Below, in pieces: positions 1-64,000 of a stretch of DNA of 64,000 nucleotides; position 1 is the first letter of the stretch; the number at the start of each line of letters is the position of its first letter. Origin of the DNA: an uncultured Clostridia bacterium (GTDB lineage Bacteria > Bacillota > Clostridia > Oscillospirales > Acutalibacteraceae); contig CALWIW010000002.1 of assembly GCA_944380855.1 (NCBI GenBank), forward strand, positions 39,662-103,661, in the 5' to 3' direction. The position numbers and the translations under genes were made by a program. The notes below the pieces were generated by a model. That model was not told the origin of the DNA, did no database searches, and saw nothing but the letters and a program-made list of their open reading frames with translations.

Positions 1-432
1 GAAAACCTTAGAAATTATATTAAAGAACTGGAAAGTCTTGAAAGTTATATAGATGATAAATTAAAAGAATTGCCAAAGGAAAAAAGAATACTTGTAACCG
101 CTCACGACGCTTTCGGCTATTTCGGAAAAGCATACGGCTTTCAGGTTAAAGGTTTGCAGGGCATAAGCACCGACGCACAGACGGGAACAAAGGATATAAG
201 CCTTATGGCAAAATTTATTGCGGATAACAAAATAAAAGCCGTGTTTGCGGAAAATTCCCTGCCTAAAGCCACAATAAACGCTCTGTACGAAGCGGTAAAA
301 AATAAAGGTTTTGAAACAAATATAGGAGGACAGCTCTATTCCGATTCCCTGGGCGATAAGGAAAACGGCGGAGAAACATATATCAAAGCATTTAAAAGCA
401 ATGTGGATACCATAGTCAGGGAGTTGAGCTGA
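1..432 (+). CDS. metal ABC transporter substrate-binding protein (C-terminal part)
   Basis: The reading frame is open from base 1, so the N-terminus lies upstream of the window; about 143 codons remain. It resembles the C-terminal lobe of the TroA/ZnuA/MntA cluster A-I binding proteins, which capture Mn2+, Zn2+ or Fe2+ outside the membrane. Visible family features are the VTAHDAFGYF segment, whose His is a metal ligand in this family, the FAENSLP segment, and an Asp in LYSDSLG matching the last ligand position. The start of the fragment is rich in E, L and K, like the long backbone helix linking the two lobes. Its stop overlaps the next start by one base (TGATG), so it is co-translated with the ATPase and two permeases downstream. 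Which metal it binds cannot be read from this part. Confidence 0.9.
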   Translation, partial: ENLRNYIKELESLESYIDDKLKELPKEKRILVTAHDAFGYFGKAYGFQVKGLQGISTDAQTGTKDISLMAKFIADNKIKAVFAENSLPKATINALYEAVKNKGFETNIGGQLYSDSLGDKENGGETYIKAFKSNVDTIVRELS

Positions 433-1172
433 TGATGGACTCGGTATTGACGGTAAAAAATTTAACAGTCGCTTACGACGGAAGTCCTGTTTTGGATAAC
501 ATAAGCGGAAAAATCCAAAAGGGAAGTCTTACCGCCGTAATAGGCCCCAACGGTGCAGGAAAAACAACATTTTTAAAAACAATTATGGGACTTTTAAAGC
601 CTCTTTTCGGTGAAGTGACATTTGGTTTTGAAAATAAGGAGAAAAAGACTAAAATTGCCTATGTTCCTCAAACGGGAAGTACAGACAGGGATTTTCCGGT
701 GACTGTTTTTGACGTGGTTTTGATGGGAAGATACCCCCATTTAGGCTGGTTTAGAAGACCTCAAAAAAGAGATAAGGAAATAGCCTTAAATATGCTTAAA
801 AAGGTGGGAATGGATAAATTTAAAAACCGTCAGATAGGCACATTGTCGGGAGGTCAGGAGCAGAGGGTGTTTTTAGCCCGAGCCTTGGCACAGCAGGCGA
901 CCCTTTATTTTCTTGACGAGCCTTTTAAGGGTGTGGACGCCGCTACAGAAAAAATAATCGTGGATATGCTCAGAGAAATAAAAAATCAGGGCGGAACGGT
1001 GGTTGTGGTTCACCACGACTTAAATACTGTAAAAAAGTATTTTGACAGCGTGATAATGATTAACAAAAGTCTTGTGTGCTGGGGAGATACCGAAAGCTGT
1101 TTCAACGAAAAAAACGTTGCAAAAACCTTTAACACGGATATTTTCCCCGAAAGGGAGAATATTTATGGTTGA
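432..1172 (+). CDS. metal ABC transporter ATP-binding protein (TroB/ZnuC/MntB type)
   Basis: This is the cytoplasmic ATPase that powers the adjacent metal importer. It has Walker A GPNGAGKTT near residue 38, a Q-loop in YVPQTG, the ABC signature LSGGQEQR, Walker B LYFLDEP and a switch His in VVVHHDL. The length of 246 residues is normal for the family. Two ATG codons stand in tandem at 432 and 435; either could be the start, and the first overlaps the stop of the binding-protein gene. The 3' end overlaps the first permease gene, whose ATG is at 1165. The order binding protein, ATPase, permease, permease matches tro/sit-type Mn/Zn/Fe systems. The signature reads GGQEQR rather than the more common GGQQQR, a minor variation. 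Confidence 0.95.
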   Translation: MMDSVLTVKNLTVAYDGSPVLDNISGKIQKGSLTAVIGPNGAGKTTFLKTIMGLLKPLFGEVTFGFENKEKKTKIAYVPQTGSTDRDFPVTVFDVVLMGRYPHLGWFRRPQKRDKEIALNMLKKVGMDKFKNRQIGTLSGGQEQRVFLARALAQQATLYFLDEPFKGVDAATEKIIVDMLREIKNQGGTVVVVHHDLNTVKKYFDSVIMINKSLVCWGDTESCFNEKNVAKTFNTDIFPERENIYG

Positions 1173-2085
1173 TTTTTTCAGTCTGTTTTCGGATTACACC
1201 TTTTGTATAGTTTCTCTCGGTTCAGCATTGCTTGGGATTTTATGCGGAGTGCTTGGGTGCTTTGCGGTGCTGCGAAAGCAAAGCCTTTTAGGGGACGGAA
1301 TTTCCCACGGAGCATTGCCGGGAATATGTCTGGCTTTTCTTTTGACTTTAAATAAAGATGAAAGGGTTTTGCTTTTGGGAGCCTTGGCAGGGGGAGTTGT
1401 CTCAATCGGACTTATCGCATTAATAACAAGGCTTTCAAAAACAAAATTCGACAGTGCTTTGGCATTGGTTCTTTCTGTAATGTTCGGACTGGGACTTGTG
1501 CTGTTGACCTTTGCCCAAAAGCTTCCAAATTCCTCACAGGCAGGACTAAAAACATTTATCTACGGTCAAGCGTCTGCTATGACACAAAAAGATATTTTTA
1601 TTGTTTTAATTTCCACGGCTGTTGTGCTGGTGACAGTGGCGGTGTTTTGGAAACCCTTTAAGCTTGTGACCTTTGACAAGGTGTTTTCTCGAGTGGTTGG
1701 AATAAAGGTCTGGATAGTCGACTTTGTCCTGTCATTTTTTGTGACTGTGGCTTCTGTTGTGGGAATAAAAACCGTTGGAGTTATTCTTATGAGTGCTATG
1801 CTGGCGGCTCCGGCAGCAGCGGCAAGACAGTGGGTCAGTCGTCTTGAAACAATGGCTGTTCTCTCGGCTTTTTTCGGAGTTTTGGGAAGTGTTTCAGGCA
1901 CTGCAATAAGTTCTTCCTTTGAGTCCGTTCCCACCGGACCGGTAATAGTTCTTTGCCTTGGGACTATTGCCGTGATTTCGATTTTGTTTGCCCCGAGAAG
2001 AGGGGTGCTGTGGAAGATTATAAAAAGAAACAGCAACAGAAGAAAACTTTCTGAAAGGGTGAGCGAAAATAAATCCTCAGCTTGA
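1165..2085 (+). CDS. metal ABC transporter permease, first of two (ZnuB/TroC family)
   Basis: An integral membrane permease of the ABC-3 family that forms half of the metal channel. The frame is open from further upstream, but ATG 1165 (start MVDFFSLFS) is preceded by the Shine-Dalgarno sequence GGGAG and overlaps the ATPase stop by 8 bases, so it is the likely start and gives 306 residues. Typical family segments are LLGDGISHGALPGICLAF near the N-terminus and VGVILMSAMLAAPAAAA in the second half. About eight or nine hydrophobic segments are visible. The tail is basic (RRGVLWKIIKRNSNRRK) and overlaps the start region of the second permease. With that partner it probably forms a heterodimeric channel as in tro/sit systems. 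Confidence 0.93.
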   Translation: MVDFFSLFSDYTFCIVSLGSALLGILCGVLGCFAVLRKQSLLGDGISHGALPGICLAFLLTLNKDERVLLLGALAGGVVSIGLIALITRLSKTKFDSALALVLSVMFGLGLVLLTFAQKLPNSSQAGLKTFIYGQASAMTQKDIFIVLISTAVVLVTVAVFWKPFKLVTFDKVFSRVVGIKVWIVDFVLSFFVTVASVVGIKTVGVILMSAMLAAPAAAARQWVSRLETMAVLSAFFGVLGSVSGTAISSSFESVPTGPVIVLCLGTIAVISILFAPRRGVLWKIIKRNSNRRKLSERVSENKSSA

Positions 2086-2941
2086 AATATTGATAACGGC
2101 TGTTTTTATGTCTGCCGCCTGTGCTTTGCCCGGAGCTTTTCTTGCGGTGAGAAATATGGCTATGACCTCCGACGCAATAACCCATACCGTTTTGCTGGGA
2201 ATTGTCTTGGGATTTTTGATAACAGGCGATTTAAATTCTCCTATTTTAATAATCGGAGCGGGAATTGTGGGAGTTTTCACCGTGTGGTTTACCCAAACCC
2301 TTGATAATACGGGACTTGTGGACAGCGACGCTTCCAACGGACTGGTTTTTCCTGTGTTGTTTTCTGTGGGAGTTATACTGATAACATTGTGTGCGGATTC
2401 TGTGCACCTGGATACCGATTCCGTTCTGCTTGGTGAATTGGCGTTTGTCCCATTTGACAGGCTGATTGTTTTCGGTGCGGATTTAGGAGCAAAAAGCCTT
2501 TATTTTTCAATGCTTCTCTTTGCGCAGAATTTGATTTTTATTCTTGTTTTTTATAAGGAACTGAAATTTTCTTCTTTTGATAAAACAACAGCACAAATCG
2601 GAGGCTTTCATTCAAACGTTCTTCATTATGCCCTTGTAACCTGTGCTTCCGTAACGGCAGTTGTGGCTTTCCAGTGGGTAGGCTCTGTGCTTGTGGTGGC
2701 GTTTATGATAGCTCCACCCGCCGCCGCTTTGCTTTTGACAAAACGTCTGTCGGTGGTTTTGGCTTTAAGCTGTGCCTTGGGCGGAATCAGTGCTGTGTGG
2801 GGCTATAAGCTTGCAGTGTCCTTAGATGTGTCGATTTCGGGAAGTATGGCGGTTATGACGGGGATAGTTTTTATAATAATCTTGATAATAACAAACCTAA
2901 AAATCAGTATAAACAAAAAAGCCAGAAGCGATATTTTTTAA
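2069..2941 (+). CDS. metal ABC transporter permease, second of two (ZnuB/TroD family), probable ATA start
   Basis: Second ABC-3 family permease, with the same landmarks as its neighbour: MAMTSDAITHTVLLGIVLG near the N-terminus and GSVLVVAFMIAPPAAALLL later. In this family the second permease usually begins close to MNPQLEIL, and the frame here encodes x-NPQLEILITAVFMSA with codon ATA at 2069 in the Met position. A GAAAGGG Shine-Dalgarno-like sequence lies about 9 bases upstream. No ATG or GTG is available in frame after the TGA at 2060-2062; the next possible start is TTG 2090, which has no ribosome-binding site and would clip the first membrane helix. The gene overlaps the upstream permease stop. 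I therefore place the start at ATA 2069, with TTG 2090 as the alternative. The function call is firm; the start is not. Confidence 0.85.
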   Translation: MNPQLEILITAVFMSAACALPGAFLAVRNMAMTSDAITHTVLLGIVLGFLITGDLNSPILIIGAGIVGVFTVWFTQTLDNTGLVDSDASNGLVFPVLFSVGVILITLCADSVHLDTDSVLLGELAFVPFDRLIVFGADLGAKSLYFSMLLFAQNLIFILVFYKELKFSSFDKTTAQIGGFHSNVLHYALVTCASVTAVVAFQWVGSVLVVAFMIAPPAAALLLTKRLSVVLALSCALGGISAVWGYKLAVSLDVSISGSMAVMTGIVFIIILIITNLKISINKKARSDIF

Positions 2942-2958
2942 TCGCTTTTGGATTTTTG
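2922..2958 (+). terminator. intrinsic terminator of the metal transporter operon
   Basis: CCAGAAGCGAT pairs with ATCGCTTTTGG around an A/T loop with one mismatch, followed by a short T-rich stretch. The stop codon of the second permease lies inside the hairpin. Confidence 0.7.
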
Positions 2959-3060
2959 TATATGTAATAGGTTTGTTGACTTTATAAAAACCATGAGGTA
3001 CAATATATTTGTAATTTTATAAAATATGTTGACAAAGAATGTAAAAGGGAGGGAATACAT

Positions 3061-5453
3061 ATAATTAGATTAGTAAAAATAATTTTTGATGTATTTAAAG
3101 ATTTTGCCTTTAATAAGTGCAACAATATATTAGAGATAATATTAGTTGAGAGAAAGTTTAGAAAAAAATTCGTAGAATTTTCCGATAGATACTTTAATGA
3201 TAAAATTAAGTATAATGATTTGAAAGAAGAAATTGACTTTCATTCGCTTAATAAATTTATTTCTAAAAATATTTTTAATCAAATCAAGGATGAATTGTTT
3301 CTGGAAGAAAATGCTTATAAATCTTTTTCTAATAGTTATTTTTTAAAATCATGTATTAATGTAGCTGGGGCAGATATACCAGAGAAAAAAAGAACAGTTT
3401 GTTCATATGCAAAAGAGGTACTCAAATTTTTAAAAGATTTTTATTGTGATGAATACAGCAAAAAAGAAAAAGTTTTAGCTAGCATCTGTGTCGATAATAT
3501 ATCTAAAAACATAAATAAGAGAATTAAGGATATTGAAATCAATTTTGAAAAATTAAATGCAAATTTTATATATAAAGATTCATTTGCCAGCGTCATTGAT
3601 AATATTTTGTCTAATCCAGTAAATAAAAGTCCTTTTCATTATTGCAACGACATAATCACATTTCAAGGAAGAGAAGAGGAGCAAAAAGAGGTTTACAATT
3701 TCCTTGATGATGAAAGGAAATTGCTATGGATGGCTATTACAGGCGACGGAGGTTCCGGAAAAAGCAAGCTCATGTATCACATGACCAAAAAGCTTGAAAG
3801 CCATGACTGCTGGAAAGTGATATGGCTTGGGAAAGAAAGTCTTAAAAGCATAATGACAAAAGATAAATTTGAATATCCTATAAACCTTTTATTTGTTTGT
3901 GACTACGGCGGTCAGTTTGCAGAAAAGCTGGGAGATTTTATAGAAAGGCTTTGTACCTTTAACGGCACATTCAATGAAAAAATAAGGCTTGTAATTTTGG
4001 AACGTGAGGGATTTGTACAGGACTGCGAAGAATTTTTGAAACCGATGTGGTACAAAAGTTTTAGGGGAGATTTAAGCAGAAATCATTATATAGACAGTGC
4101 GGCATATGGTAAAAACAACTCTATGAAATTAAAGACAATGGATGATAAAGATTTTAGGCTTATAGTAAAAGATTACCTTACAGAAAAAAAAGAAATCTTT
4201 GTCAGATAAGGAAATAAATACAGTTATAGAAAAGGCTCATGAAATAGATGATAGGAAAACAGGGGTAAGACCTTTGATTTTGCTGTTTGTCGCCGACGCA
4301 GTAGCCGACGGCAATGAGGCAAAAAACTGGGATTTAAGCAAACTGGTGGAATATGTAATAAAAAGATATGAGGACCATTGGAAAAATGTCATCTGCAAAG
4401 GAGATGAAGATCTTTTCGAAGCCGTCAAGGAAATAACAGCCTAGGCGACTGCAATTGGTGGATGGAATTTGAGAAATAAAGAAATAGGCGAGCCAATTAA
4501 AAGTGCTATAGATTTATTTTTAAAAAAAGTTGATGATAAAAACTTATTTTTACGCAGTATTTGTGAAAAAGACAAAAGTGACGGTATTTGGTCACCATTT
4601 GAACCAGATTTGATTGGGGAATTTTTTGTTTTGGAATTTCTCAGAAACAAAATAGAAAACTATGATGAGGACTATGTATCAGAATTTTCAAAACTATGCT
4701 GGACAAAGGGAGAAAATTTCTGGTGGTTTTTGTATCGCTGTTCTCAGAATTATCGCAAACGGAAAAAATTCAAAAAAATATTTGCAAATGGTATGGAAAT
4801 ATTTGAGCCAAAGGATGAAGGAAATGCTGTGCTGTACAGTTATATCATTGCAAGCATGATAGATTACCAATCAGAGGAGGAAACATATAATTTATCAGAA
4901 AATCTGAAAAATCTTTGCAATAAATATCCGGAGCAAAATGAATTTAGAGAATTGTACTTAGAAATATTTGGAGAGTTCGTTCTTGATAAAAATTATGCTT
5001 TAAATGAGAAAGAGATAGATGATTTGGAAGAACTTTGTACAGAAAACTCTAAAGATGAAAGAATACAAGTTGGATATTCAAACGCTCTGTGTGAGTTGAT
5101 AGAACAGCAGATTTATCCGGAAACTGAGAAAACAATAGAAAAACTTGAAATTTTAGCTGAAAGAAATCGAAATATAGAAAGTATTCAAATTGATTATGCA
5201 TATGCACTATATAGCTTAAGCTGTAGAAATGAATATCCGAAATTGTCAAAATTATGAAGAAAGTTAAGAATTTATCAGAAAAATACCCACATTTAAAAGA
5301 TATTCAAATTCATTATAAGAATTGTATAAATAATCTAATCGAAAAAATATTGCAAATCTCAGGGGATTAGTGGAAAAATATCCTGATAAAGAATATATTT
5401 GCTGGCAATATGAAAAAGGTGTTAAAGTTTTAAAAAACAAAGAAAAAATATAA
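3061..5453 (+). pseudogene. decayed P-loop (STAND-like) NTPase with C-terminal helical repeats
   Basis: A single ancestral protein of about 790 residues can be followed through three frames. The N-terminal 200 residues are Lys/Ile/Asn rich and not recognised. A GREEEQ segment then leads to Walker A GDGGSGKS near base 3755 and a Walker-B-like LLFVCDY near 3895, an arrangement typical of STAND-type NTPases. The C-terminal part carries TPR-like repeats with the recurring pattern L-x-E-K-Y-P. Lesions: a +1 shift in an A8 run at 4184-4191, an in-frame TAG at 4442-4444 inside an otherwise continuous sequence (EITA-stop-ATAIGGWNL), a shift near 5250, and another near 5360. The start is also abnormal: a good AGGGAGG (3046-3052) is followed 8 bases later by ATA, and no ATG is in frame. 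The first 600 bases are much more AT-rich than the neighbours, which suggests transfer. No intact partner gene is visible. A relic of a defence-type NTPase is possible but not shown. Confidence 0.75.
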
Positions 5454-5497
5454 CTACATAGTATTAAAAATTAAAAGACTATAAAGGTATGTAGAAA

Positions 5498-5531
5498 ATC
5501 ACCCCGGCGGATTTTCGCCGGGGTGTGATTT
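5498..5531. terminator. bidirectional intrinsic terminator downstream of pnp
   Basis: CACCCCGGCG at 5500-5509 pairs perfectly with CGCCGGGGTG at 5516-5525, flanked by T-rich sequence on either side. It can end pnp on the minus strand and any transcript of the pseudogene on the plus strand. Confidence 0.9.
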
Positions 5532-5562
5532 TTATAATATTGAATTTTACAGCTCAAAGAAA

Positions 5563-7776
5563 TTATTTTCTATTGTTTCTGTTGTGGCCGCCGCGGCGGT
5601 CGTTTCTTTCACGGCTGCCTCTGCCGCCTTTATGGTCTGCCGGGTCGTTTTCCGGAACAAGGCCGTCTACCTCGATGAGAACGTCACGTCTTGAAAGGTT
5701 GAGTCTGCCTTTATCGTCAATATCGAGAACCTTAACTCTAATGATGTCGCCTACGTTTACAACGTCTGTAACCTTCTCTGTTCTCTTAACGTCAAGCTGG
5801 GAAATGTGTACAAGTCCCTCTTTGCCCGGTGCAATCTCTACGAATGCACCGAAGTCCATGATTCTTGTAACCTTACCAAGGAACATTGCACCCGGCTCCG
5901 GGTCAACCGCTATTGTATTTACAATCTCAACGGCTCTCTGGCACATTGCTGTGTCTGTACCAGAAACGAATACCTTGCCAAAATCGCCGTCTTCCTCGAT
6001 GTCGATTTTGCACTGGCACTCTGCCTGAATTTCCTTGATAACCTTGCCGCCCTTGCCGATAACTTCGCTTATCTTATCAGCCGGGATTGTTGTTGTAAAC
6101 ATCTTAGGAGCGTATGGTGAAAGCTCTGCTCTTGGCTCAGGAATAGCCTTCAGCATAATCTCGTCAAGAATATAGTTTCTTGCCTTGTGTGTCTTTGCCA
6201 AAGCTTCCTTAACCATGTCAGGTGTAAGACCGCTGATTTTAAGGTCCATCTGAATTGCTGTGATACCGTCGTGCGTACCTGCAACCTTGAAGTCCATATC
6301 GCCAAAGAAGTCCTCAAGACCCTGTATATCAACCATTGTCATCCATCTTTCGCCCTCGGTGATAAGTCCGCAGGAGATACCAGCAACAGGAGCCTTAATC
6401 GGAACACCTGCGTCCATAAGAGCAAGTGTTGAACCGCATACGGAACCCTGTGATGTTGAACCGTTAGAGGAGAGAACCTCGGAAACAAGTCTTAATGCAT
6501 ATGGGAATTCCTCAACTGACGGGATAACAGGAACCAAAGCTCTTTCTGCCAATGCACCGTGACCGATTTCACGTCTGCCCGGGCCTCTGCTTGGCTTTGT
6601 TTCGCCAACGGAGTAGCTTGGGAAATTGTAGTGGTGCATATATCTCTTGCTTTCCTCGTCGTCAATGCCGTCAAGAAGCTGCTGGTCGGATACAGGGCCA
6701 AGTGTTGCGATTGTGAGAACCTGTGTCTGACCTCTTGTAAACATACCTGAACCGTGAACTCTCGGGAGAAGTCCAACTTCGGAAGCCAAAGGTCTGATAT
6801 CGTCCATGCCTCTGCCGTCAACACGCTTCTGCTCGTCCAAAAGCCAGCGTCTAACTACTGTTTTCTGAGTTTTGTAGAGGCACTCGTCGATTTTTGCCTC
6901 GCACTCAGGATATATCTCATCGAATTTCTCGTGAACAGCCTCGTAAATAGGTTTGAGTCTTTCGTCACGAACTGTTTTGTCGTCTGTGTCAAGGGCAACC
7001 TTGATGTCCTCTTCTGAGAATGATTTAATAGCCTCGAACATATCATGGTCAGGCTCGTTGCTTGGGTATTCAAACTTAGGCTTACCAATTTCTGCCTGAA
7101 TTCCTTTGATGAACTCGATAATCTTCTGGTTAGCTTCGTGGCCTGCCATAATGGCGTTGTACATAACCTCGTCGCTTACGCAGTCTGCACCTGCTTCAAT
7201 CATTGCGATTCTGCTGTCAGTGGACGCAACTGTTGTTGCCATTTTGGAAACGGCTCTCTGCTCTGCTGTTGGATTTATAACGAATTCGCCGTCAACATAT
7301 CCAACGGAAACGCCGGAAATTGGGCCGTTCCACGGAATATCGGATATTGAGAGGGCAATTGATGTTCCCACCATTGCTGCGATTTCAGGCATACAGTCGT
7401 TGTCAACGCTCATAACTGTGCAGACAATAGAAACGTCGTTTCTCATATCCTTAGGGAAGAGAGGGCGAATAGGTCTGTCGATAACGCGGCTTACAAGTAT
7501 AGCCTTGTCGGAAGGTCTGCCTTCTCTTTTGAGATAGCTTCCCGGAATTTTACCTACTGAATAGAGCTTTTCCTCAAAGTCAACTGAGAGAGGGAAGAAG
7601 TCTATTCCGTCTCTTGGTTTTGCTGCGGCTGTAGCTGCAACGTGTACAACTGTGTCGCCGTATCTTACAAGGCAGGCACCGTTTGCAAGCTGGGTCATCT
7701 TGCCTGTTTCAACAACAAGCGGTCTGCCGGCAAATTCTGTTTCAAATACTCTGAAATTGTTAAATTCTTTAACCAA
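5563..7776 (-). CDS. pnp: polyribonucleotide nucleotidyltransferase (PNPase)
   Basis: A phosphorolytic 3'-to-5' exoribonuclease of RNA decay and quality control, working as a ring-shaped trimer in the cytoplasm. The order is two RNase PH-like cores (about residues 1-230 and 310-540) separated by an all-alpha linker, then a KH domain with VIGKGGKVIKEIQ near residue 570, then an S1 domain (GAMFLGKVTRIMDFGAFVEI) near 625-695. Phosphate-binding and active-site stretches such as GSTSQGSVCGSTLALMDAGVP are intact. The last 25 residues are Arg/Gly/Asn rich with no acidic patch, an RNA-binding-type tail. The length of 737 residues is normal. ATG 7776 has an AAAGGAGG-type ribosome-binding site. It follows rpsO on the same strand, the widely conserved rpsO-pnp order. 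Confidence 0.98.
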   Translation of the reverse strand: MVKEFNNFRVFETEFAGRPLVVETGKMTQLANGACLVRYGDTVVHVAATAAAKPRDGIDFFPLSVDFEEKLYSVGKIPGSYLKREGRPSDKAILVSRVIDRPIRPLFPKDMRNDVSIVCTVMSVDNDCMPEIAAMVGTSIALSISDIPWNGPISGVSVGYVDGEFVINPTAEQRAVSKMATTVASTDSRIAMIEAGADCVSDEVMYNAIMAGHEANQKIIEFIKGIQAEIGKPKFEYPSNEPDHDMFEAIKSFSEEDIKVALDTDDKTVRDERLKPIYEAVHEKFDEIYPECEAKIDECLYKTQKTVVRRWLLDEQKRVDGRGMDDIRPLASEVGLLPRVHGSGMFTRGQTQVLTIATLGPVSDQQLLDGIDDEESKRYMHHYNFPSYSVGETKPSRGPGRREIGHGALAERALVPVIPSVEEFPYALRLVSEVLSSNGSTSQGSVCGSTLALMDAGVPIKAPVAGISCGLITEGERWMTMVDIQGLEDFFGDMDFKVAGTHDGITAIQMDLKISGLTPDMVKEALAKTHKARNYILDEIMLKAIPEPRAELSPYAPKMFTTTIPADKISEVIGKGGKVIKEIQAECQCKIDIEEDGDFGKVFVSGTDTAMCQRAVEIVNTIAVDPEPGAMFLGKVTRIMDFGAFVEIAPGKEGLVHISQLDVKRTEKVTDVVNVGDIIRVKVLDIDDKGRLNLSRRDVLIEVDGLVPENDPADHKGGRGSRERNDRRGGHNRNNRK

Positions 7777-7937
7777 AATATATCCTCCTTTAAATTTTGA
7801 GAAAAGCAGAAGAATATTATTGATTTAGCAATAACACCAAGGAAAAACAAATTTTTTCTTTCGTGTTACCGCTAAAATTCAATAAATTCTTCTTCTGTTT
7901 TTCATAGTTAAGATTTGCAAAAAAGCTGTCATAATAC

Positions 7938-7967
7938 ATAGGGCAAACGGAAAACCGCTTGCCCTGA
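7938..7967 (-). other. hairpin in the rpsO-pnp intergenic region
   Basis: AGGGCAAACGG and CCGCTTGCCCT form an 11-bp stem with one mismatch around AAAA. In the direction of transcription it lies just after the rpsO stop and has no immediate T-run, so it may be a weak terminator or a processing and stability element rather than a strong stop. The rest of the 200-base gap before pnp is A/T rich with nothing else I can name. Confidence 0.5.
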
Positions 7968-7975
7968 TTTTGCAA

Positions 7976-8239
7976 TTATTTACGGATACCAAGTCTTGCG
8001 ATAATTGAACGGTATCTTTCAATATCAACCTTGATGAGGTAGTTGAGAAGGTTTCTTCTCTTACCAACCATCTGGAGAAGACCTCTGCGGCTGTGGTGGT
8101 CCTTCTTGTGAACCTTGAGGTGCTCGGTAAGGTCGTTGATTCTCTTTGTGAGAAGAGCGATCTGAACCTCAGGAGAACCTGTGTCGCCTTCGTGTGTTGC
8201 GTACTCCTGCATAATTGCAAGCTTTTCTTCTTTAAGCAT
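7976..8239 (-). CDS. rpsO: 30S ribosomal protein S15
   Basis: Primary 16S rRNA-binding protein of the small-subunit platform. The 87-residue sequence has the full family pattern: [36 protein letters not shown] and [12 protein letters not shown] 8239 follows an AAGGTGG ribosome-binding site. It is transcribed toward pnp from a clear promoter with a structured leader of about 100 bases, the place where S15 autoregulatory RNA elements are found in many bacteria. Confidence 0.98.
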
Positions 8240-8344
8240 TTTTATTCCACCTTTAACTTAAAATATTTAACCGAAATTCACAGGTAAGGGATTGGTGAAA
8301 ATCCGCATTGCGGCTTGCACCCTTATCCGTGGAACCGGCTTACA
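8240..8344 (-). promoter_or_regulatory. structured 5' leader of rpsO (candidate S15 autoregulatory element)
   Basis: The minus-strand transcript between the likely start near 8344 and the rpsO ATG contains a long stem. CACGG-A-TAAGGG pairs with CCCTTA-C-CTGTG with one mismatch. Inside it are a GGTG/CACC helix and a small CCGC/GCGG hairpin. Such a compact multi-helix leader directly before rpsO fits the known habit of S15 to repress its own mRNA. No specific Rfam class was matched; this is inference from position and pairing. Confidence 0.55.
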
Positions 8345-8351
8345 TCAAAAA

Positions 8352-8380
8352 AGTATATCATAATTTTCCTTTAATGTAAA
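8352..8380 (-). promoter_or_regulatory. sigma-A type promoter of rpsO-pnp
   Basis: Reading the minus strand: TTTACA (8380-8375), a 17-base spacer, then TATACT (8357-8352). The start would fall near 8344, giving a leader of about 105 bases. Confidence 0.8.
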
Positions 8381-8420
8381 GAACAAATTACGTATTTTTT
8401 ACTTAATAAGGCATATTAAA

Positions 8421-8864
8421 TCAAGCTTCGCTGTCCTTGTATTTTTCTGTCAGATTTTCTATTGTTTGTAAAAATTCCTTTTTTACTTCATCAGGCAATA
8501 TTCTGTAGCTGATAATTAAATTCTGTTCTTCGTTGCTCAGGCTGTATATTTTCTCGTTGTTAGGTTTTTTTACGGCACAGGACGGTAAGTTTTCCTCACG
8601 CTGTGCTTCGGAAAAATCCGAGTCGCTTACTTCAAGCTGTTTTTCTGTGTCGTTTGGCATAAGCTGCTCTACAGGTACGTTGTATATTTTGGCAAGCTTC
8701 ATCAGGGTAAATATACTGGGAAGGGTTTTTCCTGTTTCATAATAAGTGTATGTGGTTCTTTCAATATGAAGAGCGTCGGCAACCTGTTTTTGAGTAAGTC
8801 CGCTGTTTTGTCTGTAAAATTTAAGGTTAGGAATGTAAATATTGGTTTTAGCCTTTCTACCCAT
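8421..8864 (-). CDS. XRE-family helix-turn-helix transcriptional regulator
   Basis: A 147-residue cytoplasmic DNA-binding protein. The Cro/C1-type HTH covers about residues 13-67 (LKFYRQNSGLTQKQVADALH, then YYETGKTLPSIFTLMKLAKIY). The C-terminal half is acidic and unrecognised, with an EEQNLIISYRILPDEVKKEF stretch often seen in clostridial XRE regulators. The frame opens 7 codons earlier, but ATG 8864 is preceded by AAAGGAG at normal spacing and is the better start. It stands alone between rpsO and a tRNA gene, so its targets cannot be guessed from context. The 320 bases upstream are A/T rich and hold the tRNA promoter on the other strand. Confidence 0.9.
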   Translation of the reverse strand: MGRKAKTNIYIPNLKFYRQNSGLTQKQVADALHIERTTYTYYETGKTLPSIFTLMKLAKIYNVPVEQLMPNDTEKQLEVSDSDFSEAQREENLPSCAVKKPNNEKIYSLSNEEQNLIISYRILPDEVKKEFLQTIENLTEKYKDSEA

Positions 8865-9105
8865 TGCAGTATCTCCTTTCGTCAAAATTAGTGTATCTGT
8901 TTATATAAAAAATTAATATGTATTTGTTTTTCACATATCAATTGAAATTATACCTTATTTAAATAATTATGTTTGGTTTTGTGACAAATAGTCACCGTGA
9001 AAAATTATCACTATATGTTATTTTGAATTTTTTATTTGGTTATTTTGAAAGTGTTTTATGTTTGTGTGGAAAAGCTTCGCCTACAAAAAAATCCTTGTCC
9101 AAGAC

Positions 9106-9134
9106 TTGAAATTTTGTAAAATATGTAGTATAAT
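9106..9134 (+). promoter_or_regulatory. promoter of tRNA-Thr
   Basis: TTGAAA (9106-9111), a 17-base spacer, TATAAT (9129-9134). The tRNA begins about 50 bases downstream. Confidence 0.85.
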
Positions 9135-9185
9135 ACACCAGACAAGCTGTTATATTAGTTTTAAGCACTGAGTTAATTGTTATGT

Positions 9186-9262
9186 GCTGGAGTAGCTCAG
9201 TTGGTAGAGCAGCTGATTCGTAATCAGCAGGTTCGTGGGTTCAAGTCCCATCTCCAGCTCCA
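9186..9262 (+). tRNA. tRNA-Thr, anticodon CGT
   Basis: A complete cloverleaf. The acceptor stem GCTGGAG pairs with CTCCAGC, followed by discriminator T and an encoded CCA. The D-arm is AGCTCAGTTGGTAGAGC, the anticodon arm is GCTGA-TTCGTAA-TCAGC with anticodon CGT (reads ACG), and the T-arm contains GTTCAAGTC. Genes with this anticodon supplement the TGT isoacceptor. Confidence 0.97.
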
Positions 9263-9291
9263 AAGCCATGGCTTTTGACCATGGCTTTTTT
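9263..9291 (+). terminator. intrinsic terminator of the tRNA gene
   Basis: AAAGCCATGG and CCATGGCTTT form a perfect stem around a 7-base loop, ending in a run of six T. Confidence 0.92.
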
Positions 9292-9347
9292 ACGGTCAGG
9301 ATCCGTCGGAAACGGCGGAAAATAAAGTTATGAAAGGAGAAAATTCT

Positions 9348-9884
9348 ATGAAAAAGGTATTTTCTGTAATGCTTGCTGTTTTGATGACTGCGGCTCTTGC
9401 TTTCAGTTTTGCAGGCTGCGGCGGCAATCAGCAGGAAACTAAGGAAATCGACCTTCAAAAGCTTCACGAGGACGTAAAGGCTGCATACGGAGAGGGCTAC
9501 ACTGCCAATATGCCGATTGATGCTGAAACTTTGGCTGCAACCTACGGAATTTCCGAGGACCTTTATGATGAGTGCATTGCTGAGACAGCTATGATTTCTG
9601 CTCAGACTGACTTCTTTATTGCTCTTAAGGCAAAGGAAGGCAAGGCTGAAGAAATGAAAACTGCTCTTGAAAAGGCAAAGGAAGCAATTATAGCTTCTGC
9701 ATTCTACCCTGCAAACCAGGTTAAGGTTCAAAGCACTCAGGTAATAGTTCACGGTGATTACGGCTTTGTATTCGTTTTAGGTTATCCGGAAAATCTTGAT
9801 GAGGAAAACGAGGAAGCTATGAGAACCGCTTACGATGCAGAAAATAAAAAGGCTGCTGATGTAATTGAGTCATATTTTAAATAA
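9348..9884 (+). CDS. lipoprotein, DUF4358-like
   Basis: A 178-residue exported lipoprotein of unknown role. MKK, a hydrophobic stretch and the lipobox FAGC near residue 22 mark a type II signal peptide. The mature part has ALKAKEGKAEEMKTALEKAKE followed by a conserved-looking VIVHGDYGFVFVLGYPE near the end, which matches my memory of clostridial DUF4358 lipoproteins. ATG 9348 is preceded by GAAAGGAGA; an upstream in-frame ATG at 9330 lacks such a site. It lies directly after the tRNA terminator and before a bidirectional terminator, so it is probably monocistronic. In related genomes such genes often sit near membrane acyltransferases; none is present here. Confidence 0.85.
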   Translation: MKKVFSVMLAVLMTAALAFSFAGCGGNQQETKEIDLQKLHEDVKAAYGEGYTANMPIDAETLAATYGISEDLYDECIAETAMISAQTDFFIALKAKEGKAEEMKTALEKAKEAIIASAFYPANQVKVQSTQVIVHGDYGFVFVLGYPENLDEENEEAMRTAYDAENKKAADVIESYFK

Positions 9885-9915
9885 TAAAAATTAAATCTGA
9901 TTTTTCAGATATAAA

Positions 9916-9969
9916 AAATAACAACCGTATGGGGTCGATAAAACGATCTTCATGCGGTTGTTTTTTGTT
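9916..9969. terminator. bidirectional terminator between convergent genes
   Basis: AACAACCGTATG pairs with CATGCGGTTGTT (one wobble) around a 20-base loop that itself contains a small GATCG-type pairing. A T-run follows on the plus strand and an A/T-rich tract on the other side. Confidence 0.9.
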
Positions 9970-9982
9970 ATAGCTGTATTTT

Positions 9983-10639
9983 TCAAGGGGCAGGAAGAGC
10001 AATTGCCGTGAAAACGGAAAAATAATGGAGGGTACTTCCTATAACAGTAAAAATATGCCATACTGAATGAAAATATTTTACTTTTTTTATGGCGTAAAAT
10101 ATAACTCCTAAGGTATAAAAAACTCCTCCGGCAATCAAAAGCACAAGACTTGCAAAAGGCATAGAATTTGTCAGAGGCTTAAAAGCTATAATTATAACCC
10201 AGCCCATAGCTATATAACAAACCACGGATATTTTTGAAAATTTTTCAAGATTTATTGAGTTCAGGACAATTCCTATTATCGCCGCACCCCAAACAACGCC
10301 GAAAAGCGTCCATCCCAAGGGGCTTCGCAAAACCGCCAAGGTATACGGAGTGTAGGTACCGGCAATAAGGAAGAAAATTGTGTTATGATCCATTATTCTG
10401 AAGAATTTTTTAGCCTTTACATTTGTAATAGAGTGGTAGAGGGTACTCATGGTGTAAAGTATAATAAGCGAAGCACCGTAAATTGCCGAAGAAACAACGG
10501 CAAAAGCGTCGCTGTTTATGGCGGAAAATACTATCAGAACCACTGTTCCTGCAATTGAAAGAAGGCTTCCCACGCCGTGGGTAACGGAATTAAATATTTC
10601 TTCTCCCAGTGAATATCTCTTAGCAACAGATGATGACAT
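9983..10639 (-). CDS. hemolysin III family (PAQR-like) membrane protein
   Basis: A 218-residue integral membrane protein with seven predicted helices, from the YqfA/hemolysin-III branch of the PAQR superfamily. Family hallmarks are EEIFNSVTHGVGSLLSIAG near residue 13, YHSITNVKAKKFFRIMDHNTIFFLIAGTYTP near 68, and the C-terminal HSVWHIFTVIGSTLHYF. The His residues in these stretches are the probable metal ligands of the superfamily. The name comes from a Bacillus cereus protein with reported haemolytic activity; for most members the physiological role is unknown, so the name should not be read as toxin evidence. ATG 10639 has a GAAAGGAG site. Confidence 0.93.
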   Translation of the reverse strand: MSSSVAKRYSLGEEIFNSVTHGVGSLLSIAGTVVLIVFSAINSDAFAVVSSAIYGASLIILYTMSTLYHSITNVKAKKFFRIMDHNTIFFLIAGTYTPYTLAVLRSPLGWTLFGVVWGAAIIGIVLNSINLEKFSKISVVCYIAMGWVIIIAFKPLTNSMPFASLVLLIAGGVFYTLGVIFYAIKKVKYFHSVWHIFTVIGSTLHYFSVFTAIALPAP

Positions 10640-10862
10640 TGTTTTGACTCCTTTCTCGTATATTTCAATTATTTTGTCTGTTTATTATTTTAGAGAAGTA
10701 TATCACCAAAAGTCTGAAATAACAATCGAAAAAGGGAAAAAATCAGGAGAAATTCAAAGGCGTTGTGTATTTTAACATAATATTTTCATTTATTTTATGC
10801 AATAAGGTTAGTTTTTTATTTTTTATTGAAATTTAAAAGAATATAAAAAAATTCTGTTAATT

Positions 10863-10940
10863 TTCCATAATTTTATGGATTTTTTTTTATTTTATGATAT
10901 AATTTTAATATAGGTAATTTATGATGATTTTTCATAAATT
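10863..10940 (+). promoter_or_regulatory. promoter region of nagAB with two inverted repeats
   Basis: The 327-base gap between the divergent hemolysin-III and nagA genes is very AT-rich. A TATAAT at 10898-10903 is the likely -10. TCCATAA-TT-TTATGGA (10863-10878) is a perfect 7-bp inverted repeat over or just before the -35 region, and AATTTATG (10916-10923) with CATAAATT (10933-10940) forms an 8-bp inverted repeat just after the expected transcription start. Both are placed like operators. The -35 box itself is weak. Confidence 0.5.
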
Positions 10941-10966
10941 AAATTTTAAAAGAGAGGTGTTTTGCG

Positions 10967-12100
10967 ATGCAAATAAAGAATGGCAAAGTCTTTTTTAAAG
11001 ACGGAAGTTTTAATGAAGTAAATATTGACATCGAGAACGGCAAAATAAGCTCAGTGGGCGATTTTGCTCCTGCTGACGATGCCATTGACGCACAGGGAAT
11101 GTATGTTGTTCCCGGATACGTGGATATACACATTCACGGTGCCGACGGAAGCGACTTCTGCGACGGATACAAGGAAAACATCGCTACTATTTCAAAATAT
11201 TTAGGACAGCAGGGTGTTACCACTTTTGTTGCCGCAACAATGTCCTTTGATGAAGGTACTCTTACTCAGGTTGCTCATGCTGCAAAGGAATTTGCACAGG
11301 AAGATAACTGCGAGGGTGCCGCTCTCAGAGGTATAAACATGGAAGGCCCGTTCTTCTCGAAAGCTAAGAAGGGTGCTCAGAGCGATAAATATATTATCGA
11401 CCCTGACTATGATTTCTACAGAAGAGTTAACGACGAGTCCGGCAATATGATTAAGCTTGTTGATGTTGCTCCAGAGCTTAACGGTGCAATGGATTTTATC
11501 GACAAGGTTTCAAAGGAGTGCAGAGTAAGTATTGCACATACTGAGGCGGATTATGATACTGCGGTTGAGGCTTTCAATCACGGCGTTTCCCATATTACTC
11601 ATCTTTTCAACGCTATGCCTCCGTTTACACACAGAGACCCCGGCGTTGTGGGAGCTGCCTCCGACTATGCAGAGCACGTTGAGCTTATCTGTGACGGTAT
11701 CCATATTCACCCTGCCGTAGTAAGAAGTGTGTTCAAGCTTTTCGGTGACGATAAGGTTTGCCTTATCAGCGACTCTATGAGAGCCTGCGGACTTCACGAC
11801 GGCGAGTATTCACTGGGCGGTCAGAAGGTTCTTGTTAAGGCGGGAAAAGCTACTCTTGAAAACGGAACAATCGCAGGAAGTGCAACCTGTCTTGCAGAGT
11901 GCGTAAGAAGAGCCGTTAAGTTCGGTGTTCCTATGGCTTCCGCTCTCAAGGCTGCAACAATCAATCCTGCACAGGCTGCAGGAATTGACGATGTTTGCGG
12001 AAGCATCGAAGAGGGCAAGGCTGCCGATATCCTTATCATGGGCGAGGATTTGGTTCCTAAGATGATTATAAGAGGCGGAAATATTATTTACAAAGCCTGA
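10967..12100 (+). CDS. nagA: N-acetylglucosamine-6-phosphate deacetylase
   Basis: Hydrolyses GlcNAc-6-phosphate to glucosamine-6-phosphate and acetate in the cytoplasm, the first committed step in using N-acetylglucosamine. The 377-residue amidohydrolase barrel shows VDIHIHGADGSDF (HxH metal site, about residue 53), MEGPFFS (metal-bridging Glu), the His of SIAHTEADY, THLFNAMPPFTHRDPG, and the catalytic Asp in LISDSMRACG. ATG 10967 has AGAGAGGTG upstream. nagB follows 73 bases downstream, and both share codon style, so they are probably one transcript from the promoter near 10900. Confidence 0.97.
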   Translation: MQIKNGKVFFKDGSFNEVNIDIENGKISSVGDFAPADDAIDAQGMYVVPGYVDIHIHGADGSDFCDGYKENIATISKYLGQQGVTTFVAATMSFDEGTLTQVAHAAKEFAQEDNCEGAALRGINMEGPFFSKAKKGAQSDKYIIDPDYDFYRRVNDESGNMIKLVDVAPELNGAMDFIDKVSKECRVSIAHTEADYDTAVEAFNHGVSHITHLFNAMPPFTHRDPGVVGAASDYAEHVELICDGIHIHPAVVRSVFKLFGDDKVCLISDSMRACGLHDGEYSLGGQKVLVKAGKATLENGTIAGSATCLAECVRRAVKFGVPMASALKAATINPAQAAGIDDVCGSIEEGKAADILIMGEDLVPKMIIRGGNIIYKA

Positions 12101-12173
12101 TAGAGGGTTATATTTACTATGTTGGTTATAAATATTAAAAATAAACAAAATTTGGACAAAGGGGATAATTGAA

Positions 12174-12941
12174 ATGAAAATTTTATTTGCAAAAGATTAC
12201 GATGAGATGAGCCGCAAGGCAGCTAACATTATCGCTTCTCAGATTACTCTCAAGCACAACAGCGTTCTTGGCCTTGCAACAGGTTCAAGCCCAATCGGAA
12301 CATACAAAGAGCTTATCAAGAAGTACGAGCAGGGCGACCTTTGTTTCGACGGCTGCTATACTGCAAACCTGGACGAGTACAGAGGTCTTACAAAGGATAA
12401 TGACCAGAGCTATGCTTATTTCATGTACAATAATCTTTTCAAGTATGTAAACATCAATATGGACAAGACAAATATTCCTGACGGCTCTAACCCTGACGCA
12501 GAGGCAGAGTGCAAGAGATATGACAAGGTTGTTGAAGATTTGGGCGGCGTTGATATTCAGCTTTTGGGTATCGGTCATGACGGTCATATCGGATTTAACG
12601 AGCCTGACGACAACTTCCCTGTAGGCACACACTGCGTAAAGCTTACAGATATGACAATCGAAGCAAATAAGAGATTCTTTGCACGTAAAGAGGATGTTCC
12701 TACCGAGGCTTACACAATGGGTATCGGCACAATCATGAAAGCAAAGAGAATTTTGATGGTTGCTTCCGGAAAGGATAAGGCAGAAATTCTTTACAAGACA
12801 GCTTGCGGAGAGGTTAAGCCTGATGTTCCTGCTTCAATTCTCAGACTTCATGCAGACGTAACAATCGTTGCTGACGAGGCTGCTCTTTCAATGATTATTG
12901 AAAAGGCTCCTGAGCTTGTTATCGGTCTTCCTAAGGCTTGA
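12174..12941 (+). CDS. nagB: glucosamine-6-phosphate deaminase
   Basis: Converts glucosamine-6-phosphate to fructose-6-phosphate and ammonia, completing entry of amino sugars into glycolysis. At 255 residues it is of usual length. Key segments are LGLATGSSPIGTYKEL (phosphate binding), the catalytic Asp in NLDEYRG, and GIGHDGHIGFNEPD with the catalytic His and Glu. The allosteric C-terminal extension of the E. coli enzyme is shorter here, as in other Firmicutes. AAAGGGG precedes the ATG. It works with the upstream deacetylase and may receive sugar from the mucin-degrading GH101 encoded 14 kb away. Confidence 0.97.
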   Translation: MKILFAKDYDEMSRKAANIIASQITLKHNSVLGLATGSSPIGTYKELIKKYEQGDLCFDGCYTANLDEYRGLTKDNDQSYAYFMYNNLFKYVNINMDKTNIPDGSNPDAEAECKRYDKVVEDLGGVDIQLLGIGHDGHIGFNEPDDNFPVGTHCVKLTDMTIEANKRFFARKEDVPTEAYTMGIGTIMKAKRILMVASGKDKAEILYKTACGEVKPDVPASILRLHADVTIVADEAALSMIIEKAPELVIGLPKA

Positions 12942-12976
12942 TTATTGATTTGTCTTTTAAAAATAATATTGAAAAA

Positions 12977-13016
12977 CAACAAGGGCTGCAGATTAACTCC
13001 GCAGCCCTGATTTGTT
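12977..13016 (+). terminator. intrinsic terminator of nagAB
   Basis: AGGGCTGC and GCAGCCCT form a perfect 8-bp stem around an 11-base loop, followed by GATTTGTTT. Confidence 0.88.
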
Positions 13017-13029
13017 TATTGGTTAGTTA

Positions 13030-13215
13030 AAATTGTTTTTTCAAAAGGATTACCGTGAATACAGATGTGAGGTCACAGCAAAAGCAGTTCCACGGATTGT
13101 TTTTTGCTCAATCCAGTGTTTTTACGCATTTTAATACCTTGGAGGACTCTGTCCTCCAAACCACCTGCCAAAGGAACAATTGTCCCTTTGGAATCCCCAA
13201 ATTTTTGCCGCAAAT
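13030..13215 (-). repeat. interspersed double-hairpin repeat, copy 1
   Basis: This copy fills the gap between nagB and the convergent gene at 13234, in reverse orientation relative to the copies near 54.4 kb and 63.9 kb. Two hairpins are adjacent: TTGGAGGAC/GTCCTCCAA at 13139-13159 and CCAAAGG/CCTTTGG around 13168-13191, joined by ACCACCTG. Similarity to the 54.4-kb copy continues on both sides, including a tail resembling AAACAGTCTGTTGAACTG. No coding sequence is evident. Confidence 0.85.
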
Positions 13216-13233
13216 TGCTATAGAACCTAAAAA

Positions 13234-13671
13234 TTAACTTTTTTGTTCAGCAGTCTTTATTTTATCTTCAAAATATTTTGCCAAAGGATTTTCAAAAAGT
13301 TCAGATATTCCCTCGGGACTGTCAGGAAGCGATACAATACACTGAGTACCCTTTTCAATTAAATATCCGAACTTATCCTGCTCAATTCCAAAGGGAAGCT
13401 TTCTCACATTTTCAATGGTTCCTCCCGATTTTTCTATAGCAGAGGAAAGTATTTGTTCCAAAGAGTCGGTTTTAAAAGAATTAAGCCCGCCGATTGTTAT
13501 AACAACTCCGCAGTGATTAAGACCGTCTGTAAGCATATTTCCCAAATACTGAGGGTCTGCGGCACCCAGTGTTTTCATTATCTCTATACCGCAGGATTTA
13601 AGCTCTGTTTTTACAGCCTTTTCACAAAGGGCTGTTTTTTTCGAGCAATAATATATCAAGTAACATTTCAT
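13234..13671 (-). CDS. unknown protein resembling the MoaB/MogA/CinA-type domain
   Basis: A 145-residue soluble protein, not firmly recognised. It has a C-x-I-I-x-[IG]-G-like stretch (GVVITIGGLNSFKTDSLEQIL) in mid-sequence and a LPDSPEGISELFENPL segment near the end, which look like the TGG and LPGxP-E motifs of molybdopterin-binding MoaB/MogA/CinA folds but in degenerate form. It starts 12 bases after the sortase stop (ATG 13671; an upstream GTG at 13680 is also possible) and is presumably co-translated with it. Its shape resembles the N-terminal domain of that same sortase protein, suggesting related or duplicated modules. I make no catalytic claim. Confidence 0.6.
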   Translation of the reverse strand: MKCYLIYYCSKKTALCEKAVKTELKSCGIEIMKTLGAADPQYLGNMLTDGLNHCGVVITIGGLNSFKTDSLEQILSSAIEKSGGTIENVRKLPFGIEQDKFGYLIEKGTQCIVSLPDSPEGISELFENPLAKYFEDKIKTAEQKS

Positions 13672-13682
13672 ATTTACCACCG

Positions 13683-15362
13683 TTAAGCCTCATTGCTAAA
13701 AAGGTCGCCGTCATACCAGCTAATCTCGCCGTTCTCATAGGCCTGTGCAAAGCTCTTATCCTCAGGCTTTGTTCCGCCGTAGGTACGGTAATAAACGTCG
13801 GGCCACAGCATATCGCTGTTTGCAGAGGCACTGTCAACATCAACCGTTGAATCCTCGCCGGGTCGAACCTTTCGGGCGATTACCGCGGTTCTGAAGTTCT
13901 CAAATTCGTAGGTACAGGTAGAAAGTGTTATCAGCTGGTCGTCCTCGTTTACGGTTACAGGTGTGTCGATTATTGAGCGTTCTCTCACATCGTAGACAAA
14001 ATCGAGAAATTCCTCATCGGTATTAAAGCTGCCTGTAAGATAATTGAAAAATTCGCCGTGACTTTCCAAAGCGTTGGTATGAATTACAGCTATTATTTTC
14101 CAGTCTGCATTCCATTCAGGGGTGTTAAAATGAATTACCGGTGCGGATTTGTAAAAATCTAAGTTTACATAAGGCGTACCGCTGCCGTCGGCAAAGCCTG
14201 TACCGTAATTTGCAAGATTGCCGAACATACTTCCGTCATTCATGTGATGTCCGTGAAGTGTAATGTTTTTTGTGTCGAGTCCGGCATAGGAAGTCGGGTC
14301 GGTAAAAATGGAACCATAGCTGTCCCACTGTCCTTCATAGTTGTGGTTTAAATAATAAGGATTGGTGGTTCCCGCAGGGTCATCGGGGTGACAAAGAACA
14401 GGGTAGTCAATAACTGTATTATCTATGGAAATCCAACCGATAATCTCGTCGTTTACCTCTTTAAGAGCTTCCCAGTTGTAATATGGTTCGGTGCTTTCTT
14501 CCTCGGTGCTGTCCTGAGAAGTGGTTGAAGTGGGACGGTTGTAGAAAATATCCTGAATAATGTTTTGACGTTTTGCATTTTGTGCAGGCATAATAACAAG
14601 CTCGTTTACAATCATTGAAACACATACAACGATTGTTGCCAATGCAACCAAAATAACTGATTTTCTTATAACCTCCCCGGGGCGGTCGCCCTTCCATGGA
14701 ATATTTCTGCGGAAAAAACCTTGTTTCTTTTTTTTCTTCTCGGTGATTTCCGCGTTTTCGTTTTCTTCCATAGGATTTTCAGCAACGGCAGTTTCTTCAA
14801 TAAAATCAACATTTGCTTTCACATTTTGTGTGTTCTCGTAAGCAAAGCCGTTTGGAAAAAGAAAATTGCTTCCGCGGAATTTGCCTAAAGCACAGGTAAC
14901 GGCTTCGTAAATAAGGGTTGCTATATCTTTTTGTACTAAGGTTTCTCTTGGCAGAACCACAATTCTGGTATTGTAAATTGTGAAGCAAAAGCCCGAATGA
15001 CCGCAGCCTAAATTATCAATAGAAAATACCTTTACATGGAATTTTTGCTGTCGGTCTTCCACCGGCAGAGAGTTTTTGTACCGAGTTTCCCAGTTCATAA
15101 GAATTTTTGAGAAAACCGTCGAAAAATAAGCACCGCAGGTGGTGTCCAAAGCGTTTGCGATTATTATAAGTTCAGGAGAAGCCGGATCGTTTACGCTGTA
15201 TAAAATTGCCTCTTCAATTTTTGAGGTGCTTCTGTCAACCTCTGTTTTATACGTAAGATGAATATCAAGCTTTGCAAGATTGCGTACAATGTTTCCGAGA
15301 TTTTCATTAAGGCGGCGTATTTCTTCATTATCTCCCCGAATTGAAAATAATTCACAGTTCAT
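13683..15362 (-). CDS. class B sortase with an N-terminal accessory domain
   Basis: A 559-residue membrane protein. Residues 1-165 form a soluble domain not usual in sortases, with ELIIIANALDTTCGAYFSTVF and RIVVLPRETLVQKD segments that recall MoaB/CinA-like folds. A Glu/Lys-rich linker follows, then one membrane helix (about 232-254, IRKSVILVALATIVV) and an extracytoplasmic class B sortase domain (about 295-510). The catalytic set is intact: His372 in HGHHMNDGSMFGNL, Cys483 in ITLSTCTYEF, and Arg491 in ENFRTAVIAR. Sortases of this class transfer surface proteins or haem-related proteins to peptidoglycan. No protein with a recognisable sorting signal is encoded nearby. The N-terminal domain would lie in the cytoplasm. 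The downstream small gene has a similar fold pattern. Confidence 0.9.
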   Translation of the reverse strand: MNCELFSIRGDNEEIRRLNENLGNIVRNLAKLDIHLTYKTEVDRSTSKIEEAILYSVNDPASPELIIIANALDTTCGAYFSTVFSKILMNWETRYKNSLPVEDRQQKFHVKVFSIDNLGCGHSGFCFTIYNTRIVVLPRETLVQKDIATLIYEAVTCALGKFRGSNFLFPNGFAYENTQNVKANVDFIEETAVAENPMEENENAEITEKKKKKQGFFRRNIPWKGDRPGEVIRKSVILVALATIVVCVSMIVNELVIMPAQNAKRQNIIQDIFYNRPTSTTSQDSTEEESTEPYYNWEALKEVNDEIIGWISIDNTVIDYPVLCHPDDPAGTTNPYYLNHNYEGQWDSYGSIFTDPTSYAGLDTKNITLHGHHMNDGSMFGNLANYGTGFADGSGTPYVNLDFYKSAPVIHFNTPEWNADWKIIAVIHTNALESHGEFFNYLTGSFNTDEEFLDFVYDVRERSIIDTPVTVNEDDQLITLSTCTYEFENFRTAVIARKVRPGEDSTVDVDSASANSDMLWPDVYYRTYGGTKPEDKSFAQAYENGEISWYDGDLFSNEA

Positions 15363-15397
15363 GTATTAAATATTCCTCCTTTTCATGTTTGGGTTTT

Positions 15398-16570
15398 TTA
15401 AGGCTCTATAACTGTAACCTTAAGGTCGGACAAAGCCTTTTCAATCATAGAATCAAAATCTGCCTTTTCTTCCGCCTGCTTAATGTATTTCAAAACCGGG
15501 CGGGTACGGGGGTGCTTTGGAGTAAATACGGTACAGCAATCCTCGTAAGGCTCGATAGAGGTTTCAAAGGTATCTATTTTTCTGGAAATTGTGATTATCT
15601 CTTCCTTGTCCATACCGATAAGAGGGCGGAATACCAGCATATCCGCCGCTTCGTCTGTGCAGGCAAGGGCGTGTATTGTCTGGCTTGCCACTTGTCCTAA
15701 GCTTTCTCCTGTTATAAGAGCGGTACAGTCGTTAGCCTCGGCAATTTTTGAAGAAATTTTCATCATCATTCTTCTCATTATTATTGTGAAAAGTTCTTCG
15801 GGACAACTGCTCTGAATAACCTCCTGAATTTCCGTGAAAGGAACGGTATACATTGTCATTCTTCCGCTGTAAAGGCTTACCTTTTTCAAAAGCTTTACAA
15901 CCTTTTGTTCTGCTCTTTCACTGGTGTAGGGAGGGCTTGCAAAGTGAATTGCGGTAAGCTTTATTCCTCTTTTTGCCATCATCCATGCGGCTACCGGGGA
16001 GTCTATTCCTCCGCTTATGAGAATAGCGGCGTTTCCGCCTGTTCCCACCGGAATACCGCCGGCACCTCTTATTACGGAACCTCTTACATATGCCGCAAAG
16101 TCACGAACTTCAACTGTTACGGTGATGTCGGGGTTATGTACGTCAACGGTAAGATGAGGAAATTTCTCCAAAATCTTTTCACCGGTGAAAGCACATATTT
16201 CCGGTGATTTGAGTGGAAATTTTTTGTCAGAACGCTTTGCTTCTACCTTAAAGGTGGAAGCGTCCTCAAGTTCCTCCTCAAGATATTCCAAAGCCTTTGA
16301 AACAATATCATCCATGTTTTTCTCACATACACAGGCACGTGAAAAAGCAACAATACCGAAGATTTTTTCTATTCTTGAGCTTACCTCGTCTAAATCCACA
16401 TCATCGTAAATCGGTTCAACGTACAGTGTTGACTGAGCCGATGAGATTTTAAAAGCACCAAGGTCACGGAGATTGTTTTTAATATTTTTTTTGAGTATAT
16501 CCTCAAATGTTCGTCTGTTTAAACCTTTTAAGGTGATTTCACCTAATTTAATCAAAATAATTTCTTTCAT
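15398..16570 (-). CDS. thiI: tRNA 4-thiouridine synthetase ThiI
   Basis: ATP-dependent sulfur transfer to uridine 8 of tRNA, and in some organisms to the thiazole precursor of thiamine. The 390-residue protein has an N-terminal ferredoxin-like plus THUMP region (about 1-165, LIKLGEITLKGLNRRTFE) and a PP-loop adenylation domain with ISGGIDSPVAAWMMAKRG near 183-200. Like most Firmicutes forms it stops before the rhodanese domain found in E. coli ThiI, so sulfur must be handed over by a dedicated cysteine desulfurase. That role suits the gene immediately upstream in transcription order. Confidence 0.96.
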   Translation of the reverse strand: MKEIILIKLGEITLKGLNRRTFEDILKKNIKNNLRDLGAFKISSAQSTLYVEPIYDDVDLDEVSSRIEKIFGIVAFSRACVCEKNMDDIVSKALEYLEEELEDASTFKVEAKRSDKKFPLKSPEICAFTGEKILEKFPHLTVDVHNPDITVTVEVRDFAAYVRGSVIRGAGGIPVGTGGNAAILISGGIDSPVAAWMMAKRGIKLTAIHFASPPYTSERAEQKVVKLLKKVSLYSGRMTMYTVPFTEIQEVIQSSCPEELFTIIMRRMMMKISSKIAEANDCTALITGESLGQVASQTIHALACTDEAADMLVFRPLIGMDKEEIITISRKIDTFETSIEPYEDCCTVFTPKHPRTRPVLKYIKQAEEKADFDSMIEKALSDLKVTVIEP

Positions 16571-16608
16571 ACTCTTTTCCTTTTCTTTGTTTTATAATAT
16601 ATTTTGGA

Positions 16609-17742
16609 TTATTTTTTTCTTACGAGAGAATTACAGCCGGATATTATACCCTGTATAAGAGCGTCTGCGTCTTCTTTTGTGCTGTATTTTGAAAAACTTA
16701 TTCTCAATGCACTGTCAATTCTTTGGTCGGATAGCCTCATTGCCTTTAAAACATAGCTTTTCTGACCCTTTGCACAGGCACTTGAGCTTGAAACATAAAC
16801 TCCGGTTGAAGCTAAAAAATGAAGCATTGTTTCGCTTTTTATTCCCAAAACTGAAAGATTTATTATGTAGGGCAAACAATCCTTCGGGGAATTAACCTCA
16901 ACACCGTCAACTTTTAAAAGATTTTCCAAGGTATAATTTCGCAGGGCAACGACTTTATTATAATTATCATCTATTTCAAACATTGAAACAGCCGCTCCGA
17001 ATCCGCAGATCAGCGGAACAGCCTCCGTACCCGGGCGGATTTTTTTCTGCTGTTCTCCTCCGTGAATTAAGGGGAGAATTCTTACGCCTTTTCTTATGTA
17101 TAAGGCTCCCACGCCCTTTGGTCCGTGTACCTTGTGGGCACTGACGGTTATCATATCCGCACCAAGCTTTGATGCTTTAACAGGGATTTTGCCGTATGCC
17201 TGTACGCAGTCGGTGTGAAAAAGAGCAGGGGATTTTTTACGCTTGATAATTTTTGCTATCCTGTCGGTTGGAAAAATGGCTCCGGTTTCATTGTTTACAG
17301 TCATTACAGAAACAAGGATTGTTTTTTCGTCTATAGCTTCATCAATATCTTTTATATTTATGTGTCCTTCGGCGTCGGGAAAGATTTTTACAATTTCAAA
17401 GCCATCTTTTTCAAGGCTTTGTGCAGTTTCCAAAACAGAACTGTGTTCAACGGCAGAGATGACTATTTTGTTTCCTTTGCGTTTTGCGGCACGTGCAGCA
17501 CCGATTATGGCTGTGTTGTTTGCTTCGGTTCCTCCGCTTGTAAAGAAAATTTCCTCGGGTGAAACGCCTAAGGATTTTGCAATAATATCTCTCGCTTTTT
17601 CTGTTTCTTCTTCGGCTTCCATTCCTTTGTTGTGTAAAGATGAGGGGTTGCCGTATTTAACTGTCATCATTTCAAGTGTTTTTTCTGCCGCTTCACGGCA
17701 AACAGCAGTGGTAGCACTGTTGTCAAGATAATGTTCCGTCAT
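16609..17742 (-). CDS. cysteine desulfurase, NifS/IscS family (thiI partner type)
   Basis: A PLP enzyme that removes sulfur from cysteine and passes it as a persulfide. Motifs seen are YLDNSATTAV at the N-terminus, TSGGTEANNTAI, the His of SAVEHSSV, the PLP Lys in VSAHKVHGPKGVGAL, and the catalytic Cys in SSSSACAKGQ. At 377 residues it is near the size of NifZ-type desulfurases. ATG 17742 is preceded by GGAGGA; an upstream in-frame ATG-like start at 17763 lacks a site. It lies 38 bases before thiI on the same strand, the arrangement known from Bacillus nifZ-thiI, so tRNA thiolation is the best guess. Iron-sulfur assembly is not excluded. Confidence 0.93.
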   Translation of the reverse strand: MTEHYLDNSATTAVCREAAEKTLEMMTVKYGNPSSLHNKGMEAEEETEKARDIIAKSLGVSPEEIFFTSGGTEANNTAIIGAARAAKRKGNKIVISAVEHSSVLETAQSLEKDGFEIVKIFPDAEGHINIKDIDEAIDEKTILVSVMTVNNETGAIFPTDRIAKIIKRKKSPALFHTDCVQAYGKIPVKASKLGADMITVSAHKVHGPKGVGALYIRKGVRILPLIHGGEQQKKIRPGTEAVPLICGFGAAVSMFEIDDNYNKVVALRNYTLENLLKVDGVEVNSPKDCLPYIINLSVLGIKSETMLHFLASTGVYVSSSSACAKGQKSYVLKAMRLSDQRIDSALRISFSKYSTKEDADALIQGIISGCNSLVRKK

Positions 17743-18023
17743 ATAATCCCTGTCCTCCGGCAAAATGTTATTACCCTTTATTATACATCAAATTAGTAAA
17801 AATGAAAATAGGTAAGTAATAAAATACAAATATTTTGAAATAATATGTAAAAATTGCTCTCTTCAGCATAGGAACTATTATTATTTAAACACAAAAATTT
17901 TATGCTTTTTCTGTGACGGAGAAAAAAACAAAAGGTGAGAGAATGTTGAATTAATAATTTTAGTAAATACATTTATCTTGTCCGTATTTATATGAACTTA
18001 AACGAGAAAATGTATATAAAGCC

Positions 18024-18052
18024 TTGAATTGTAAGGGTTTATGTAATATCAT
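18024..18052 (+). promoter_or_regulatory. promoter of the AI-2E family gene
   Basis: TTGAAT (18024-18029), a 17-base spacer, TATCAT (18047-18052). It lies in a 330-base AT-rich gap between divergent genes; nothing else is apparent in the gap. Confidence 0.65.
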
Positions 18053-18073
18053 AGAGAAAGAATAGTTTCTTAT

Positions 18074-19285
18074 ATGGAGTTGTTACAATTGAAGGATAAA
18101 AAGTTTAAAAATGTTATTTTATGGATAACATATGCGGTATTGCTTTTATTTATAATGCTTAATTTTGGTACGGTTTGGGCCATAGCAACTAAACTGTTTT
18201 CCATAATGACGCCTTTTATATACGGCTTTTTGCTGGCGTATATTTTAAATTTTATTATGGTGTTTTTTCAGTCAAAGGTATTTTGTAAAATCGGAGAAAA
18301 GAACAGGAGTCTTAGAGGTCTTCAAAAATCTGTTTCCCTTATTTGTACATATCTTGTGGCTTTTGGCATAGTGACTTTTCTTGTGGCTATTTTGGCACCT
18401 CAGGTGTCAAAAAGCTTTGAGTCTCTATATTTAAATATGAAGGACTACCTGAAAGGTGCTGAGGAAACTCTTAACGAAGTTCTAAAATTTCTTGACAACA
18501 CTTTTGGGCTTAATCTCATTTCTGAAAATCAAATTAACAAATTTATTGAAAATGTGGTTTCACTGTTTACCGGCAGTGATATTAAGGGATTCTATAAACA
18601 GATTTTCGATATGATTTTCCCAGCCGCTATCAGTACGGCTTCAAATATTTACAACTGGTTTATAGCTATAATCGTATCGGTATATTTCCTTGCCTGCAAG
18701 GAAAGGCTTTGCAAGCAGATAAAAGCAATTTCCTATGCCTATATGCCGGAAAAGGTTCTGCGTAAGTCTATTGAAATTGTCAATGTGTCCAACAATATGT
18801 GCGGAAGATTTTTAATAGGAAAAATTGTGGACTCTATAATTATAGGAATTTTATGTTTTATAGGCATGAGTATTTTCAGGTTTGAATATGCTCCTCTTAT
18901 AAGCGTTATTGTAGGCTTTACAAATGTAATTCCTGTTTTCGGTCCTTTTATAGGAGCTATACCCAGTGCTTTTCTGCTTTTGCTTGTTGACCCGGTTCAG
19001 TGCTTCTGGTTTGTAATATTTATTATAGTTTTGCAGCAGCTTGACGGAAATGTAATCGGTCCGAAAATTTTGGGAAATCAAATTGGTATTTCCGGATTTT
19101 GGATTATGTTCAGCGTTTTGGTGGGCGGAGGACTTTTCGGTGTGCCGGGAATGATTCTTGGCGTTCCCGTTTTTGCGGTAATCTATGACCTTTTGGGCAA
19201 AAACGTAAAATACAGGCTGAAAAATATGGTTGTAAACAGAGGACTGGAAAAAGAAAGCCAGGATAAAAACAATAAAGAAAAATAA
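18074..19285 (+). CDS. AI-2E family transporter (YdiK/PerM-type membrane protein)
   Basis: A 403-residue polytopic membrane protein with about eight hydrophobic helices: two pairs near the N-terminus, a soluble amphipathic region (about 110-190), then four or more helices. The conserved stretch GFTNVIPVFGPFIGAIPSAFLLLL and the LDGNVIGPKILGNQIGISGFWIMFSVLVGGGLFGVPG region are typical of the family, formerly UPF0118. Members have been linked to AI-2 export in E. coli (TqsA) and to Na+/H+ exchange in others, so the substrate is open. It appears monocistronic, with its own promoter upstream and the his promoter starting right after it. Confidence 0.93.
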   Translation: MELLQLKDKKFKNVILWITYAVLLLFIMLNFGTVWAIATKLFSIMTPFIYGFLLAYILNFIMVFFQSKVFCKIGEKNRSLRGLQKSVSLICTYLVAFGIVTFLVAILAPQVSKSFESLYLNMKDYLKGAEETLNEVLKFLDNTFGLNLISENQINKFIENVVSLFTGSDIKGFYKQIFDMIFPAAISTASNIYNWFIAIIVSVYFLACKERLCKQIKAISYAYMPEKVLRKSIEIVNVSNNMCGRFLIGKIVDSIIIGILCFIGMSIFRFEYAPLISVIVGFTNVIPVFGPFIGAIPSAFLLLLVDPVQCFWFVIFIIVLQQLDGNVIGPKILGNQIGISGFWIMFSVLVGGGLFGVPGMILGVPVFAVIYDLLGKNVKYRLKNMVVNRGLEKESQDKNNKEK

Positions 19286-19297
19286 TTAAATAAATCG

Positions 19298-19339
19298 TTG
19301 ACAAAGATAATTTTTTATGATATCATGTTAGCACGCTAA
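19298..19339 (+). promoter_or_regulatory. his operon promoter with an operator-like palindrome
   Basis: TTGACA (19298-19303), a 17-base spacer, TATCAT (19321-19326), nearly consensus. TTAGC-AC-GCTAA at 19328-19339 is a perfect short inverted repeat placed at the expected transcription start, as a repressor site would be. The leader to the hisZ ATG is only about 75 bases, too short for a T-box, so control is more likely by a DNA-binding repressor. Confidence 0.7.
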
Positions 19340-19407
19340 AGTGATAACAGCTTATTGTGTTGTCTTTCAATTTGATAATAGATTAATAAATATTCAGGAG
19401 AAGGTAT

Positions 19408-20598
19408 ATGAAAAAATATATGATGATAACTCCCGAGGGAACTAAGGATTTTCTTTTTGAAGAATGTAATGTGTTTGACGGTATTTGCGACAAAATTCAA
19501 AACGTTTTTGAGGATTTCGGCTACAGAAAGGTTATAACTCCCGGCGTTGAGTTTTTCGATTTGTTTTCCTCGGAAAGCTGGGGTATTCCTCAGGAGGATA
19601 TGTTTAAAGCTGCCGACAGCAAGGGAAGAATTCTTGTTATGCGTCCGGATTCAACTTTGCCTATTGCGAGAATGGCGGCAACAAGACTTAAAAACCATAC
19701 TTTGCCTGTAAGGCTTTATTACAGACAGGCGATTTATCAGAACAAGCCCTCACTTATGGGAAAAAGCTGCGAGGTTTTGCAGATGGGTGTGGAGCTTTTG
19801 GGAGCAGTGGGAAAATGTGCTGATTTGGACATTATTTCTGCGGCGGTGGAGAGCCTTTCTTCTGTATTTGAGGATTTCAGAATTGAAATAGGTCATGCGG
19901 GACTGTTTAAGGTACTTTCCGACAATCTCAATGTTTCAGAGGAAATCAGAGAGGATATAAGAATTGCCATTGAAAGCAAAAATTATCCCGCACTTAACGA
20001 TATTCTTGACGGACTTGAGGACAGCCTCAGCGTAAAGGCTATGAGAATTTTACCCAAGCTTTTCGGAGGCATTGAGGTTTTGGAGCAGGCTCTGGAAATG
20101 GAGGAGTTATCTCCGGCAAAAGAAGAGCTGAATTACATAATGGATTTGTACCGCGGTCTTTGCGAACTGGGCTACGGCGATAAAATTACAATAGATTTGG
20201 GACTTGTTCAGAGAAACGATTACTACAGCGGAATAGTTTTTTCCGGATATGTGGACGGAAGCGGAGCGGCTATCCTTTCCGGCGGCAGATATGACACACT
20301 GCTTGATAATTTCTCAGTTCCCATGGGTGCCGCAGGTTTTGCGTTAAATATTGACGAAATGGCACAGGTTAAGTTCAAGTCCGGATTTTTCGAGCCGTCA
20401 ATGCCATCTCAGGTTCTTGTTTTTGCTGAGAAGGGATATGAGGTTGAAGCGGTTAAATATGCCCGTTCCCTGAGAAAAACAGGAGTAAAGGCAGAGCTTT
20501 CCGCTTTTGAGAAAGAGGAAGAGGCGGTTAAATACGCCAAGGCAGGAAACATCGGAAAAGTAATAAAAGTAAGCGAAGATATAACGGAGATTAAATAA
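19408..20598 (+). CDS. hisZ: ATP phosphoribosyltransferase regulatory subunit HisZ
   Basis: A histidyl-tRNA-synthetase-like protein without aminoacylation activity that partners with short HisG. Class II synthetase-like segments are PEGTKDFLFEE, the motif-2-like RLYYRQAIYQNKPS and the C-terminal FSGYVDGSGAAILSGGRYDTLL. The 396 residues include a short C-terminal domain (about 330-396, VLVFAEKGYEVEAVKYARSLR) that resembles the anticodon-binding fold. It ends in TAATG overlapping hisG, so the two subunits are translationally coupled. GGAGAAGG precedes the ATG at 19408. Confidence 0.96.
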   Translation: MKKYMMITPEGTKDFLFEECNVFDGICDKIQNVFEDFGYRKVITPGVEFFDLFSSESWGIPQEDMFKAADSKGRILVMRPDSTLPIARMAATRLKNHTLPVRLYYRQAIYQNKPSLMGKSCEVLQMGVELLGAVGKCADLDIISAAVESLSSVFEDFRIEIGHAGLFKVLSDNLNVSEEIREDIRIAIESKNYPALNDILDGLEDSLSVKAMRILPKLFGGIEVLEQALEMEELSPAKEELNYIMDLYRGLCELGYGDKITIDLGLVQRNDYYSGIVFSGYVDGSGAAILSGGRYDTLLDNFSVPMGAAGFALNIDEMAQVKFKSGFFEPSMPSQVLVFAEKGYEVEAVKYARSLRKTGVKAELSAFEKEEEAVKYAKAGNIGKVIKVSEDITEIK

Positions 20599-21230
20599 TG
20601 AAACCACTTAGAATTGCACTTACAAAGGGCAGACTTGAAAAATCAACCATAGCTCTTTTTGAAGCTATCGGATACGACTGCTCACAGGTTATAAATAAAG
20701 GCAGACGCCTTATTCTTCCTATAGGAAACGGAGAAATTGAGGTTGTTTTGGCAAAGGCGGCAGACGTAATTACATATGTTGAACACGGCGTATGCGATTT
20801 GGGCGTTGTGGGAAAAGATACAATTTTGGAGCAGGGCAGAATTTTTTACGAGCTTCTTGATTTAGGCTTCGGAAAATGCCGTTTTGCTCTTGCCGCACCG
20901 AAGGGAAAGGATTTTTACCACGGCTATGCGGAAAAGACCATAGCCACTAAATATCCAAACGTTACAAAAAGCTTTTTTGAGAAAAAGGGCATGGACGTAA
21001 GAATTATAAAAATAGAGGGTTCCGTGGAGCTTGCTCCCCTTGTTGGACTTTCCGACGGAATTGTGGATATAGTTGAAACAGGCTCTACACTTAAGGAAAA
21101 CGGACTTGAGGTTATTGAGGACGTTGTTCCTGTTTCCGCAAGGCTTATTGCGAATATTGCAAGTTTAAAGCTTAGAAAACAGGAGATAGAAGGTCTTGTT
21201 GACAGGATAAAGGAGGAGATTTCCAAATGA
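20598..21230 (+). CDS. hisG: ATP phosphoribosyltransferase, short form
   Basis: Catalyses the first step of histidine biosynthesis, joining ATP and PRPP. With 210 residues it is the short form that lacks the C-terminal regulatory domain and needs HisZ, which is encoded directly upstream. Family segments include LRIALTKGRLEKST, VEHGVCDLGVVGKDTI and the PRPP-binding DIVETGSTLKENGL. It overlaps hisZ at its start and hisD at its end by 4 bases. Confidence 0.97.
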   Translation: MKPLRIALTKGRLEKSTIALFEAIGYDCSQVINKGRRLILPIGNGEIEVVLAKAADVITYVEHGVCDLGVVGKDTILEQGRIFYELLDLGFGKCRFALAAPKGKDFYHGYAEKTIATKYPNVTKSFFEKKGMDVRIIKIEGSVELAPLVGLSDGIVDIVETGSTLKENGLEVIEDVVPVSARLIANIASLKLRKQEIEGLVDRIKEEISK

Positions 21231-22516
21231 TACCAAAGGTCATTGCCGACGGCAAAAAGGAATATGACTTTATAAAAGAACTGAAGCTGAGGTCGGAAAA
21301 TTCCGACAAGGACGTTGTGCCTGTAGTTTCGGAAATTATAAATAATGTAAGAGAAAAGGGCGACAAGGCGGTATACGATTACACCGTAAAGTTTGACGGA
21401 AAAGCCCCTGAAAAAACTGAGATTACAAGAGAAGAAATAGAAGAGCTTATCAAGGACTGCGAGCCTAAATTTTTGGAAGCTATTACAAAGGCGGCGGAAA
21501 ATATTAAGGATTTCCACGCAAGGCAGGTTCAGCAAAGCTGGCTTACCACCAAGGAAAACGGGGTTATTATGGGTCAGCGAGTGAGAGGACTTAAAAGAGT
21601 GGGAATTTATGTTCCGGGCGGCACAGCGGCTTATCCGTCCTCTGTCCTTATGAATGCAATTCCTGCAAAGCTTGCGGGAGTTGAGGAGGTTATAATGGTT
21701 ACTCCTCCCTGCAAGGACGGCAAGCCAAACCCCAACATAATGGCGGCGGCAAAAATCGCAGGAGTTGACAGAATTTTCCTTATGGGCGGTGCCCAGGCAG
21801 TGGCGGCTTTGGCTTACGGTACGGAAACAGTACCAAAGGTTGACAAAATTGTTGGTCCGGGAAATATTTTTGTAGCCACTGCAAAGAAGCTTTTTTACGG
21901 AGTTGTTGATATAGACATGATTGCAGGACCAAGTGAAATTCTGATTGTGGCTGACAAAACCGCAAATCCGAAATTCCTTGCCGCAGACCTTATGAGCCAG
22001 GCGGAACACGACAGACTTGCTTCCTCAATCCTTCTTACAACCAGCGATGAAATTGCTGTTGAAACTGAAAAAGAGGTTTTAAGACAGGTTCAGAAGCTTT
22101 CCAGAAAGGATATTATCGAATATTCCCTTTCAAACTTCGGAGCTATAATTGTTTGCAGCGATATGGCTCAGGCTGTTGACTTTGCAAACGAGCTTGCACC
22201 GGAGCACTTGGAGGTTTGCTGTGAAAATCCAATGGAGTATGTGGGCAAGCTTCACAATGCAGGTTCGGTATTTTTGGGAAATTACAGTCCCGAGCCTTTG
22301 GGTGATTATTTTGCAGGCCCTAACCACGTGCTTCCCACCAGCGGAACGGCAAGATTTTTCTCACCCCTTTCCGTTGACAGCTTTGTTAAAAAGTCAAGCT
22401 TTATTTACTACACAGAGGACGCTCTGAAAAAAGACGCCGAGCTTATAGAGGAATTTGCGAAAAAAGAGGGACTTACCGCTCACGCAAACAGCATTACAGT
22501 CAGATTTGAAGATTGA
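21227..22516 (+). CDS. hisD: histidinol dehydrogenase
   Basis: A zinc- and NAD-dependent enzyme for the last two oxidations of the pathway, histidinol to histidine. The 429 residues have VYVPGGTAAYPSSVLMNAIPAKLAGV, VDKIVGPGNIFVATAKKL, DMIAGPSEILIVAD, the zinc/catalytic region QAEHDRLASSILLT, and PNHVLPTSGTARFFSPLSV near the end. The start overlaps the hisG stop (ATGA) with GGAGG upstream. A terminator-like hairpin follows. Confidence 0.97.
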   Translation: MIPKVIADGKKEYDFIKELKLRSENSDKDVVPVVSEIINNVREKGDKAVYDYTVKFDGKAPEKTEITREEIEELIKDCEPKFLEAITKAAENIKDFHARQVQQSWLTTKENGVIMGQRVRGLKRVGIYVPGGTAAYPSSVLMNAIPAKLAGVEEVIMVTPPCKDGKPNPNIMAAAKIAGVDRIFLMGGAQAVAALAYGTETVPKVDKIVGPGNIFVATAKKLFYGVVDIDMIAGPSEILIVADKTANPKFLAADLMSQAEHDRLASSILLTTSDEIAVETEKEVLRQVQKLSRKDIIEYSLSNFGAIIVCSDMAQAVDFANELAPEHLEVCCENPMEYVGKLHNAGSVFLGNYSPEPLGDYFAGPNHVLPTSGTARFFSPLSVDSFVKKSSFIYYTEDALKKDAELIEEFAKKEGLTAHANSITVRFED

Positions 22517-22528
22517 TTTTAAATTTAT

Positions 22529-22579
22529 CCCGGCAGGCAGTTGCTTTGGAAAGTGTTTTTCCTGCCGGGTTTCTTTTTA
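22529..22579 (+). terminator. intrinsic terminator inside the his cluster
   Basis: CCCGGCAGG (22529-22537) pairs perfectly with CCTGCCGGG (22561-22569) around a 23-base loop, followed by TTTCTTTTTATT. It sits between hisD and hisC and should separate hisZGD from hisCBAIE at least partly. Confidence 0.85.
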
Positions 22580-22620
22580 TTCAATAGAAGCGACATTCAA
22601 AAAATACGAAGGTGATATAA

Positions 22621-23679
22621 ATGGCATATAGTCTTAATCAGAAAATAAAAGACCTTGAACCCTACGAGCCTATAAGCGGTACATATAAAATAAGATTGGA
22701 CGCCAATGAAAGTCCTTTTTCATATACAGATGAAATCAAAGAAAAAATTGCCGAGGCGGTAAAAACTATTGACTATAACAGATATCCTGACCCAATGGCA
22801 GGAGAGCTCTGCGGTGCTTTTGCGGAATTTTATGAAATTGACAAAAATCTTGTAACTGCCGCCAACGGTTCTGACGAGCTTATAAGCATTATTGAAACCG
22901 CTTTTTTAATGAAAGGAGAAAAGCTTCTTTTTATTGCTCCTGATTTTTCTATGTATAAGTTCTACAGCTCCATATGCGAGGCTGAGTGTGTCCAGGTAAA
23001 TAAAAATGCGGAGCTTGAAATCACCGCTGATGAAATAATCAAAGCCATAAAGGACAGCGGTGCAAAATGCGTTATTTTTTCCAATCCCTGCAATCCTACA
23101 GGACAGGGACTTGGAAGAGAAGATGTAAGAAAAATACTTTCTTCTGTAGACGCTTTGGTGGTAGATGATGAAGCCTACATGGATTTTTGGAACCAGTCTA
23201 TGATTGGTGAAACGGAAAAATACGACAATCTTATTGTTTTGAGAACCGCTTCAAAGGCCTTTGGCTCTGCGGCTTTAAGACTTGGATTTGCTGTTGCCAA
23301 CGAGAAAATAACCAAAGCTTTAAAGGCGGTTAAATCTCCTTATAATGTAAACTCTGTTTCTCAGAAAATAGGTGCTATAGTATACAGTGAAAAGGATTAT
23401 TTCAGAAAATCCCTTGAATCTATTGTATACAACAGGGATTTGCTGTATAATGGACTGAGAAATTGTGGCTGTATGTGTGATGATTTTAAAGTTTATGCTA
23501 CGGTCACCAATTTTGTATTTATAAAAACAAGCATGGCTTTTGATATTTGGAAGTATCTTCTTTCTAAATCGGTTGCCGTGAGATATATGGGAGAATATCT
23601 GAGAATTTCTGCCGGCACAGACCGGGAAACCTCTGTTGTTGTTGCCGAGATAGAAAGCTATTTAAAAAAAAGGGAATAA
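22621..23679 (+). CDS. hisC: histidinol-phosphate aminotransferase
   Basis: A PLP enzyme that transaminates imidazole acetol-phosphate to histidinol-phosphate. The 352-residue type I fold shows IRLDANESPF at the N-terminus, AANGSDELISII, VIFSNPCNPTGQGL, VVDDEAYMDFW, the PLP Lys in LRTASKAFGSAALRLGF, and a C-terminal Arg in GEYLRISAGTDRE. It is the first gene after the internal terminator; a GAAGGTGATATAA ribosome-binding region precedes the ATG. hisB follows 37 bases downstream. Confidence 0.96.
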   Translation: MAYSLNQKIKDLEPYEPISGTYKIRLDANESPFSYTDEIKEKIAEAVKTIDYNRYPDPMAGELCGAFAEFYEIDKNLVTAANGSDELISIIETAFLMKGEKLLFIAPDFSMYKFYSSICEAECVQVNKNAELEITADEIIKAIKDSGAKCVIFSNPCNPTGQGLGREDVRKILSSVDALVVDDEAYMDFWNQSMIGETEKYDNLIVLRTASKAFGSAALRLGFAVANEKITKALKAVKSPYNVNSVSQKIGAIVYSEKDYFRKSLESIVYNRDLLYNGLRNCGCMCDDFKVYATVTNFVFIKTSMAFDIWKYLLSKSVAVRYMGEYLRISAGTDRETSVVVAEIESYLKKRE

Positions 23680-23716
23680 ATAACTGTTACTGATATAGAC
23701 TTTGGGAGAATTAATT

Positions 23717-24295
23717 ATGAGAACCGCACAGATACAAAGAAATACCAAGGAAACAAAGATAAATCTTTCTTTAAACCTTGACGGCGGAGAAATTTCCGTT
23801 GATACAGGGGTTGGCTTTTTTGACCATATGCTCAATTCCTTTGCCATTCACGGGGGATTCGGCCTTACTGTCAAGGCGGAGGGTGATTTGCAGGTTGACT
23901 GTCACCACACCGTTGAAGACGTAGGAATTGTGCTGGGTTCTGCTTTTTCCAAGGCACTGGGAGATAAGGGCGGAATAGAAAGATTCGGAAATTTTTATGT
24001 CCCAATGGACGAAGCCTTGGCTTTTGCCGCCGTTGATATAAGTGGCAGACCTTATTTGGTCTTTGAGGGGGATTTTCCCCAGGACAGATGCGGAGATTAT
24101 GACTGCTGTATGACAGAGGAATTTTTCAGAGCCTTCGCTTTTAACGGGGGGATAACTCTTCATATTTCGGCGAAGTACGGAAAAAATTCTCACCATATGG
24201 TAGAGGCAATGTTTAAGGCGGCGGCTCATGCTTTAAGGCTCGCCGTAAAACAAAGAGGAAGCAAAGAAGTATTATCTGCGAAAGGAGTTTTATAA
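23717..24295 (+). CDS. hisB: imidazoleglycerol-phosphate dehydratase
   Basis: A manganese-dependent dehydratase converting IGP to imidazole acetol-phosphate. At 192 residues it is the monofunctional form without the histidinol-phosphatase domain of E. coli HisB. Paired metal sites are visible: GFFDHMLNSFAIHGGF with VDCHHTVEDVGIVLG, and CMTEEFFRAFA with KNSHHMVEAMFKA. ATG 23717 has GGGAG at proper spacing; a TTG 15 bases upstream is less likely. The stop abuts the hisA ATG with no spacer. Its substrate is made by HisH-HisF, which are not in this window. Confidence 0.97.
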   Translation: MRTAQIQRNTKETKINLSLNLDGGEISVDTGVGFFDHMLNSFAIHGGFGLTVKAEGDLQVDCHHTVEDVGIVLGSAFSKALGDKGGIERFGNFYVPMDEALAFAAVDISGRPYLVFEGDFPQDRCGDYDCCMTEEFFRAFAFNGGITLHISAKYGKNSHHMVEAMFKAAAHALRLAVKQRGSKEVLSAKGVL

Positions 24296-25015
24296 ATGAT
24301 AGTAATTCCGGCTATTGATATTAAAGACGGAAACTGCGTCAGATTATTTAAAGGCGATTATTCTACGGTACATAAGGTGGCTGAAAATGCGGTACAGACA
24401 GCCATTGAGTTCCAAAATGCCGGAGCAACGTGGATTCATATGGTTGACCTTGACGGTGCAAAGGACGGAAAAAGGGTCAATTCACAAATTTTTCTTGACG
24501 TTGCAAAAAATACCGATTTAAAAATAGAGCTTGGCGGCGGTATAAGGGATATGGAGTCCATTGAATACTACCTTTCTAACGGAATTTCAAGGGTGATTTT
24601 AGGTTCGGTTGCCGTTAAGAATCCTGACTTTGTAAAAGAAGCTGTGAAAATTTACGGGGACAAAATTGTTGCCGGAATTGACGCTAAGGATGGAATGGTA
24701 AAGGCTGAGGGTTGGATAGACTCTTCTGAAATCCACTATATTGAGCTTGCTAAAAGAATGGAATCCTTCGGAGTTAAGACAATAATATATACTGATATTG
24801 ACCAGGACGGTACTCTTGCAGGTCCCAATCTTAACGACTTGGATAAGCTGACTCATGCGGTTTCATGCGATATAATAGCAAGCGGCGGCGTGGCTAATCT
24901 GAAAGATATTATAAATCTGGCAGAAATCGAAATATACGGTGCAATCTGCGGCAAGGCTATATATACAGGTGATTTGGATTTGCGTCAGGCTATTCAAATT
25001 TGCGGTAAAGTATGA
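24296..25015 (+). CDS. hisA: ProFAR isomerase HisA
   Basis: A beta/alpha barrel isomerase of the fourth biosynthetic step (ProFAR to PRFAR). The 239 residues contain both catalytic Asp: one in IPAIDIKDG at the N-terminus and one in IIYTDIDQDGTLAGPN. Phosphate-binding segments ELGGGIR and IIASGGVANLKDI are present. The second Asp context (TDIDQDGT) and the N-terminal PAIDIKDG distinguish it from HisF, which normally starts with RIIPCLDV. It begins immediately after hisB, where hisH usually lies in Firmicutes his operons, and is followed by hisI, where hisF is usually found first. Confidence 0.95.
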   Translation: MIVIPAIDIKDGNCVRLFKGDYSTVHKVAENAVQTAIEFQNAGATWIHMVDLDGAKDGKRVNSQIFLDVAKNTDLKIELGGGIRDMESIEYYLSNGISRVILGSVAVKNPDFVKEAVKIYGDKIVAGIDAKDGMVKAEGWIDSSEIHYIELAKRMESFGVKTIIYTDIDQDGTLAGPNLNDLDKLTHAVSCDIIASGGVANLKDIINLAEIEIYGAICGKAIYTGDLDLRQAIQICGKV

Positions 25016-25075
25016 TTGACTTTTGTACATATATAAATAGTATACGGTTTTTAAAATTAAAGAGCGGAGAGAAAA

Positions 25076-25390
25076 ATGGATTTTGATAAATATTTTAAAA
25101 AGCAGGAGTTAATACCTGCGATTATACAGGAAAAATCTACCGGTGAAGTGCTGATGCTTGCATATATGAACCGTGAGTCTATGGAAAAGACATTTGAAAC
25201 AGGTTATACATGGTTTTACAGCAGAAGCAGGCAGGAGCTTTGGAATAAGGGTGCAACCTCAGGTCATTATCAAAAAGTATGCGAGATTTTTTCCGATTGT
25301 GATGATGACACATTGCTGATTACAGTTGAACAGACCGGAGCAGCCTGTCATACCGGCAACCACAGCTGTTTTTATACAAAGATAAAATAA
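25076..25390 (+). CDS. hisI: phosphoribosyl-AMP cyclohydrolase
   Basis: Opens the purine ring of phosphoribosyl-AMP. The 104-residue stand-alone domain has [36 protein letters not shown], and the zinc and magnesium ligand region [20 protein letters not shown]. In this genome the cyclohydrolase and pyrophosphohydrolase are separate genes, unlike the HisIE fusion of E. coli. A 60-base spacer with a possible TTGACT/TATA-type promoter separates it from hisA. Confidence 0.96.
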
Positions 25391-25409
25391 GAAAACGGGG
25401 TAATATAAA

Positions 25410-25739
25410 ATGTCAGATTCAGTATTAAAGGATTTATATGAAACAGTCCTTGACAGAAAGGCTAACAACGAAGAGGGTTCATATACCTGCTATCTGTTTG
25501 AAAAAGGACTTGATAAAATATTGAAAAAAGTAGGTGAGGAATGCAGTGAAACAATAATCGCCGCTAAAAACGGTGATAACAGCGAAACTGTATTGGAAAT
25601 TTCCGACCTTATGTATCATCTTATGGTGATGATGGTTCAGCAGGGTATAACTCTTGAAGAAGTTATGGCAGAGCTTGACAAGAGAAGTGCTAAAAAAGGT
25701 AATTTAAAGAAATTTCATCAGGTAGATAAAAATAGCTGA
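25410..25739 (+). CDS. hisE: phosphoribosyl-ATP pyrophosphatase
   Basis: Removes pyrophosphate from phosphoribosyl-ATP, the second step of the pathway. The 109-residue all-alpha MazG-like protein shows EEGSYTCYLFEKGLDKILKKVGEECSETIIAAKN and a DLMYHLMVMM helix with the metal-binding acidic residues. It is the last his gene, 19 bases after hisI. No clear terminator separates it from the following lipoprotein gene (32-base gap). Confidence 0.96.
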   Translation: MSDSVLKDLYETVLDRKANNEEGSYTCYLFEKGLDKILKKVGEECSETIIAAKNGDNSETVLEISDLMYHLMVMMVQQGITLEEVMAELDKRSAKKGNLKKFHQVDKNS

Positions 25740-25771
25740 GTGAGAAATATATTGTTGGAGGAGTAATAACA

Positions 25772-26275
25772 ATGAAAAAAACAACAAAAATCATATCTTT
25801 GGTAATGGCTTTTGCATTATTTGTTGCGGTTTTTGCCGGCTGCGGTTCGAGTGATAAGGAATTTTCCTCAAATGGTTTTTCGATCACTCTCCCGGGAAAT
25901 GCAAAAGAAATGAGTGAAAGCCTCGGATATACCGCAGCATATCAGGTGGGCGGTGATATTGTTGTTGCGGCAATTGAAGAAAGCAAAAGCTCTTTGGCGT
26001 CTTTGGGACTGGCGGAAGATGCGGTTGTTTTGGATTATGCTGTTTTGGTTGCAGAGGTAAACGGTTACAGCGGAGACGATGTTACAACAATTTCCGGAAC
26101 AGAGATACCGTATTTTGAGTATACTTCAACCGTAAGTGGAGTTGAATACAGTTATATGGGTGCTTGTTTCAAAGCAGACGATGCTTTTTGGTTTGTAAAT
26201 TTCGGAACAACTAAGGAAAAGTACGACTCGGTAAAAGCTGATTTTGAGAAATGGGCAAAGTCTGTTAAAGTGTAA
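25772..26275 (+). CDS. small lipoprotein of unknown function
   Basis: A 167-residue exported protein with a type II signal peptide: MKKTTK, a hydrophobic stretch and the lipobox FAGC near residue 24. The mature part (FSSNGFSITLPGNAKEM at the start, FWFVNFGTTKEKYDSVKADFEKWAKSV at the end) has the pattern of a single PsbP/MOG1-like domain seen in many clostridial lipoproteins, an impression rather than a confirmed match. GGAGGAG precedes the ATG. It may be read with the his genes or separately. Confidence 0.8.
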   Translation: MKKTTKIISLVMAFALFVAVFAGCGSSDKEFSSNGFSITLPGNAKEMSESLGYTAAYQVGGDIVVAAIEESKSSLASLGLAEDAVVLDYAVLVAEVNGYSGDDVTTISGTEIPYFEYTSTVSGVEYSYMGACFKADDAFWFVNFGTTKEKYDSVKADFEKWAKSVKV

Positions 26276-26321
26276 GGATTATACTTTTCTGCTTTTTAGT
26301 TGAAAATTATATAAATATTTA

Positions 26322-26358
26322 TATGAAATGCAGCGGCTTTTGTCGCTGTATTTTTGTT
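26322..26358 (+). terminator. probable terminator after the lipoprotein
   Basis: ATGCAGCG pairs with CGCTGTAT (one wobble-type mismatch) around GCTTTTGT, followed by TTTTGTTTA. Confidence 0.6.
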
Positions 26359-26629
26359 TATATTCACAAGATAAAAAATTAAAAGGTATAATTTTTTTTT
26401 ACAAGTGTCATTTTTTGTGTAATATATACATAGAGAAACAAAGGTATTTTACATTTATTAATATATTGCGATTTTATTAATACTAAATTTATTCGTTTTA
26501 TTAATCTTTTTTCTTTTTATTATTTTAAAATCATTTTATATTACAAATAATTTGTGCAATTTATACATTCATTTTATTATAAATAAAATTTTTAAGTTGA
26601 TTTATGATAAAGAAAAGGCTTGCGGAATG
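26359..26629. other. AT-rich non-coding stretch
   Basis: This 270-base region between a terminator and the GH101 promoter is almost all A and T. I see no gene, repeat or paired structure in it. Confidence 0.6.
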
Positions 26630-26657
26630 TTGACTTTTTTTTACGTCATGATATAAT
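26630..26657 (+). promoter_or_regulatory. promoter of the GH101 gene
   Basis: TTGACT (26630-26635), a 16-base spacer, TATAAT (26652-26657). The ATG is about 85 bases downstream of the expected start, after an AAAGGAG site. Confidence 0.75.
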
Positions 26658-26741
26658 TAGGACAAGAGGCGGTGTCTACTGCCACAACCCGTAAAGGTCA
26701 GTATGCGGACTTTTTCGGGAATTTTTGAAAGGAGATTTAAT

Positions 26742-29700
26742 ATGAGAACAGAAAACAAACAGTTCAAAAAAGTTATTTCTGTGATACTCAGCATTTGTAT
26801 GCTGTTGTCCATAGTTCCCACTATGGTATTCGCAGAAGGCGAAGGTTCCGGATGGACTCAGGAAAAATCCGACACTACCGGCGTTATCAATGAGCTGACT
26901 GAAGACGGTTGGTGGCATTTTAAATCCGGTCCTAACAACGGAAACAATCCAAGCCCGACCAAAAACCCAGCTACCTTTGTTAATGACACAATAGAGATCG
27001 GTGAAATGGGTACTTTGGATTGGGATATTAAAGCAGTTAACGATGCGGCTCAGACACGTTTTGGTATTTGGCTTAAATATTCAGATACTAATAACGGTAT
27101 GTTTATCGGCTATGATGCACAGGGCTGGTTCTGGCAGAACTACGGTGCAACAGGTGAAACATGGTACAATGGTACAAGAGTAAAGGGACCAAATGCAGGA
27201 GAAACAGTTAGACTTCAGCTTGCTTGGACAGATAGTTCTTTTATTCAAGCAACAGTTAATGGCGAGCTCCTCTTTGAGGGAAGTATTCCTGACTTTGAGT
27301 ATGCAACAGGCAACAAGCTTGCTGTCAAGTGCGGTTCTTACAATGGCACAAATGGTATGGAGCTTACAGAAGTTTATGTAAGAGAGCATAAGGAAGAGCA
27401 GCCTACAACAGAGCCTACAGAGTCAACAGAAACTCCTGAGGTTCCTGTAGATCCTGACAGAGAAACAGTTGTTCTTACAAATGACGCTATGAGCGTTACT
27501 GTTGATGCTAAGTTCCCAAGAGTTATCAAGTATGACCTTGCAAACGGAAATGTTGTTTACGGTCAGACAAAAACTCTTGACACAATCAGAATTAACAATG
27601 TTGATATCAAGGTTAATCCTGATGATGTAGTATCAACTCATACTCCTGATAAGATTGAGTATAAATTTCCTCTTAAATCAGAAGAGAACAACATTGATAT
27701 GGTAATGACAAGCACTATTTCTATTGAGAATAACACATTGTCATTCAATATCATAGAGATTGTAAACAATCTTGATTCTCATGTTAACCCAATCTTGAAG
27801 ATTTACATTCCACAGCACAGCTTGGTATCAGTAAATTCAAGTGATGAGAAATCAAATATTTTCGGTGCAGTCAGCTCTTCTCAGACAAAAACTGACGGTG
27901 ACGAATACTTTGAACTTACAAGCACATCTGGTAATAAGACAACTGCTTACGCATACGCAGTTATCTCCGATTCTAAGATAAGTGCTTCAATGGAATCAAA
28001 CTCAACTATAGACGGCAGTGCTATAGGTTTCGGAGGTGCCGGTGCGAATAACACAAGAATTGTGTCCGAAATTTACGACGGTGCTATAGAAAATGAGAAG
28101 TTTATCAATTACGGTGATGTAAACGGTGACGGCAAGATCAATGTTATTGATGCAACTCTCGTTCAAATTTATTTGGTATATAAGGACAGAGAAATTGACA
28201 AGGCGGCAGCCGATGTTGATCTTGACGGCGAAGTTACAGTAAACGATGCAACTTCTATCCAGAAGATTTCTGCAAAATTGGAAGAAGCTCCTGCTGATGA
28301 CCCATTTGTTACAGTTAAGACTCTCGGTCTTTACAGCAATGTTTGGGACTATCAGTACAGAGTAACAACAAATGTTGGCGGCGGTACACCTAACACAACA
28401 TATGTTTATAATCCAATTGAGCTCCCATATGTAAAAGTTGTAATCACAGGTGATGAAAACGGCGACGGTGCTGTTAACTGGAATGACGGTGCTATTGCAT
28501 TCCGTGATATTTCTCACGAAATCGCAAAGTCAGACGAGGTTCCTGAATTGGTTGGATATCGTATTTCCATGAACTTCGGCGGACAGGCTCAGAACCCGTT
28601 CCTCACAACTCTTGACAACGTTAAGAGAGTTGCAGCACATACAGACGGTCTCGGACAGTCAATCCTTCTCAAGGGTTATGCAAGTGAAGGTCACGACTCC
28701 GGTCACCCTGACTATTACAACATAGGTGAGAGAATCGGCGGAGCAGAAGATATGAATACACTCCTTGAAAAAGGAAAGGAATACGGTGCAGTATTCGGTA
28801 TTCACGTAAACGCTTCCGAGTTCTATCCTGAGGCAGACGCTTTCTGCGAAGAGCGTATTAAGTGGAATGCATCAGGCACACCTGCATATGGCTGGAACTG
28901 GATTGACCAGGGTATCAACATGAACGGCTGGTACGATATGGCAAACCATGATCCGGATGCTGTGCATGATGAACTCTACAGAGAAGCTCGTTTTGATATG
29001 CTTAAAGAATTAGTAGGCGACAATCTTGACTTTATCTATGTTGACGTTTGGGGCAACGGACAGACTCCTTCAGACGGCACATGGGGAACAAGAGTGATTT
29101 CAAAGGAAATCACAGAAAACGGCTGGAGAATGGCTAACGAGTGGGGTGCAGCAAACGATTGGGATGCTACATTTACTCACTGGTCAACAGACCTTACATA
29201 CGGCGGAGCTGACCTTAAGGGTGTTAACTCCACACTTATCAGATTTATCAGAAACCATCAGAAGGACGTATGGGTTGGTGACTATCCGTCATACGGCGGT
29301 GAGGCTCAGGCTCCTCTCCTCGGTGGTATGAACATGAAGGACTTCGAAGGCTGGCAGGGTAGAAACGACTACGATGCTTGGATAAGAAACCTTTATACAC
29401 ACAACCTTTCAACTAAGTTCTTGCAGCACTTTGAGGTAGTATCCTGGAAGTATGCAAATGATGCAAATGATACAGTTCCTACATCAGCAAACTGGACTCC
29501 GTCAGTATTTGCAGAGCTCCGTGATGAAAAAGGAAATGTAGTAACAGTAGAAAGAAAATCAGGCGATCCTTCAGATCCTCTCTTCAGAGAGAGAGTTATC
29601 AAGTTCAACGGTATTACAGTTCTTGACGGTTCTGAAAACCGCGGTGACAATGATAACGTAAAGGGTAACCAGACATATCTCATTCCGTGGCTTTGGGATT

Positions 29701-32066
29701 CTTCAACAGGTGACTTCCTTGATTCTAAGGACGAGAAACTCTATCACTGGAATACAGCAGGCGGCACAACAACTTGGACACTTCCTGAATCTTGGAATGA
29801 TGTTGACGAAGTTAAGTACTACAAGCTGACTGACCTCGGTGCAGTAGAAGAAGAAATTATCAAGGTAGATGAAAACCGTCAGATTACAATTAAAGCAGAC
29901 GCTGAAACTCCTTACATCGTTAAGAAGGGTGACGCTAAGAAACTCGAGATCGTATGGTCAGAGGGTATGCACATTGTAGACGCTGGCTTTAACAGCGGTA
30001 TTGAGAACATTCTCTCACTTTGGGCTACAGAGGGCGAAGGAACAGCAACAGTTCAGAAGAGCCAGTACAGCAACCCAATGTTGGTTCTCAACGGTGAAAT
30101 CAGTGCAAAGCAGGAGATCACAGATCTTACAGCAGGACAGCAGTATGCAGTATATCTCGGTGTCGACAACAGAAGCGACAGCAACGCTTATGTAAGAATT
30201 CTTGATTCTAAGGGCAATGTTGTAGCAGAAAACTATACAAACAGATCTATAGCTAAAAACTACATTAAGGCTTATACACACAGTAACTCAAGTGCTACAG
30301 TAGACGGCTCAAGTTACTTCCAGAATATGTATGTGTTCTTCACACCTGTTGAGGGCGAGAAATACTATCTCCAGCTTGCACAGACAGGCGAAGGCAATGT
30401 ATACTTTGACGATATCAGAATCACAGAGAGCGACGCTTCCTTCTTTGAGTACGATGAAGAAGGCAATGTAGTAAGCTTCTACAATGATTTCGAGAAGAAC
30501 GTTCAGGGTGTTTATCCATTCGTAATCGGCGGAATCGAAGGCGTTGAGGATAACAGAACTCACCTTTCTGAGCTCCACAAGCCTTACACACAGGCTGGCT
30601 GGGATATCAAGAAGCTCGATGACGTTATCGAAGGCGACTGGTCAATTAAGGTTAATGGACTTGTTCAGAGAAATAATATGGTTATGCAGACAATTCCTCA
30701 GAACTTCCGCTTTGAGCCAGGCGTAACATACGATATTTCCTTCGACTATGAAATCGGTACAGCAGGTACATACGGCGTTGTATACGGAGAAGGCGAGTTC
30801 AGCACAAGCAAGTCTTATTCACTCCTCCCACTCAACGAGCAGGCTATCACAGAAGAAGGTACAAGCAAGCATACATTCTCCTTCAGCCTTATCGGCGGCG
30901 AGAGCGGACAGACTTGGTTCGGTATCTACTCAACATCTAAGGCTCCTGAGAATACAGACTCCTTCATCGGTTATAAGGATCTTGTAATTGATAATGTAAG
31001 CATTAAGGTTAGTAAGTCTGACAAATCAGAAATGATGGCAGCTTACGAGAAATATTCCGGCCTCAACGAGGTTGACTATGCTCCTGAGCAGTGGGCGGTA
31101 TTTGCTGAAGCTTTGGCAAATGTAGAGGCATTGTTCCAGAATTCTGATGCTGAGCAGGCAGAGGTTGATGCTGCAACAGAAGCTCTTATCAATGCTGCTG
31201 AGGCTCTTGAAATCGCTTACGGTACAATCACAGTAACAGTTAAGAATACTGACGGTGAAGTAATTCCGGGTGCTAAGGTTGCTCTTGACTGCTACAATGA
31301 TGATACAATTGCAAAGCAGACAGGCGTTGCTGATGAAAACGGTATGGTTACATTTGAAAACCTCAGAAACAGAGAGTACGGTGCAAGTGCATCTGCTGAA
31401 GGTTATACAACAAGATACGGTGTAGTAGCTCCTATCACTGTTAACGAGGTTACAAATACTGACGTTGTTCTCAACACAGTAAGCCCGGACGGTCTCTTGG
31501 CAGAATACAACTTTGATGACGGCGACGTTTCAATGCTCGTATCTCCTGAGGACAATGCCGGCGGTGAAGTTAAGGTTACAGCTGTAGACGGCAAGGCTCA
31601 GATTAAGTTCCCGGGCGGAAACAGAGCTAACGTATTTATCCAGGGCGAGGGTCTTGACAGAGTTAAGAACGGACGTATTGAGGCTGATATTACAGCAATG
31701 CAGGCAAACGGTATCAGATTCGGCGTTAACTTCCGCGGTGCAAACTTCAACCAGAGAATTTGGGCTGGCGTTGGCGATGCTAACGATAAGTATTTCTGGG
31801 AGTGGTGGAACGGTTCAGCAACAAGCTATTCAGGCATGTACGGTGGTCAGGAACACTTTAAGAGTGGTAAAACTGTTCATCTTGTGGCAGAAATCAGAAA
31901 CAATACAGTTAAGCTCACACTTGATGATGAAGTGGTATTGAACACAACTGTTAACGGAAATATTCCTACAGACGGCGGTTGGTTTGGATTTGAGTGCCGC
32001 AACGGTTACACATTCCAGCTTGATAATGTAAAGATTTACACAAACGATACTGACCCTGTTTTCTAA
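26742..32066 (+). CDS. secreted GH101 endo-alpha-N-acetylgalactosaminidase with internal dockerin
   Basis: A 1774-residue enzyme expected to release the core-1 disaccharide Gal-beta-1,3-GalNAc from Ser/Thr of mucins. Order: signal peptide 1-31; lectin-like domain about 32-220; Pro/Thr/Glu linker; galactose-mutarotase-like sandwich about 240-450; type I dockerin 458-513 with two EF-like loops (GDVNGDGKINVIDA and ADVDLDGEVTVNDA); the GH101 core with DENGDGAVNWNDGAIAFRDI, then the barrel. Asp768 in FIYVDVWGNG and Glu800 in MANEWGAAND match the nucleophile and acid/base of known GH101 enzymes, with the same 32-residue spacing as Asp764/Glu796 of the pneumococcal enzyme. After the barrel come carbohydrate-binding sandwiches (about 1080-1425), a FIVAR-like helical part (about 1430-1493), a carboxypeptidase-regulatory/Cna-B-like domain (about 1496-1575), and a final lectin-like domain (about 1580-1774). 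There is no LPXTG or C-terminal helix. ATG 26742 is chosen over 26703 for its AAAGGAG site. Confidence 0.93.
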   Translation: MRTENKQFKKVISVILSICMLLSIVPTMVFAEGEGSGWTQEKSDTTGVINELTEDGWWHFKSGPNNGNNPSPTKNPATFVNDTIEIGEMGTLDWDIKAVNDAAQTRFGIWLKYSDTNNGMFIGYDAQGWFWQNYGATGETWYNGTRVKGPNAGETVRLQLAWTDSSFIQATVNGELLFEGSIPDFEYATGNKLAVKCGSYNGTNGMELTEVYVREHKEEQPTTEPTESTETPEVPVDPDRETVVLTNDAMSVTVDAKFPRVIKYDLANGNVVYGQTKTLDTIRINNVDIKVNPDDVVSTHTPDKIEYKFPLKSEENNIDMVMTSTISIENNTLSFNIIEIVNNLDSHVNPILKIYIPQHSLVSVNSSDEKSNIFGAVSSSQTKTDGDEYFELTSTSGNKTTAYAYAVISDSKISASMESNSTIDGSAIGFGGAGANNTRIVSEIYDGAIENEKFINYGDVNGDGKINVIDATLVQIYLVYKDREIDKAAADVDLDGEVTVNDATSIQKISAKLEEAPADDPFVTVKTLGLYSNVWDYQYRVTTNVGGGTPNTTYVYNPIELPYVKVVITGDENGDGAVNWNDGAIAFRDISHEIAKSDEVPELVGYRISMNFGGQAQNPFLTTLDNVKRVAAHTDGLGQSILLKGYASEGHDSGHPDYYNIGERIGGAEDMNTLLEKGKEYGAVFGIHVNASEFYPEADAFCEERIKWNASGTPAYGWNWIDQGINMNGWYDMANHDPDAVHDELYREARFDMLKELVGDNLDFIYVDVWGNGQTPSDGTWGTRVISKEITENGWRMANEWGAANDWDATFTHWSTDLTYGGADLKGVNSTLIRFIRNHQKDVWVGDYPSYGGEAQAPLLGGMNMKDFEGWQGRNDYDAWIRNLYTHNLSTKFLQHFEVVSWKYANDANDTVPTSANWTPSVFAELRDEKGNVVTVERKSGDPSDPLFRERVIKFNGITVLDGSENRGDNDNVKGNQTYLIPWLWDSSTGDFLDSKDEKLYHWNTAGGTTTWTLPESWNDVDEVKYYKLTDLGAVEEEIIKVDENRQITIKADAETPYIVKKGDAKKLEIVWSEGMHIVDAGFNSGIENILSLWATEGEGTATVQKSQYSNPMLVLNGEISAKQEITDLTAGQQYAVYLGVDNRSDSNAYVRILDSKGNVVAENYTNRSIAKNYIKAYTHSNSSATVDGSSYFQNMYVFFTPVEGEKYYLQLAQTGEGNVYFDDIRITESDASFFEYDEEGNVVSFYNDFEKNVQGVYPFVIGGIEGVEDNRTHLSELHKPYTQAGWDIKKLDDVIEGDWSIKVNGLVQRNNMVMQTIPQNFRFEPGVTYDISFDYEIGTAGTYGVVYGEGEFSTSKSYSLLPLNEQAITEEGTSKHTFSFSLIGGESGQTWFGIYSTSKAPENTDSFIGYKDLVIDNVSIKVSKSDKSEMMAAYEKYSGLNEVDYAPEQWAVFAEALANVEALFQNSDAEQAEVDAATEALINAAEALEIAYGTITVTVKNTDGEVIPGAKVALDCYNDDTIAKQTGVADENGMVTFENLRNREYGASASAEGYTTRYGVVAPITVNEVTNTDVVLNTVSPDGLLAEYNFDDGDVSMLVSPEDNAGGEVKVTAVDGKAQIKFPGGNRANVFIQGEGLDRVKNGRIEADITAMQANGIRFGVNFRGANFNQRIWAGVGDANDKYFWEWWNGSATSYSGMYGGQEHFKSGKTVHLVAEIRNNTVKLTLDDEVVLNTTVNGNIPTDGGWFGFECRNGYTFQLDNVKIYTNDTDPVF

Positions 32067-32119
32067 TTAAAAAGCTCTTTTTCAAGAATAGTAAAGCTTT
32101 TTCGTGATAAGCTTTACAC

Positions 32120-32157
32120 GGCAGCCCCGCAGAAATGCGGGGCTGTTCTTTTATTTT
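32120..32157 (+). terminator. intrinsic terminator of the GH101 gene
   Basis: CAGCCCCGCA (32122-32131), GAAA loop, TGCGGGGCTG (32136-32145), then a T-rich run. Ten perfect base pairs with a stable tetraloop. Confidence 0.95.
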
Positions 32158-32220
32158 AATAAACAATAGCCAAATCAATGTAATTTGTGGTATTATAATA
32201 AAAAATCAATGGGTGATATA

Positions 32221-34908
32221 ATGGAAAAGTTTAAGAACATTGCATTTTCAGGGGAATTTCGTGATTATCAGCAGTCGGTTCTCAATAATCTGAATAAGCA
32301 TATGCACGATAAAAGAATACATATCGTTGCCGCTCCGGGAAGCGGTAAAACGGTTCTTGGATTGGAAATAATAAGACGACTGAATGAGGCTGCCATTGTT
32401 TTGACTCCGTCAATAACAATCAGACAGCAGTGGGGCGAAAGATTTAATCAGCATTTTGTCAAGGAGAATGACTGCTCGGGATATGTTTCGTACTCTCTGA
32501 AAAATCCATCTCTCATTACCTGTGTTACCTATCAGGCACTTCACGCCGCTATGAAAAGAATAGAAGATGTAGAAAGTGCGGAGGAATCGGAATTTGCGGA
32601 AAAAGAGGATTACAGCAATTTTGATTTGGTTGCAGAACTTAAAGAGAAGAAAATAAAAACCATATGCCTTGACGAAGCACATCACCTCAAGAGCGAGTGG
32701 CAGAAAGCACTTGAAGCTTTTATTAAATCAATGGGTGATGATATTTTTGTAGTTTCTCTTACAGCTACTCCTCCTTATGACAGCACGCCTGCCGAGTGGG
32801 ACAGGTATATTTCTACCTGCGGCGAAATTGACGAAGAAATTTTTGTTCCACAGCTTGTAGCACAGGGAACACTCTGCCCTCATCAGGATTTTATTTATTT
32901 TAATTATCCCACAAAAGAGGAGTTTGAAATAATAAATTTATACAGAAAAAAATCCGATGAATTTATCAAAAAATTTGTTTCAGAAGATTTCATAGCAAGA
33001 ACCGTGGAGACTTCAGGCGTTTTCGGACTTAAAAAAGATGAAAGCTGTCTTTTGGAATATCCAATGGAATTTACAGCATTTATGACCACATGCGAGAAAT
33101 GCGGTGTTCTTGTTCCGGGTGAAATTGTTAAATTGATTACCGTAAACAAAGGTTTGCCGAAATTTAATGCAAGCTATTGTCAGACAGCTTTGCAGTTTAT
33201 TATCGACCATGAGGAAATTTTCACTAAGGAAATTTCAGAAGAAATAAAGGGTGTTTTAAAGAAAAACGGTCTTATTGAAAAAAATGCTGTGGCTTTGACT
33301 AAAAGCAAAGAGACCGATAAGCTTTTGATTTCATCTCTCGGCAAACTTAACAGTATGGTTGAAATTGTAAAAAGCGAATGGAATAACCTTAATGAAGGTC
33401 TAAGAATGTTGATTTTGACCGATTATATCAAAAAAGAGCTTTTGGATTTGGTGGGAAGTGAGGAACCTTTCCATACCATGGGAACCGTTCCTATATTTGA
33501 AACTTTACGCCGCAGTATTTCCCAGGATATAAAGATGTGTATTTTGACCGGTACTCTAGTGGTGATACCCTGCATCATTCTTGAGCCTTTAAAAGAAATT
33601 GCTCAGAGAGATAATATAAGAGTGTCGGCATCTGAGATTAACGGAACCGGATTTTTAAAGGTTGAAATTGAGGGATCATCAAAAGAACGTGTCGCTCTTT
33701 TAACGGAAATGTTTGAAAAAGGCTTTATAAATATTCTCATAGGCACTAAATCCCTTTTGGGTGAGGGCTGGGATTCTCCGTGTATAAACTCTTTGATTCT
33801 TGCAAGCTTTGTGGGCAGCTTTATGCTTTCCAATCAGATGAGGGGAAGAGCTATTCGAGTGGACAGGAATAATCCCAATAAGGTTTCAAATATATGGCAT
33901 CTTGTGACGGTTCTGCCGGAAGGCGTCAGCGATAAAAACTCTCAGCTTTTGAATAAAATAGTTGACGGTAAACCAGATGAAATATTTGGTGCAGACTATG
34001 AAACGGTAAAAAAGAGATTTGATTGTTTTATGGCTCCTGCATACAGTGTTAATGTTATTGAAAGCGGAATATTAAGGCTTGGCATTATTAAACCGCCGTA
34101 TAATGCAGAGGGAATAAAAAATATCAATCTCGAAATGCTGTATTTGGCGTCTCAGAGAGATAGAACAGCGAAAAGCTGGTTTGAATCGATGGGAAACGGT
34201 AAATATACTACGGTTGTTGACGTAAATCAACTTGAAAAAGATAAGTTCCCGAGAGGTTTTATGTACAAAAACTTTATAGGTGAGTTTTTGTTTATAACGT
34301 TTTATTTGCTGCTTTGCCGTATAGGAAGCAGATTATTGTTTTTATCTGAAACGATATGGATAATGCTGGTTGCAATTTTATCTGTGGTGGTAATACCTGT
34401 TTCCATAATAGGAACTCTTAAATTTATCAGAATGATTTCTCCTAAAAAAGCTCTGAGGTTCTTGGCAAACAGTGTTTTGAAAACTCTTATGGAAACCGGA
34501 AAAATTCAAAATGGCGGATATGTTACAGTTGCATCTGATATAACAAACACATATATTTACTGTACTTTGGAAAATGCCTCCGTAAGAGAGAAACAGATTT
34601 TTTCTCAGGCAATAGGGGAAATGTTTTCTGCTATTGATAATCCCAGATATGTGTTTGTAAAAAGAGGACTTGGCGGAAGAAAGAGCTACAGCAAAAGCTA
34701 TTCTTGTCCCGGAATTTTTGCGGGAAATAAAGAGAGTGTTGAACTTTTGGGAAAAAACGTGGAGAAATATATGGGCAAATATTTTCTTATATATACCAGA
34801 ACGGAACAGGGTAGAAAGGAGTTGCTCAAATGCAGAAGATATTCCTTTTTGAATATAAATAACTCCTTTTCACAAAAGAAAAAGATGGTCAAATCCAACT
34901 GGAGATAA
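32221..34908 (+). CDS. SF2 helicase-like protein with C-terminal membrane segments
   Basis: An 895-residue protein. The N-terminal half is a superfamily 2 motor: a Q-motif-like GEFRDYQQSVL, Walker A AAPGSGKT (37-44), DEAHH (151-155), SLTATPP, and motif VI QMRGRAIRVD (539-548); GEGWD marks motif V. About 200 residues lie between the two RecA lobes and carry a CEKCG pair of cysteines. Residues about 686-740 are strongly hydrophobic with two or three helices (FLFITFYLLLCRIG, IWIMLVAILSVVVIPVSIIG). The last 150 residues form a soluble Tyr/Lys-rich domain that I do not recognise. The motor resembles the type III restriction and DEAD/DEAH group, but no methyltransferase or nuclease is adjacent. ATG 32221 has GGGTGAT upstream and gives a more natural N-terminus than the earlier ATGs. 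Base composition matches the neighbours. Confidence 0.8.
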   Translation: MEKFKNIAFSGEFRDYQQSVLNNLNKHMHDKRIHIVAAPGSGKTVLGLEIIRRLNEAAIVLTPSITIRQQWGERFNQHFVKENDCSGYVSYSLKNPSLITCVTYQALHAAMKRIEDVESAEESEFAEKEDYSNFDLVAELKEKKIKTICLDEAHHLKSEWQKALEAFIKSMGDDIFVVSLTATPPYDSTPAEWDRYISTCGEIDEEIFVPQLVAQGTLCPHQDFIYFNYPTKEEFEIINLYRKKSDEFIKKFVSEDFIARTVETSGVFGLKKDESCLLEYPMEFTAFMTTCEKCGVLVPGEIVKLITVNKGLPKFNASYCQTALQFIIDHEEIFTKEISEEIKGVLKKNGLIEKNAVALTKSKETDKLLISSLGKLNSMVEIVKSEWNNLNEGLRMLILTDYIKKELLDLVGSEEPFHTMGTVPIFETLRRSISQDIKMCILTGTLVVIPCIILEPLKEIAQRDNIRVSASEINGTGFLKVEIEGSSKERVALLTEMFEKGFINILIGTKSLLGEGWDSPCINSLILASFVGSFMLSNQMRGRAIRVDRNNPNKVSNIWHLVTVLPEGVSDKNSQLLNKIVDGKPDEIFGADYETVKKRFDCFMAPAYSVNVIESGILRLGIIKPPYNAEGIKNINLEMLYLASQRDRTAKSWFESMGNGKYTTVVDVNQLEKDKFPRGFMYKNFIGEFLFITFYLLLCRIGSRLLFLSETIWIMLVAILSVVVIPVSIIGTLKFIRMISPKKALRFLANSVLKTLMETGKIQNGGYVTVASDITNTYIYCTLENASVREKQIFSQAIGEMFSAIDNPRYVFVKRGLGGRKSYSKSYSCPGIFAGNKESVELLGKNVEKYMGKYFLIYTRTEQGRKELLKCRRYSFLNINNSFSQKKKMVKSNWR

Positions 34909-34973
34909 TATTGAAAAATGACTATTTTATAGGGGAAAACAGTCATTTTGCGTCAAAATAGCATTTTAAACTA

Positions 34974-35002
34974 TTGAAATAGATTTAATGTTTTGATATA
35001 AT
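34974..35002 (+). promoter_or_regulatory. promoter of nrdR
   Basis: TTGAAA (34974-34979), a 17-base spacer, TATAAT (34997-35002). The ATG is at 35044 with AAAGAGGTG upstream. Confidence 0.8.
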
Positions 35003-35043
35003 ATATTACATGATGATGTTGTTTTGACAAAGAGGTGTTGTGA

Positions 35044-35499
35044 ATGAAGTGTCCCTATTGCGGTTATGAGGAAAGCAAGGTTATTGATTCCAGACCTGCT
35101 GACGATGGTGAACGTATCAGACGCCGCAGAGAATGTCTTGGCTGCGGAAAACGATTTACAACCCACGAGGTAATAGAAACAGTTCCTATTATAGTAGTAA
35201 AAAGAGACAGATCCAGAGAGGTTTTCGACCGAAACAAGCTTTTGTCAGGTTTGCTGAGAGCTTGTGAAAAGAGAAAAGTTTCCATAGAGCAGATGGAAAA
35301 GATGGTAGACAACATCGAAATGAAGCTGCAAAATTCTTTGGACAGAGAAGTTACATCTCAATACATAGGGGAACTCGCGATGGAAGAACTTAAAAAAGTA
35401 GACGAGGTTTCATATGTAAGATTTGCTTCTGTTTACAGACAATTTAAAGATATTAATACATTTCTTGAAGAATTAAACAAACTTTTATCTGAAAAATAA
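35044..35499 (+). CDS. nrdR: transcriptional repressor NrdR
   Basis: A nucleotide-sensing repressor of ribonucleotide reductase genes. The 151 residues consist of a zinc ribbon (CPYC near residue 3 and CLGC near 32, followed by KRFTTHE) and an ATP-cone domain ([27 protein letters not shown]). ATP/dATP binding to the cone controls DNA binding at NrdR boxes. No ribonucleotide reductase gene is in the window, so its targets lie elsewhere. It has its own promoter and terminator. Confidence 0.97.
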
Positions 35500-35510
35500 A
35501 AATAATCTGT

Positions 35511-35544
35511 AAGGGCGTGGATTTATATTCACGCCCTTTTGAAT
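35511..35544 (+). terminator. intrinsic terminator of nrdR
   Basis: AAGGGCGTG pairs perfectly with CACGCCCTT around a 10-base A/T loop, followed by TTTG. Confidence 0.85.
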
Positions 35545-35607
35545 TTGAATAATACAAAAAAACGTGCCGATAATATAGTTACAATTAATTAGAGAGGTGC
35601 GTTAAAT

Positions 35608-35790
35608 ATGAATATAAACAATAATATGTATATTGACGATGAGAGAAACCACGCTTTGGGTAAAGTTGCTCCGTCAAGAAAGCAAAAAGAAAATTATATG
35701 AGCATAGTTGATGTGGTAGTCAGAGAATCCGGAGTGACTGATAAGAATGTTCAAAATAATTCTCTTAATGTTAAAAAAGATAAAAAATGA
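35608..35790 (+). CDS. 60-codon hypothetical protein
   Basis: A small polar, basic-tailed protein starting MNINNNMYIDDERNHALGK and ending LNVKKDKK, with no membrane helix, signal peptide or Cys. It is supported by an AGAGAGGTG ribosome-binding site 8 bases before the ATG, a position between two terminators (so it forms its own transcription unit), and a hairpin just after the stop. I do not recognise a family. It could also be a structural RNA region with a chance frame, though the ribosome-binding site argues for translation. Confidence 0.6.
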   Translation: MNINNNMYIDDERNHALGKVAPSRKQKENYMSIVDVVVRESGVTDKNVQNNSLNVKKDKK

Positions 35791-35792
35791 AA

Positions 35793-35817
35793 AACGGAGT
35801 GCAATAAGCACTCCGTA
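35793..35817. terminator. hairpin between convergent genes
   Basis: ACGGAGTGC and GCACTCCGT form nine perfect pairs around AATAA. T-tracts are weak on either side, so efficiency is uncertain. Confidence 0.6.
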
Positions 35818-35835
35818 CATATGAAAAGTTTGTAA

Positions 35836-36273
35836 TTAACTGTATTTTTCAGCCTGAGCAACAGCAAGGCGGTCGCAGCGTTCATTTTCAGGGTGACCTG
35901 CGTGTCCCTTTACCCAAACTATGTCCACATTATGTTTATCAAATTCTTTAAGCAGTTCTTCCCAAAGGTCAGGGTTAAGTGCCGGATCCTTTTTGTTTCT
36001 CATCCAGTTATTAGCTTTCCACTTTTTAGCCCAGCCTAATTTCAGGGCATTGCACACATATTGAGAATCACTGTAAAGAGTAACATTGCATGGTTCTTTA
36101 AGAAGTTTTAAAGCAGATAATACGGCGGTGATTTCCATGCGGTTGTTTGTAGTGTTTGCTTCGCCTCCGCTTATTTCCTTTTCCTTGTCCTTATATCTTA
36201 AAATTGCTCCCCAGCCGCCGGGGCCGGGATTTCCTTTGCAGGCTCCGTCAGTGAAAATTTCTACAGCTTTCAT
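35836..36273 (-). CDS. rnhA: ribonuclease HI
   Basis: Cuts the RNA strand of RNA-DNA hybrids. The 145-residue bacterial type 1 fold has the four acidic catalytic residues: Asp in [15 protein letters not shown], Glu in NNRMEITAV, Asp in [12 protein letters not shown], and the last Asp in NERCDRLA. The basic handle region [18 protein letters not shown] and the KGHAGHPEN loop with the catalytic-cycle His are also present. It lacks the N-terminal hybrid-binding domain common in some Firmicutes forms. Confidence 0.96.
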
Positions 36274-36396
36274 ATTAACTCCTTATACTTTATATATTTG
36301 TTGTAGTGAACAGCTTTGCTGTGATTTATTATATCCCGAAAAAACTATGACGTCAACAATCAAAACACTGTAACTAATGCCGTGTTTTCACGGGAC

Positions 36397-36640
36397 TTGA
36401 CATAAAAGAAATAAAAGGTTAATATATAGGTAATGATTTATATGCTCGGGAACTATACCCAAAAGGACCTTTTGTTGTCACATTGTTGATATATAATTTA
36501 TTTTTGGGGTAAAAAGGCAATGCCTTATATTTTACGGATTATAACATCGTTAATAAATGTTCGGAAATTTTGCTCTTAGCGATGTATTATTTATATAGTA
36601 TTTGAACGAGAAATATTTAATTATTACGGAGGTAAAATAA
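36397..36640 (+). promoter_or_regulatory. promoter and long leader of the rnj operon
   Basis: TTGACA (36397-36402), a 17-base spacer, TAATAT (36420-36425) make a strong promoter. The expected leader before the GTG at 36641 is about 210 bases. It includes a CATCG-T-TAA / TTA-G-CGATG hairpin near 36545-36583 and a second TATAAT near 36489. A long structured leader before a ribonuclease gene suggests autoregulation through mRNA decay; this is inference. Confidence 0.6.
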
Positions 36641-38509
36641 GTGATAAAAGAAAAAAATAAATATAATAAGAAAAACACATCACGGGGTGCGGCAAAAAAA
36701 GCTTCTCAAAATGCCGGTTTGTCACGTAACGTTTCACGCAGAGGAAATACAAAGAAACCCGATGATATGGGACTTGAAAATGTTTTGTTAAATGAAAGCG
36801 AAAGAAAATACCGCGGGAAAAAGAATACTGTAAAGCAGGTAAAGCGTGAAGCTCCGGTTATAAAGATTTCTTTTTTGGGAGGACTTAACGAGATAGGAAA
36901 GAATATCACGGTATTTGAATGTAACAACGATATTCTTATATTAGACTGTGGAATGGCTTTTCCTGACGGAGATATGCTTGGTGTGGATTTGGTTATACCT
37001 GATTTCACATATCTTGAACAGAATTTTGATAAAATAAGAGGTCTTGTAATTACTCACGGACATGAAGACCATATAGGAGGTATACCATTCCTGCTTAAAA
37101 AGCTTAATGTGCCGATTTACGGAACGGCACTTACAATCGGACTTGTGGAAAACAAGCTGAAAGAGCACGGAATAAATCATTCTACCGGAATTAATGTGAT
37201 TAAGGAAAACAGCAATATTAAGCTTGGCTGCTTTAATGTAGAGTTTATCCATGTTAATCATTCTATCCCTGACGCTGTGGGACTGGCAATCCATTCTCCT
37301 GCAGGAACTATAGTTCATACAGGTGACTTTAAAATAGATTTTACTCCCGCTTACGGCGATATGATAGATCTTCCTAAATTTTCAAGATTGGGTGACGAGG
37401 GTGTTTTAGCTTTAATGGCGGACAGCACCAATGCCTCAAGACCGGGATTTACACCGACAGAAACCAAAATTTCCGAAAGCTTTGACGGACTTTTCAGAAG
37501 AGCGGAGAAGAACAGAATTATCATTGCCACCTTTGCTTCTAACATAAGCAGAATACAGCAGATAATTAACTGTGCTAACAAGTACGGAAGAAAGGTTGCG
37601 TTTTCCGGAAGAAGCATGATAAACTATCTTACCGTTGCACGTGAGCTTGGATATATAAGCGTGCCTGACGGCGTTATTATTGATATAGATATGCTTAACA
37701 AATACACTGCCGAGCAGATTGTCCTTGTTACCACAGGAAGCCAGGGCGAACCTATGTCTGCCCTTTCAAGAATGGCTTATTCCGACCACAGAAAAGTTGA
37801 AGTGGGTGTGGGAGATTTTATTATCATTTCCGCAAATCCAATTCCGGGAAACGAGAGAACAGTAGGCCATGTTGTAGACGAGCTTTTGAAGCGAGGCTGT
37901 CAGGTGGTATACGAATCAATGTATGAGGTTCATGTTTCCGGTCATGCCTGCAGTGAAGAACTTAAAATAATTCAAAGTCTTGTAAGACCCCAGTATTTTA
38001 TACCTGTACACGGAGAGCAAAAGCACCTTATTAAGCACGCAAACATTGCCTTGTCAATGGGTATGAAAAAGGAAAATATTTATATAGGCGATATTGGAAA
38101 AAGCATAGAGCTTTCAAGTGACCACCTTAAGGAAGTGGCTCCGGTACCTGCCGGAAAGATATTTGTTGACGGTCTTGGCGTTGGCGATGTGGGAAGCATT
38201 GTTCTTAGAGACAGAAAGCATTTGGGCCAGGACGGTTTGATTATTATTGTTGCGTCCATTGACAGCTATGACGGCAGACTTATCAGCGGTCCCGATATTG
38301 TTTCAAGAGGCTTTGTTTATGTAAGGGAAAGCGAGTCCTTGTTGGACGAAGTAAAACAGCTTGCTTTTAAGGCTCTTGAGGATTGCTATAAAAACGAAGT
38401 TCATGAATGGGGAACAATTAAAAATAAAATTAAGGACGATGTTTCAAAGCTTATTACTCAGAGAACAAGAAGAAGTCCGATGATTTTGCCTATATTAATG
38501 GAAGTGTAA
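36641..38509 (+). CDS. rnj: ribonuclease J
   Basis: A metallo-beta-lactamase/beta-CASP ribonuclease with 5' exo- and endonuclease activity, central to RNA turnover in Firmicutes. The 622 residues start with a basic, disordered tail of about 70 residues, longer than in B. subtilis RNase J1. Then come the metal-binding VITHGHEDHIGGIPF, HVNHSIPDA, VHTGDFKID and ALMADSTNA motifs, beta-CASP segments (TTGSQGEPMSALSRMA, YESMYEVHVSGHACSEE), and a C-terminal domain. The start is GTG with ACGGAGG upstream. It begins the rnj, gdpP, rplI, dnaB cluster. Confidence 0.96.
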   Translation: MIKEKNKYNKKNTSRGAAKKASQNAGLSRNVSRRGNTKKPDDMGLENVLLNESERKYRGKKNTVKQVKREAPVIKISFLGGLNEIGKNITVFECNNDILILDCGMAFPDGDMLGVDLVIPDFTYLEQNFDKIRGLVITHGHEDHIGGIPFLLKKLNVPIYGTALTIGLVENKLKEHGINHSTGINVIKENSNIKLGCFNVEFIHVNHSIPDAVGLAIHSPAGTIVHTGDFKIDFTPAYGDMIDLPKFSRLGDEGVLALMADSTNASRPGFTPTETKISESFDGLFRRAEKNRIIIATFASNISRIQQIINCANKYGRKVAFSGRSMINYLTVARELGYISVPDGVIIDIDMLNKYTAEQIVLVTTGSQGEPMSALSRMAYSDHRKVEVGVGDFIIISANPIPGNERTVGHVVDELLKRGCQVVYESMYEVHVSGHACSEELKIIQSLVRPQYFIPVHGEQKHLIKHANIALSMGMKKENIYIGDIGKSIELSSDHLKEVAPVPAGKIFVDGLGVGDVGSIVLRDRKHLGQDGLIIIVASIDSYDGRLISGPDIVSRGFVYVRESESLLDEVKQLAFKALEDCYKNEVHEWGTIKNKIKDDVSKLITQRTRRSPMILPILMEV

Positions 38510-38533
38510 TCCGTTGTAAAAAGAGGTTTAGCT

Positions 38534-40474
38534 ATGAAGAACAAAAGTTGGACGGTAATACCGTTTTTCGGAATCTTCTCTGTGATTATGTTGTTTATGG
38601 CGTTTTACACCTTTCAATATAGTCAGCTTATGGGTTATATAGAGGTTTCAATATCGGTAATTACAATGGGTATTACTATTTATGAAACCTATAAATTTAA
38701 AAACAGAATTTATCAAACTGTACGCAGTGCTTTCAGAAGTCTTCACAATGCTGACGGTGAATATCTGGAGAGATTCCGTTTTCCAGTTGTTCTTGTGGAC
38801 GAAAACGGAGCGATAATTTGGTATAACCAGATGTTTTTGGAAAGTCCGGCAAATATGGAGGACCCATCCGGCGAGGATATTTCAAATTATTTAAGCCATA
38901 AAAGAGTGGACGATGTCTTGGAAAAAGCCGGCGTGGACATAGAGTGTAATGAAAGAAAATACACGGTATATGCCAACACCTGCAAAAAAGGCACTTTGCT
39001 TTATTTCTTTGACAATACGTATTTTAAGAATATTGAAGAGGAGTACTCCGAGAGCAGAGGAGTTGTGGCTTCTATTGCTTTTGACAACAGGGAAGAGTTC
39101 ATAAACGAAAACGAAGAGGAAAGTGCCAGAGTGCTTCTTACTCTGGAGAACACTCTGCAAAAATGGGCGGCAAATTATAAGGCTCTTTATAAAAAGCTTT
39201 CAGGCGGACGTTATATGATTATCTTTCAGGAGAGAGATATTCAAAAGCTTGTTGCGGAAAAATTTAAAATATTAGACGAAATAAGAGCCATAAAATATAA
39301 CGATTTAAGTGCCACCATTTCCATAGGTGTGGGAAGATATGCCACCACTGTTAAGGAAAGCGATATGATGGCTCGTGCCGCTTTGGATATGGCTTTGGGA
39401 AGAGGCGGCGACCAGGCGGCTGTTATGAAAAGCGACGGCTATGAATTTTTCGGCGGCGTTTCCCAGGGCGTGGAAAAACGCAGCAAGGTGCGTACCAGAG
39501 TTATTGCCAACGCAATGAGAAACTATATTTCAAACTGCGATAAGGTTTTTATAATGGGACATAGGTTTTCGGATTTGGACTGTGTGGGTTCTGCCGTGGG
39601 ACTTCACTGCATGATTACAAAGGCACTTGAAAAGCCTGCATATGTTGTAATTAACAAAGAAAAGACCATGGCAAAATCCCTTATTGACATGATAGAAGAG
39701 AACGAGGACGCAGAGGTTTTCAAATCTCCTTCAGAAGCAAGCTCAAAGGTAACTCCCAATTCTCTTTTGATAATTGTGGATACACATTCTCCCAGCTTTT
39801 TGGAAAGCGAAAGCTTTTACAAACAGTTTGAAAAAGTTATTGTTATTGACCACCACAGAAAGATGGTCAACTACATATCAAACACATTGATTTTCTATCA
39901 CGAAAGCACGGCTTCTTCGGCGTCTGAAATGTGTGCCGAGATTATAAACTATTTGGCAGAAAAATGCCTTACTTCTTATGCGGCAGACGCCCTTATGGCG
40001 GGCATTATGCTTGATACGAAAAACTTTATTGTAAAAACAGGAGCAAGAACCTTTGAGGCTGCGGCGTTTCTCAGAAGAAGAGGAGCGGATACAGTTGCGG
40101 TTAAAAAGCTTTTCTCTGAAAATATCAAAACTTATAAGGAAAAATATAAGCTTGTTTCCGCTTCTGAAATTTACCGTGGCTGTGCGGTGGCTTTTGCCGA
40201 CGATACAATCAAAGACCCAAGGCTTGTTGCGGCACAGGCGGCTGACGAGCTTCTTGGCGTTCAGGACGTTTCGGCTTCCTTTGTTGTTTTTATGACAAAC
40301 GGAAACACAGCTAATATTTCCGCAAGAAGCTACGGAAAAATAAATGTTCAGGTGATTATGGAAAAGCTGGGCGGCGGCGGTCACCAGACTATGGCGGCTA
40401 CCCAAATGCCTGATACCAGTATGGAAAGTGCAAGACAACAGCTTTTTGAAGCTATTGATGATTTTCTTGCATAA
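38534..40474 (+). CDS. GdpP-type cyclic-di-AMP phosphodiesterase
   Basis: A membrane-anchored enzyme predicted to cleave c-di-AMP to pApA. Of its 646 residues, two N-terminal helices cover about 8-52, a degenerate PAS domain about 80-150, a degenerate GGDEF domain about 165-300, and a DHH/DHHA1 module about 330-646. Catalytic metal sites are visible: [29 protein letters not shown], and the DHHA1 [10 protein letters not shown] motif. The gene order with rplI and dnaB downstream matches gdpP (yybT) loci of Bacilli and Clostridia. c-di-AMP controls potassium and osmotic balance and cell-wall stress responses. Confidence 0.94.
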
Positions 40475-40500
40475 AAATAAATTTACGGAAGGTGAATATA

Positions 40501-40947
40501 ATGAAAGTTATTTTACTTCAAGATGTTAAAGCTTTAGGAAAAAAAGGAGAGCTTGTAAAGGCTTCCGACGGATACGCAAGAAATTTTCTTTTGCCTAACG
40601 GACTTGCTAAGGAAGCAAACGCTCAGGCTATGAATGAACTTAAAAATGCAGAGAATGCAAAGCAGTATAAAATTGAAACAGATATTAAAAAAGCAAACGA
40701 GGCAAAGGCTGCTTTAGAGGGTGAAACCTTTAAGATGACTGCTAAGGCAGGTAACGGCGGCAGATTGTTCGGAAGCGTTACCGCAAAGGAAATCAGTGCG
40801 GAAATCAAAAAACAAAAGGGTATTGACGTGGACAAGAGAAAAATTACTCTTGACGCAGATATTAAGGCTTTCGGTACCTATAATGCCGAAATCAAGCTTT
40901 ATAACGGTATTGTGGCAAAGGTAAAGGTTCAGGTAAGCGAAGCCTGA
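40501..40947 (+). CDS. rplI: 50S ribosomal protein L9
   Basis: A large-subunit protein binding 23S rRNA at the base of the L1 stalk. At 148 residues it has the N-terminal [28 protein letters not shown] region, the long connecting helix, and the C-terminal domain with [16 protein letters not shown] 40501 follows GGAAGGTG; the frame opens three codons earlier without better support. Located between gdpP and dnaB, as is common in Firmicutes. Confidence 0.97.
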
Positions 40948-40984
40948 TATAATTTTCAGATTGTAAATAGGGGAAGGTGAAAAT

Positions 40985-42361
40985 ATGTCCGATTTGAATA
41001 TTTCGGGAGGCTTTGACGGGATAAATATGCCATACAGTCCCGAGGCGGAGCAGGCCGTGCTTGGTGCGATTATAATGGAGCCTGACTGTCTTAACAGAAT
41101 TGTCGGTATATTGTCAAAGCCTGAGTATTTTCATCTTTCTTTACATCGAACAATATACTCCGCTATGCTGAGTATGTATACTCAGGGAAAAACAGTGGAT
41201 TACGTTACTCTCATGGAAACTCTCAGAATGGATAAAAGTTTCGACGAGAGCAGCGGTAAAGCATACATAGTAAGACTTGCGGAGAGCTGTCCGGCTGTTT
41301 CAAATGTTGAGATTTACGCAAATATTGTAAGAGAAAAATATGATGTCCGCAGTCTGATAAATGCCGCAAGGGAGATTATTGACGAGGCTTCGGGAAATGA
41401 GTACGAGCCGTCTATTCTTTTGGACTCTGCGGAACAAAAGATATTCGATATAAGAAAAGGCAAGACTGTTGACGGACTTGAAAGACTTAACGAGGTAATA
41501 TTAAAAACCTTTGACAGGCTTGACCTTTTGAACAGCGACGAGGACGACAGCATGAAGCCGATTCCGTCGGGAATCGGAGACCTTGACAGGGTCATTACGG
41601 GACTTAACAGAAGCGACCTTATTTTGCTTGCGGCACGTCCCGGTATGGGAAAGACAAGCTTTGCCTTGAATATCGCGAAAAATGTGGCGTGTATCGCAAA
41701 AAAGAGAGTAGCGTTTTTTTCTTTGGAAATGACAAAAGAACAGCTTGCTTCCCGTCTTTTGTCAACGGAGGCTTTGGTAGGCGGAACAAAGCTGAGAACC
41801 GGCAAGCTTAACGAAGAAGAATGGCAAAGACTCATTTCCGCAGGTGATGTCCTGAGCAAAACGGAAATATATCTTGACGACACACCTGGTATTACCGTTC
41901 CTGAGATTAAAGCGAAGCTGAGAAGACTTAAAAATGTTGATTTGGTTATAATCGACTATCTACAGCTTATGTCCAGCGGCAGGAGAATTGACAACCGTGT
42001 TCAGGAGGTTTCGGAGATAACCAGAAATTTAAAAATTATGGCTAAGGAAATCAATGTTCCTCTTATTACTCTTTCACAGCTTTCCCGTGCCAGTGAACAG
42101 CGTTCCGAGCATAAGCCTCAGCTTTCCGACCTGAGAGATTCCGGTTCTATCGAGCAGGACGCAGATATAGTTTTGTTCCTTTACAGAGAGGGCTATTACG
42201 AGGATAAATCAAAAGAAGCTCAGGCACAGTCTGATGTTGACAGAAATTCCGGAGAGTGCATTGTGGCAAAGAACAGACACGGTGAAACCACCTCGGTAAA
42301 ACTCCATTGGCAGGGCGAATTTATGAGATTTACTTCTGTGGAGGCAAACCGTGAACAGTGA
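40985..42361 (+). CDS. dnaB: replicative DNA helicase
   Basis: The hexameric 5'-to-3' helicase at the replication fork (called dnaC in B. subtilis). The 458 residues comprise an N-terminal domain (about 15-165, MPYSPEAEQAVLGAIIMEP) and a RecA-like C-terminal domain with Walker A ARPGMGKTSFALNIA, Walker B LVIIDYLQLM, LSQLSR and the DLRDSGSIEQDADIVLFLYR segment. There is no intein. It overlaps tilS by 11 bases. Confidence 0.97.
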   Translation: MSDLNISGGFDGINMPYSPEAEQAVLGAIIMEPDCLNRIVGILSKPEYFHLSLHRTIYSAMLSMYTQGKTVDYVTLMETLRMDKSFDESSGKAYIVRLAESCPAVSNVEIYANIVREKYDVRSLINAAREIIDEASGNEYEPSILLDSAEQKIFDIRKGKTVDGLERLNEVILKTFDRLDLLNSDEDDSMKPIPSGIGDLDRVITGLNRSDLILLAARPGMGKTSFALNIAKNVACIAKKRVAFFSLEMTKEQLASRLLSTEALVGGTKLRTGKLNEEEWQRLISAGDVLSKTEIYLDDTPGITVPEIKAKLRRLKNVDLVIIDYLQLMSSGRRIDNRVQEVSEITRNLKIMAKEINVPLITLSQLSRASEQRSEHKPQLSDLRDSGSIEQDADIVLFLYREGYYEDKSKEAQAQSDVDRNSGECIVAKNRHGETTSVKLHWQGEFMRFTSVEANREQ

Positions 42362-43757
42362 TTTTTACAACAAAAGAGATAAAACCGTTACAGAAACAGT
42401 TTTGGAAAAGATAAGGGAAGCTGACAGAAGATACGGTGTTTTGAAAGATAAAAAGCATATTGTCGTGGCTCTTTCAGGAGGAGCAGATTCCGTTTGCCTG
42501 CTTCACAGCCTATATACTTTGAAAAAAAGAGGACTTTATGGTTTTAAGCTTTCCTCTGCACATCTTAACCATTGTCTTAGAGGTGAAGAAGCAAAAAGGG
42601 ATATGGAATTTTCCAAAAGCTTTTCGGAAGAGCTTGAATGTGAATTTTTTTCAAGAAGTGTTGATGTTGCCCAGTGGGCAAAAAAGCTGAAAGTAAGCAC
42701 TGAAACCTGCGGAAGAATAAAGCGGTATGAGTTTTTTGAGGAGCTTTCAAAGTCCTTAAAAGCAGTTGTTGCCACAGCACACACTGCGTCAGACAACAGC
42801 GAAACTGTGATATTTAATTTGGCAAGAGGTTCTTCGGTGAAAGGTCTTTCAGGTATTCCTCCGGTGAGAGGAAGAATAGTTCGCCCGTTGCTTTTTGTCA
42901 CAAGAGAAGAGATTGAAGGCTACTGCAAGGAAAACAGACTTTCTTTTGTGACAGACAGTACAAATCTTACGGACGATTACACAAGAAACTCTATAAGGCA
43001 CAAGGTAATCCCTGTTTTAAAGGAAATAAACGACGGGGTAAACGGAAATATAACAAGGCTTTCCCAGTCTGCAAGGCTTGTAGACGAGTTTATGAATTTA
43101 TGTGCCGAAGAAAGCATAAAGAAAACAAAGTGTAAATGTTCTTTGCTTAAAGAACTTCATCCGGCTCTGCTGGGATATTGTGTAAACAGTATTTATTACA
43201 AAAAAACCGGTGATAATATTAATCAGAATAAACTGACCGAGCTTTGCTGTTCCGCTATATTAAAGGAAAGCGGAGCTGTTCAGATAAACGAAAAGTACAC
43301 AGCGGCTGTAGAAAAGGGATTTTTTATTGTAAAAGAAAACAAAGCTGATATTGAAACTAAAAAAGGTCTTGTATATCTGAATTTAGATGATATAATAAAT
43401 GGTAGCTACTCAAAAAAAATAGAGATAGACGGAGATATTTTTAATTTCTCTGTGGTAGAAAATACAGATAACAGTGTTTGTGACAACTGTATTGTTCTTG
43501 ATTTGGAAAAGTGCAGGGGTGCTGTTTTCAGAACAAGAACTGACGGTGATGTTTTTCTTTTGAAAAAAAGAAAAGTCACAAAATCTCTTAAAAAATATTT
43601 TAACGAAATTAAATTGCCGTGGGAAAAAAGATATACGGTCCCTCTTATTGCGGTGGAAAGCAATGTGTTATGGATTGACGGTATCGGTGCGGCAGATGGT
43701 GTCGAATTCAGCAAAAATTCAAAAAGAGGAATTAAAATTTCAGTTTCTCGTCACTAA
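42351..43757 (+). CDS. tilS: tRNA(Ile)-lysidine synthetase
   Basis: Modifies C34 of the CAU-anticodon tRNA-Ile with lysine so that it reads AUA codons. The PP-loop VALSGGADSVCLLHSLY lies near residue 41, with SSAHLNHCLRGEEAKRD, TAHTASDNSETVIFNLARGSSVKGLSGI and the TNLTDDYTRNSIRHKVIPVL region. The C-terminal domain contains VTKSLKKYFNEIKLPWEKRYTVPLI, typical of longer TilS forms. The start GTG overlaps the dnaB end, so translation is probably coupled. The neighbour hpt matches the conserved tilS-hpt-ftsH order. Confidence 0.96.
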   Translation: MNSDFYNKRDKTVTETVLEKIREADRRYGVLKDKKHIVVALSGGADSVCLLHSLYTLKKRGLYGFKLSSAHLNHCLRGEEAKRDMEFSKSFSEELECEFFSRSVDVAQWAKKLKVSTETCGRIKRYEFFEELSKSLKAVVATAHTASDNSETVIFNLARGSSVKGLSGIPPVRGRIVRPLLFVTREEIEGYCKENRLSFVTDSTNLTDDYTRNSIRHKVIPVLKEINDGVNGNITRLSQSARLVDEFMNLCAEESIKKTKCKCSLLKELHPALLGYCVNSIYYKKTGDNINQNKLTELCCSAILKESGAVQINEKYTAAVEKGFFIVKENKADIETKKGLVYLNLDDIINGSYSKKIEIDGDIFNFSVVENTDNSVCDNCIVLDLEKCRGAVFRTRTDGDVFLLKKRKVTKSLKKYFNEIKLPWEKRYTVPLIAVESNVLWIDGIGAADGVEFSKNSKRGIKISVSRH

Positions 43758-43775
43758 ACGGAGGTATAATGGCTT

Positions 43776-44312
43776 ATGCATAAGGACGTTGAAAGAATAT
43801 TGCTTTCCGAAGAGGAAATCGCACAAATTGTTGATAGAATTGCCGGTCAGATAAATAAAGACTACGAGGGAAAGGAATTAATGCTTATTGGCTTGCTTAA
43901 AGGAAGTATTTCCTTTATGGCTGACCTTATGAAGAAAATTACCGTTCCCTGTAAAATAGACTTTATCGCTGCTTCCAGCTACGGAAACGGCACTGTAAGC
44001 AAGGGAAGAGTAAACATTCTCAAAGACGTATCTCAGCCTGTTGAAAATGCCGATATTCTCATTGTAGAGGATATTATAGACAGCGGAAATACTCTTTCCT
44101 TTATTTCAAAATATCTTTCCGCGAAAAATGCAGGGTCTGTTAAGATTTGCACTTTGCTTAACAAGCCCTCAAGACGTCAGACTGATATACCTGTTGATTA
44201 TATAGGCGTTGATATTCCCGACGAATTTGTGGTAGGATACGGCTTGGATTATGCAGAGCATTACAGAAATCTTCCTTATGTGGGTATTCTTAAGCCGTCT
44301 GTTTATTCATGA
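43776..44312 (+). CDS. hpt: hypoxanthine phosphoribosyltransferase
   Basis: Salvages hypoxanthine and guanine to IMP and GMP using PRPP. The 178 residues have LMLIGLLKGSISFMADLM, FIAASSYGNGTVSKG, the PRPP signature LIVEDIIDSGNTLSF and EFVVGYGLDYAEHYRNLPYVGIL. The ATG at 43776 lies 11 bases after GGAGG, and an out-of-frame ATG at 43769 starts a 4-codon reading frame that overlaps it. hpt and ftsH are adjacent to tilS in many Firmicutes. Confidence 0.96.
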   Translation: MHKDVERILLSEEEIAQIVDRIAGQINKDYEGKELMLIGLLKGSISFMADLMKKITVPCKIDFIAASSYGNGTVSKGRVNILKDVSQPVENADILIVEDIIDSGNTLSFISKYLSAKNAGSVKICTLLNKPSRRQTDIPVDYIGVDIPDEFVVGYGLDYAEHYRNLPYVGILKPSVYS

Positions 44313-44387
44313 TTGTGTTTCTTATATTTTGAAATGTTTACATAATATGGAGAGGATTTAGTATAATAAACAAAGGAGTGGATGATA

Positions 44388-46340
44388 TTGAACAAAAACA
44401 AGCAGATTAAAAATCTACTTTTGTATTTGGGTCTGCCTATTTTGGTTATTCTTGCACTTTTGTTCTTTTTGGGAGGCAATTCGTCAAACATGATGACGTA
44501 TTCCGACGTGCTGTATCTTTTTGAAGAACAGAAGGTTGAAGAATTCAGCGTAGACGCAGGAACAGGTATTCTTACTATGAAACTGGAGGAGGGAACTAAG
44601 GTTCCAAGCCTTGAAACTGAGAAAAACAATCAGCTTCAGAGTATTTTCGGAAACGGAGATTCATCCTCACGCAACAATATTGTAGAATATAAGCTGGCAA
44701 GTGTGGATTTGTTTTACAGCGACGTAAAGGAGTACATTGACCAGTATAATTCTGATAAGCCCGAATCAGATAAAATGGTTTTTGATATTCAAAGAGCGGC
44801 AGACAGAAATATTTTTCTTGAAATGCTGCCTACTTTGATTTTGTTTGTAGTTTTTGGCATTGTTTGGTTTGTTCTTATGAAGAAAATGGGTGCCGGACTT
44901 GGCGGCAAAGAGATGACATTCGGAAAAGCCAAGTTTAAAAACTCAAACGACGAAAAGAAAAAGACGACATTTGCCGATGTGGCAGGTGCTGATGAAGAAA
45001 AGGAAGAGCTTGAAGAAATTGTTCAGTTCTTGAAAACACCTGAAAAGTACAATAAACTGGGAGCAAAAATACCAAAAGGCGTTCTTTTGGTGGGACCTCC
45101 GGGTACAGGTAAAACATTGCTTGCAAGAGCGGTTGCCGGTGAAGCAGGAGTTCCGTTCTTTTCTATTTCCGGTTCTGACTTTGTTGAAATGTTTGTAGGT
45201 GTCGGTGCTTCCCGTGTAAGAGACCTTTTTGATACGGCGAAGAAGAATTCACCATGTATTGTGTTTATAGATGAGATTGACGCTGTGGGCCGACAGAGAG
45301 GTGCGGGCCTTGGCGGCGGAAATGATGAAAGAGAACAGACTCTTAACCAGCTCCTTGTTGAGATGGACGGCTTCGGTGCAAACGAAGGCGTAATAGTTAT
45401 TGCAGCTACCAACAGACCTGATGTTTTGGACCCTGCAATTCTTCGTCCGGGACGTTTTGACAGACAGGTTGTTGTAGGTTATCCTGACATTAACGGAAGA
45501 GAAGCAATTTTGAAGGTTCACGCAAGAGAGAAGCCTTTGGCTCCTGATGTTAATTTGAGAACAATAGCTTCATCAACAGCAGGATTTACCGGTGCTGATT
45601 TGGAAAATGTTCTCAATGAAGCGGCGTTGCTTGCTGCACGTAAGAACAAAAGGGCAATAACAATGGAAGAAATTGAAGAAGCTACAATCAAGGTGGTTGT
45701 GGGAACAGAAAAGAAATCCAAAGTTATGTCAGAGAAAGAAAAGAAGCTTACCGCATACCACGAGGCAGGTCACGCTATTTGTACCCAGTACTGCGAGACA
45801 CAAGACCCTGTTCACCAAATTTCTATTATTCCGAGAGGAAGAGCAGGCGGTTATACCATGAGTCTTCCGACAGAGGATAAGACTTACAGTTCAAGAAATG
45901 AAATGCTTGAAGATATAGTTGTCTTGCTGGGCGGACGTGTGGCAGAAGCTCTCATTATGGGAGATATTTCTACAGGTGCTTCTAACGATATAGAGAGAGC
46001 AACTAATACCGCAAAGTCTATGGTTACAAAATACGGTATGTCCGAGGCTCTCGGTCCGGTTTGCTACGGTTCCGGCAATAATGAAGTGTTTATCGGAAGA
46101 GATATGGGACAGGTAAAGGACTATTCAGAGGAAACTGCCGCTAAGATTGATCAGGAAATTTTGAGAATTATCAATAATGGCTATAAAGCCTGTGAAAAGC
46201 TTTTGAAAGACCATATGGATCAGCTTCACAGCGTTGCACAGTATCTTATTAAAAATGAAAAGATGAGCGGCGACGAATTCAGAGCCATGTTAAACGGTAC
46301 TTTTGAAGAAAAGGCTCCGCTTCCTGAGGGCGAGTATTAA
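44388..46340 (+). CDS. ftsH: ATP-dependent zinc metalloprotease FtsH
   Basis: A membrane-bound AAA+ protease of quality control and regulation. Two helices (about 8-27 and 140-160) flank an extracytoplasmic domain. The AAA module has [57 protein letters not shown] and [21 protein letters not shown]. The zinc site is HEAGH, with the third ligand in the [13 protein letters not shown] region. About 650 residues. Two starts are possible: ATG 44382, only 3 bases after AGGAG, and TTG 44388 at 9 bases. I favour the TTG. Confidence 0.95.
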
Positions 46341-46407
46341 TCAGCAGTAAAAACTGTAAGCATAGCTTGTGGCTGTGCTTGTGGGACTTAAAAGTAAATA
46401 ATAAATT

Positions 46408-46450
46408 AAAAACAAGCGATATCTTATAAAAGGTGTCGCTTGTTTTTTGT
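46408..46450 (+). terminator. intrinsic terminator of ftsH
   Basis: AACAAGCGATATC pairs with GGTGTCGCTTGTT (with G-T wobbles), followed by TTTTTG. The remaining 160 bases before the next terminator hold nothing I can identify. Confidence 0.85.
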
Positions 46451-46611
46451 ATGATACTTTAATTAGCGGGTTACAAAATAAGTGTGCATAAAAAATGAAT
46501 AATCGAAAAAGCAGTCCGGTGAACTGTTATTTTCAAGGAATTAAATCTTTGTTTACGACAACCCTTTATTTTATATCAATTTTATTCTTTGAAAACTACT
46601 ATTGAAAAAGG

Positions 46612-46648
46612 ACAAAAAAATATCCGACTGCTTTTTGCAGTCGGATAA
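46612..46648 (-). terminator. intrinsic terminator of the minus-strand lipoprotein
   Basis: On the minus strand TATCCGACTGC, AAAAA loop, GCAGTCGGATA, then a run of T. Eleven perfect pairs. Confidence 0.93.
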
Positions 46649-46661
46649 ACTTATATGTTTA

Positions 46662-47108
46662 TTAGATAATTCCGCTTGAACTTCCGTCCAAGTACCACTT
46701 TCCGTCAACCTTAATGAATGGGAGATCGTCTGTTGAAGGCTCCGTATCAGCAGCGGTCATTGTAACTGAAGCTGTAGCTGTATCGCCGTCTATTGTAACT
46801 TTTTCAACTTTCATGGTAATTGATTTGGTGTCGGCACCGAAAGCTGAGAACATCTCTTCGGCTAAATCTTCTTTTGACAATCCAAGACTTTCAGCAGTAT
46901 CAAGATAAGTATTGAGCTGTTCTGCTGAGTCAGGGTCAAAGCAATTGAACATTGCGTCCATATTCTTGTCGTTTATGCTCTTCTGTAACTGTGAAACTAC
47001 GTTCTTGATAGCATCTTCATCGCTGTTTCCGCCGCCGCAGCCTGCAAGAATCGACAAAGCCATTACAAGTACCAATACAAGTGCGGATACTTTTTTCATT
47101 GTTTTCAT
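46662..47108 (-). CDS. small lipoprotein (NTF2-like/DUF4878-type)
   Basis: A 148-residue lipoprotein with signal peptide MKTMKKVSALVLVLVMALS and lipobox LAGC near residue 23. The mature part begins AIKNVVSQLQKSINDKNMDAMFNCFDPD and ends LPFIKVDGKWYLDGSSS, a layout typical of single NTF2-like folds such as DUF4878. No function can be given. ATG 47108 with AAGGGG upstream is preferred over an ATG six codons earlier. It has its own terminator and is separated by 120 bases from the molybdenum operon upstream. Confidence 0.85.
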   Translation of the reverse strand: MKTMKKVSALVLVLVMALSILAGCGGGNSDEDAIKNVVSQLQKSINDKNMDAMFNCFDPDSAEQLNTYLDTAESLGLSKEDLAEEMFSAFGADTKSITMKVEKVTIDGDTATASVTMTAADTEPSTDDLPFIKVDGKWYLDGSSSGII

Positions 47109-47227
47109 GTCATTACCCCTTTTCAAAATAATAATATTTAGGTGTATAAATTCTAATATATTTGCACAAATTTGTCAATACACAATTAAAATAAAAAAGC
47201 TTTATTTTAGATATATAAATGCTATAT

Positions 47228-47785
47228 TTAAAATATTGTGTCGTAGTCTATAAGAAATATTTTTGGAACATTATAAAAAAATGCTGTTTCATCATTATTT
47301 TTAAACAAAATTTTTCCGCCGCAGTCACCGCAAAGTTCTAAAAGTTTGCTTCTTTCCGAGGGCATAAATACCGTTGGACTGCCAAAACAGCCTTCACAGC
47401 ATACTCTGCCCATTATTTTTCCGCTTTTTTTAAAGTTTTCTAAAAATTCTAAGAAAATATTGCTTTCAAAATGGGGCTGATCACAGACGAAGAAACACAA
47501 AATGTGGTTAGGATTTGCTGAGTTTACCCCGGCTCTCACAGAAGCGGCGATGCCCTCCACAGGGGGAGGGGCATCAATAACTTTGTATCCGTATTCTTCT
47601 GCTTTTTCTGCTATTTCTTTGTTTGAGGTTACAACCGAAACACTATAATCGGGATTATTTTTAAAAATTGATACTGTGTCAAAGGCATATAAAAATAATT
47701 TTTTTCCTTTAAACTCAGCGGTTAGCTTGTTTCCGTTAAAGCGTCTGGAAGCACCGCCGGCAAGAAGAATAATTTCCGTAATCAT
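47228..47785 (-). CDS. MocA-like nucleotidyltransferase (molybdenum cofactor maturation)
   Basis: A 185-residue protein of the MobA/MocA family. It begins IILLAGGASRRFNGNKLTAEFKGKKL, the NTP-binding loop of this family, and has APPPVEGIAASVRAGV and FFVCDQPHFESN, close to the MocA pattern of D-Q-P. MocA adds CMP to molybdopterin to make the dinucleotide cofactor used by xanthine-dehydrogenase-type hydroxylases. The second half is shorter and less typical (CCEGCFGSPTVF), so substrate and activity are inferred from position: its ATG abuts the stop of the large hydroxylase subunit. Confidence 0.85.
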   Translation of the reverse strand: MITEIILLAGGASRRFNGNKLTAEFKGKKLFLYAFDTVSIFKNNPDYSVSVVTSNKEIAEKAEEYGYKVIDAPPPVEGIAASVRAGVNSANPNHILCFFVCDQPHFESNIFLEFLENFKKSGKIMGRVCCEGCFGSPTVFMPSERSKLLELCGDCGGKILFKNNDETAFFYNVPKIFLIDYDTIF

Positions 47786-47786
47786 T

Positions 47787-50072
47787 TTATTTGTCCTTTT
47801 TTTCTGCAAGTGCCAGGGCTATCTGCTCCGCCTTTATTGGGAGACTGCGGAAGAAAAGTCCTGTTGCATTGTAAATTGCGTCTGTTATTGCAGGGGACGG
47901 GGTGTTTATTACAAGCTCGCCTATGGATTTTGCTCCGAAAGGACCTGTGGGCTCGTAACTGCTTTCAAATTCAACCTTGATAGTTCCTAAGTCGGTTCTG
48001 GCAGGAATTTTGTATTGTAAAAATGAATTGTTTATCATGCGTCCCTGTTCGTTGTACTGAATGTCCTCATAAAGAGCCATTCCTATTCCCTGAACTATGC
48101 CGCCTTCGGTCTGTACACGGGCAAGGTTTCTGTTTACAACCGTTCCGCAGTCAACTGCTGCGGCGTAGTCAACCACCTGAACATATCCTGTTTCAGGGTC
48201 AAGATCGATTTCAGCAATTCCCACCATAAAGGGAGGCGGTGAAATTGGAGAGGAGTGAGAACAGGAGGCGGAAAGGCTCTTGTTGTGTCCCTCAAAGCTG
48301 GCGTAACCTATTTCCGAAAGTGAAACGCTTTTGCCTGTTTCAAGGTCAAATACCTTTTCTCCGTCAAAGTCGCCTTTTTCCTTGTCAATTCCCAAAAGTT
48401 TGCAGCCTGTTTCAAGAATTTTTTCTCTAAGCTCCTGACAGGTTTTTACAACAGCCATTCCGGTAACATAGGTTGTGGAAGACGCGTAAGAGCCTGTATC
48501 GTAAGGTGATTGGTCTGTGTCAACGCCTCTAACGGCGATTTTGTCTATGTCGCAGTCAAGACAGTCTGCCGCCATTTGGGAAAGTATTGTGTCACAGCCT
48601 GTTCCCATGTCGGTACAGCCGATAAGCAGTGTGTAGAAGCCGTCGTCATTGAGCCTTATTTCTGCGTTTGCAATGTCAACACCGGAAATACCGCTTCCCT
48701 GCATAGCCATGGCAACGCCAACACTTCTTATATGTCCGTTATCAAGCTTTTTAGCAGGGTACTTGCTATCCCAGTCTATCATTTCTTTGGCTTTAGCCAT
48801 GCATTTGTCAAGTGTACAGCTGTTGCATGGTTCGCCGTAATAGGTTTCCATTGTCTGACCCTCTTTTACCATGTTCATTTCACGGATTTTGCATGGGTCA
48901 ATGTTTAGTTCTGCCGCAATTTCGTTTACAGCTGTTTCAATGGCGTAAATTCCCTGAGTTGCACCGTAGCCTCTGTAGGCTCCGCCGCCCATTGTGTTTG
49001 TGTATACAACGTCGCAGGCAAACCTTGCCGCTTCAAGATTTCCGTAAAGTGACAGGGATTTGTGTCCTACAAGTCCTATGGTTGTTGGGCCGTGGTCGCC
49101 GTAAGCTCCGGCATTTGAAAGGGCGTAAAGGTCCATAGCCTTAATTCTTCCGTCCCTGTCTGCACCTATCCTTACTTTCATCTGCATTTGATGACGCGGA
49201 GAACCATTGGTCATGCTCTCTCCTCTTGTGTAAACAATATAAGCTGCTCTGCCGGTTTTCATTGTGACGATTGCCGGAAACTGCTCGCTTACAACGCTTT
49301 GCTTTGCTCCGAAACCGCCGCCGATACGTGGCTTTACAACTCTGATTTTGGATTTTGGAATTTCCAAAGCATCGGAGAGAATTCTTCTCACGTGGAAAGG
49401 AACCTGGGTTGAACTTACCACGTTAAGTCTTCCGTACTCGTCAATATAGGTAAATGTGCGGAATGTTTCCATCATTGCCTGGCTGTTGGCTTTTGTGTTG
49501 TAGGTTCTTTCAAGTACCACATCACAATTTTTTAAGGCTTCCTCAACATTGCCAACCTCAAAAACATCGCTGCTGCATATGTTTCTGTCTTTGTCAGTTC
49601 TGGTATTGCACAGAGCTTTAAAGTTGTCCTCGGGATGAACAATTATTGGGTTGTCTATTGCCTTTGTGAAATCCATAAGAGGTTCAAGGATGTTGTATTT
49701 TACCTTTATAAGCTTTAAAGCCTTGTCAGCCGCCTTTTCGTTTTCTGCAGCAACAATCGCCACAGGGTCACCGGCACAGCGTAAAAGCTTGTCTAAAATA
49801 AGTCTGTCGTAGGGACTTGGCTCGGGATAGGTCTGACCGGCAGTGGTAAAGCGTGAGTTTGGTACGTCCTTATAGGTGAGTATGCACTCAACGCCGGGAA
49901 CTTTCATAGCCGCCGCTGTATTAATGTCTGTAATTTCAGCCCTTGCGTGGGGGCTTCTCAAAAGCTTTACCACCAAAGCGTTTTGGGGAACAATATCACC
50001 TGTATAAACAGGTTTACCTGTCACAAGGCTCATTGCGTCTTTTTTTCTTATATGAGCGTTGACATATTTCAT
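47787..50072 (-). CDS. molybdenum hydroxylase large subunit (xanthine dehydrogenase family, XdhA type)
   Basis: The catalytic, molybdopterin-binding subunit (761 residues) of a three-part hydroxylase of the xanthine oxidase family. Visible motifs are RIGGGFGAKQSVVSEQ, TMGGGAYRGYGATQGIYAIE, GCTDMGTGCDTILSQM and the catalytic Glu in GPFGAKSIGELVI near the C-terminus. No in-frame TGA/Sec and no EGxAxxE aldehyde-oxidoreductase features are seen. Purines are the likely substrates given the NCS2 permease nearby, but related enzymes act on nicotinate or other heterocycles. It overlaps the iron-sulfur subunit gene by 4 bases. Confidence 0.94.
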   Translation of the reverse strand: MKYVNAHIRKKDAMSLVTGKPVYTGDIVPQNALVVKLLRSPHARAEITDINTAAAMKVPGVECILTYKDVPNSRFTTAGQTYPEPSPYDRLILDKLLRCAGDPVAIVAAENEKAADKALKLIKVKYNILEPLMDFTKAIDNPIIVHPEDNFKALCNTRTDKDRNICSSDVFEVGNVEEALKNCDVVLERTYNTKANSQAMMETFRTFTYIDEYGRLNVVSSTQVPFHVRRILSDALEIPKSKIRVVKPRIGGGFGAKQSVVSEQFPAIVTMKTGRAAYIVYTRGESMTNGSPRHQMQMKVRIGADRDGRIKAMDLYALSNAGAYGDHGPTTIGLVGHKSLSLYGNLEAARFACDVVYTNTMGGGAYRGYGATQGIYAIETAVNEIAAELNIDPCKIREMNMVKEGQTMETYYGEPCNSCTLDKCMAKAKEMIDWDSKYPAKKLDNGHIRSVGVAMAMQGSGISGVDIANAEIRLNDDGFYTLLIGCTDMGTGCDTILSQMAADCLDCDIDKIAVRGVDTDQSPYDTGSYASSTTYVTGMAVVKTCQELREKILETGCKLLGIDKEKGDFDGEKVFDLETGKSVSLSEIGYASFEGHNKSLSASCSHSSPISPPPFMVGIAEIDLDPETGYVQVVDYAAAVDCGTVVNRNLARVQTEGGIVQGIGMALYEDIQYNEQGRMINNSFLQYKIPARTDLGTIKVEFESSYEPTGPFGAKSIGELVINTPSPAITDAIYNATGLFFRSLPIKAEQIALALAEKKDK

Positions 50073-50536
50073 TTTTGTTCCTCCTTTTGCTTAAAGTCAA
50101 GATATTTTTTTACGGCTCTCATCTGGCTTTGATATCCTGTACAGCGGCAGAGATTGCCCTCAAGGTATTTTTTTATTTCCTCATCTGTTGGATTTTTAAG
50201 CTCTTTTACCATTGCCAAAACATTCATAATAAATCCCGGACTGCAAAAGCCGCACTGCTCGCCGCCCTCGTCCGCAAGGAAAGCTCCGAACTCTTCCGCT
50301 TCCTTTTGAAGTCCCTCAAGGGTGGTTATCTCCTGACCGTCGGCACGAACCGCCAAAACACTGCATGAAAGCACAGGCTTTGAATCCATATGAACGGTGC
50401 AGAGTCCGCAGTTAGAGGTTTCACAGCCTCTTTTAACGGAGTAACAGCCGTGACTTCTCAGATAATCCAGAAGCACTGTATCGGGGGCAACTTCGTCCTT
50501 ATAGGTTTTTCCGTTTATTTTAACTGTTATAATCAT
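50069..50536 (-). CDS. molybdenum hydroxylase 2Fe-2S subunit
   Basis: The 155-residue small electron-transfer subunit with two [2Fe-2S] clusters. The plant-ferredoxin-like N-terminal domain has RGCETSNCGLCTVHMDSKPVLSC, and the C-terminal helical domain has EQCGFCSPGFIM and EGNLCRCTGYQ. All eight expected Cys are present. It overlaps the genes on both sides by 4 bases, so the three subunits are translated together. Confidence 0.96.
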   Translation of the reverse strand: MIITVKINGKTYKDEVAPDTVLLDYLRSHGCYSVKRGCETSNCGLCTVHMDSKPVLSCSVLAVRADGQEITTLEGLQKEAEEFGAFLADEGGEQCGFCSPGFIMNVLAMVKELKNPTDEEIKKYLEGNLCRCTGYQSQMRAVKKYLDFKQKEEQK

Positions 50537-51327
50537 TTTGCATCGCCCTCCTTACAGACAAGCTTTTTATAGACACGTTTCAAAAGCACAAGGCTGAGGT
50601 GTTTTCTGTATTCTTTTGACGCCCTTGTATTGGTTCCAAACTCTGTTTCAGCTTGGATTTTTTCAAAGAATTTAAAAACTTCTTCAGAGTTTTCCACATC
50701 GGGACAGTCCATTGTGGAAACTTTTCCCCTCATGGGTCTTGCTCCCACGGCGGCGTAAAGCTTTTTGCCGTCATATGCAAGGGAGCAGTTTAAAACAGGA
50801 ATGTCAGTCTGTGTGTTTCTAAAGCTTTCATAGGCGGCTTTTCTGCCGCCTTTTTTGATGTGTATGTTTACTACAATGTCGTTGTCGTAATCTCTTTCGG
50901 AGTATTCCTCCATGGAAACAGTTTCGCCGCCGGCAAGCTCAATCTTTGTATCCAAAACAATCAAAGAGGTGACAATATCGGAAAATCCAAAGCGTGAAAA
51001 AACACTGCCGCCTATGGTTGCACAGTTGCGAAACTGCACACCTACAATGTGTGTAAATGCGTCTTTAAAGAAATTTCCGAAATTTTTTTCAATAACAGGG
51101 CTTGTTTCAATGTCACGTAGGGTGACCAAAGAGCCTATTATTATTTCGTCATCGGTTTCCGTTATCTTATCAAGTCCCAAACCGCTGAGGTCTATCAGTG
51201 TGTTAATGTTCTTTTTTCCCATCTTCATCCAACAGCCGCCGCCCAGAACTTTGTTGGTTCTTTTTTTGTTCAGTTCAAGGGCTTCCGTAAGGCTTGTGAC
51301 CTTTGCATAATTTTGTGCCTTAAACAA
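50533..51327 (-). CDS. molybdenum hydroxylase FAD-binding subunit
   Basis: The 264-residue flavin subunit of the CO-dehydrogenase/xanthine-dehydrogenase medium-chain family. The FAD-binding loop is KVLGGGCWMKMGKK at residues 27-40, and a second contact is the RNCATIGGSVFSRFGFSDI region. The start is TTG 51327 with AAAGGAGG 7 bases upstream. It is the first hydroxylase gene in transcription order and has a candidate promoter of its own inside the 3' end of the ABC ATPase gene. Confidence 0.94.
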   Translation of the reverse strand: MFKAQNYAKVTSLTEALELNKKRTNKVLGGGCWMKMGKKNINTLIDLSGLGLDKITETDDEIIIGSLVTLRDIETSPVIEKNFGNFFKDAFTHIVGVQFRNCATIGGSVFSRFGFSDIVTSLIVLDTKIELAGGETVSMEEYSERDYDNDIVVNIHIKKGGRKAAYESFRNTQTDIPVLNCSLAYDGKKLYAAVGARPMRGKVSTMDCPDVENSEEVFKFFEKIQAETEFGTNTRASKEYRKHLSLVLLKRVYKKLVCKEGDAK

Positions 51328-51375
51328 TGTAATTCCTCCTTTTATAAACTTTGTTTATCCCAATTTATTTGTTTA

Positions 51376-51404
51376 ATTATATCATTTTATGTCAGTTTTT
51401 CCAA
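51376..51404 (-). promoter_or_regulatory. candidate internal promoter for the hydroxylase genes
   Basis: On the minus strand TTGGAA (51404-51399), a 17-base spacer, TATAAT (51381-51376). It overlaps the last codons of the ABC ATPase gene and would allow hydroxylase expression independent of the transporter. Confidence 0.55.
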
Positions 51405-52156
51405 TATAAAAATCCCTCTTCCGACAAATTAAGGTCGTTTCCGTAAACTGGTATAAGCTTTTTCAAAAGGCTTTCCGCAAATTCATCTGTTTTTGGTATG
51501 ATGTCCACTTTTTTGTCCTTTATAAGTAAAATGCCGTCGCCGTACTGCAAAGCAAGGTTGGGGTCGTGAACGCTTAAAACTATAAGCTTGTTTTGTTTTT
51601 CCTTTGAAAGAGCTTTGACCTTTTTCATAAAATCCTGCTGACGTTTTACATCAAGTCCCGAGGTTGGCTCGTCCAGCAGAATGTAGTCGGTTTCCTGGGT
51701 AAAGGTTTTGGCAAGGCAGGCAAGCTGAAGCTCGCCTCCGCTTATTTCCTCCGTGCTTCTTTGGGAAAGGTGGGAAATACCCATTTCCTCTATATATTTT
51801 TTCGCCTTTTCCCTGTGGCTTTTTTGAGGCTGCTGAAAAGGGGAAAGGTAAGGGGTGGCCCCCATTGTTACAAAATCCTCAACGGTCATAGACTGTGAGT
51901 AAAATTTCTGGGGCATATATGCGATGATTTTTGCTCTTTTCTTTATCGGTATGTTTTCAAGGGGAACATTGTCGTAAAGTGTTTCGCCCTTTTCCGGCGT
52001 TATATATCCGCCGAGAGTTTTTATAAGTGTTGATTTTCCCGAGCCGTTAGGCCCTAAAAGAAACCATATTCCGCCTTTAGATATTTCAAAGGAAACATTT
52101 TCAAGTATTGTGTTTTTATGAAAGCCTGCTGTAAGGTCTTTTACTTGAATTTTCAC
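51392..52156 (-). CDS. Fec/Btu-type ABC transporter ATP-binding protein
   Basis: A 254-residue ATPase with Walker A LGPNGSGKSTLIKTL, Q-loop AYMPQKFYS, signature ISGGELQLACLAK and Walker B ILLDEPTSG, then the switch His in LSVHDPNLAL. It belongs to the FepC/BtuD group by its partner permease. It overlaps the permease stop by 4 bases. The signature GGELQ is normal for the group. The substrate is probably a molybdate or tungstate oxyanion given the downstream genes, although iron-chelate or cobalamin transport is the default annotation of this family. Confidence 0.93.
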   Translation of the reverse strand: MKIQVKDLTAGFHKNTILENVSFEISKGGIWFLLGPNGSGKSTLIKTLGGYITPEKGETLYDNVPLENIPIKKRAKIIAYMPQKFYSQSMTVEDFVTMGATPYLSPFQQPQKSHREKAKKYIEEMGISHLSQRSTEEISGGELQLACLAKTFTQETDYILLDEPTSGLDVKRQQDFMKKVKALSKEKQNKLIVLSVHDPNLALQYGDGILLIKDKKVDIIPKTDEFAESLLKKLIPVYGNDLNLSEEGFLYWKN

Positions 52157-53151
52157 AGTCTGTTTCCTCCTTTTTTGTCAAAAAATTTCCTTATAAGCAG
52201 GAAAGTAAGAAAAATACTTCCGAAAAGTGAGGTAAAAATGCTTATAGGAAGCTCGAGTCCGGAAATGTTTCTTGCGAAAAGGTCGGCTGCAATCAAAAGC
52301 ACGCCGCCGGTAAAGAAAACAGCACCCATATTTTTGCTTATGTCACGGCTTATGCAAAGTCTGACTATATGGGGAGCGATAAGTCCTATCCAGCTTACAA
52401 CGCCCGCAACCGATACCACTGCGGAAACAGGCAGAGTGGCTAAGACTATAAAAAATATCCTTGTTTTAAGGGGAGAAATTCCAAGACTTTGTGCCTGCTC
52501 GTCCCCAAGGGAAAGAACTTTCAGGCGGTATCGCAACAGATACATTAATATCAAAGGAATTATTGTGATTGACACAACAAGTATAAGCTTGCTGTTTGTG
52601 GCGTTTTGAAATCCGCCCATGAGCCAGTATTCGATTTTTGGGAGCTGGTTTAATGGGTCTGAAACCATTTTGAAAATCATAAGCACGGCGGAAGTGGCAC
52701 TGCTGACAATAATTCCTGCCAGAACCATGCCTAAAATCCTGTTTGATTTTACAAATGAGGACAAAAATAAAGCAAACGCCACAACCAAAAGTCCGAAGAT
52801 AAAGGCTGATGATTGAATTATCCACACAGCTGAGGGCAGAAAAAGCATGGCAAAAACCGCACCCACGGAACAACCGCTGGTGACGCCCAAAACATCGGGA
52901 GATACCAATGGGTTTGAAAAAAGAGTTTGAAAAACAGCACCGGAAACAGCCAAAGCCCCTCCGCCGTATGCCACCAAAAGCACACGGGGAAGTCTTATTT
53001 CCCAAAACAGGGAAACGGCAGTGGCTGACTGGTGTCTGCCCGTTATAATCAGAAAAATATCTTCAAGTGACAAAGGATACCTTCCGACGCAGGCGGAAAT
53101 TAGGATAAGAGCCACCCATAATAACGCTGTTATCAAAAGTCTTTTTTTCAT
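52153..53151 (-). CDS. Fec/Btu-type ABC transporter permease
   Basis: A 332-residue membrane protein of the FecCD family with about ten helices. Family segments are EIRLPRVLLVAYGGGALAVSGAVFQTLFSNPLVSPDVLGVTSG, VLAGIIVSSATSA, GDEQAQSLGI and SWIGLIAPHIVRL. This is the same fold as BtuC and as MolB of Haemophilus, which imports molybdate. It forms a homodimer with two copies of the adjacent ATPase. A 45-base gap separates it from the binding protein gene. Confidence 0.95.
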   Translation of the reverse strand: MKKRLLITALLWVALILISACVGRYPLSLEDIFLIITGRHQSATAVSLFWEIRLPRVLLVAYGGGALAVSGAVFQTLFSNPLVSPDVLGVTSGCSVGAVFAMLFLPSAVWIIQSSAFIFGLLVVAFALFLSSFVKSNRILGMVLAGIIVSSATSAVLMIFKMVSDPLNQLPKIEYWLMGGFQNATNSKLILVVSITIIPLILMYLLRYRLKVLSLGDEQAQSLGISPLKTRIFFIVLATLPVSAVVSVAGVVSWIGLIAPHIVRLCISRDISKNMGAVFFTGGVLLIAADLFARNISGLELPISIFTSLFGSIFLTFLLIRKFFDKKGGNRL

Positions 53152-53196
53152 TTCGGTATCTCCCGTTGTTATTGTTATATTTTTGTATACAGAAAA

Positions 53197-54276
53197 TTAA
53201 GCCGCGGCGGTTTCGTAGTTGTTTACGTCCTCGAGGGTTACGTCAATGTCAAAGTATTCTTTATAGAACTCGGTTACTCTTGTTTCAAGGTCTTCATCGG
53301 ATACAAGCTCCGGGTGCAAATCATTTGCAAGCCACAAAACGCCCAAAGGTGCGGAAGCTGTGGGATAATCCCACGGCTCGATTGCTCCCGGGAATACTTT
53401 TATATTTTCCTCGGGTGACTGTGTGGCTGTAAGCTGAGGATATGCGGCGATAAATTCGTTCATTGTGTAATCACTGTAGGAAACAACGTAAACCTTTTCC
53501 GGATTCCATGAGAGAAGCTCCTCTGCTGTGATATCTACCCATGAACTGTCCTCAATAGAAGCGGCGGCGTTTGTGCCTCCTGCAATCTCGATAAGGTCGT
53601 TTTGGTACATTCCTGTTCCGGCAGTTCTCAGCATATCACTGCCTGCAATGTAAACAAGAGGTTTGTTTTCAACGTCTTTTGTAAGCTCGGAAACCTCTGT
53701 GATAACCTGATTGTAGTCGTCAATAAGGCTCTGTGCCTTTTCCTCACAGCCTGTAAGCTTGCCTAAAATGTCAACTGTTTCAAGGAAGCTGTCAAGTGTT
53801 TCCGGGTCTATAACCACTACCGGAATGTTCAAAGCTTCAAACTGTTCTACAGAGTCGGAAAGCTTTTTAGGAATGATAACAAGGTCAGGTTCCAAAGCGG
53901 CGGTTTCCTCAACGTTGATTCCCTTGCCTGAGCCTACTGCCGGCAAATCGAGGAACTGAGGAGCGGCAAGCTTATAAAGTCCTCTTGTGTCGGCTTTCAT
54001 CTCGATGCCAACAACCTTTTCTTCTGCACCGAGAGCGATAAGCAGGGAAGAGGAAAGATAGTAAGCGGAAACGATTTTTTCAGCAGGAGCCTCAAGGGTT
54101 ACTTCTCTGCCGATTTGGTCGGTAACCGTAATTTTTTCATCTGCCTGTGTGCTTTCTGCGGTTGTTTCTTCCTGTGTTGGTTCTTCGGTTGTGGAATCGG
54201 TACTGCCGCAGCCGGCAAATACTGAGAAAGACATAACCAAAGCCAAGATTAATGCAAGTACTTGTTTTTTCTTCAT
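53197..54276 (-). CDS. Fec/Btu-type ABC transporter substrate-binding lipoprotein
   Basis: A 359-residue lipoprotein with lipobox FAGC near residue 22 and a short Thr/Glu/Ser linker, then a cluster A-II (TroA-like, FepB/BtuF) fold. Landmarks are ITVTDQIGREVTLEAPAEKIVSAYYLSS, ALGAEEKVVGIE, AALEPDLVIIP and, near the end, GAIEPWDYPTASAPLGVLWLANDLHPE. It lacks the Arg/His pattern I would need to argue a siderophore ligand. ATG 54276 with AAAGGA upstream is preferred to an ATG six codons earlier. As the first gene of the transporter-hydroxylase operon it may scavenge molybdate or tungstate. Confidence 0.92.
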   Translation of the reverse strand: MKKKQVLALILALVMSFSVFAGCGSTDSTTEEPTQEETTAESTQADEKITVTDQIGREVTLEAPAEKIVSAYYLSSSLLIALGAEEKVVGIEMKADTRGLYKLAAPQFLDLPAVGSGKGINVEETAALEPDLVIIPKKLSDSVEQFEALNIPVVVIDPETLDSFLETVDILGKLTGCEEKAQSLIDDYNQVITEVSELTKDVENKPLVYIAGSDMLRTAGTGMYQNDLIEIAGGTNAAASIEDSSWVDITAEELLSWNPEKVYVVSYSDYTMNEFIAAYPQLTATQSPEENIKVFPGAIEPWDYPTASAPLGVLWLANDLHPELVSDEDLETRVTEFYKEYFDIDVTLEDVNNYETAAA

Positions 54277-54377
54277 TTTTGATTTTCCTTTCATTTTTAT
54301 TTTTATTTCTATTTTTATTTTATCAAAAAGGCATAAGCCTTGTCGATAGCTGAATTACTTTTTTTATTTGTTGTACT

Positions 54378-54530
54378 GCAAATGTTGGGGGAAAATTTTG
54401 GGATTCCAAAGGGACGACTGTCCCTTTGGCAGGTGGTTTGGAGGACAGCGTCCTCCGAGGTCTTAAAATACAGCAAAAACAGTCTGTTGAACTGTTTTTT
54501 GCCGGAAAAACCATGTAAAGGGTTCCCTGC
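54378..54530 (+). repeat. interspersed double-hairpin repeat, copy 2
   Basis: Located in the 430-base gap between the ABC binding-protein gene and the purine permease. Hairpins: CCAAAGGGA/TCCCTTTGG around 54406-54428 and TTGGAGGAC/GTCCTCCGA around 54438-54458, linked by CAGGTGG. Similarity with the reverse complement of the 13.1-kb copy extends from GGGATTCC through the CAGTCTGTTGAACTG tail. It carries no credible reading frame. Confidence 0.85.
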
Positions 54531-54622
54531 TAACTTTTTATTTTTTCTAAATTCACTTTTACCACAACTATTGACAAAAGCCTTTTTATTATAGTAGAGA
54601 TTTATATATAAAAAATGTCAAA

Positions 54623-54676
54623 TCAAAAGGGCTGTCATTCAACATCGGGCAAAAATCGCCCGGCATTGAAGACAGC
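54623..54676 (-). terminator. terminator of the purine permease gene
   Basis: On the minus strand GGGCTGTC pairs with GACAGCCC, enclosing a TTCAATG/CATTGAA-like extension and a GCCCGGCG-type inner stem, followed by TTTTG and a distal T-run. Confidence 0.85.
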
Positions 54677-54710
54677 CCCGGGAATCCTGTCGTTAAGGAC
54701 TCAAATACTA

Positions 54711-56063
54711 TTATTTATCTTTATATTCTTCACGAACAACCTTTGAAACCTTTTCGTCGTCGGTTTCTTTGTCCTTTGGAAGAATAAGATTAAATACGGT
54801 TGCTATAACGAAAGTCATGATAATTCCGTTCTGTGCGAAAATCTGGCTGACCCATTCAGGCATAAGAGCCAGTGACTGAGGAACCATACCGATACCGACA
54901 CCCAAGCCCAAAGCAAGGGAAATGATGATTTCGTTTCTGCCTGTGAGCTTCTCTCTCTGGAGCGAACGCATACCGCTTACCAAAATCATAGCGAACATGA
55001 TTACAGCCGCACCGCCCAAAACTGACTGAGGCATTACGGAGAGAACAGCGGAAAGCTTTGGAATAAATCCGCAGAGAATGAGGAAAACTGCACCGGTCAT
55101 AATGCAGAATCTGTTTACAACCTTTGTAACGGCTACAAGACCAACGTTTTGACTGAATGATGTGTTCGGAAGAACACCGAAAACGGCTGCAACAAGGCTT
55201 CCGAAGCCGTCTGCGATTACGCCGCCGGAAAGCTCCTTGTCTGTTGCTTCTCTGTCAAGTCCGCCGTTGGCGATACCTGAAATGTCGCCTACAGTTTCAA
55301 CGGCAGTTGCCACAAACATGATGAGCATTGCAACGATTGCCTGCCAGTTAAAGTCCATGGCTATCGGCATAAAGTGGGGAAGGCTTATCCAGCTTGCCTC
55401 GGCTACCTGAGTGAAATCAACCATACCAAGGAAGATTGCAAGTATGTAGCCTACGATAATTCCGATAAGGATAGAGGAAACGCTCAAAAATCCCTTTGTA
55501 AACTGTTTGAAGAAAACTATTGTGAGAACTACAACAGTGCCTACCAAAAGGTGTTTCCAGTTTCCGTAATCAGCACTGCCTGAACCGCCGGCAAAATAAT
55601 TTATGCCTACAGGAAGCAGTGAAAGACCGATTGACATAATAACAAGGCTTGTTACAACCGGAGGGAAAAGCTTTTTCAAAGGCTTTATAAAGAAACCTAA
55701 GAAAATTTCAAAAATTGCACCTATGAGAGAAGCTCCCAAAATTGCACCGTAGCCGTAGTTTACGCCGATTGCTTTACAGGTTCCGATAAATCCGGAGCTT
55801 GTACCCATTACTACCGGCAAGCCGCTTCCCATTTTCCAAATTGGGTAAAGCTGAATAAGTGTTGTTATACCTGCAATGAACATTGCGTTTTGAATAAGCA
55901 TTGTTTTCATGCCCGCGTCCATCTCTATAAGACCGCAGACAATGAGCAGAGGGGAAACATTGCCCAGAAACATTGCAAGAACGTGCTGAATTCCCAAAGG
56001 AATTGCCCTTGACAGAGGTACTCTTCCGTCAAGCCTGTAAATGTTGCTTACTTGATTTGACAT
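54711..56063 (-). CDS. NCS2 family uracil-xanthine/purine permease
   Basis: A 450-residue membrane transporter with 12-14 helices. Signature regions are LSRAIPLGIQHVLAMFLGNVSPLL at the N-terminus, MGTSSGFIGTCKA, LPNTSFSQNVGLVAVTKVVNRFC and a central Glu in AVETVGDISGIANGG. The NCS2 family covers uracil, xanthine, guanine and uric acid importers. The guanine-class riboswitch in its leader favours a purine substrate. ATG 56063 with GAGGAG 7 bases upstream is chosen over an ATG five codons earlier. It may supply substrate for the molybdenum hydroxylase. Confidence 0.95.
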   Translation of the reverse strand: MSNQVSNIYRLDGRVPLSRAIPLGIQHVLAMFLGNVSPLLIVCGLIEMDAGMKTMLIQNAMFIAGITTLIQLYPIWKMGSGLPVVMGTSSGFIGTCKAIGVNYGYGAILGASLIGAIFEIFLGFFIKPLKKLFPPVVTSLVIMSIGLSLLPVGINYFAGGSGSADYGNWKHLLVGTVVVLTIVFFKQFTKGFLSVSSILIGIIVGYILAIFLGMVDFTQVAEASWISLPHFMPIAMDFNWQAIVAMLIMFVATAVETVGDISGIANGGLDREATDKELSGGVIADGFGSLVAAVFGVLPNTSFSQNVGLVAVTKVVNRFCIMTGAVFLILCGFIPKLSAVLSVMPQSVLGGAAVIMFAMILVSGMRSLQREKLTGRNEIIISLALGLGVGIGMVPQSLALMPEWVSQIFAQNGIIMTFVIATVFNLILPKDKETDDEKVSKVVREEYKDK

Positions 56064-56112
56064 AAAAAAACTCCTCATACTATTTTGCGTATTTCAGCAT
56101 AATAATATGAGG
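56064..56112 (-). promoter_or_regulatory. Shine-Dalgarno-sequestering hairpin of the permease leader
   Basis: CCTCATA (56112-56106) pairs perfectly with TATGAGG (56079-56073), which is part of the TATGAGGAG ribosome-binding site. The 26-base loop contains a 17-base segment complementary to the 5' half of the upstream riboswitch aptamer. It is therefore the likely expression platform. Confidence 0.75.
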
Positions 56113-56115
56113 CAG

Positions 56116-56225
56116 GCAGGGAAACAGACGCCATTTTTAAAATGACGTCTGCAAATATTCCTGCGTAGTCCTTTATTACGGATAAAGGGTAGAAACTTAC
56201 AGCCCGTTATGCTGAAATATACGCA
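56116..56225 (-). ncRNA. purine riboswitch (guanine class) and following hairpin
   Basis: The minus-strand aptamer covers 56225-56162. P1 is TGCGTA with TACGCA; P2 is CAGC-ATAACGG-GCTG; J2/3 is the canonical AAGTTTCTACC; P3 is CCTTTA-TCCGTAA-TAAAGG; J3/1 is ACTA with C at the specificity position (guanine class; U would indicate adenine). The L2 GG and L3 CCG loop-loop contacts are present. J1/2 reads TATTT rather than the usual TAAT, a variation. A CAGACG-type hairpin (56151-56124) follows with only three T, too weak to be a sure terminator. Confidence 0.92.
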
Positions 56226-56234
56226 TTTTTCTAC

Positions 56235-56263
56235 ATTGTAACACAATTAATTTGAGTTTTAAA
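56235..56263 (-). promoter_or_regulatory. promoter of the riboswitch-permease transcript
   Basis: On the minus strand TTTAAA (56263-56258), a 17-base spacer, TACAAT (56240-56235), placing the start just before the aptamer. Confidence 0.65.
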
Positions 56264-56369
56264 GACGTAAAAGTTAAAAAGTAACTGTTATTTGAAAATT
56301 CGTGTTATTGCACTAATTTATTTACATTTTCTCTTTTCTATCTCGTATTTTGACAAGATTAAAAAAGGA

Positions 56370-57377
56370 TTAAAGCAGGATAATGTTGTTCTTTCTGCAT
56401 TCTTCAACCATATCTTCCGGCCACAGAGAAACCTGAACCTCTCCGATATGTGCTTTGTCAAGCATAAGCATACAAAGTCTTGACTGTCCGATACCGCCGC
56501 CTATTGTAAGGGGAAGTTCATCATTTAAAATCATCTGATGATATTCAAATTTTGTTCTTTCAGTTGCATTGCAGATTTCAAGCTGTTTCATAAGTGACTG
56601 GGCGTCAACTCTTATTCCCATTGAGGAAATTTCAAGGGAAGCGTTTAAAGCGTTGTGCCAGAAGAACAAGTCGCCGTTTAAGCTCCAGTCGTCGTAGTCG
56701 GGAGCTCTTCCGTCGTGTTTCTTGCCGCTTTTGAGAACAGAACCTATCTGAGAAATAAACACGGTGCCGTGTTCTTTAGTGATTGCGTTTTCTCTTTCCT
56801 TTGAGGTCATATCAGGGTACATATCCTCAAGCTCCTGAGATGTTATAAAGAACACCTCTCTGTTAAAGTCCCCCTGAATTTTAGGATACTTTGCCTTTAC
56901 CTCATAGAAAGTGTCAACAACTGCATGGGCGATTGTTTCAACTGTTCTTTTCAGAAAATCCGTGTTTCTGTCCTCTCTTGTGAGAACTCGTTCCCAGTCC
57001 CACTGGTCAACAAATATGGAATGTGTGTTGTCAACATCGTCGTCACGTCTTAAAGCGTTCATATCTGTGTAGATGCCCTCACCGTTTTGATAGCCGTAAC
57101 GGTGGAGAGCCATTCTTTTCCACTTTGCCAAAGACTGTACAACCTCGGCTGTGCCGTCGATTTCTTTCATGGAGAAAGAAACCTTGCGTTCAACGCCGTT
57201 GAGGTCGTCGTTTATACCGCTGCCGCTGAAAACAATAAGGGGAGCGGTGACCCTGTCAAGATTGAGTCCTGCTATAAGCTTTTTCTGAAAAGTGTCTTTA
57301 ATGTATTTAACTGCACTCTGTGTTTCCCTTAATGTAAGGGGAGAAGAGTAATTCTCGGGGATTATAAGTTTTTTCAT
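56370..57377 (-). CDS. asnA: aspartate-ammonia ligase (asparagine synthetase A)
   Basis: Makes asparagine from aspartate, ATP and ammonia. The 335 residues have the class II synthetase-like fold, with QKKLIAGLNLDRVTAPLIV near the N-terminus, HSIFVDQWDWERVL, FFITSQELEDMYPD and the ATP-site segment LTIGGGIGQSRLCMLMLDK near the end. It follows asnS by 33 bases on the same strand and shares its T-box leader, so uncharged tRNA-Asn should raise both asparagine supply and tRNA charging capacity. Confidence 0.97.
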   Translation of the reverse strand: MKKLIIPENYSSPLTLRETQSAVKYIKDTFQKKLIAGLNLDRVTAPLIVFSGSGINDDLNGVERKVSFSMKEIDGTAEVVQSLAKWKRMALHRYGYQNGEGIYTDMNALRRDDDVDNTHSIFVDQWDWERVLTREDRNTDFLKRTVETIAHAVVDTFYEVKAKYPKIQGDFNREVFFITSQELEDMYPDMTSKERENAITKEHGTVFISQIGSVLKSGKKHDGRAPDYDDWSLNGDLFFWHNALNASLEISSMGIRVDAQSLMKQLEICNATERTKFEYHQMILNDELPLTIGGGIGQSRLCMLMLDKAHIGEVQVSLWPEDMVEECRKNNIILL

Positions 57378-57410
57378 GTGTTATCCTTTCTTAAATCAGC
57401 GTGAAAAGCC

Positions 57411-58781
57411 TTATCTTATGCTTCCTACTGTTCTCGGGTAAAGAATTACGTCACGGATATTGCTCATGCCTGTTACATACATGATAATTCTTTCAAAGCC
57501 AAGACCGAAGCCGCTGTGGGGAACAGAACCGAACTTTCTAAGCTCAAGGTAATCTGCGTATTCTTCCATGTTCATGTTTCTTGTTTTCATTGCCTCAACC
57601 AGCTTGTCGTAGTCTGCTTCTCTCTCACTGCATCCGATGATTTCGCCTACGCCGGGAACAAGAAGGTCGGTTGCGGCAACTGTCTTTCCGTCTGGATTTT
57701 GCTTCATATAGAAAGACTTGATATCCTTTGGATAGTTTGTGATAAATACAGGCTTGTTGAATACTTCCTCTGTGATGTATCTTTCATGCTCTGTCTGGAG
57801 GTCGCAGCCCCACTCAACAGGGTATACAAACTCTTTCTTTGCCTCTTTGAGGATTTCAATAGCCTTTGTGTAGTCCAAAATTTCAAACTCGCTGTCCAAA
57901 AGGTGCTGGAGCTTGTCGATAAGACCCTTTTCAAAATGCTGGTTAAAGAAAGCAAGCTCCTGAGGGCATTTTTCCATAACGTCTCTTACTATATATTTAA
58001 TCATGTCCTCGGCAATTTCAATTATGTCGTCAAGCTCTGCAAAGGCAACTTCCGGCTCAATGTGCCAGAACTCTGCAACGTGTCTTGGTGTGTTGCTGTT
58101 TTCAGCTCTAAAGCTTGGTCCGAAGGTGTAGATTTTGCCCATTGCCATTGCGGCAACCTCGCCCTCAAGCTGACCTGAAACGCTGAGGCCTGCTCTCTTG
58201 CCGAAAAAGTCGTTGCTGTAGTATTCCTCTTCTGACTTGTACTGGTCGGAATAACCGATTGTAGTTACCTTGAATACCTCGCCTGCACCCTCGCAGTCAC
58301 TTCCTGTAAGAAGCGGTGTGTTAATATATACATAGTTTCTGTCCTGAAAATACTTATGAATTGAAGCTGCCATAACAGAGCGAACTCTCAAAACAGCGTT
58401 GAATGTGTTGGTTCTTACTCTGAGATGAGGCATGGTTCTCAAAAATTCAAGGGTGTGGCGTTTTTTCTGTAAAGGATAATCTGCCGGACAGTCGCCCAAA
58501 AGGGTGATTTCCTTTGCGTTTATCTCAACGCTGCCCTGTCTTGCAGGAACAACCGTACCTGTTACCTTTAAGGCGGCACCTAATTTTAAGGCAAAGTCGT
58601 AATTGTCAAGAGTTGATTTGTCGATTACGATTTGAAGATGCTTAAGGCTTGTTCCGTCGTTCATCTCAAGAAAAGCCATGTTTTTGGAATCTCTGGAAGT
58701 TCTTACCCAGCCGCAGACTGTGACATCTTTGTCTACATATTCAGAATTGGTTTGAATGTCTTTAATGTCAATGTGTTTCAT
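57411..58781 (-). CDS. asnS: asparaginyl-tRNA synthetase
   Basis: Charges tRNA-Asn. The 456 residues contain an N-terminal OB-fold anticodon-binding domain (VTVCGWVRTSRDSKNMAFLEMNDG) and a class IIb catalytic domain with motif 1 VRSVMAASIHKYFQDRNYVYINTPLLTGSDCEGAGE, motif 2 FGPSFRAENSNTPRHVAEF, and motif 3 GFGLGFERIIMYVTG. The frame is open 38 codons further upstream through the T-box terminator, but ATG 58781 with AAGGAG is clearly the start. First gene of the asnS-asnA operon. Confidence 0.97.
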   Translation of the reverse strand: MKHIDIKDIQTNSEYVDKDVTVCGWVRTSRDSKNMAFLEMNDGTSLKHLQIVIDKSTLDNYDFALKLGAALKVTGTVVPARQGSVEINAKEITLLGDCPADYPLQKKRHTLEFLRTMPHLRVRTNTFNAVLRVRSVMAASIHKYFQDRNYVYINTPLLTGSDCEGAGEVFKVTTIGYSDQYKSEEEYYSNDFFGKRAGLSVSGQLEGEVAAMAMGKIYTFGPSFRAENSNTPRHVAEFWHIEPEVAFAELDDIIEIAEDMIKYIVRDVMEKCPQELAFFNQHFEKGLIDKLQHLLDSEFEILDYTKAIEILKEAKKEFVYPVEWGCDLQTEHERYITEEVFNKPVFITNYPKDIKSFYMKQNPDGKTVAATDLLVPGVGEIIGCSEREADYDKLVEAMKTRNMNMEEYADYLELRKFGSVPHSGFGLGFERIIMYVTGMSNIRDVILYPRTVGSIR

Positions 58782-58837
58782 TATGATTTCTCCTTGTATT
58801 GCTTGTTTTATTTTTAATGTTAATAGATTTTTAATAA

Positions 58838-59125
58838 TAAAAAAACAGCTGCATCCTAAAAATAGGACGAGCAGCTGTAACACCCGTGGTACCACCTATA
58901 TTACCGGAAAACCGGTCACTCTAAGCTTCATAAAAAGCCTCCTGTTTAACGCACATTCAACGGCATCACCTACTTACGGACGCAAAATCCGCTTTCAGCT
59001 TGCGGCTCCGAAGTGTTATTCACAAAAGCTCTGCTATGCGGTTTACACTGTCCCGCACTCACTGCAAGCGAAATCTTATGTTACTTCTCTTCATCATTGC
59101 CTTTATTTTATATTATTTAAAGTTC
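58838..59125 (-). promoter_or_regulatory. T-box leader (Asn specifier AAC) with terminator
   Basis: The minus-strand leader contains the stem I start GATGAAGAGAAGTA, a specifier region GAAT-AAC-ACTTC with AAC at 59017-59015, and the conserved T-box TGGTACCACGGGTGTT at 58894-58879, complementary to the tRNA acceptor end. A terminator follows: ACAGCTGC with GCAGCTGT around a second paired part (58878-58845), then TTTTTTT. The Asn codon matches the downstream asnS and asnA genes. Uncharged tRNA-Asn should favour the antiterminator. Confidence 0.95.
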
Positions 59126-59131
59126 TTATTC

Positions 59132-59160
59132 ATTATATTCTTTATACAAATTTCTGTCAA
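59132..59160 (-). promoter_or_regulatory. promoter of the asnS-asnA T-box transcript
   Basis: On the minus strand TTGACA (59160-59155), a 17-base spacer, TATAAT (59137-59132): full consensus in both boxes. Confidence 0.92.
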
Positions 59161-59236
59161 GTCTTTGGCTGTATTAAAAAAATTAAAATATAAATTAGCG
59201 GCTTGCAGCGTAATTTCCTTATATTTCATATTTCTA

Positions 59237-59265
59237 TTGTAATTAAAGTTGAAATGTAATATAAT
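59237..59265 (+). promoter_or_regulatory. promoter of the M50 protease gene
   Basis: TTGTAA (59237-59242), a 17-base spacer, TATAAT (59260-59265). The ATG is at 59333 with an AGGAGGT site. Confidence 0.7.
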
Positions 59266-59332
59266 CAAAATGTATATTTATATTTAATTGACGGTAAAAC
59301 CGTAAATTTTAACAAACATCAGGAGGTATATT

Positions 59333-60016
59333 ATGCTTTTTGACTTAATTCGCGGAAATCTCACTTTTGAAACCGCACTGTCAACTATTTTGGCAGTTTT
59401 ACTGATAGTATTTTTGGTGCTGCCCTTTCATGAATGGGCACACGCCTTTACTGCCTATAAGCTTGGAGATGTATCTGTAAAATACAGAAAAAGACTTACA
59501 TTAAATCCCATTGAACATATCGACCCTTTCGGTGCTTTGTGTCTGCTTTTGTTTGGCTTTGGCTGGGCAAAGCCTGTTCCCATTGACGCCAGAAACTTTA
59601 AAAAGCCTAAAAGAGATATGGCTTTGGTTGCTTTGGCAGGACCGATTGCCAACCTGATTGCCGCAGCTGTGGGCGGTCTGCTTTTAAATGCCTATATGAA
59701 ATTTTTTACAATGTTTATACTCACAAACACAGCCGGAATGATTGTTTTCGGTTTTCTTGTAAACTATGTCTATATTAATGTAATATTGGCTATATTTAAC
59801 CTTATTCCGATTCCTCCTCTTGACGGCTCAAGGCTTCTTTATGCCTGTCTGCCTGACAGAATACTCAGAAAGCTTATTCCTTATGAAAGATACTTTATCA
59901 TAATTGTTTTGGCTTTGATGTGGGTTGGAGTTCTTTCCGTTCCGATTAATTTTATTGCAAATCATATTTATAACGGAATTTTTTGGTTTACAGGCCTGCC
60001 TTTCAGTTTCATGTAA
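59333..60016 (+). CDS. site-2 protease family (M50) membrane metalloprotease
   Basis: A 227-residue polytopic membrane protein with the zinc motif HEWAH (about residue 34) in the first long helix and a second motif NLIPIPPLDGSRLL near residue 165 that supplies the third ligand. It lacks PDZ and CBS domains, so it is the compact YwhC-like form. The substrate is unknown; no anti-sigma factor lies nearby. Position just before scpA-scpB is common in Firmicutes and suggests conserved linkage, possibly one operon starting at the promoter near 59.25 kb. Confidence 0.93.
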   Translation: MLFDLIRGNLTFETALSTILAVLLIVFLVLPFHEWAHAFTAYKLGDVSVKYRKRLTLNPIEHIDPFGALCLLLFGFGWAKPVPIDARNFKKPKRDMALVALAGPIANLIAAAVGGLLLNAYMKFFTMFILTNTAGMIVFGFLVNYVYINVILAIFNLIPIPPLDGSRLLYACLPDRILRKLIPYERYFIIIVLALMWVGVLSVPINFIANHIYNGIFWFTGLPFSFM

Positions 60017-60048
60017 TATCATAGCATTTTATAACGGAGGGATAATTG

Positions 60049-60846
60049 TTGGAAAATTCGACGGTTGTGCTGCAATACAAGCTTCCCGAGTTTGAGGGAC
60101 CCCTTGATTTGCTGCTTACTTTGATTTCCAAAAACAAAATAAATATTTGTGATATTCAGATAAGCGAGCTTTTAGAGCAGTACATGGAACAAATTTCCAA
60201 AATGCAGGAGCAGAACATGGATATTGCCTCTGAATTTTTGGAAATGGCGTCAAGACTTGTGTATATCAAGTCGGTTTTTCTTCTCCCGAAACACGAGGAG
60301 GAAGCTCAGGAACTGAAAAAGGAATTGGAAGGTCAGCTTATTGAATATCAGCTTTGCAGACAGACAGCCGCTTTGCTGGGAACAATGGTGAATTTTGACG
60401 TTTTTTTCAGAGGTGCTTCGCCTGTGGAATATGACCTTACTTACAAAAGAAAACATCCTCCCGAGGATATTGCCAGAGGTTATGAGAGTGCCTGCGGCAG
60501 AGGAAAAAGAAGACTTCCGCCGCCTGCGGAGGCTTTCTCGGGGATTGTTGCCAAAAGGATTGTTTCGGTAGGTTCAAGGATAGTCCATGTTATCAGAAGG
60601 CTTCAAAATGAAAAAAATCTGACTTACGGAAAGCTTTTTGAAACAAGCACCGAAAGGGGAGAGCTTGTCGCAACCTTTTTGGCGGTTTTGGAGCTTGTTA
60701 AGGGAAAGAGAATACGTATCGAGGGCGAGGGTCAAAACGCCCGGGTAAAAGTTACCGACAATCAGATAGATATCGAACAGCTTCAAAAAGAGGCGGATTT
60801 GTCCTATTCTAAGGACGCAGAAGAAAACGAAAAAGAAGAAAATTAA
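60049..60846 (+). CDS. scpA: segregation and condensation protein A
   Basis: The kleisin subunit that bridges SMC heads in chromosome condensation. About 265 residues with the N-terminal YKLPEFEGPLDLLLTLISKNKINICDIQISELLEQYM pattern, ASRLVYIKSVFLLP, and a C-terminal winged-helix part (LTYGKLFETSTERGELVATFLAVLELVKGKRI). The start is one of two TTG codons at 60046 and 60049; GGAGGG upstream gives 7 bases to the second. scpB follows 17 bases after the stop. Confidence 0.96.
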   Translation: MENSTVVLQYKLPEFEGPLDLLLTLISKNKINICDIQISELLEQYMEQISKMQEQNMDIASEFLEMASRLVYIKSVFLLPKHEEEAQELKKELEGQLIEYQLCRQTAALLGTMVNFDVFFRGASPVEYDLTYKRKHPPEDIARGYESACGRGKRRLPPPAEAFSGIVAKRIVSVGSRIVHVIRRLQNEKNLTYGKLFETSTERGELVATFLAVLELVKGKRIRIEGEGQNARVKVTDNQIDIEQLQKEADLSYSKDAEENEKEEN

Positions 60847-60863
60847 GCTATGGGTGAAAAAAT

Positions 60864-61472
60864 ATGACAGACAGAGAAAATATATGTGCAATAGAGGCTA
60901 TTTTGTTTGCCTCGGGCAGTTCTGTTTCAGTAGACAAAATAATGTCCGCTTTGGAAATAAAAAAAGCTCAGGCACTTGAATATATCAAGGTGCTTGTGGA
61001 AGAATATAACAGTGACAAGAGAGGACTTGAGATTATAAAGCTTAACGATTCCTATCAGATGGTGACAAAAAAAGCATATGCTCCGCAGATAAGAACCGTT
61101 ATGGATTTAAAAAGAAATACTCCTTTATCTCAGGCGGCTTTGGAGGTTTTGGCTGTTGTGGCTTATAACCAGCCTGTTACAAAGGCTTTTATAGAGCAGG
61201 TAAGAGGCGTGGACTGCAGCGGAGTGCTTTCAAGCCTTGCGGCAAAGGACTTGGTGGAGGAAAGGGGAAGACTGGAGCTTCCGGGAAGACCTTTGCTGTA
61301 CGGTACGACCGAAAACTTTTTGAGGTGCTTCGGTATGTCCTCCTTGGAGGAACTTCCCAGCTTGCCGGAAAAAGACGGAGAAAAGGAAGAGCCTCTTACA
61401 GACGAAGAATTGTCTGCAATTGCGGGAGAAGTAAAGAATCTTCTTGAAACCGCAAATGAAAATCAGATTTAA
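60864..61472 (+). CDS. scpB: segregation and condensation protein B
   Basis: Partner of ScpA in the SMC complex. The 202 residues contain tandem winged-helix domains, with AIEAILFASGSSVSVDKIMSALE at the N-terminus, TPLSQAALEVLAVVAYNQPVTKAFIEQVRGVDCSGVLSSL and the LPGRPLLYGTTENFLRCFGMSSLEELP segment. The acidic C-terminal tail is typical. Confidence 0.97.
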   Translation: MTDRENICAIEAILFASGSSVSVDKIMSALEIKKAQALEYIKVLVEEYNSDKRGLEIIKLNDSYQMVTKKAYAPQIRTVMDLKRNTPLSQAALEVLAVVAYNQPVTKAFIEQVRGVDCSGVLSSLAAKDLVEERGRLELPGRPLLYGTTENFLRCFGMSSLEELPSLPEKDGEKEEPLTDEELSAIAGEVKNLLETANENQI

Positions 61473-61510
61473 AAACATAAAGCAGGCGTCGGCTTAATTA
61501 AAGAATTGGG

Positions 61511-62242
61511 GTGATACCCTTGGCGTGGCTGTGGATTTTAGGTTCTGTGGTGCTGTTGCTTGTGCTTTTACTTTTATCCTCAATTCATATGAGCTTTTTA
61601 TATGATAAAAAAGCAAAATATGAAATCCGCTGGCTTTTTATTTCATTAAATTCCGAGAATATGAAGCCAAAGACGGAAAAAGAGAAAAAAACAGAGGATA
61701 AAAAAGATAAAAAGAAGAAAGAAAAAAAAGAACAGTCTTTTATAAAAAAGCTGTATAAAGGGGAAGGCTTGCAGGGTATAATAGATATACTCCGTGAAGC
61801 GGCAGAAATCGCAAAAGGTGCGTTTAAATATGTGGTTAAACACCTTATTATCAAAAAATTTATAATTGATATATGTGTTTCGGGCAAAGACGCTGCCGAT
61901 ACTGCGATACTTTACGGAAAAGTGTGTGCAGGCGTTTATCCCTGTGCCGGTGTTTTGGTGTCCAATACAAACTGCAAACATTATACGGTAAATATTTATC
62001 CCGATTTTGACGAAAACGCCAAAACAGAGATAACAGCGGAATTTAACGGTAAAATTAAGCTGATTTTTGTACTTAAAGCCGCAGTTGTTTACGGATTGCA
62101 GGCTTTTAAACTATACAAAAACAGGGTTATCCCATCTATTATTAGAGGAGAAAGAAAAGCAGAAAAGAAAAAAGCTGAAAACAGAGGAAAAGCAGAAAAC
62201 ACTGTGTCAGATGAAAATAATTCCAAGGAAAAGGAGAATTAA
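61511..62242 (+). CDS. DUF2953-like membrane-anchored protein
   Basis: A protein of about 240 residues with one N-terminal helix (WLWILGSVVLLLVLLLL), a highly charged Lys/Glu linker (about 55-80), and a C-terminal domain with FIIDICVSGKDAADTAILYGKVCAGVYPCAG and FNGKIKLIFVLKAAVVYGLQAFKLYKNR. This matches the clostridial DUF2953 (YtfI-type) pattern seen directly upstream of ytfJ. The start is uncertain: a GTG near 61511 or a TTG a few codons later with GGGGTG as ribosome-binding site. Its function is unknown; the context suggests a sporulation link. Confidence 0.85.
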   Translation: MIPLAWLWILGSVVLLLVLLLLSSIHMSFLYDKKAKYEIRWLFISLNSENMKPKTEKEKKTEDKKDKKKKEKKEQSFIKKLYKGEGLQGIIDILREAAEIAKGAFKYVVKHLIIKKFIIDICVSGKDAADTAILYGKVCAGVYPCAGVLVSNTNCKHYTVNIYPDFDENAKTEITAEFNGKIKLIFVLKAAVVYGLQAFKLYKNRVIPSIIRGERKAEKKKAENRGKAENTVSDENNSKEKEN

Positions 62243-62243
62243 C

Positions 62244-62663
62244 ATGGAAGAACATCCAATTAATAAACTTATGGAAACCACAATGCAGAAAATCAGGGAA
62301 ATGGTAGATGTAAACACAATAATCGGTTCACCTATCACTACACCTGACGGAACTACCATTATTCCCATATCCAAGGTTAGTTACGGTTTTGCCGCAGGCG
62401 GTACGGATTTCCCGTCAAAAAAGGAAAACAAGGATAATTTCGGAGGCGGAAGCGGTGCCGGAGTTACAATATCACCTATCGGATTTTTGGCGGTTACAAA
62501 AGGCGAGGTTAAGATGATTCCTGTTGAAAACAACAACGGAACAATCGAAAACGTAATCGGCATGGTTCCCGACTTGGTAAGCAAGGTAGGAGCAGTCTTT
62601 AAAAAGGACAAGCCTCAGAAAGAGAATTTTTCCGATATAAAGCTTGACGACCCTGAAATATAA
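62244..62663 (+). CDS. ytfJ: sporulation protein YtfJ (GerW family)
   Basis: A 139-residue soluble protein: HPINKLMETTMQKIREMVDVNTIIGSPI, TTIIPISKVSYGFAAGGTDF, GGGSGAGVTISPIGFL and MVPDLVSKVGAVF are typical of the GerW/YtfJ family, which is needed for normal spore germination in Bacillus. ATG 62244 lies right after the previous stop with AAGGAG upstream. The order scpA, scpB, DUF2953, ytfJ, D-Ala-D-Ala carboxypeptidase is widely kept in spore formers. Confidence 0.94.
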   Translation: MEEHPINKLMETTMQKIREMVDVNTIIGSPITTPDGTTIIPISKVSYGFAAGGTDFPSKKENKDNFGGGSGAGVTISPIGFLAVTKGEVKMIPVENNNGTIENVIGMVPDLVSKVGAVFKKDKPQKENFSDIKLDDPEI

Positions 62664-62737
62664 TCTATATACAGCGTTATAATCATAAAACCTCATTTAA
62701 AAGCATATTTGTGAACAAATATGTGAGGTGATTGTTT

Positions 62738-63847
62738 ATGAAACTGCGTAAAATCGGAGCGTTGGCATTGGCTTTTATATGTATGAGTTTTATATTTAAG
62801 TATGCCTATGCCGACGCCTCTGAAAATCCCGCCGAACCTGAACTTTCCGCTCAGTCGGCGGTACTGTTTTGTCCGGACAACGGAGAAGTGATTTTTGAAA
62901 AATCAGCCCATGATAAAATTAAAATCGCAAGTACCACAAAAATAATGACCACGCTTTTAACTTTGGAAGCGGCTCAGAAAAACAATAAAACCGTCTGTTT
63001 CACTCTTGATATGGCGGCAGAGGGAAGCTCCATGTATTTGCAGGAGGGCAACAAGCTCAGGCTTTCCGATTTGGCTGTGGGAATGATGCTGGCTTCCGGA
63101 AATGACGGAGCAAATGCGGCGGCGATTGCCGTTGGAGGAAGCAAAGAAAAATTTGCGGAAATGATGAATAAAAGAGCAAAGGAAATAGGAATGAGTGACA
63201 CTTCCTTTGTTACTCCCAGCGGACTGGACGACGAACACCACTACAGCACCGCTTACGATATGGCTTTGCTTATGAGTGAGGCTTTGAAAAATCAGGACTT
63301 TGCAGAAATAGCAAAGATGAAATCGGGAACAATAGAGCTTATTTACCCTGAGGGAAAAACACTCAGCTATACAAATCACAACAAGCTTTTAAGCCTGTAT
63401 GAATACTGCGTCGGCGGTAAAACAGGATATACAAAGGCGGCAGGAAGATGTCTTGTGACTGCCGCTCAAAAAGACGGAGTTACTTTAATTGCGGTGACTC
63501 TTAATGCTCCCTCGGATTGGGACGACCACATAAATATGTATGAATACGGATTTTCTGTTTTGGAAAATGCGGAGATTGACAAGGAGATGCTTTCCGTTTT
63601 GGTTCCGGTTGCGGGAACAGAAGAAAAAATTAAGCTTGTCCCTGACAGAAGCTTGAGTTTTGTAAGGCGGGTAGGAGATAACGATTTCGATATTAGCGAA
63701 AATGTAAGATACTATATACCTAAATTTATCTATGAGCCTGTAAAGCTGAACGAACCCTACGGAAAAGCTGTTGTTTATCTGGGAAACAATAAGCTGGAAA
63801 GTTTTTTGTTGATTCCGGAAAAAATTGAAAACTCTAATGCACGATGA
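62738..63847 (+). CDS. D-alanyl-D-alanine carboxypeptidase (DacF/S11 family)
   Basis: An exported penicillin-binding protein that trims peptidoglycan stem peptides. Signal peptide MKLRKIGALALAFICMSFIF with a cleavage site near AYADA. The S11 active site is complete: STTKIM (Ser-x-x-Lys, about residue 69), SGND (Ser-x-Asn) near 126, and KTGYT near 228. The C-terminal domain of about 90 residues resembles that of DacF, and the end lacks a clear amphipathic anchor helix. ATG 62738 with GAGGTG is preferred over the TTG two codons earlier. The position after ytfJ fits a role at sporulation. Confidence 0.93.
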   Translation: MKLRKIGALALAFICMSFIFKYAYADASENPAEPELSAQSAVLFCPDNGEVIFEKSAHDKIKIASTTKIMTTLLTLEAAQKNNKTVCFTLDMAAEGSSMYLQEGNKLRLSDLAVGMMLASGNDGANAAAIAVGGSKEKFAEMMNKRAKEIGMSDTSFVTPSGLDDEHHYSTAYDMALLMSEALKNQDFAEIAKMKSGTIELIYPEGKTLSYTNHNKLLSLYEYCVGGKTGYTKAAGRCLVTAAQKDGVTLIAVTLNAPSDWDDHINMYEYGFSVLENAEIDKEMLSVLVPVAGTEEKIKLVPDRSLSFVRRVGDNDFDISENVRYYIPKFIYEPVKLNEPYGKAVVYLGNNKLESFLLIPEKIENSNAR

Positions 63848-63886
63848 AAACAGTTTTTAAAGGAAAACTCATATGTGAGCAGACAG

Positions 63887-64000
63887 GGTTTCCAAAGGGA
63901 CCACTGTCCCTTTGGCAGGAGGCTTGGAGGACAGAGGCCTCCAAGAGGGCCTTTGGCAGGCAGTTTGGAGGACAGAGGCCTCCAAGAGGGCCTTTGGCAG
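63887..64000 (+). repeat. interspersed repeat copy 3, expanded in tandem and cut by the window edge
   Basis: It begins with TTTCCAAAGGGA and TCCCTTTGGCAGG as in copy 2, then the TTGGAGGAC hairpin arm. From 63924 a 41-base unit (TTGGAGGACAGAGGCCTCCA and onward to CTTTGGCAGGCAG) repeats, with the second unit starting at 63965 and running to the edge. Same orientation as copy 2. Confidence 0.85.

Follow-up and report, generated by a model that had tools for sequence, protein, structure and literature searches.

The window, by which we mean the whole 64,000-nt stretch of DNA that was analysed, carries on its (-) strand a gene for an NCS2-family xanthine permease, pbuX (54711..56063 (-); TIGR03173, 426.6 bits against a cut-off of 414.15). 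On the same strand, with 82 bases between it and the pbuX start, is a match to the purine riboswitch family RF00167 (56146..56244 (-)). Its score of 53.8 bits (E 2.3e-06) lies above the curated gathering cut-off of 37 bits, and the match therefore belongs to the family. As given in the excerpted text of PMC11477304, the purine classes differ at nucleotide 74, which is C in guanine riboswitches and U in adenine riboswitches. The ligand-reading base here, whose position we assigned by eye, is C (GACUACG in the RF00167 alignment), which fits the guanine class. A guanine-type purine aptamer had been predicted from the DNA letters, and both the family score and this base bear that out; the ligand would thus be guanine.

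An extended -10-like element, TGTTACAAT (56235..56243 (-)), directly precedes P1 (element read 56243-56235). It is a consensus match only, TACAAT preceded by TG, and transcription beginning from it would start a few bases upstream of P1. Three promoter-like sites were found on both strands, compared with a shuffle mean of 1.8. The leader folds at -56.5 kcal/mol against a shuffle mean of -34.1, and none of 200 shuffles was as low. Just upstream of the pbuX unit are asnS and asnA, headed by a T-box leader (58860-59106 (-), RF00230, 120.3 bits) behind which asnS lies. The aptamer's 5' half can also be read, by eye, as a nine-codon frame at 56226-56197 (-), ATG CGT ATA TTT CAG CAT AAC GGG CTG TAA, which lacks a Shine-Dalgarno (SD) sequence and is probably a coincidence of the P1 sequence.

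The original prediction held that the 5' half of the aptamer could pair with a segment lying inside a hairpin that hides the SD. The two arms are exactly as predicted, with TGCGTATATTTCAGCATAA at 56225-56207 (-) and TTATGCTGAAATACGCA at 56102-56086 (-), and the 17-bp complementarity between them is confirmed, with a 2-nt bulge and an energy of -21.0 to -21.3 kcal/mol. When compared with 2000 dinucleotide shuffles of the leader, this duplex had a z-score of -5.1 (p 0.001), only one shuffle being as good. The first arm, as placed by the duplex search (56207..56225 (-)), comprises the P1 5' strand, J1/2, the P2 5' strand and the start of L2, and is the strand predicted to be captured. The second (56086..56102 (-)) is the candidate anti-aptamer, or capture segment, and forms the upper half of the SD hairpin.

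That hairpin (56073..56112 (-), -17.1 kcal/mol) pairs CCTCATATTATT at 56112-56101 with AATAGTATGAGG at 56084-56073. It exists as predicted, but its stem is not the 7 bp that had been proposed: it has 12+3 bp (upper stem TGC/GCA) and an 8-nt loop. The capture segment is accordingly not a 26-nt open loop but makes up the upper half of the hairpin. Its placement inside the SD hairpin is supported, and leaders of two other genera have complementarity at the aligned position (below).

The SD sequence, GAGGAG (56071..56076 (-)), is followed by a run of seven T's (T7, 56064..56070 (-)) that lies between the SD and the ATG, two bases past the hairpin, and is a possible terminator tail. Among the 45 genes of the window, as crudely called, pbuX alone has a run of at least five T's in the 12 bases before its start. 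The T-run near the riboswitch had been judged poor. This holds for the upstream hairpin (13 bp in the fold, 56124..56152 (-)), which is followed by TTTCCC, but it overlooked the T7 at 56070-56064 behind the SD hairpin. Our scan for hairpins with tails recognised the SD hairpin, the 2-nt gap and the T7 as terminator-like; a second scan, which required a stem with a loop of 3-8 bases, called no terminator at the pbuX leader. The 2-nt gap between stem and T7 would weaken termination, and this counts against a terminating hairpin.

The arrangement resembles the "dual" expression platforms of Barrick & Breaker 2007, in which, according to the part of that paper drawn on here, the 3' side of a terminator hairpin carries the ribosome-binding site and the start lies within 10 nt (PMC2258182). 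In the window the GAGG of the SD lies in the 3' arm of the stem, and 9 nt separate the stem end at 56073 from the ATG at 56063. One hairpin probably both terminates transcription and sequesters the SD. A purely translational sequestor would lack a tail, and T7 is present both in the window and in its closest relative. Of the 178 purine leaders for which a start was called, 128 had a terminator-like hairpin, and in eight of these, including the window and its relatives G001 and G751, the tail lay no more than 14 bases from the start; gene starts, aptamer ends and terminators in these counts are crude scripted calls, and some near-duplicate leaders remain. L014 and L144 likewise have a hairpin and then T's within 14 bases of the start codon, and may be dual platforms.

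We asked how capture of the aptamer 5' half might expose the SD. The ensemble energy of the full-length window RNA was -60.7 kcal/mol, compared with -59.1 when P1 was forced and -56.3 when capture was forced, which is 4.4 kcal/mol above the ensemble. The mean unpaired probability of the SD was 0.22 in the free fold, 0.21 with P1 forced and 0.62 with capture forced. The simple equilibrium between ligand-free and ligand-bound states that had been envisaged thus fails, because the predicted full-length folds bury the SD whether or not P1 forms; capture would instead have to act during transcription. Consistent with this, in folds of the growing RNA, which are equilibrium folds of fragments and serve as a proxy for kinetics, capture stood at about 0.90 until the 3' arm of the SD hairpin appeared and then fell to 0.01. 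Because capture dominates before that arm and lies 4.4 kcal/mol above the full-length ensemble afterwards, the capture state would be a transcription intermediate, and the folding models make a cotranscriptional OFF switch likelier than an equilibrium switch.

We therefore think it rather probable that a guanine-class riboswitch turns pbuX off in a dual and cotranscriptional manner, with the aptamer 5' strand as the switching strand. Without ligand, the aptamer 5' half, from the P1 5' strand through P2, would pair with 56102-56086 while the 3' arm of the SD hairpin is still to be transcribed. This capture duplex would act as antisequestor and antiterminator, leaving the SD open and allowing RNA polymerase to read through T7 (ON). 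Guanine binding would lock P1 and P2 and leave the anti-aptamer free, so that the 12+3-bp hairpin could close; the closed hairpin would hide the SD and, with T7, probably stop transcription (dual OFF). In the probable order of events, either the ligand binds the aptamer ahead of the transcription of 56086 or the anti-aptamer is captured by the 5' strand, after which the SD hairpin closes or stays open. We infer the same OFF logic as the original prediction.

A scan of genomes with four aligned PbuX proteins gave 37 loci. Searches with RF00167, which used stricter filters for the large genome samples, found matches in 48 of 398 genomes of the family sample, 53 of 394 of the order sample and 70 of 396 from the family of G751, as well as in 2 of 5 from the genus of G371 and 4 of 7 from the genus of G751. 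A family draw centred on G371 returned genomes already in this search, and in G758, from the genus of G751, a purine riboswitch is present for which tblastn gives no link to pbuX. We compared seven distinct pbuX leaders: those of the window and G001 (g1), those of G371 and G271 (g102), and those of G751, G757 and G754 (one genus). G001 is the closest relative and belongs to the genus of the window. The PbuX proteins of the set are 80-97% identical to that of the window (G001 97%, g102 82-83%, G751, G757 and G754 80-81%).

For the 40-base 5' part of the aptamer, the best duplex in each of the seven leaders lies immediately ahead of the SD, ending 12-23 bases from the start codon. This 5' part reached p<0.05 in six of the seven (G754, 0.079), or in five in a separate run (G001 0.056, G754 0.086), and the P3 control did so in none. 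The same 5' part, applied to eight other pbuX leaders as controls, gave p<0.05 in two (L083, L087); 5'-part complementarity is not confined to the seven leaders. For four representatives (window, G371, G751, G757), the summed duplex energy was matched by none of 1000 shuffle sets, the positional spread by 16 and the number of columns paired in all four by 92, where the sets treat lineages as independent and the relatives are kin. The table of best duplexes contains five columns with changes on both sides among the seven leaders. The covariation that had been suggested as a check was run on the four representatives, where four columns are compensatory; as 887 of 1000 shuffle sets reach that number, which is no excess over chance, we dropped covariation as evidence. 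What is kept among the relatives is the complementarity and its place, with covariation not above chance.

Alternatively, the complementarity could be chance, or inherited similarity without function, above a constitutive hairpin. We consider this very improbable. Such a reading would account for compensatory changes without excess, for full-length folds that hide the SD with or without P1, and for G001, in which two anti-aptamer changes weaken the helix from -21.0 to -14.9 kcal/mol, a point that also counts against the capture switch. It is at odds with the p of 0.001 in the window, with a summed energy equalled by no shuffle set, and with the matching duplex position in three genera whose surrounding leader has diverged.

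The seven leaders differ in how well they fit a capture switch. Taken alone, the 5' half reaches significance in the two g1 leaders only (window p 0.001, G001 p 0.021), the other five ranging from 0.064 to 0.55 (g102, 0.53-0.55). Adding the P2 3' strand, an extension chosen after inspection of the folds, gives p values of 0.006-0.086. In a mononucleotide first pass with the coding sequence included, where z-scores were noisy, those of g102 were near +0.8 to +0.9, and G751 had its best site inside the gene. The arm that otherwise hides the SD is itself a partner of the P2 3' strand in g102 and G751, where mutual exclusion would therefore be direct. Folds of shortened RNAs put capture at about 0.8-0.97 in all seven leaders before the SD is complete. 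As the RNA grows further, capture falls from 0.91 to 0.38-0.01 in G001, from 0.90 to 0 in g102 and from 0.95 to 0.31 in G751, and stays at about 0.74-0.97 in G757 and G754. SD exposure is clearly greater with capture forced than with P1 forced in five of the seven (window, G371, G271, G751, G757), slightly so in G001 and hardly in G754. Two of these leaders argue against a capture switch: G754, which has no predicted SD hairpin and whose SD is exposed in both states, and G757, whose stable state is capture even at full length.

The leaders also vary in where a terminator might lie. T7 is kept in G001, G751 has a T5 behind its SD hairpin, and G757 has a T6 at that place, but with no adjacent hairpin called. 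In g102 no T-run follows the SD hairpin (CAAGGAGCTTATG), which fits translational control there. These leaders bear on the purely translational switch of the original prediction, under which T7 would be an unimportant spacer and the hairpin would do no more than hide the SD. The g102 leaders speak for it; the two-base gap and an AT-rich stem would make a weak terminator, and the scan requiring a 3-8 base loop called none. Against it, even in g102 a weak terminator-like hairpin was called 51-52 nt ahead of the start, and T7, the only T-run of its kind among the 45 called window genes, is kept in G001, with a T5 in G751. Firmicutes riboswitches are, moreover, mostly transcriptional in the part of PMC2258182 drawn on here. 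With T7 in the window, a purely translational mechanism is one option only, and we regard it as unlikely. In g102, the SD hairpin without a T-run would act on translation, perhaps together with the weak upstream terminator.

Terminator-like hairpins upstream of the SD hairpin were called in G371, G271, G751, G757 and G754, and none was called in the window or G001; in G751, G757 and G754 the aligned upstream hairpin is followed by TTTTGTTTTG. The relatives may thus combine two control points. These hairpins would also suit ordinary attenuation in which the P1 3' strand controls the upstream hairpin (56152-56124) and the 5'-strand complement is minor. In the minimum-energy fold of the window, GCAGG at the P1 3' edge (56160..56164 (-)) is the predicted partner of CCTGC (56120-56116) at the base of this strong hairpin, and would open P1 from the other side; the pbuX relatives L081 and L083 also have, by eye, terminator-like hairpins. 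The tail in the window and G001 is TTTCCC, however, with no terminator called there, and the complement of the P1 3' strand reached p<0.05 in none of the seven leaders, so that no canonical xpt-type A-T antiterminator was found among them. We consider such attenuation quite improbable. The GCAGG/CCTGC pairing itself, which appears in folds, is not significant in the window (p 0.39), and we rejected the P1 3' strand as the switch.

To place this strand choice in context, we surveyed 171 of 202 purine leaders, having skipped four duplicates and the leaders without an aptamer core or start call. The 202 comprise most RF00167 matches, a few from the family, order and G751-family samples having been left out, and near-duplicates (e.g. 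L081/L207, L083/L222) partly remain in the 171. Queries were 22 bases on the 5' side and 18 on the 3' side, and a complement was significant if at most one of 120 shuffles was as good. The 5' strand had a significant complement in 22 leaders, the 3' strand in 19 and both in none, where about three each would be expected by chance. Only the window, among the seven pbuX leaders, is in the 22, which counts against the preferred dual switch. In 12 of these 22 leaders, one of them the window, the 5'-strand complement and the 5' arm of a terminator-like hairpin overlap; L029, L043, L045, L047, L067 and others show this overlap and are possible 5'-strand antiterminators. From these sequence counts, capture by the 5' strand seems, taken alone, to be a recurrent feature of these bacteria. 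Given 22 leaders against 19, switching by the 5' strand may be a common arrangement that has been missed. The distinctive points at pbuX are the depth of the capture into P2 and its link to the SD hairpin.

Known purine riboswitches offer both parallels and contrasts, here as far as the excerpted texts of the cited papers go. In the four-strand P-A-T-H scheme of B. subtilis xpt-pbuX, the antiterminator forms between A (the aptamer 3' side) and T while P (the 5' side) is free, and full-length RNA adopts only the terminator form, the antiterminator being a transcription intermediate (PMC5459577). The pbuX leader of the window shares with it the aptamer class, the gene type, the proposed OFF logic and an antiterminator that would exist only as a transcription intermediate, but the strand with the significant complement is P, through J1/2 into P2. 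The yxjA purine riboswitch of B. subtilis is also an OFF switch with strand exchange among P1, a central helix and an off-hairpin; its central helix involves the P1 3' strand and is in competition with a transcriptional terminator (PMC9756952), in contrast to the 5' strand complement seen here. Both OFF purine riboswitches compared, xpt and yxjA, thus switch with the P1 3' strand. The add adenine riboswitch of Vibrio vulnificus is an ON switch whose purine aptamer likewise governs access to the ribosome-binding site, but there the ligand opens the sequestor (PMC10907184), whereas here it would let the sequestor form. Translational and dual platforms in general have been described (PMC2258182, PMC10907184); the excerpted text of PMC2258182 mentions for dual platforms no hairpin containing, as in the window, an anti-aptamer complementary to the aptamer 5' strand. 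There are also covariation models of whole riboswitches, a purine platform among them (PMC13273304). Among the open-access literature matches listed, none described a guanine-class riboswitch whose SD hairpin contains an anti-aptamer. The parts are of known kinds, and what is unusual is the strand that switches and a single hairpin that is probably both stop signal and ribosome block.

More broadly, a subfamily of pbuX guanine riboswitches in Anaeromassilibacillus and related Clostridia might place a near-reverse-complement of P1(5')-P2-J2/3 in a sequestor-terminator hairpin, with the aptamer 5' half doing the switching and individual genera tuning the layout: the tail would follow the SD hairpin alone in the window and G001, both hairpins in G751, and just a weak upstream hairpin in g102. 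We put this forward tentatively, at a little short of even chances. If true, this would mean that the switching strand can differ under an unchanged aptamer, and a natural 5'-strand switch that reaches into P2 and uses a single hairpin for both transcription and translation would be a compact test case for cotranscriptional capture.

The source genome (G000) has two purine riboswitches. The second (L002, 1501-1597, contig 16) precedes a 462-aa protein whose start, MNYDVIIIGAGPAGIFTA, appears by eye to be FAD-binding oxidoreductase-like, and a similar protein start follows a riboswitch in two relatives (L004 in G001, L030 in G007).
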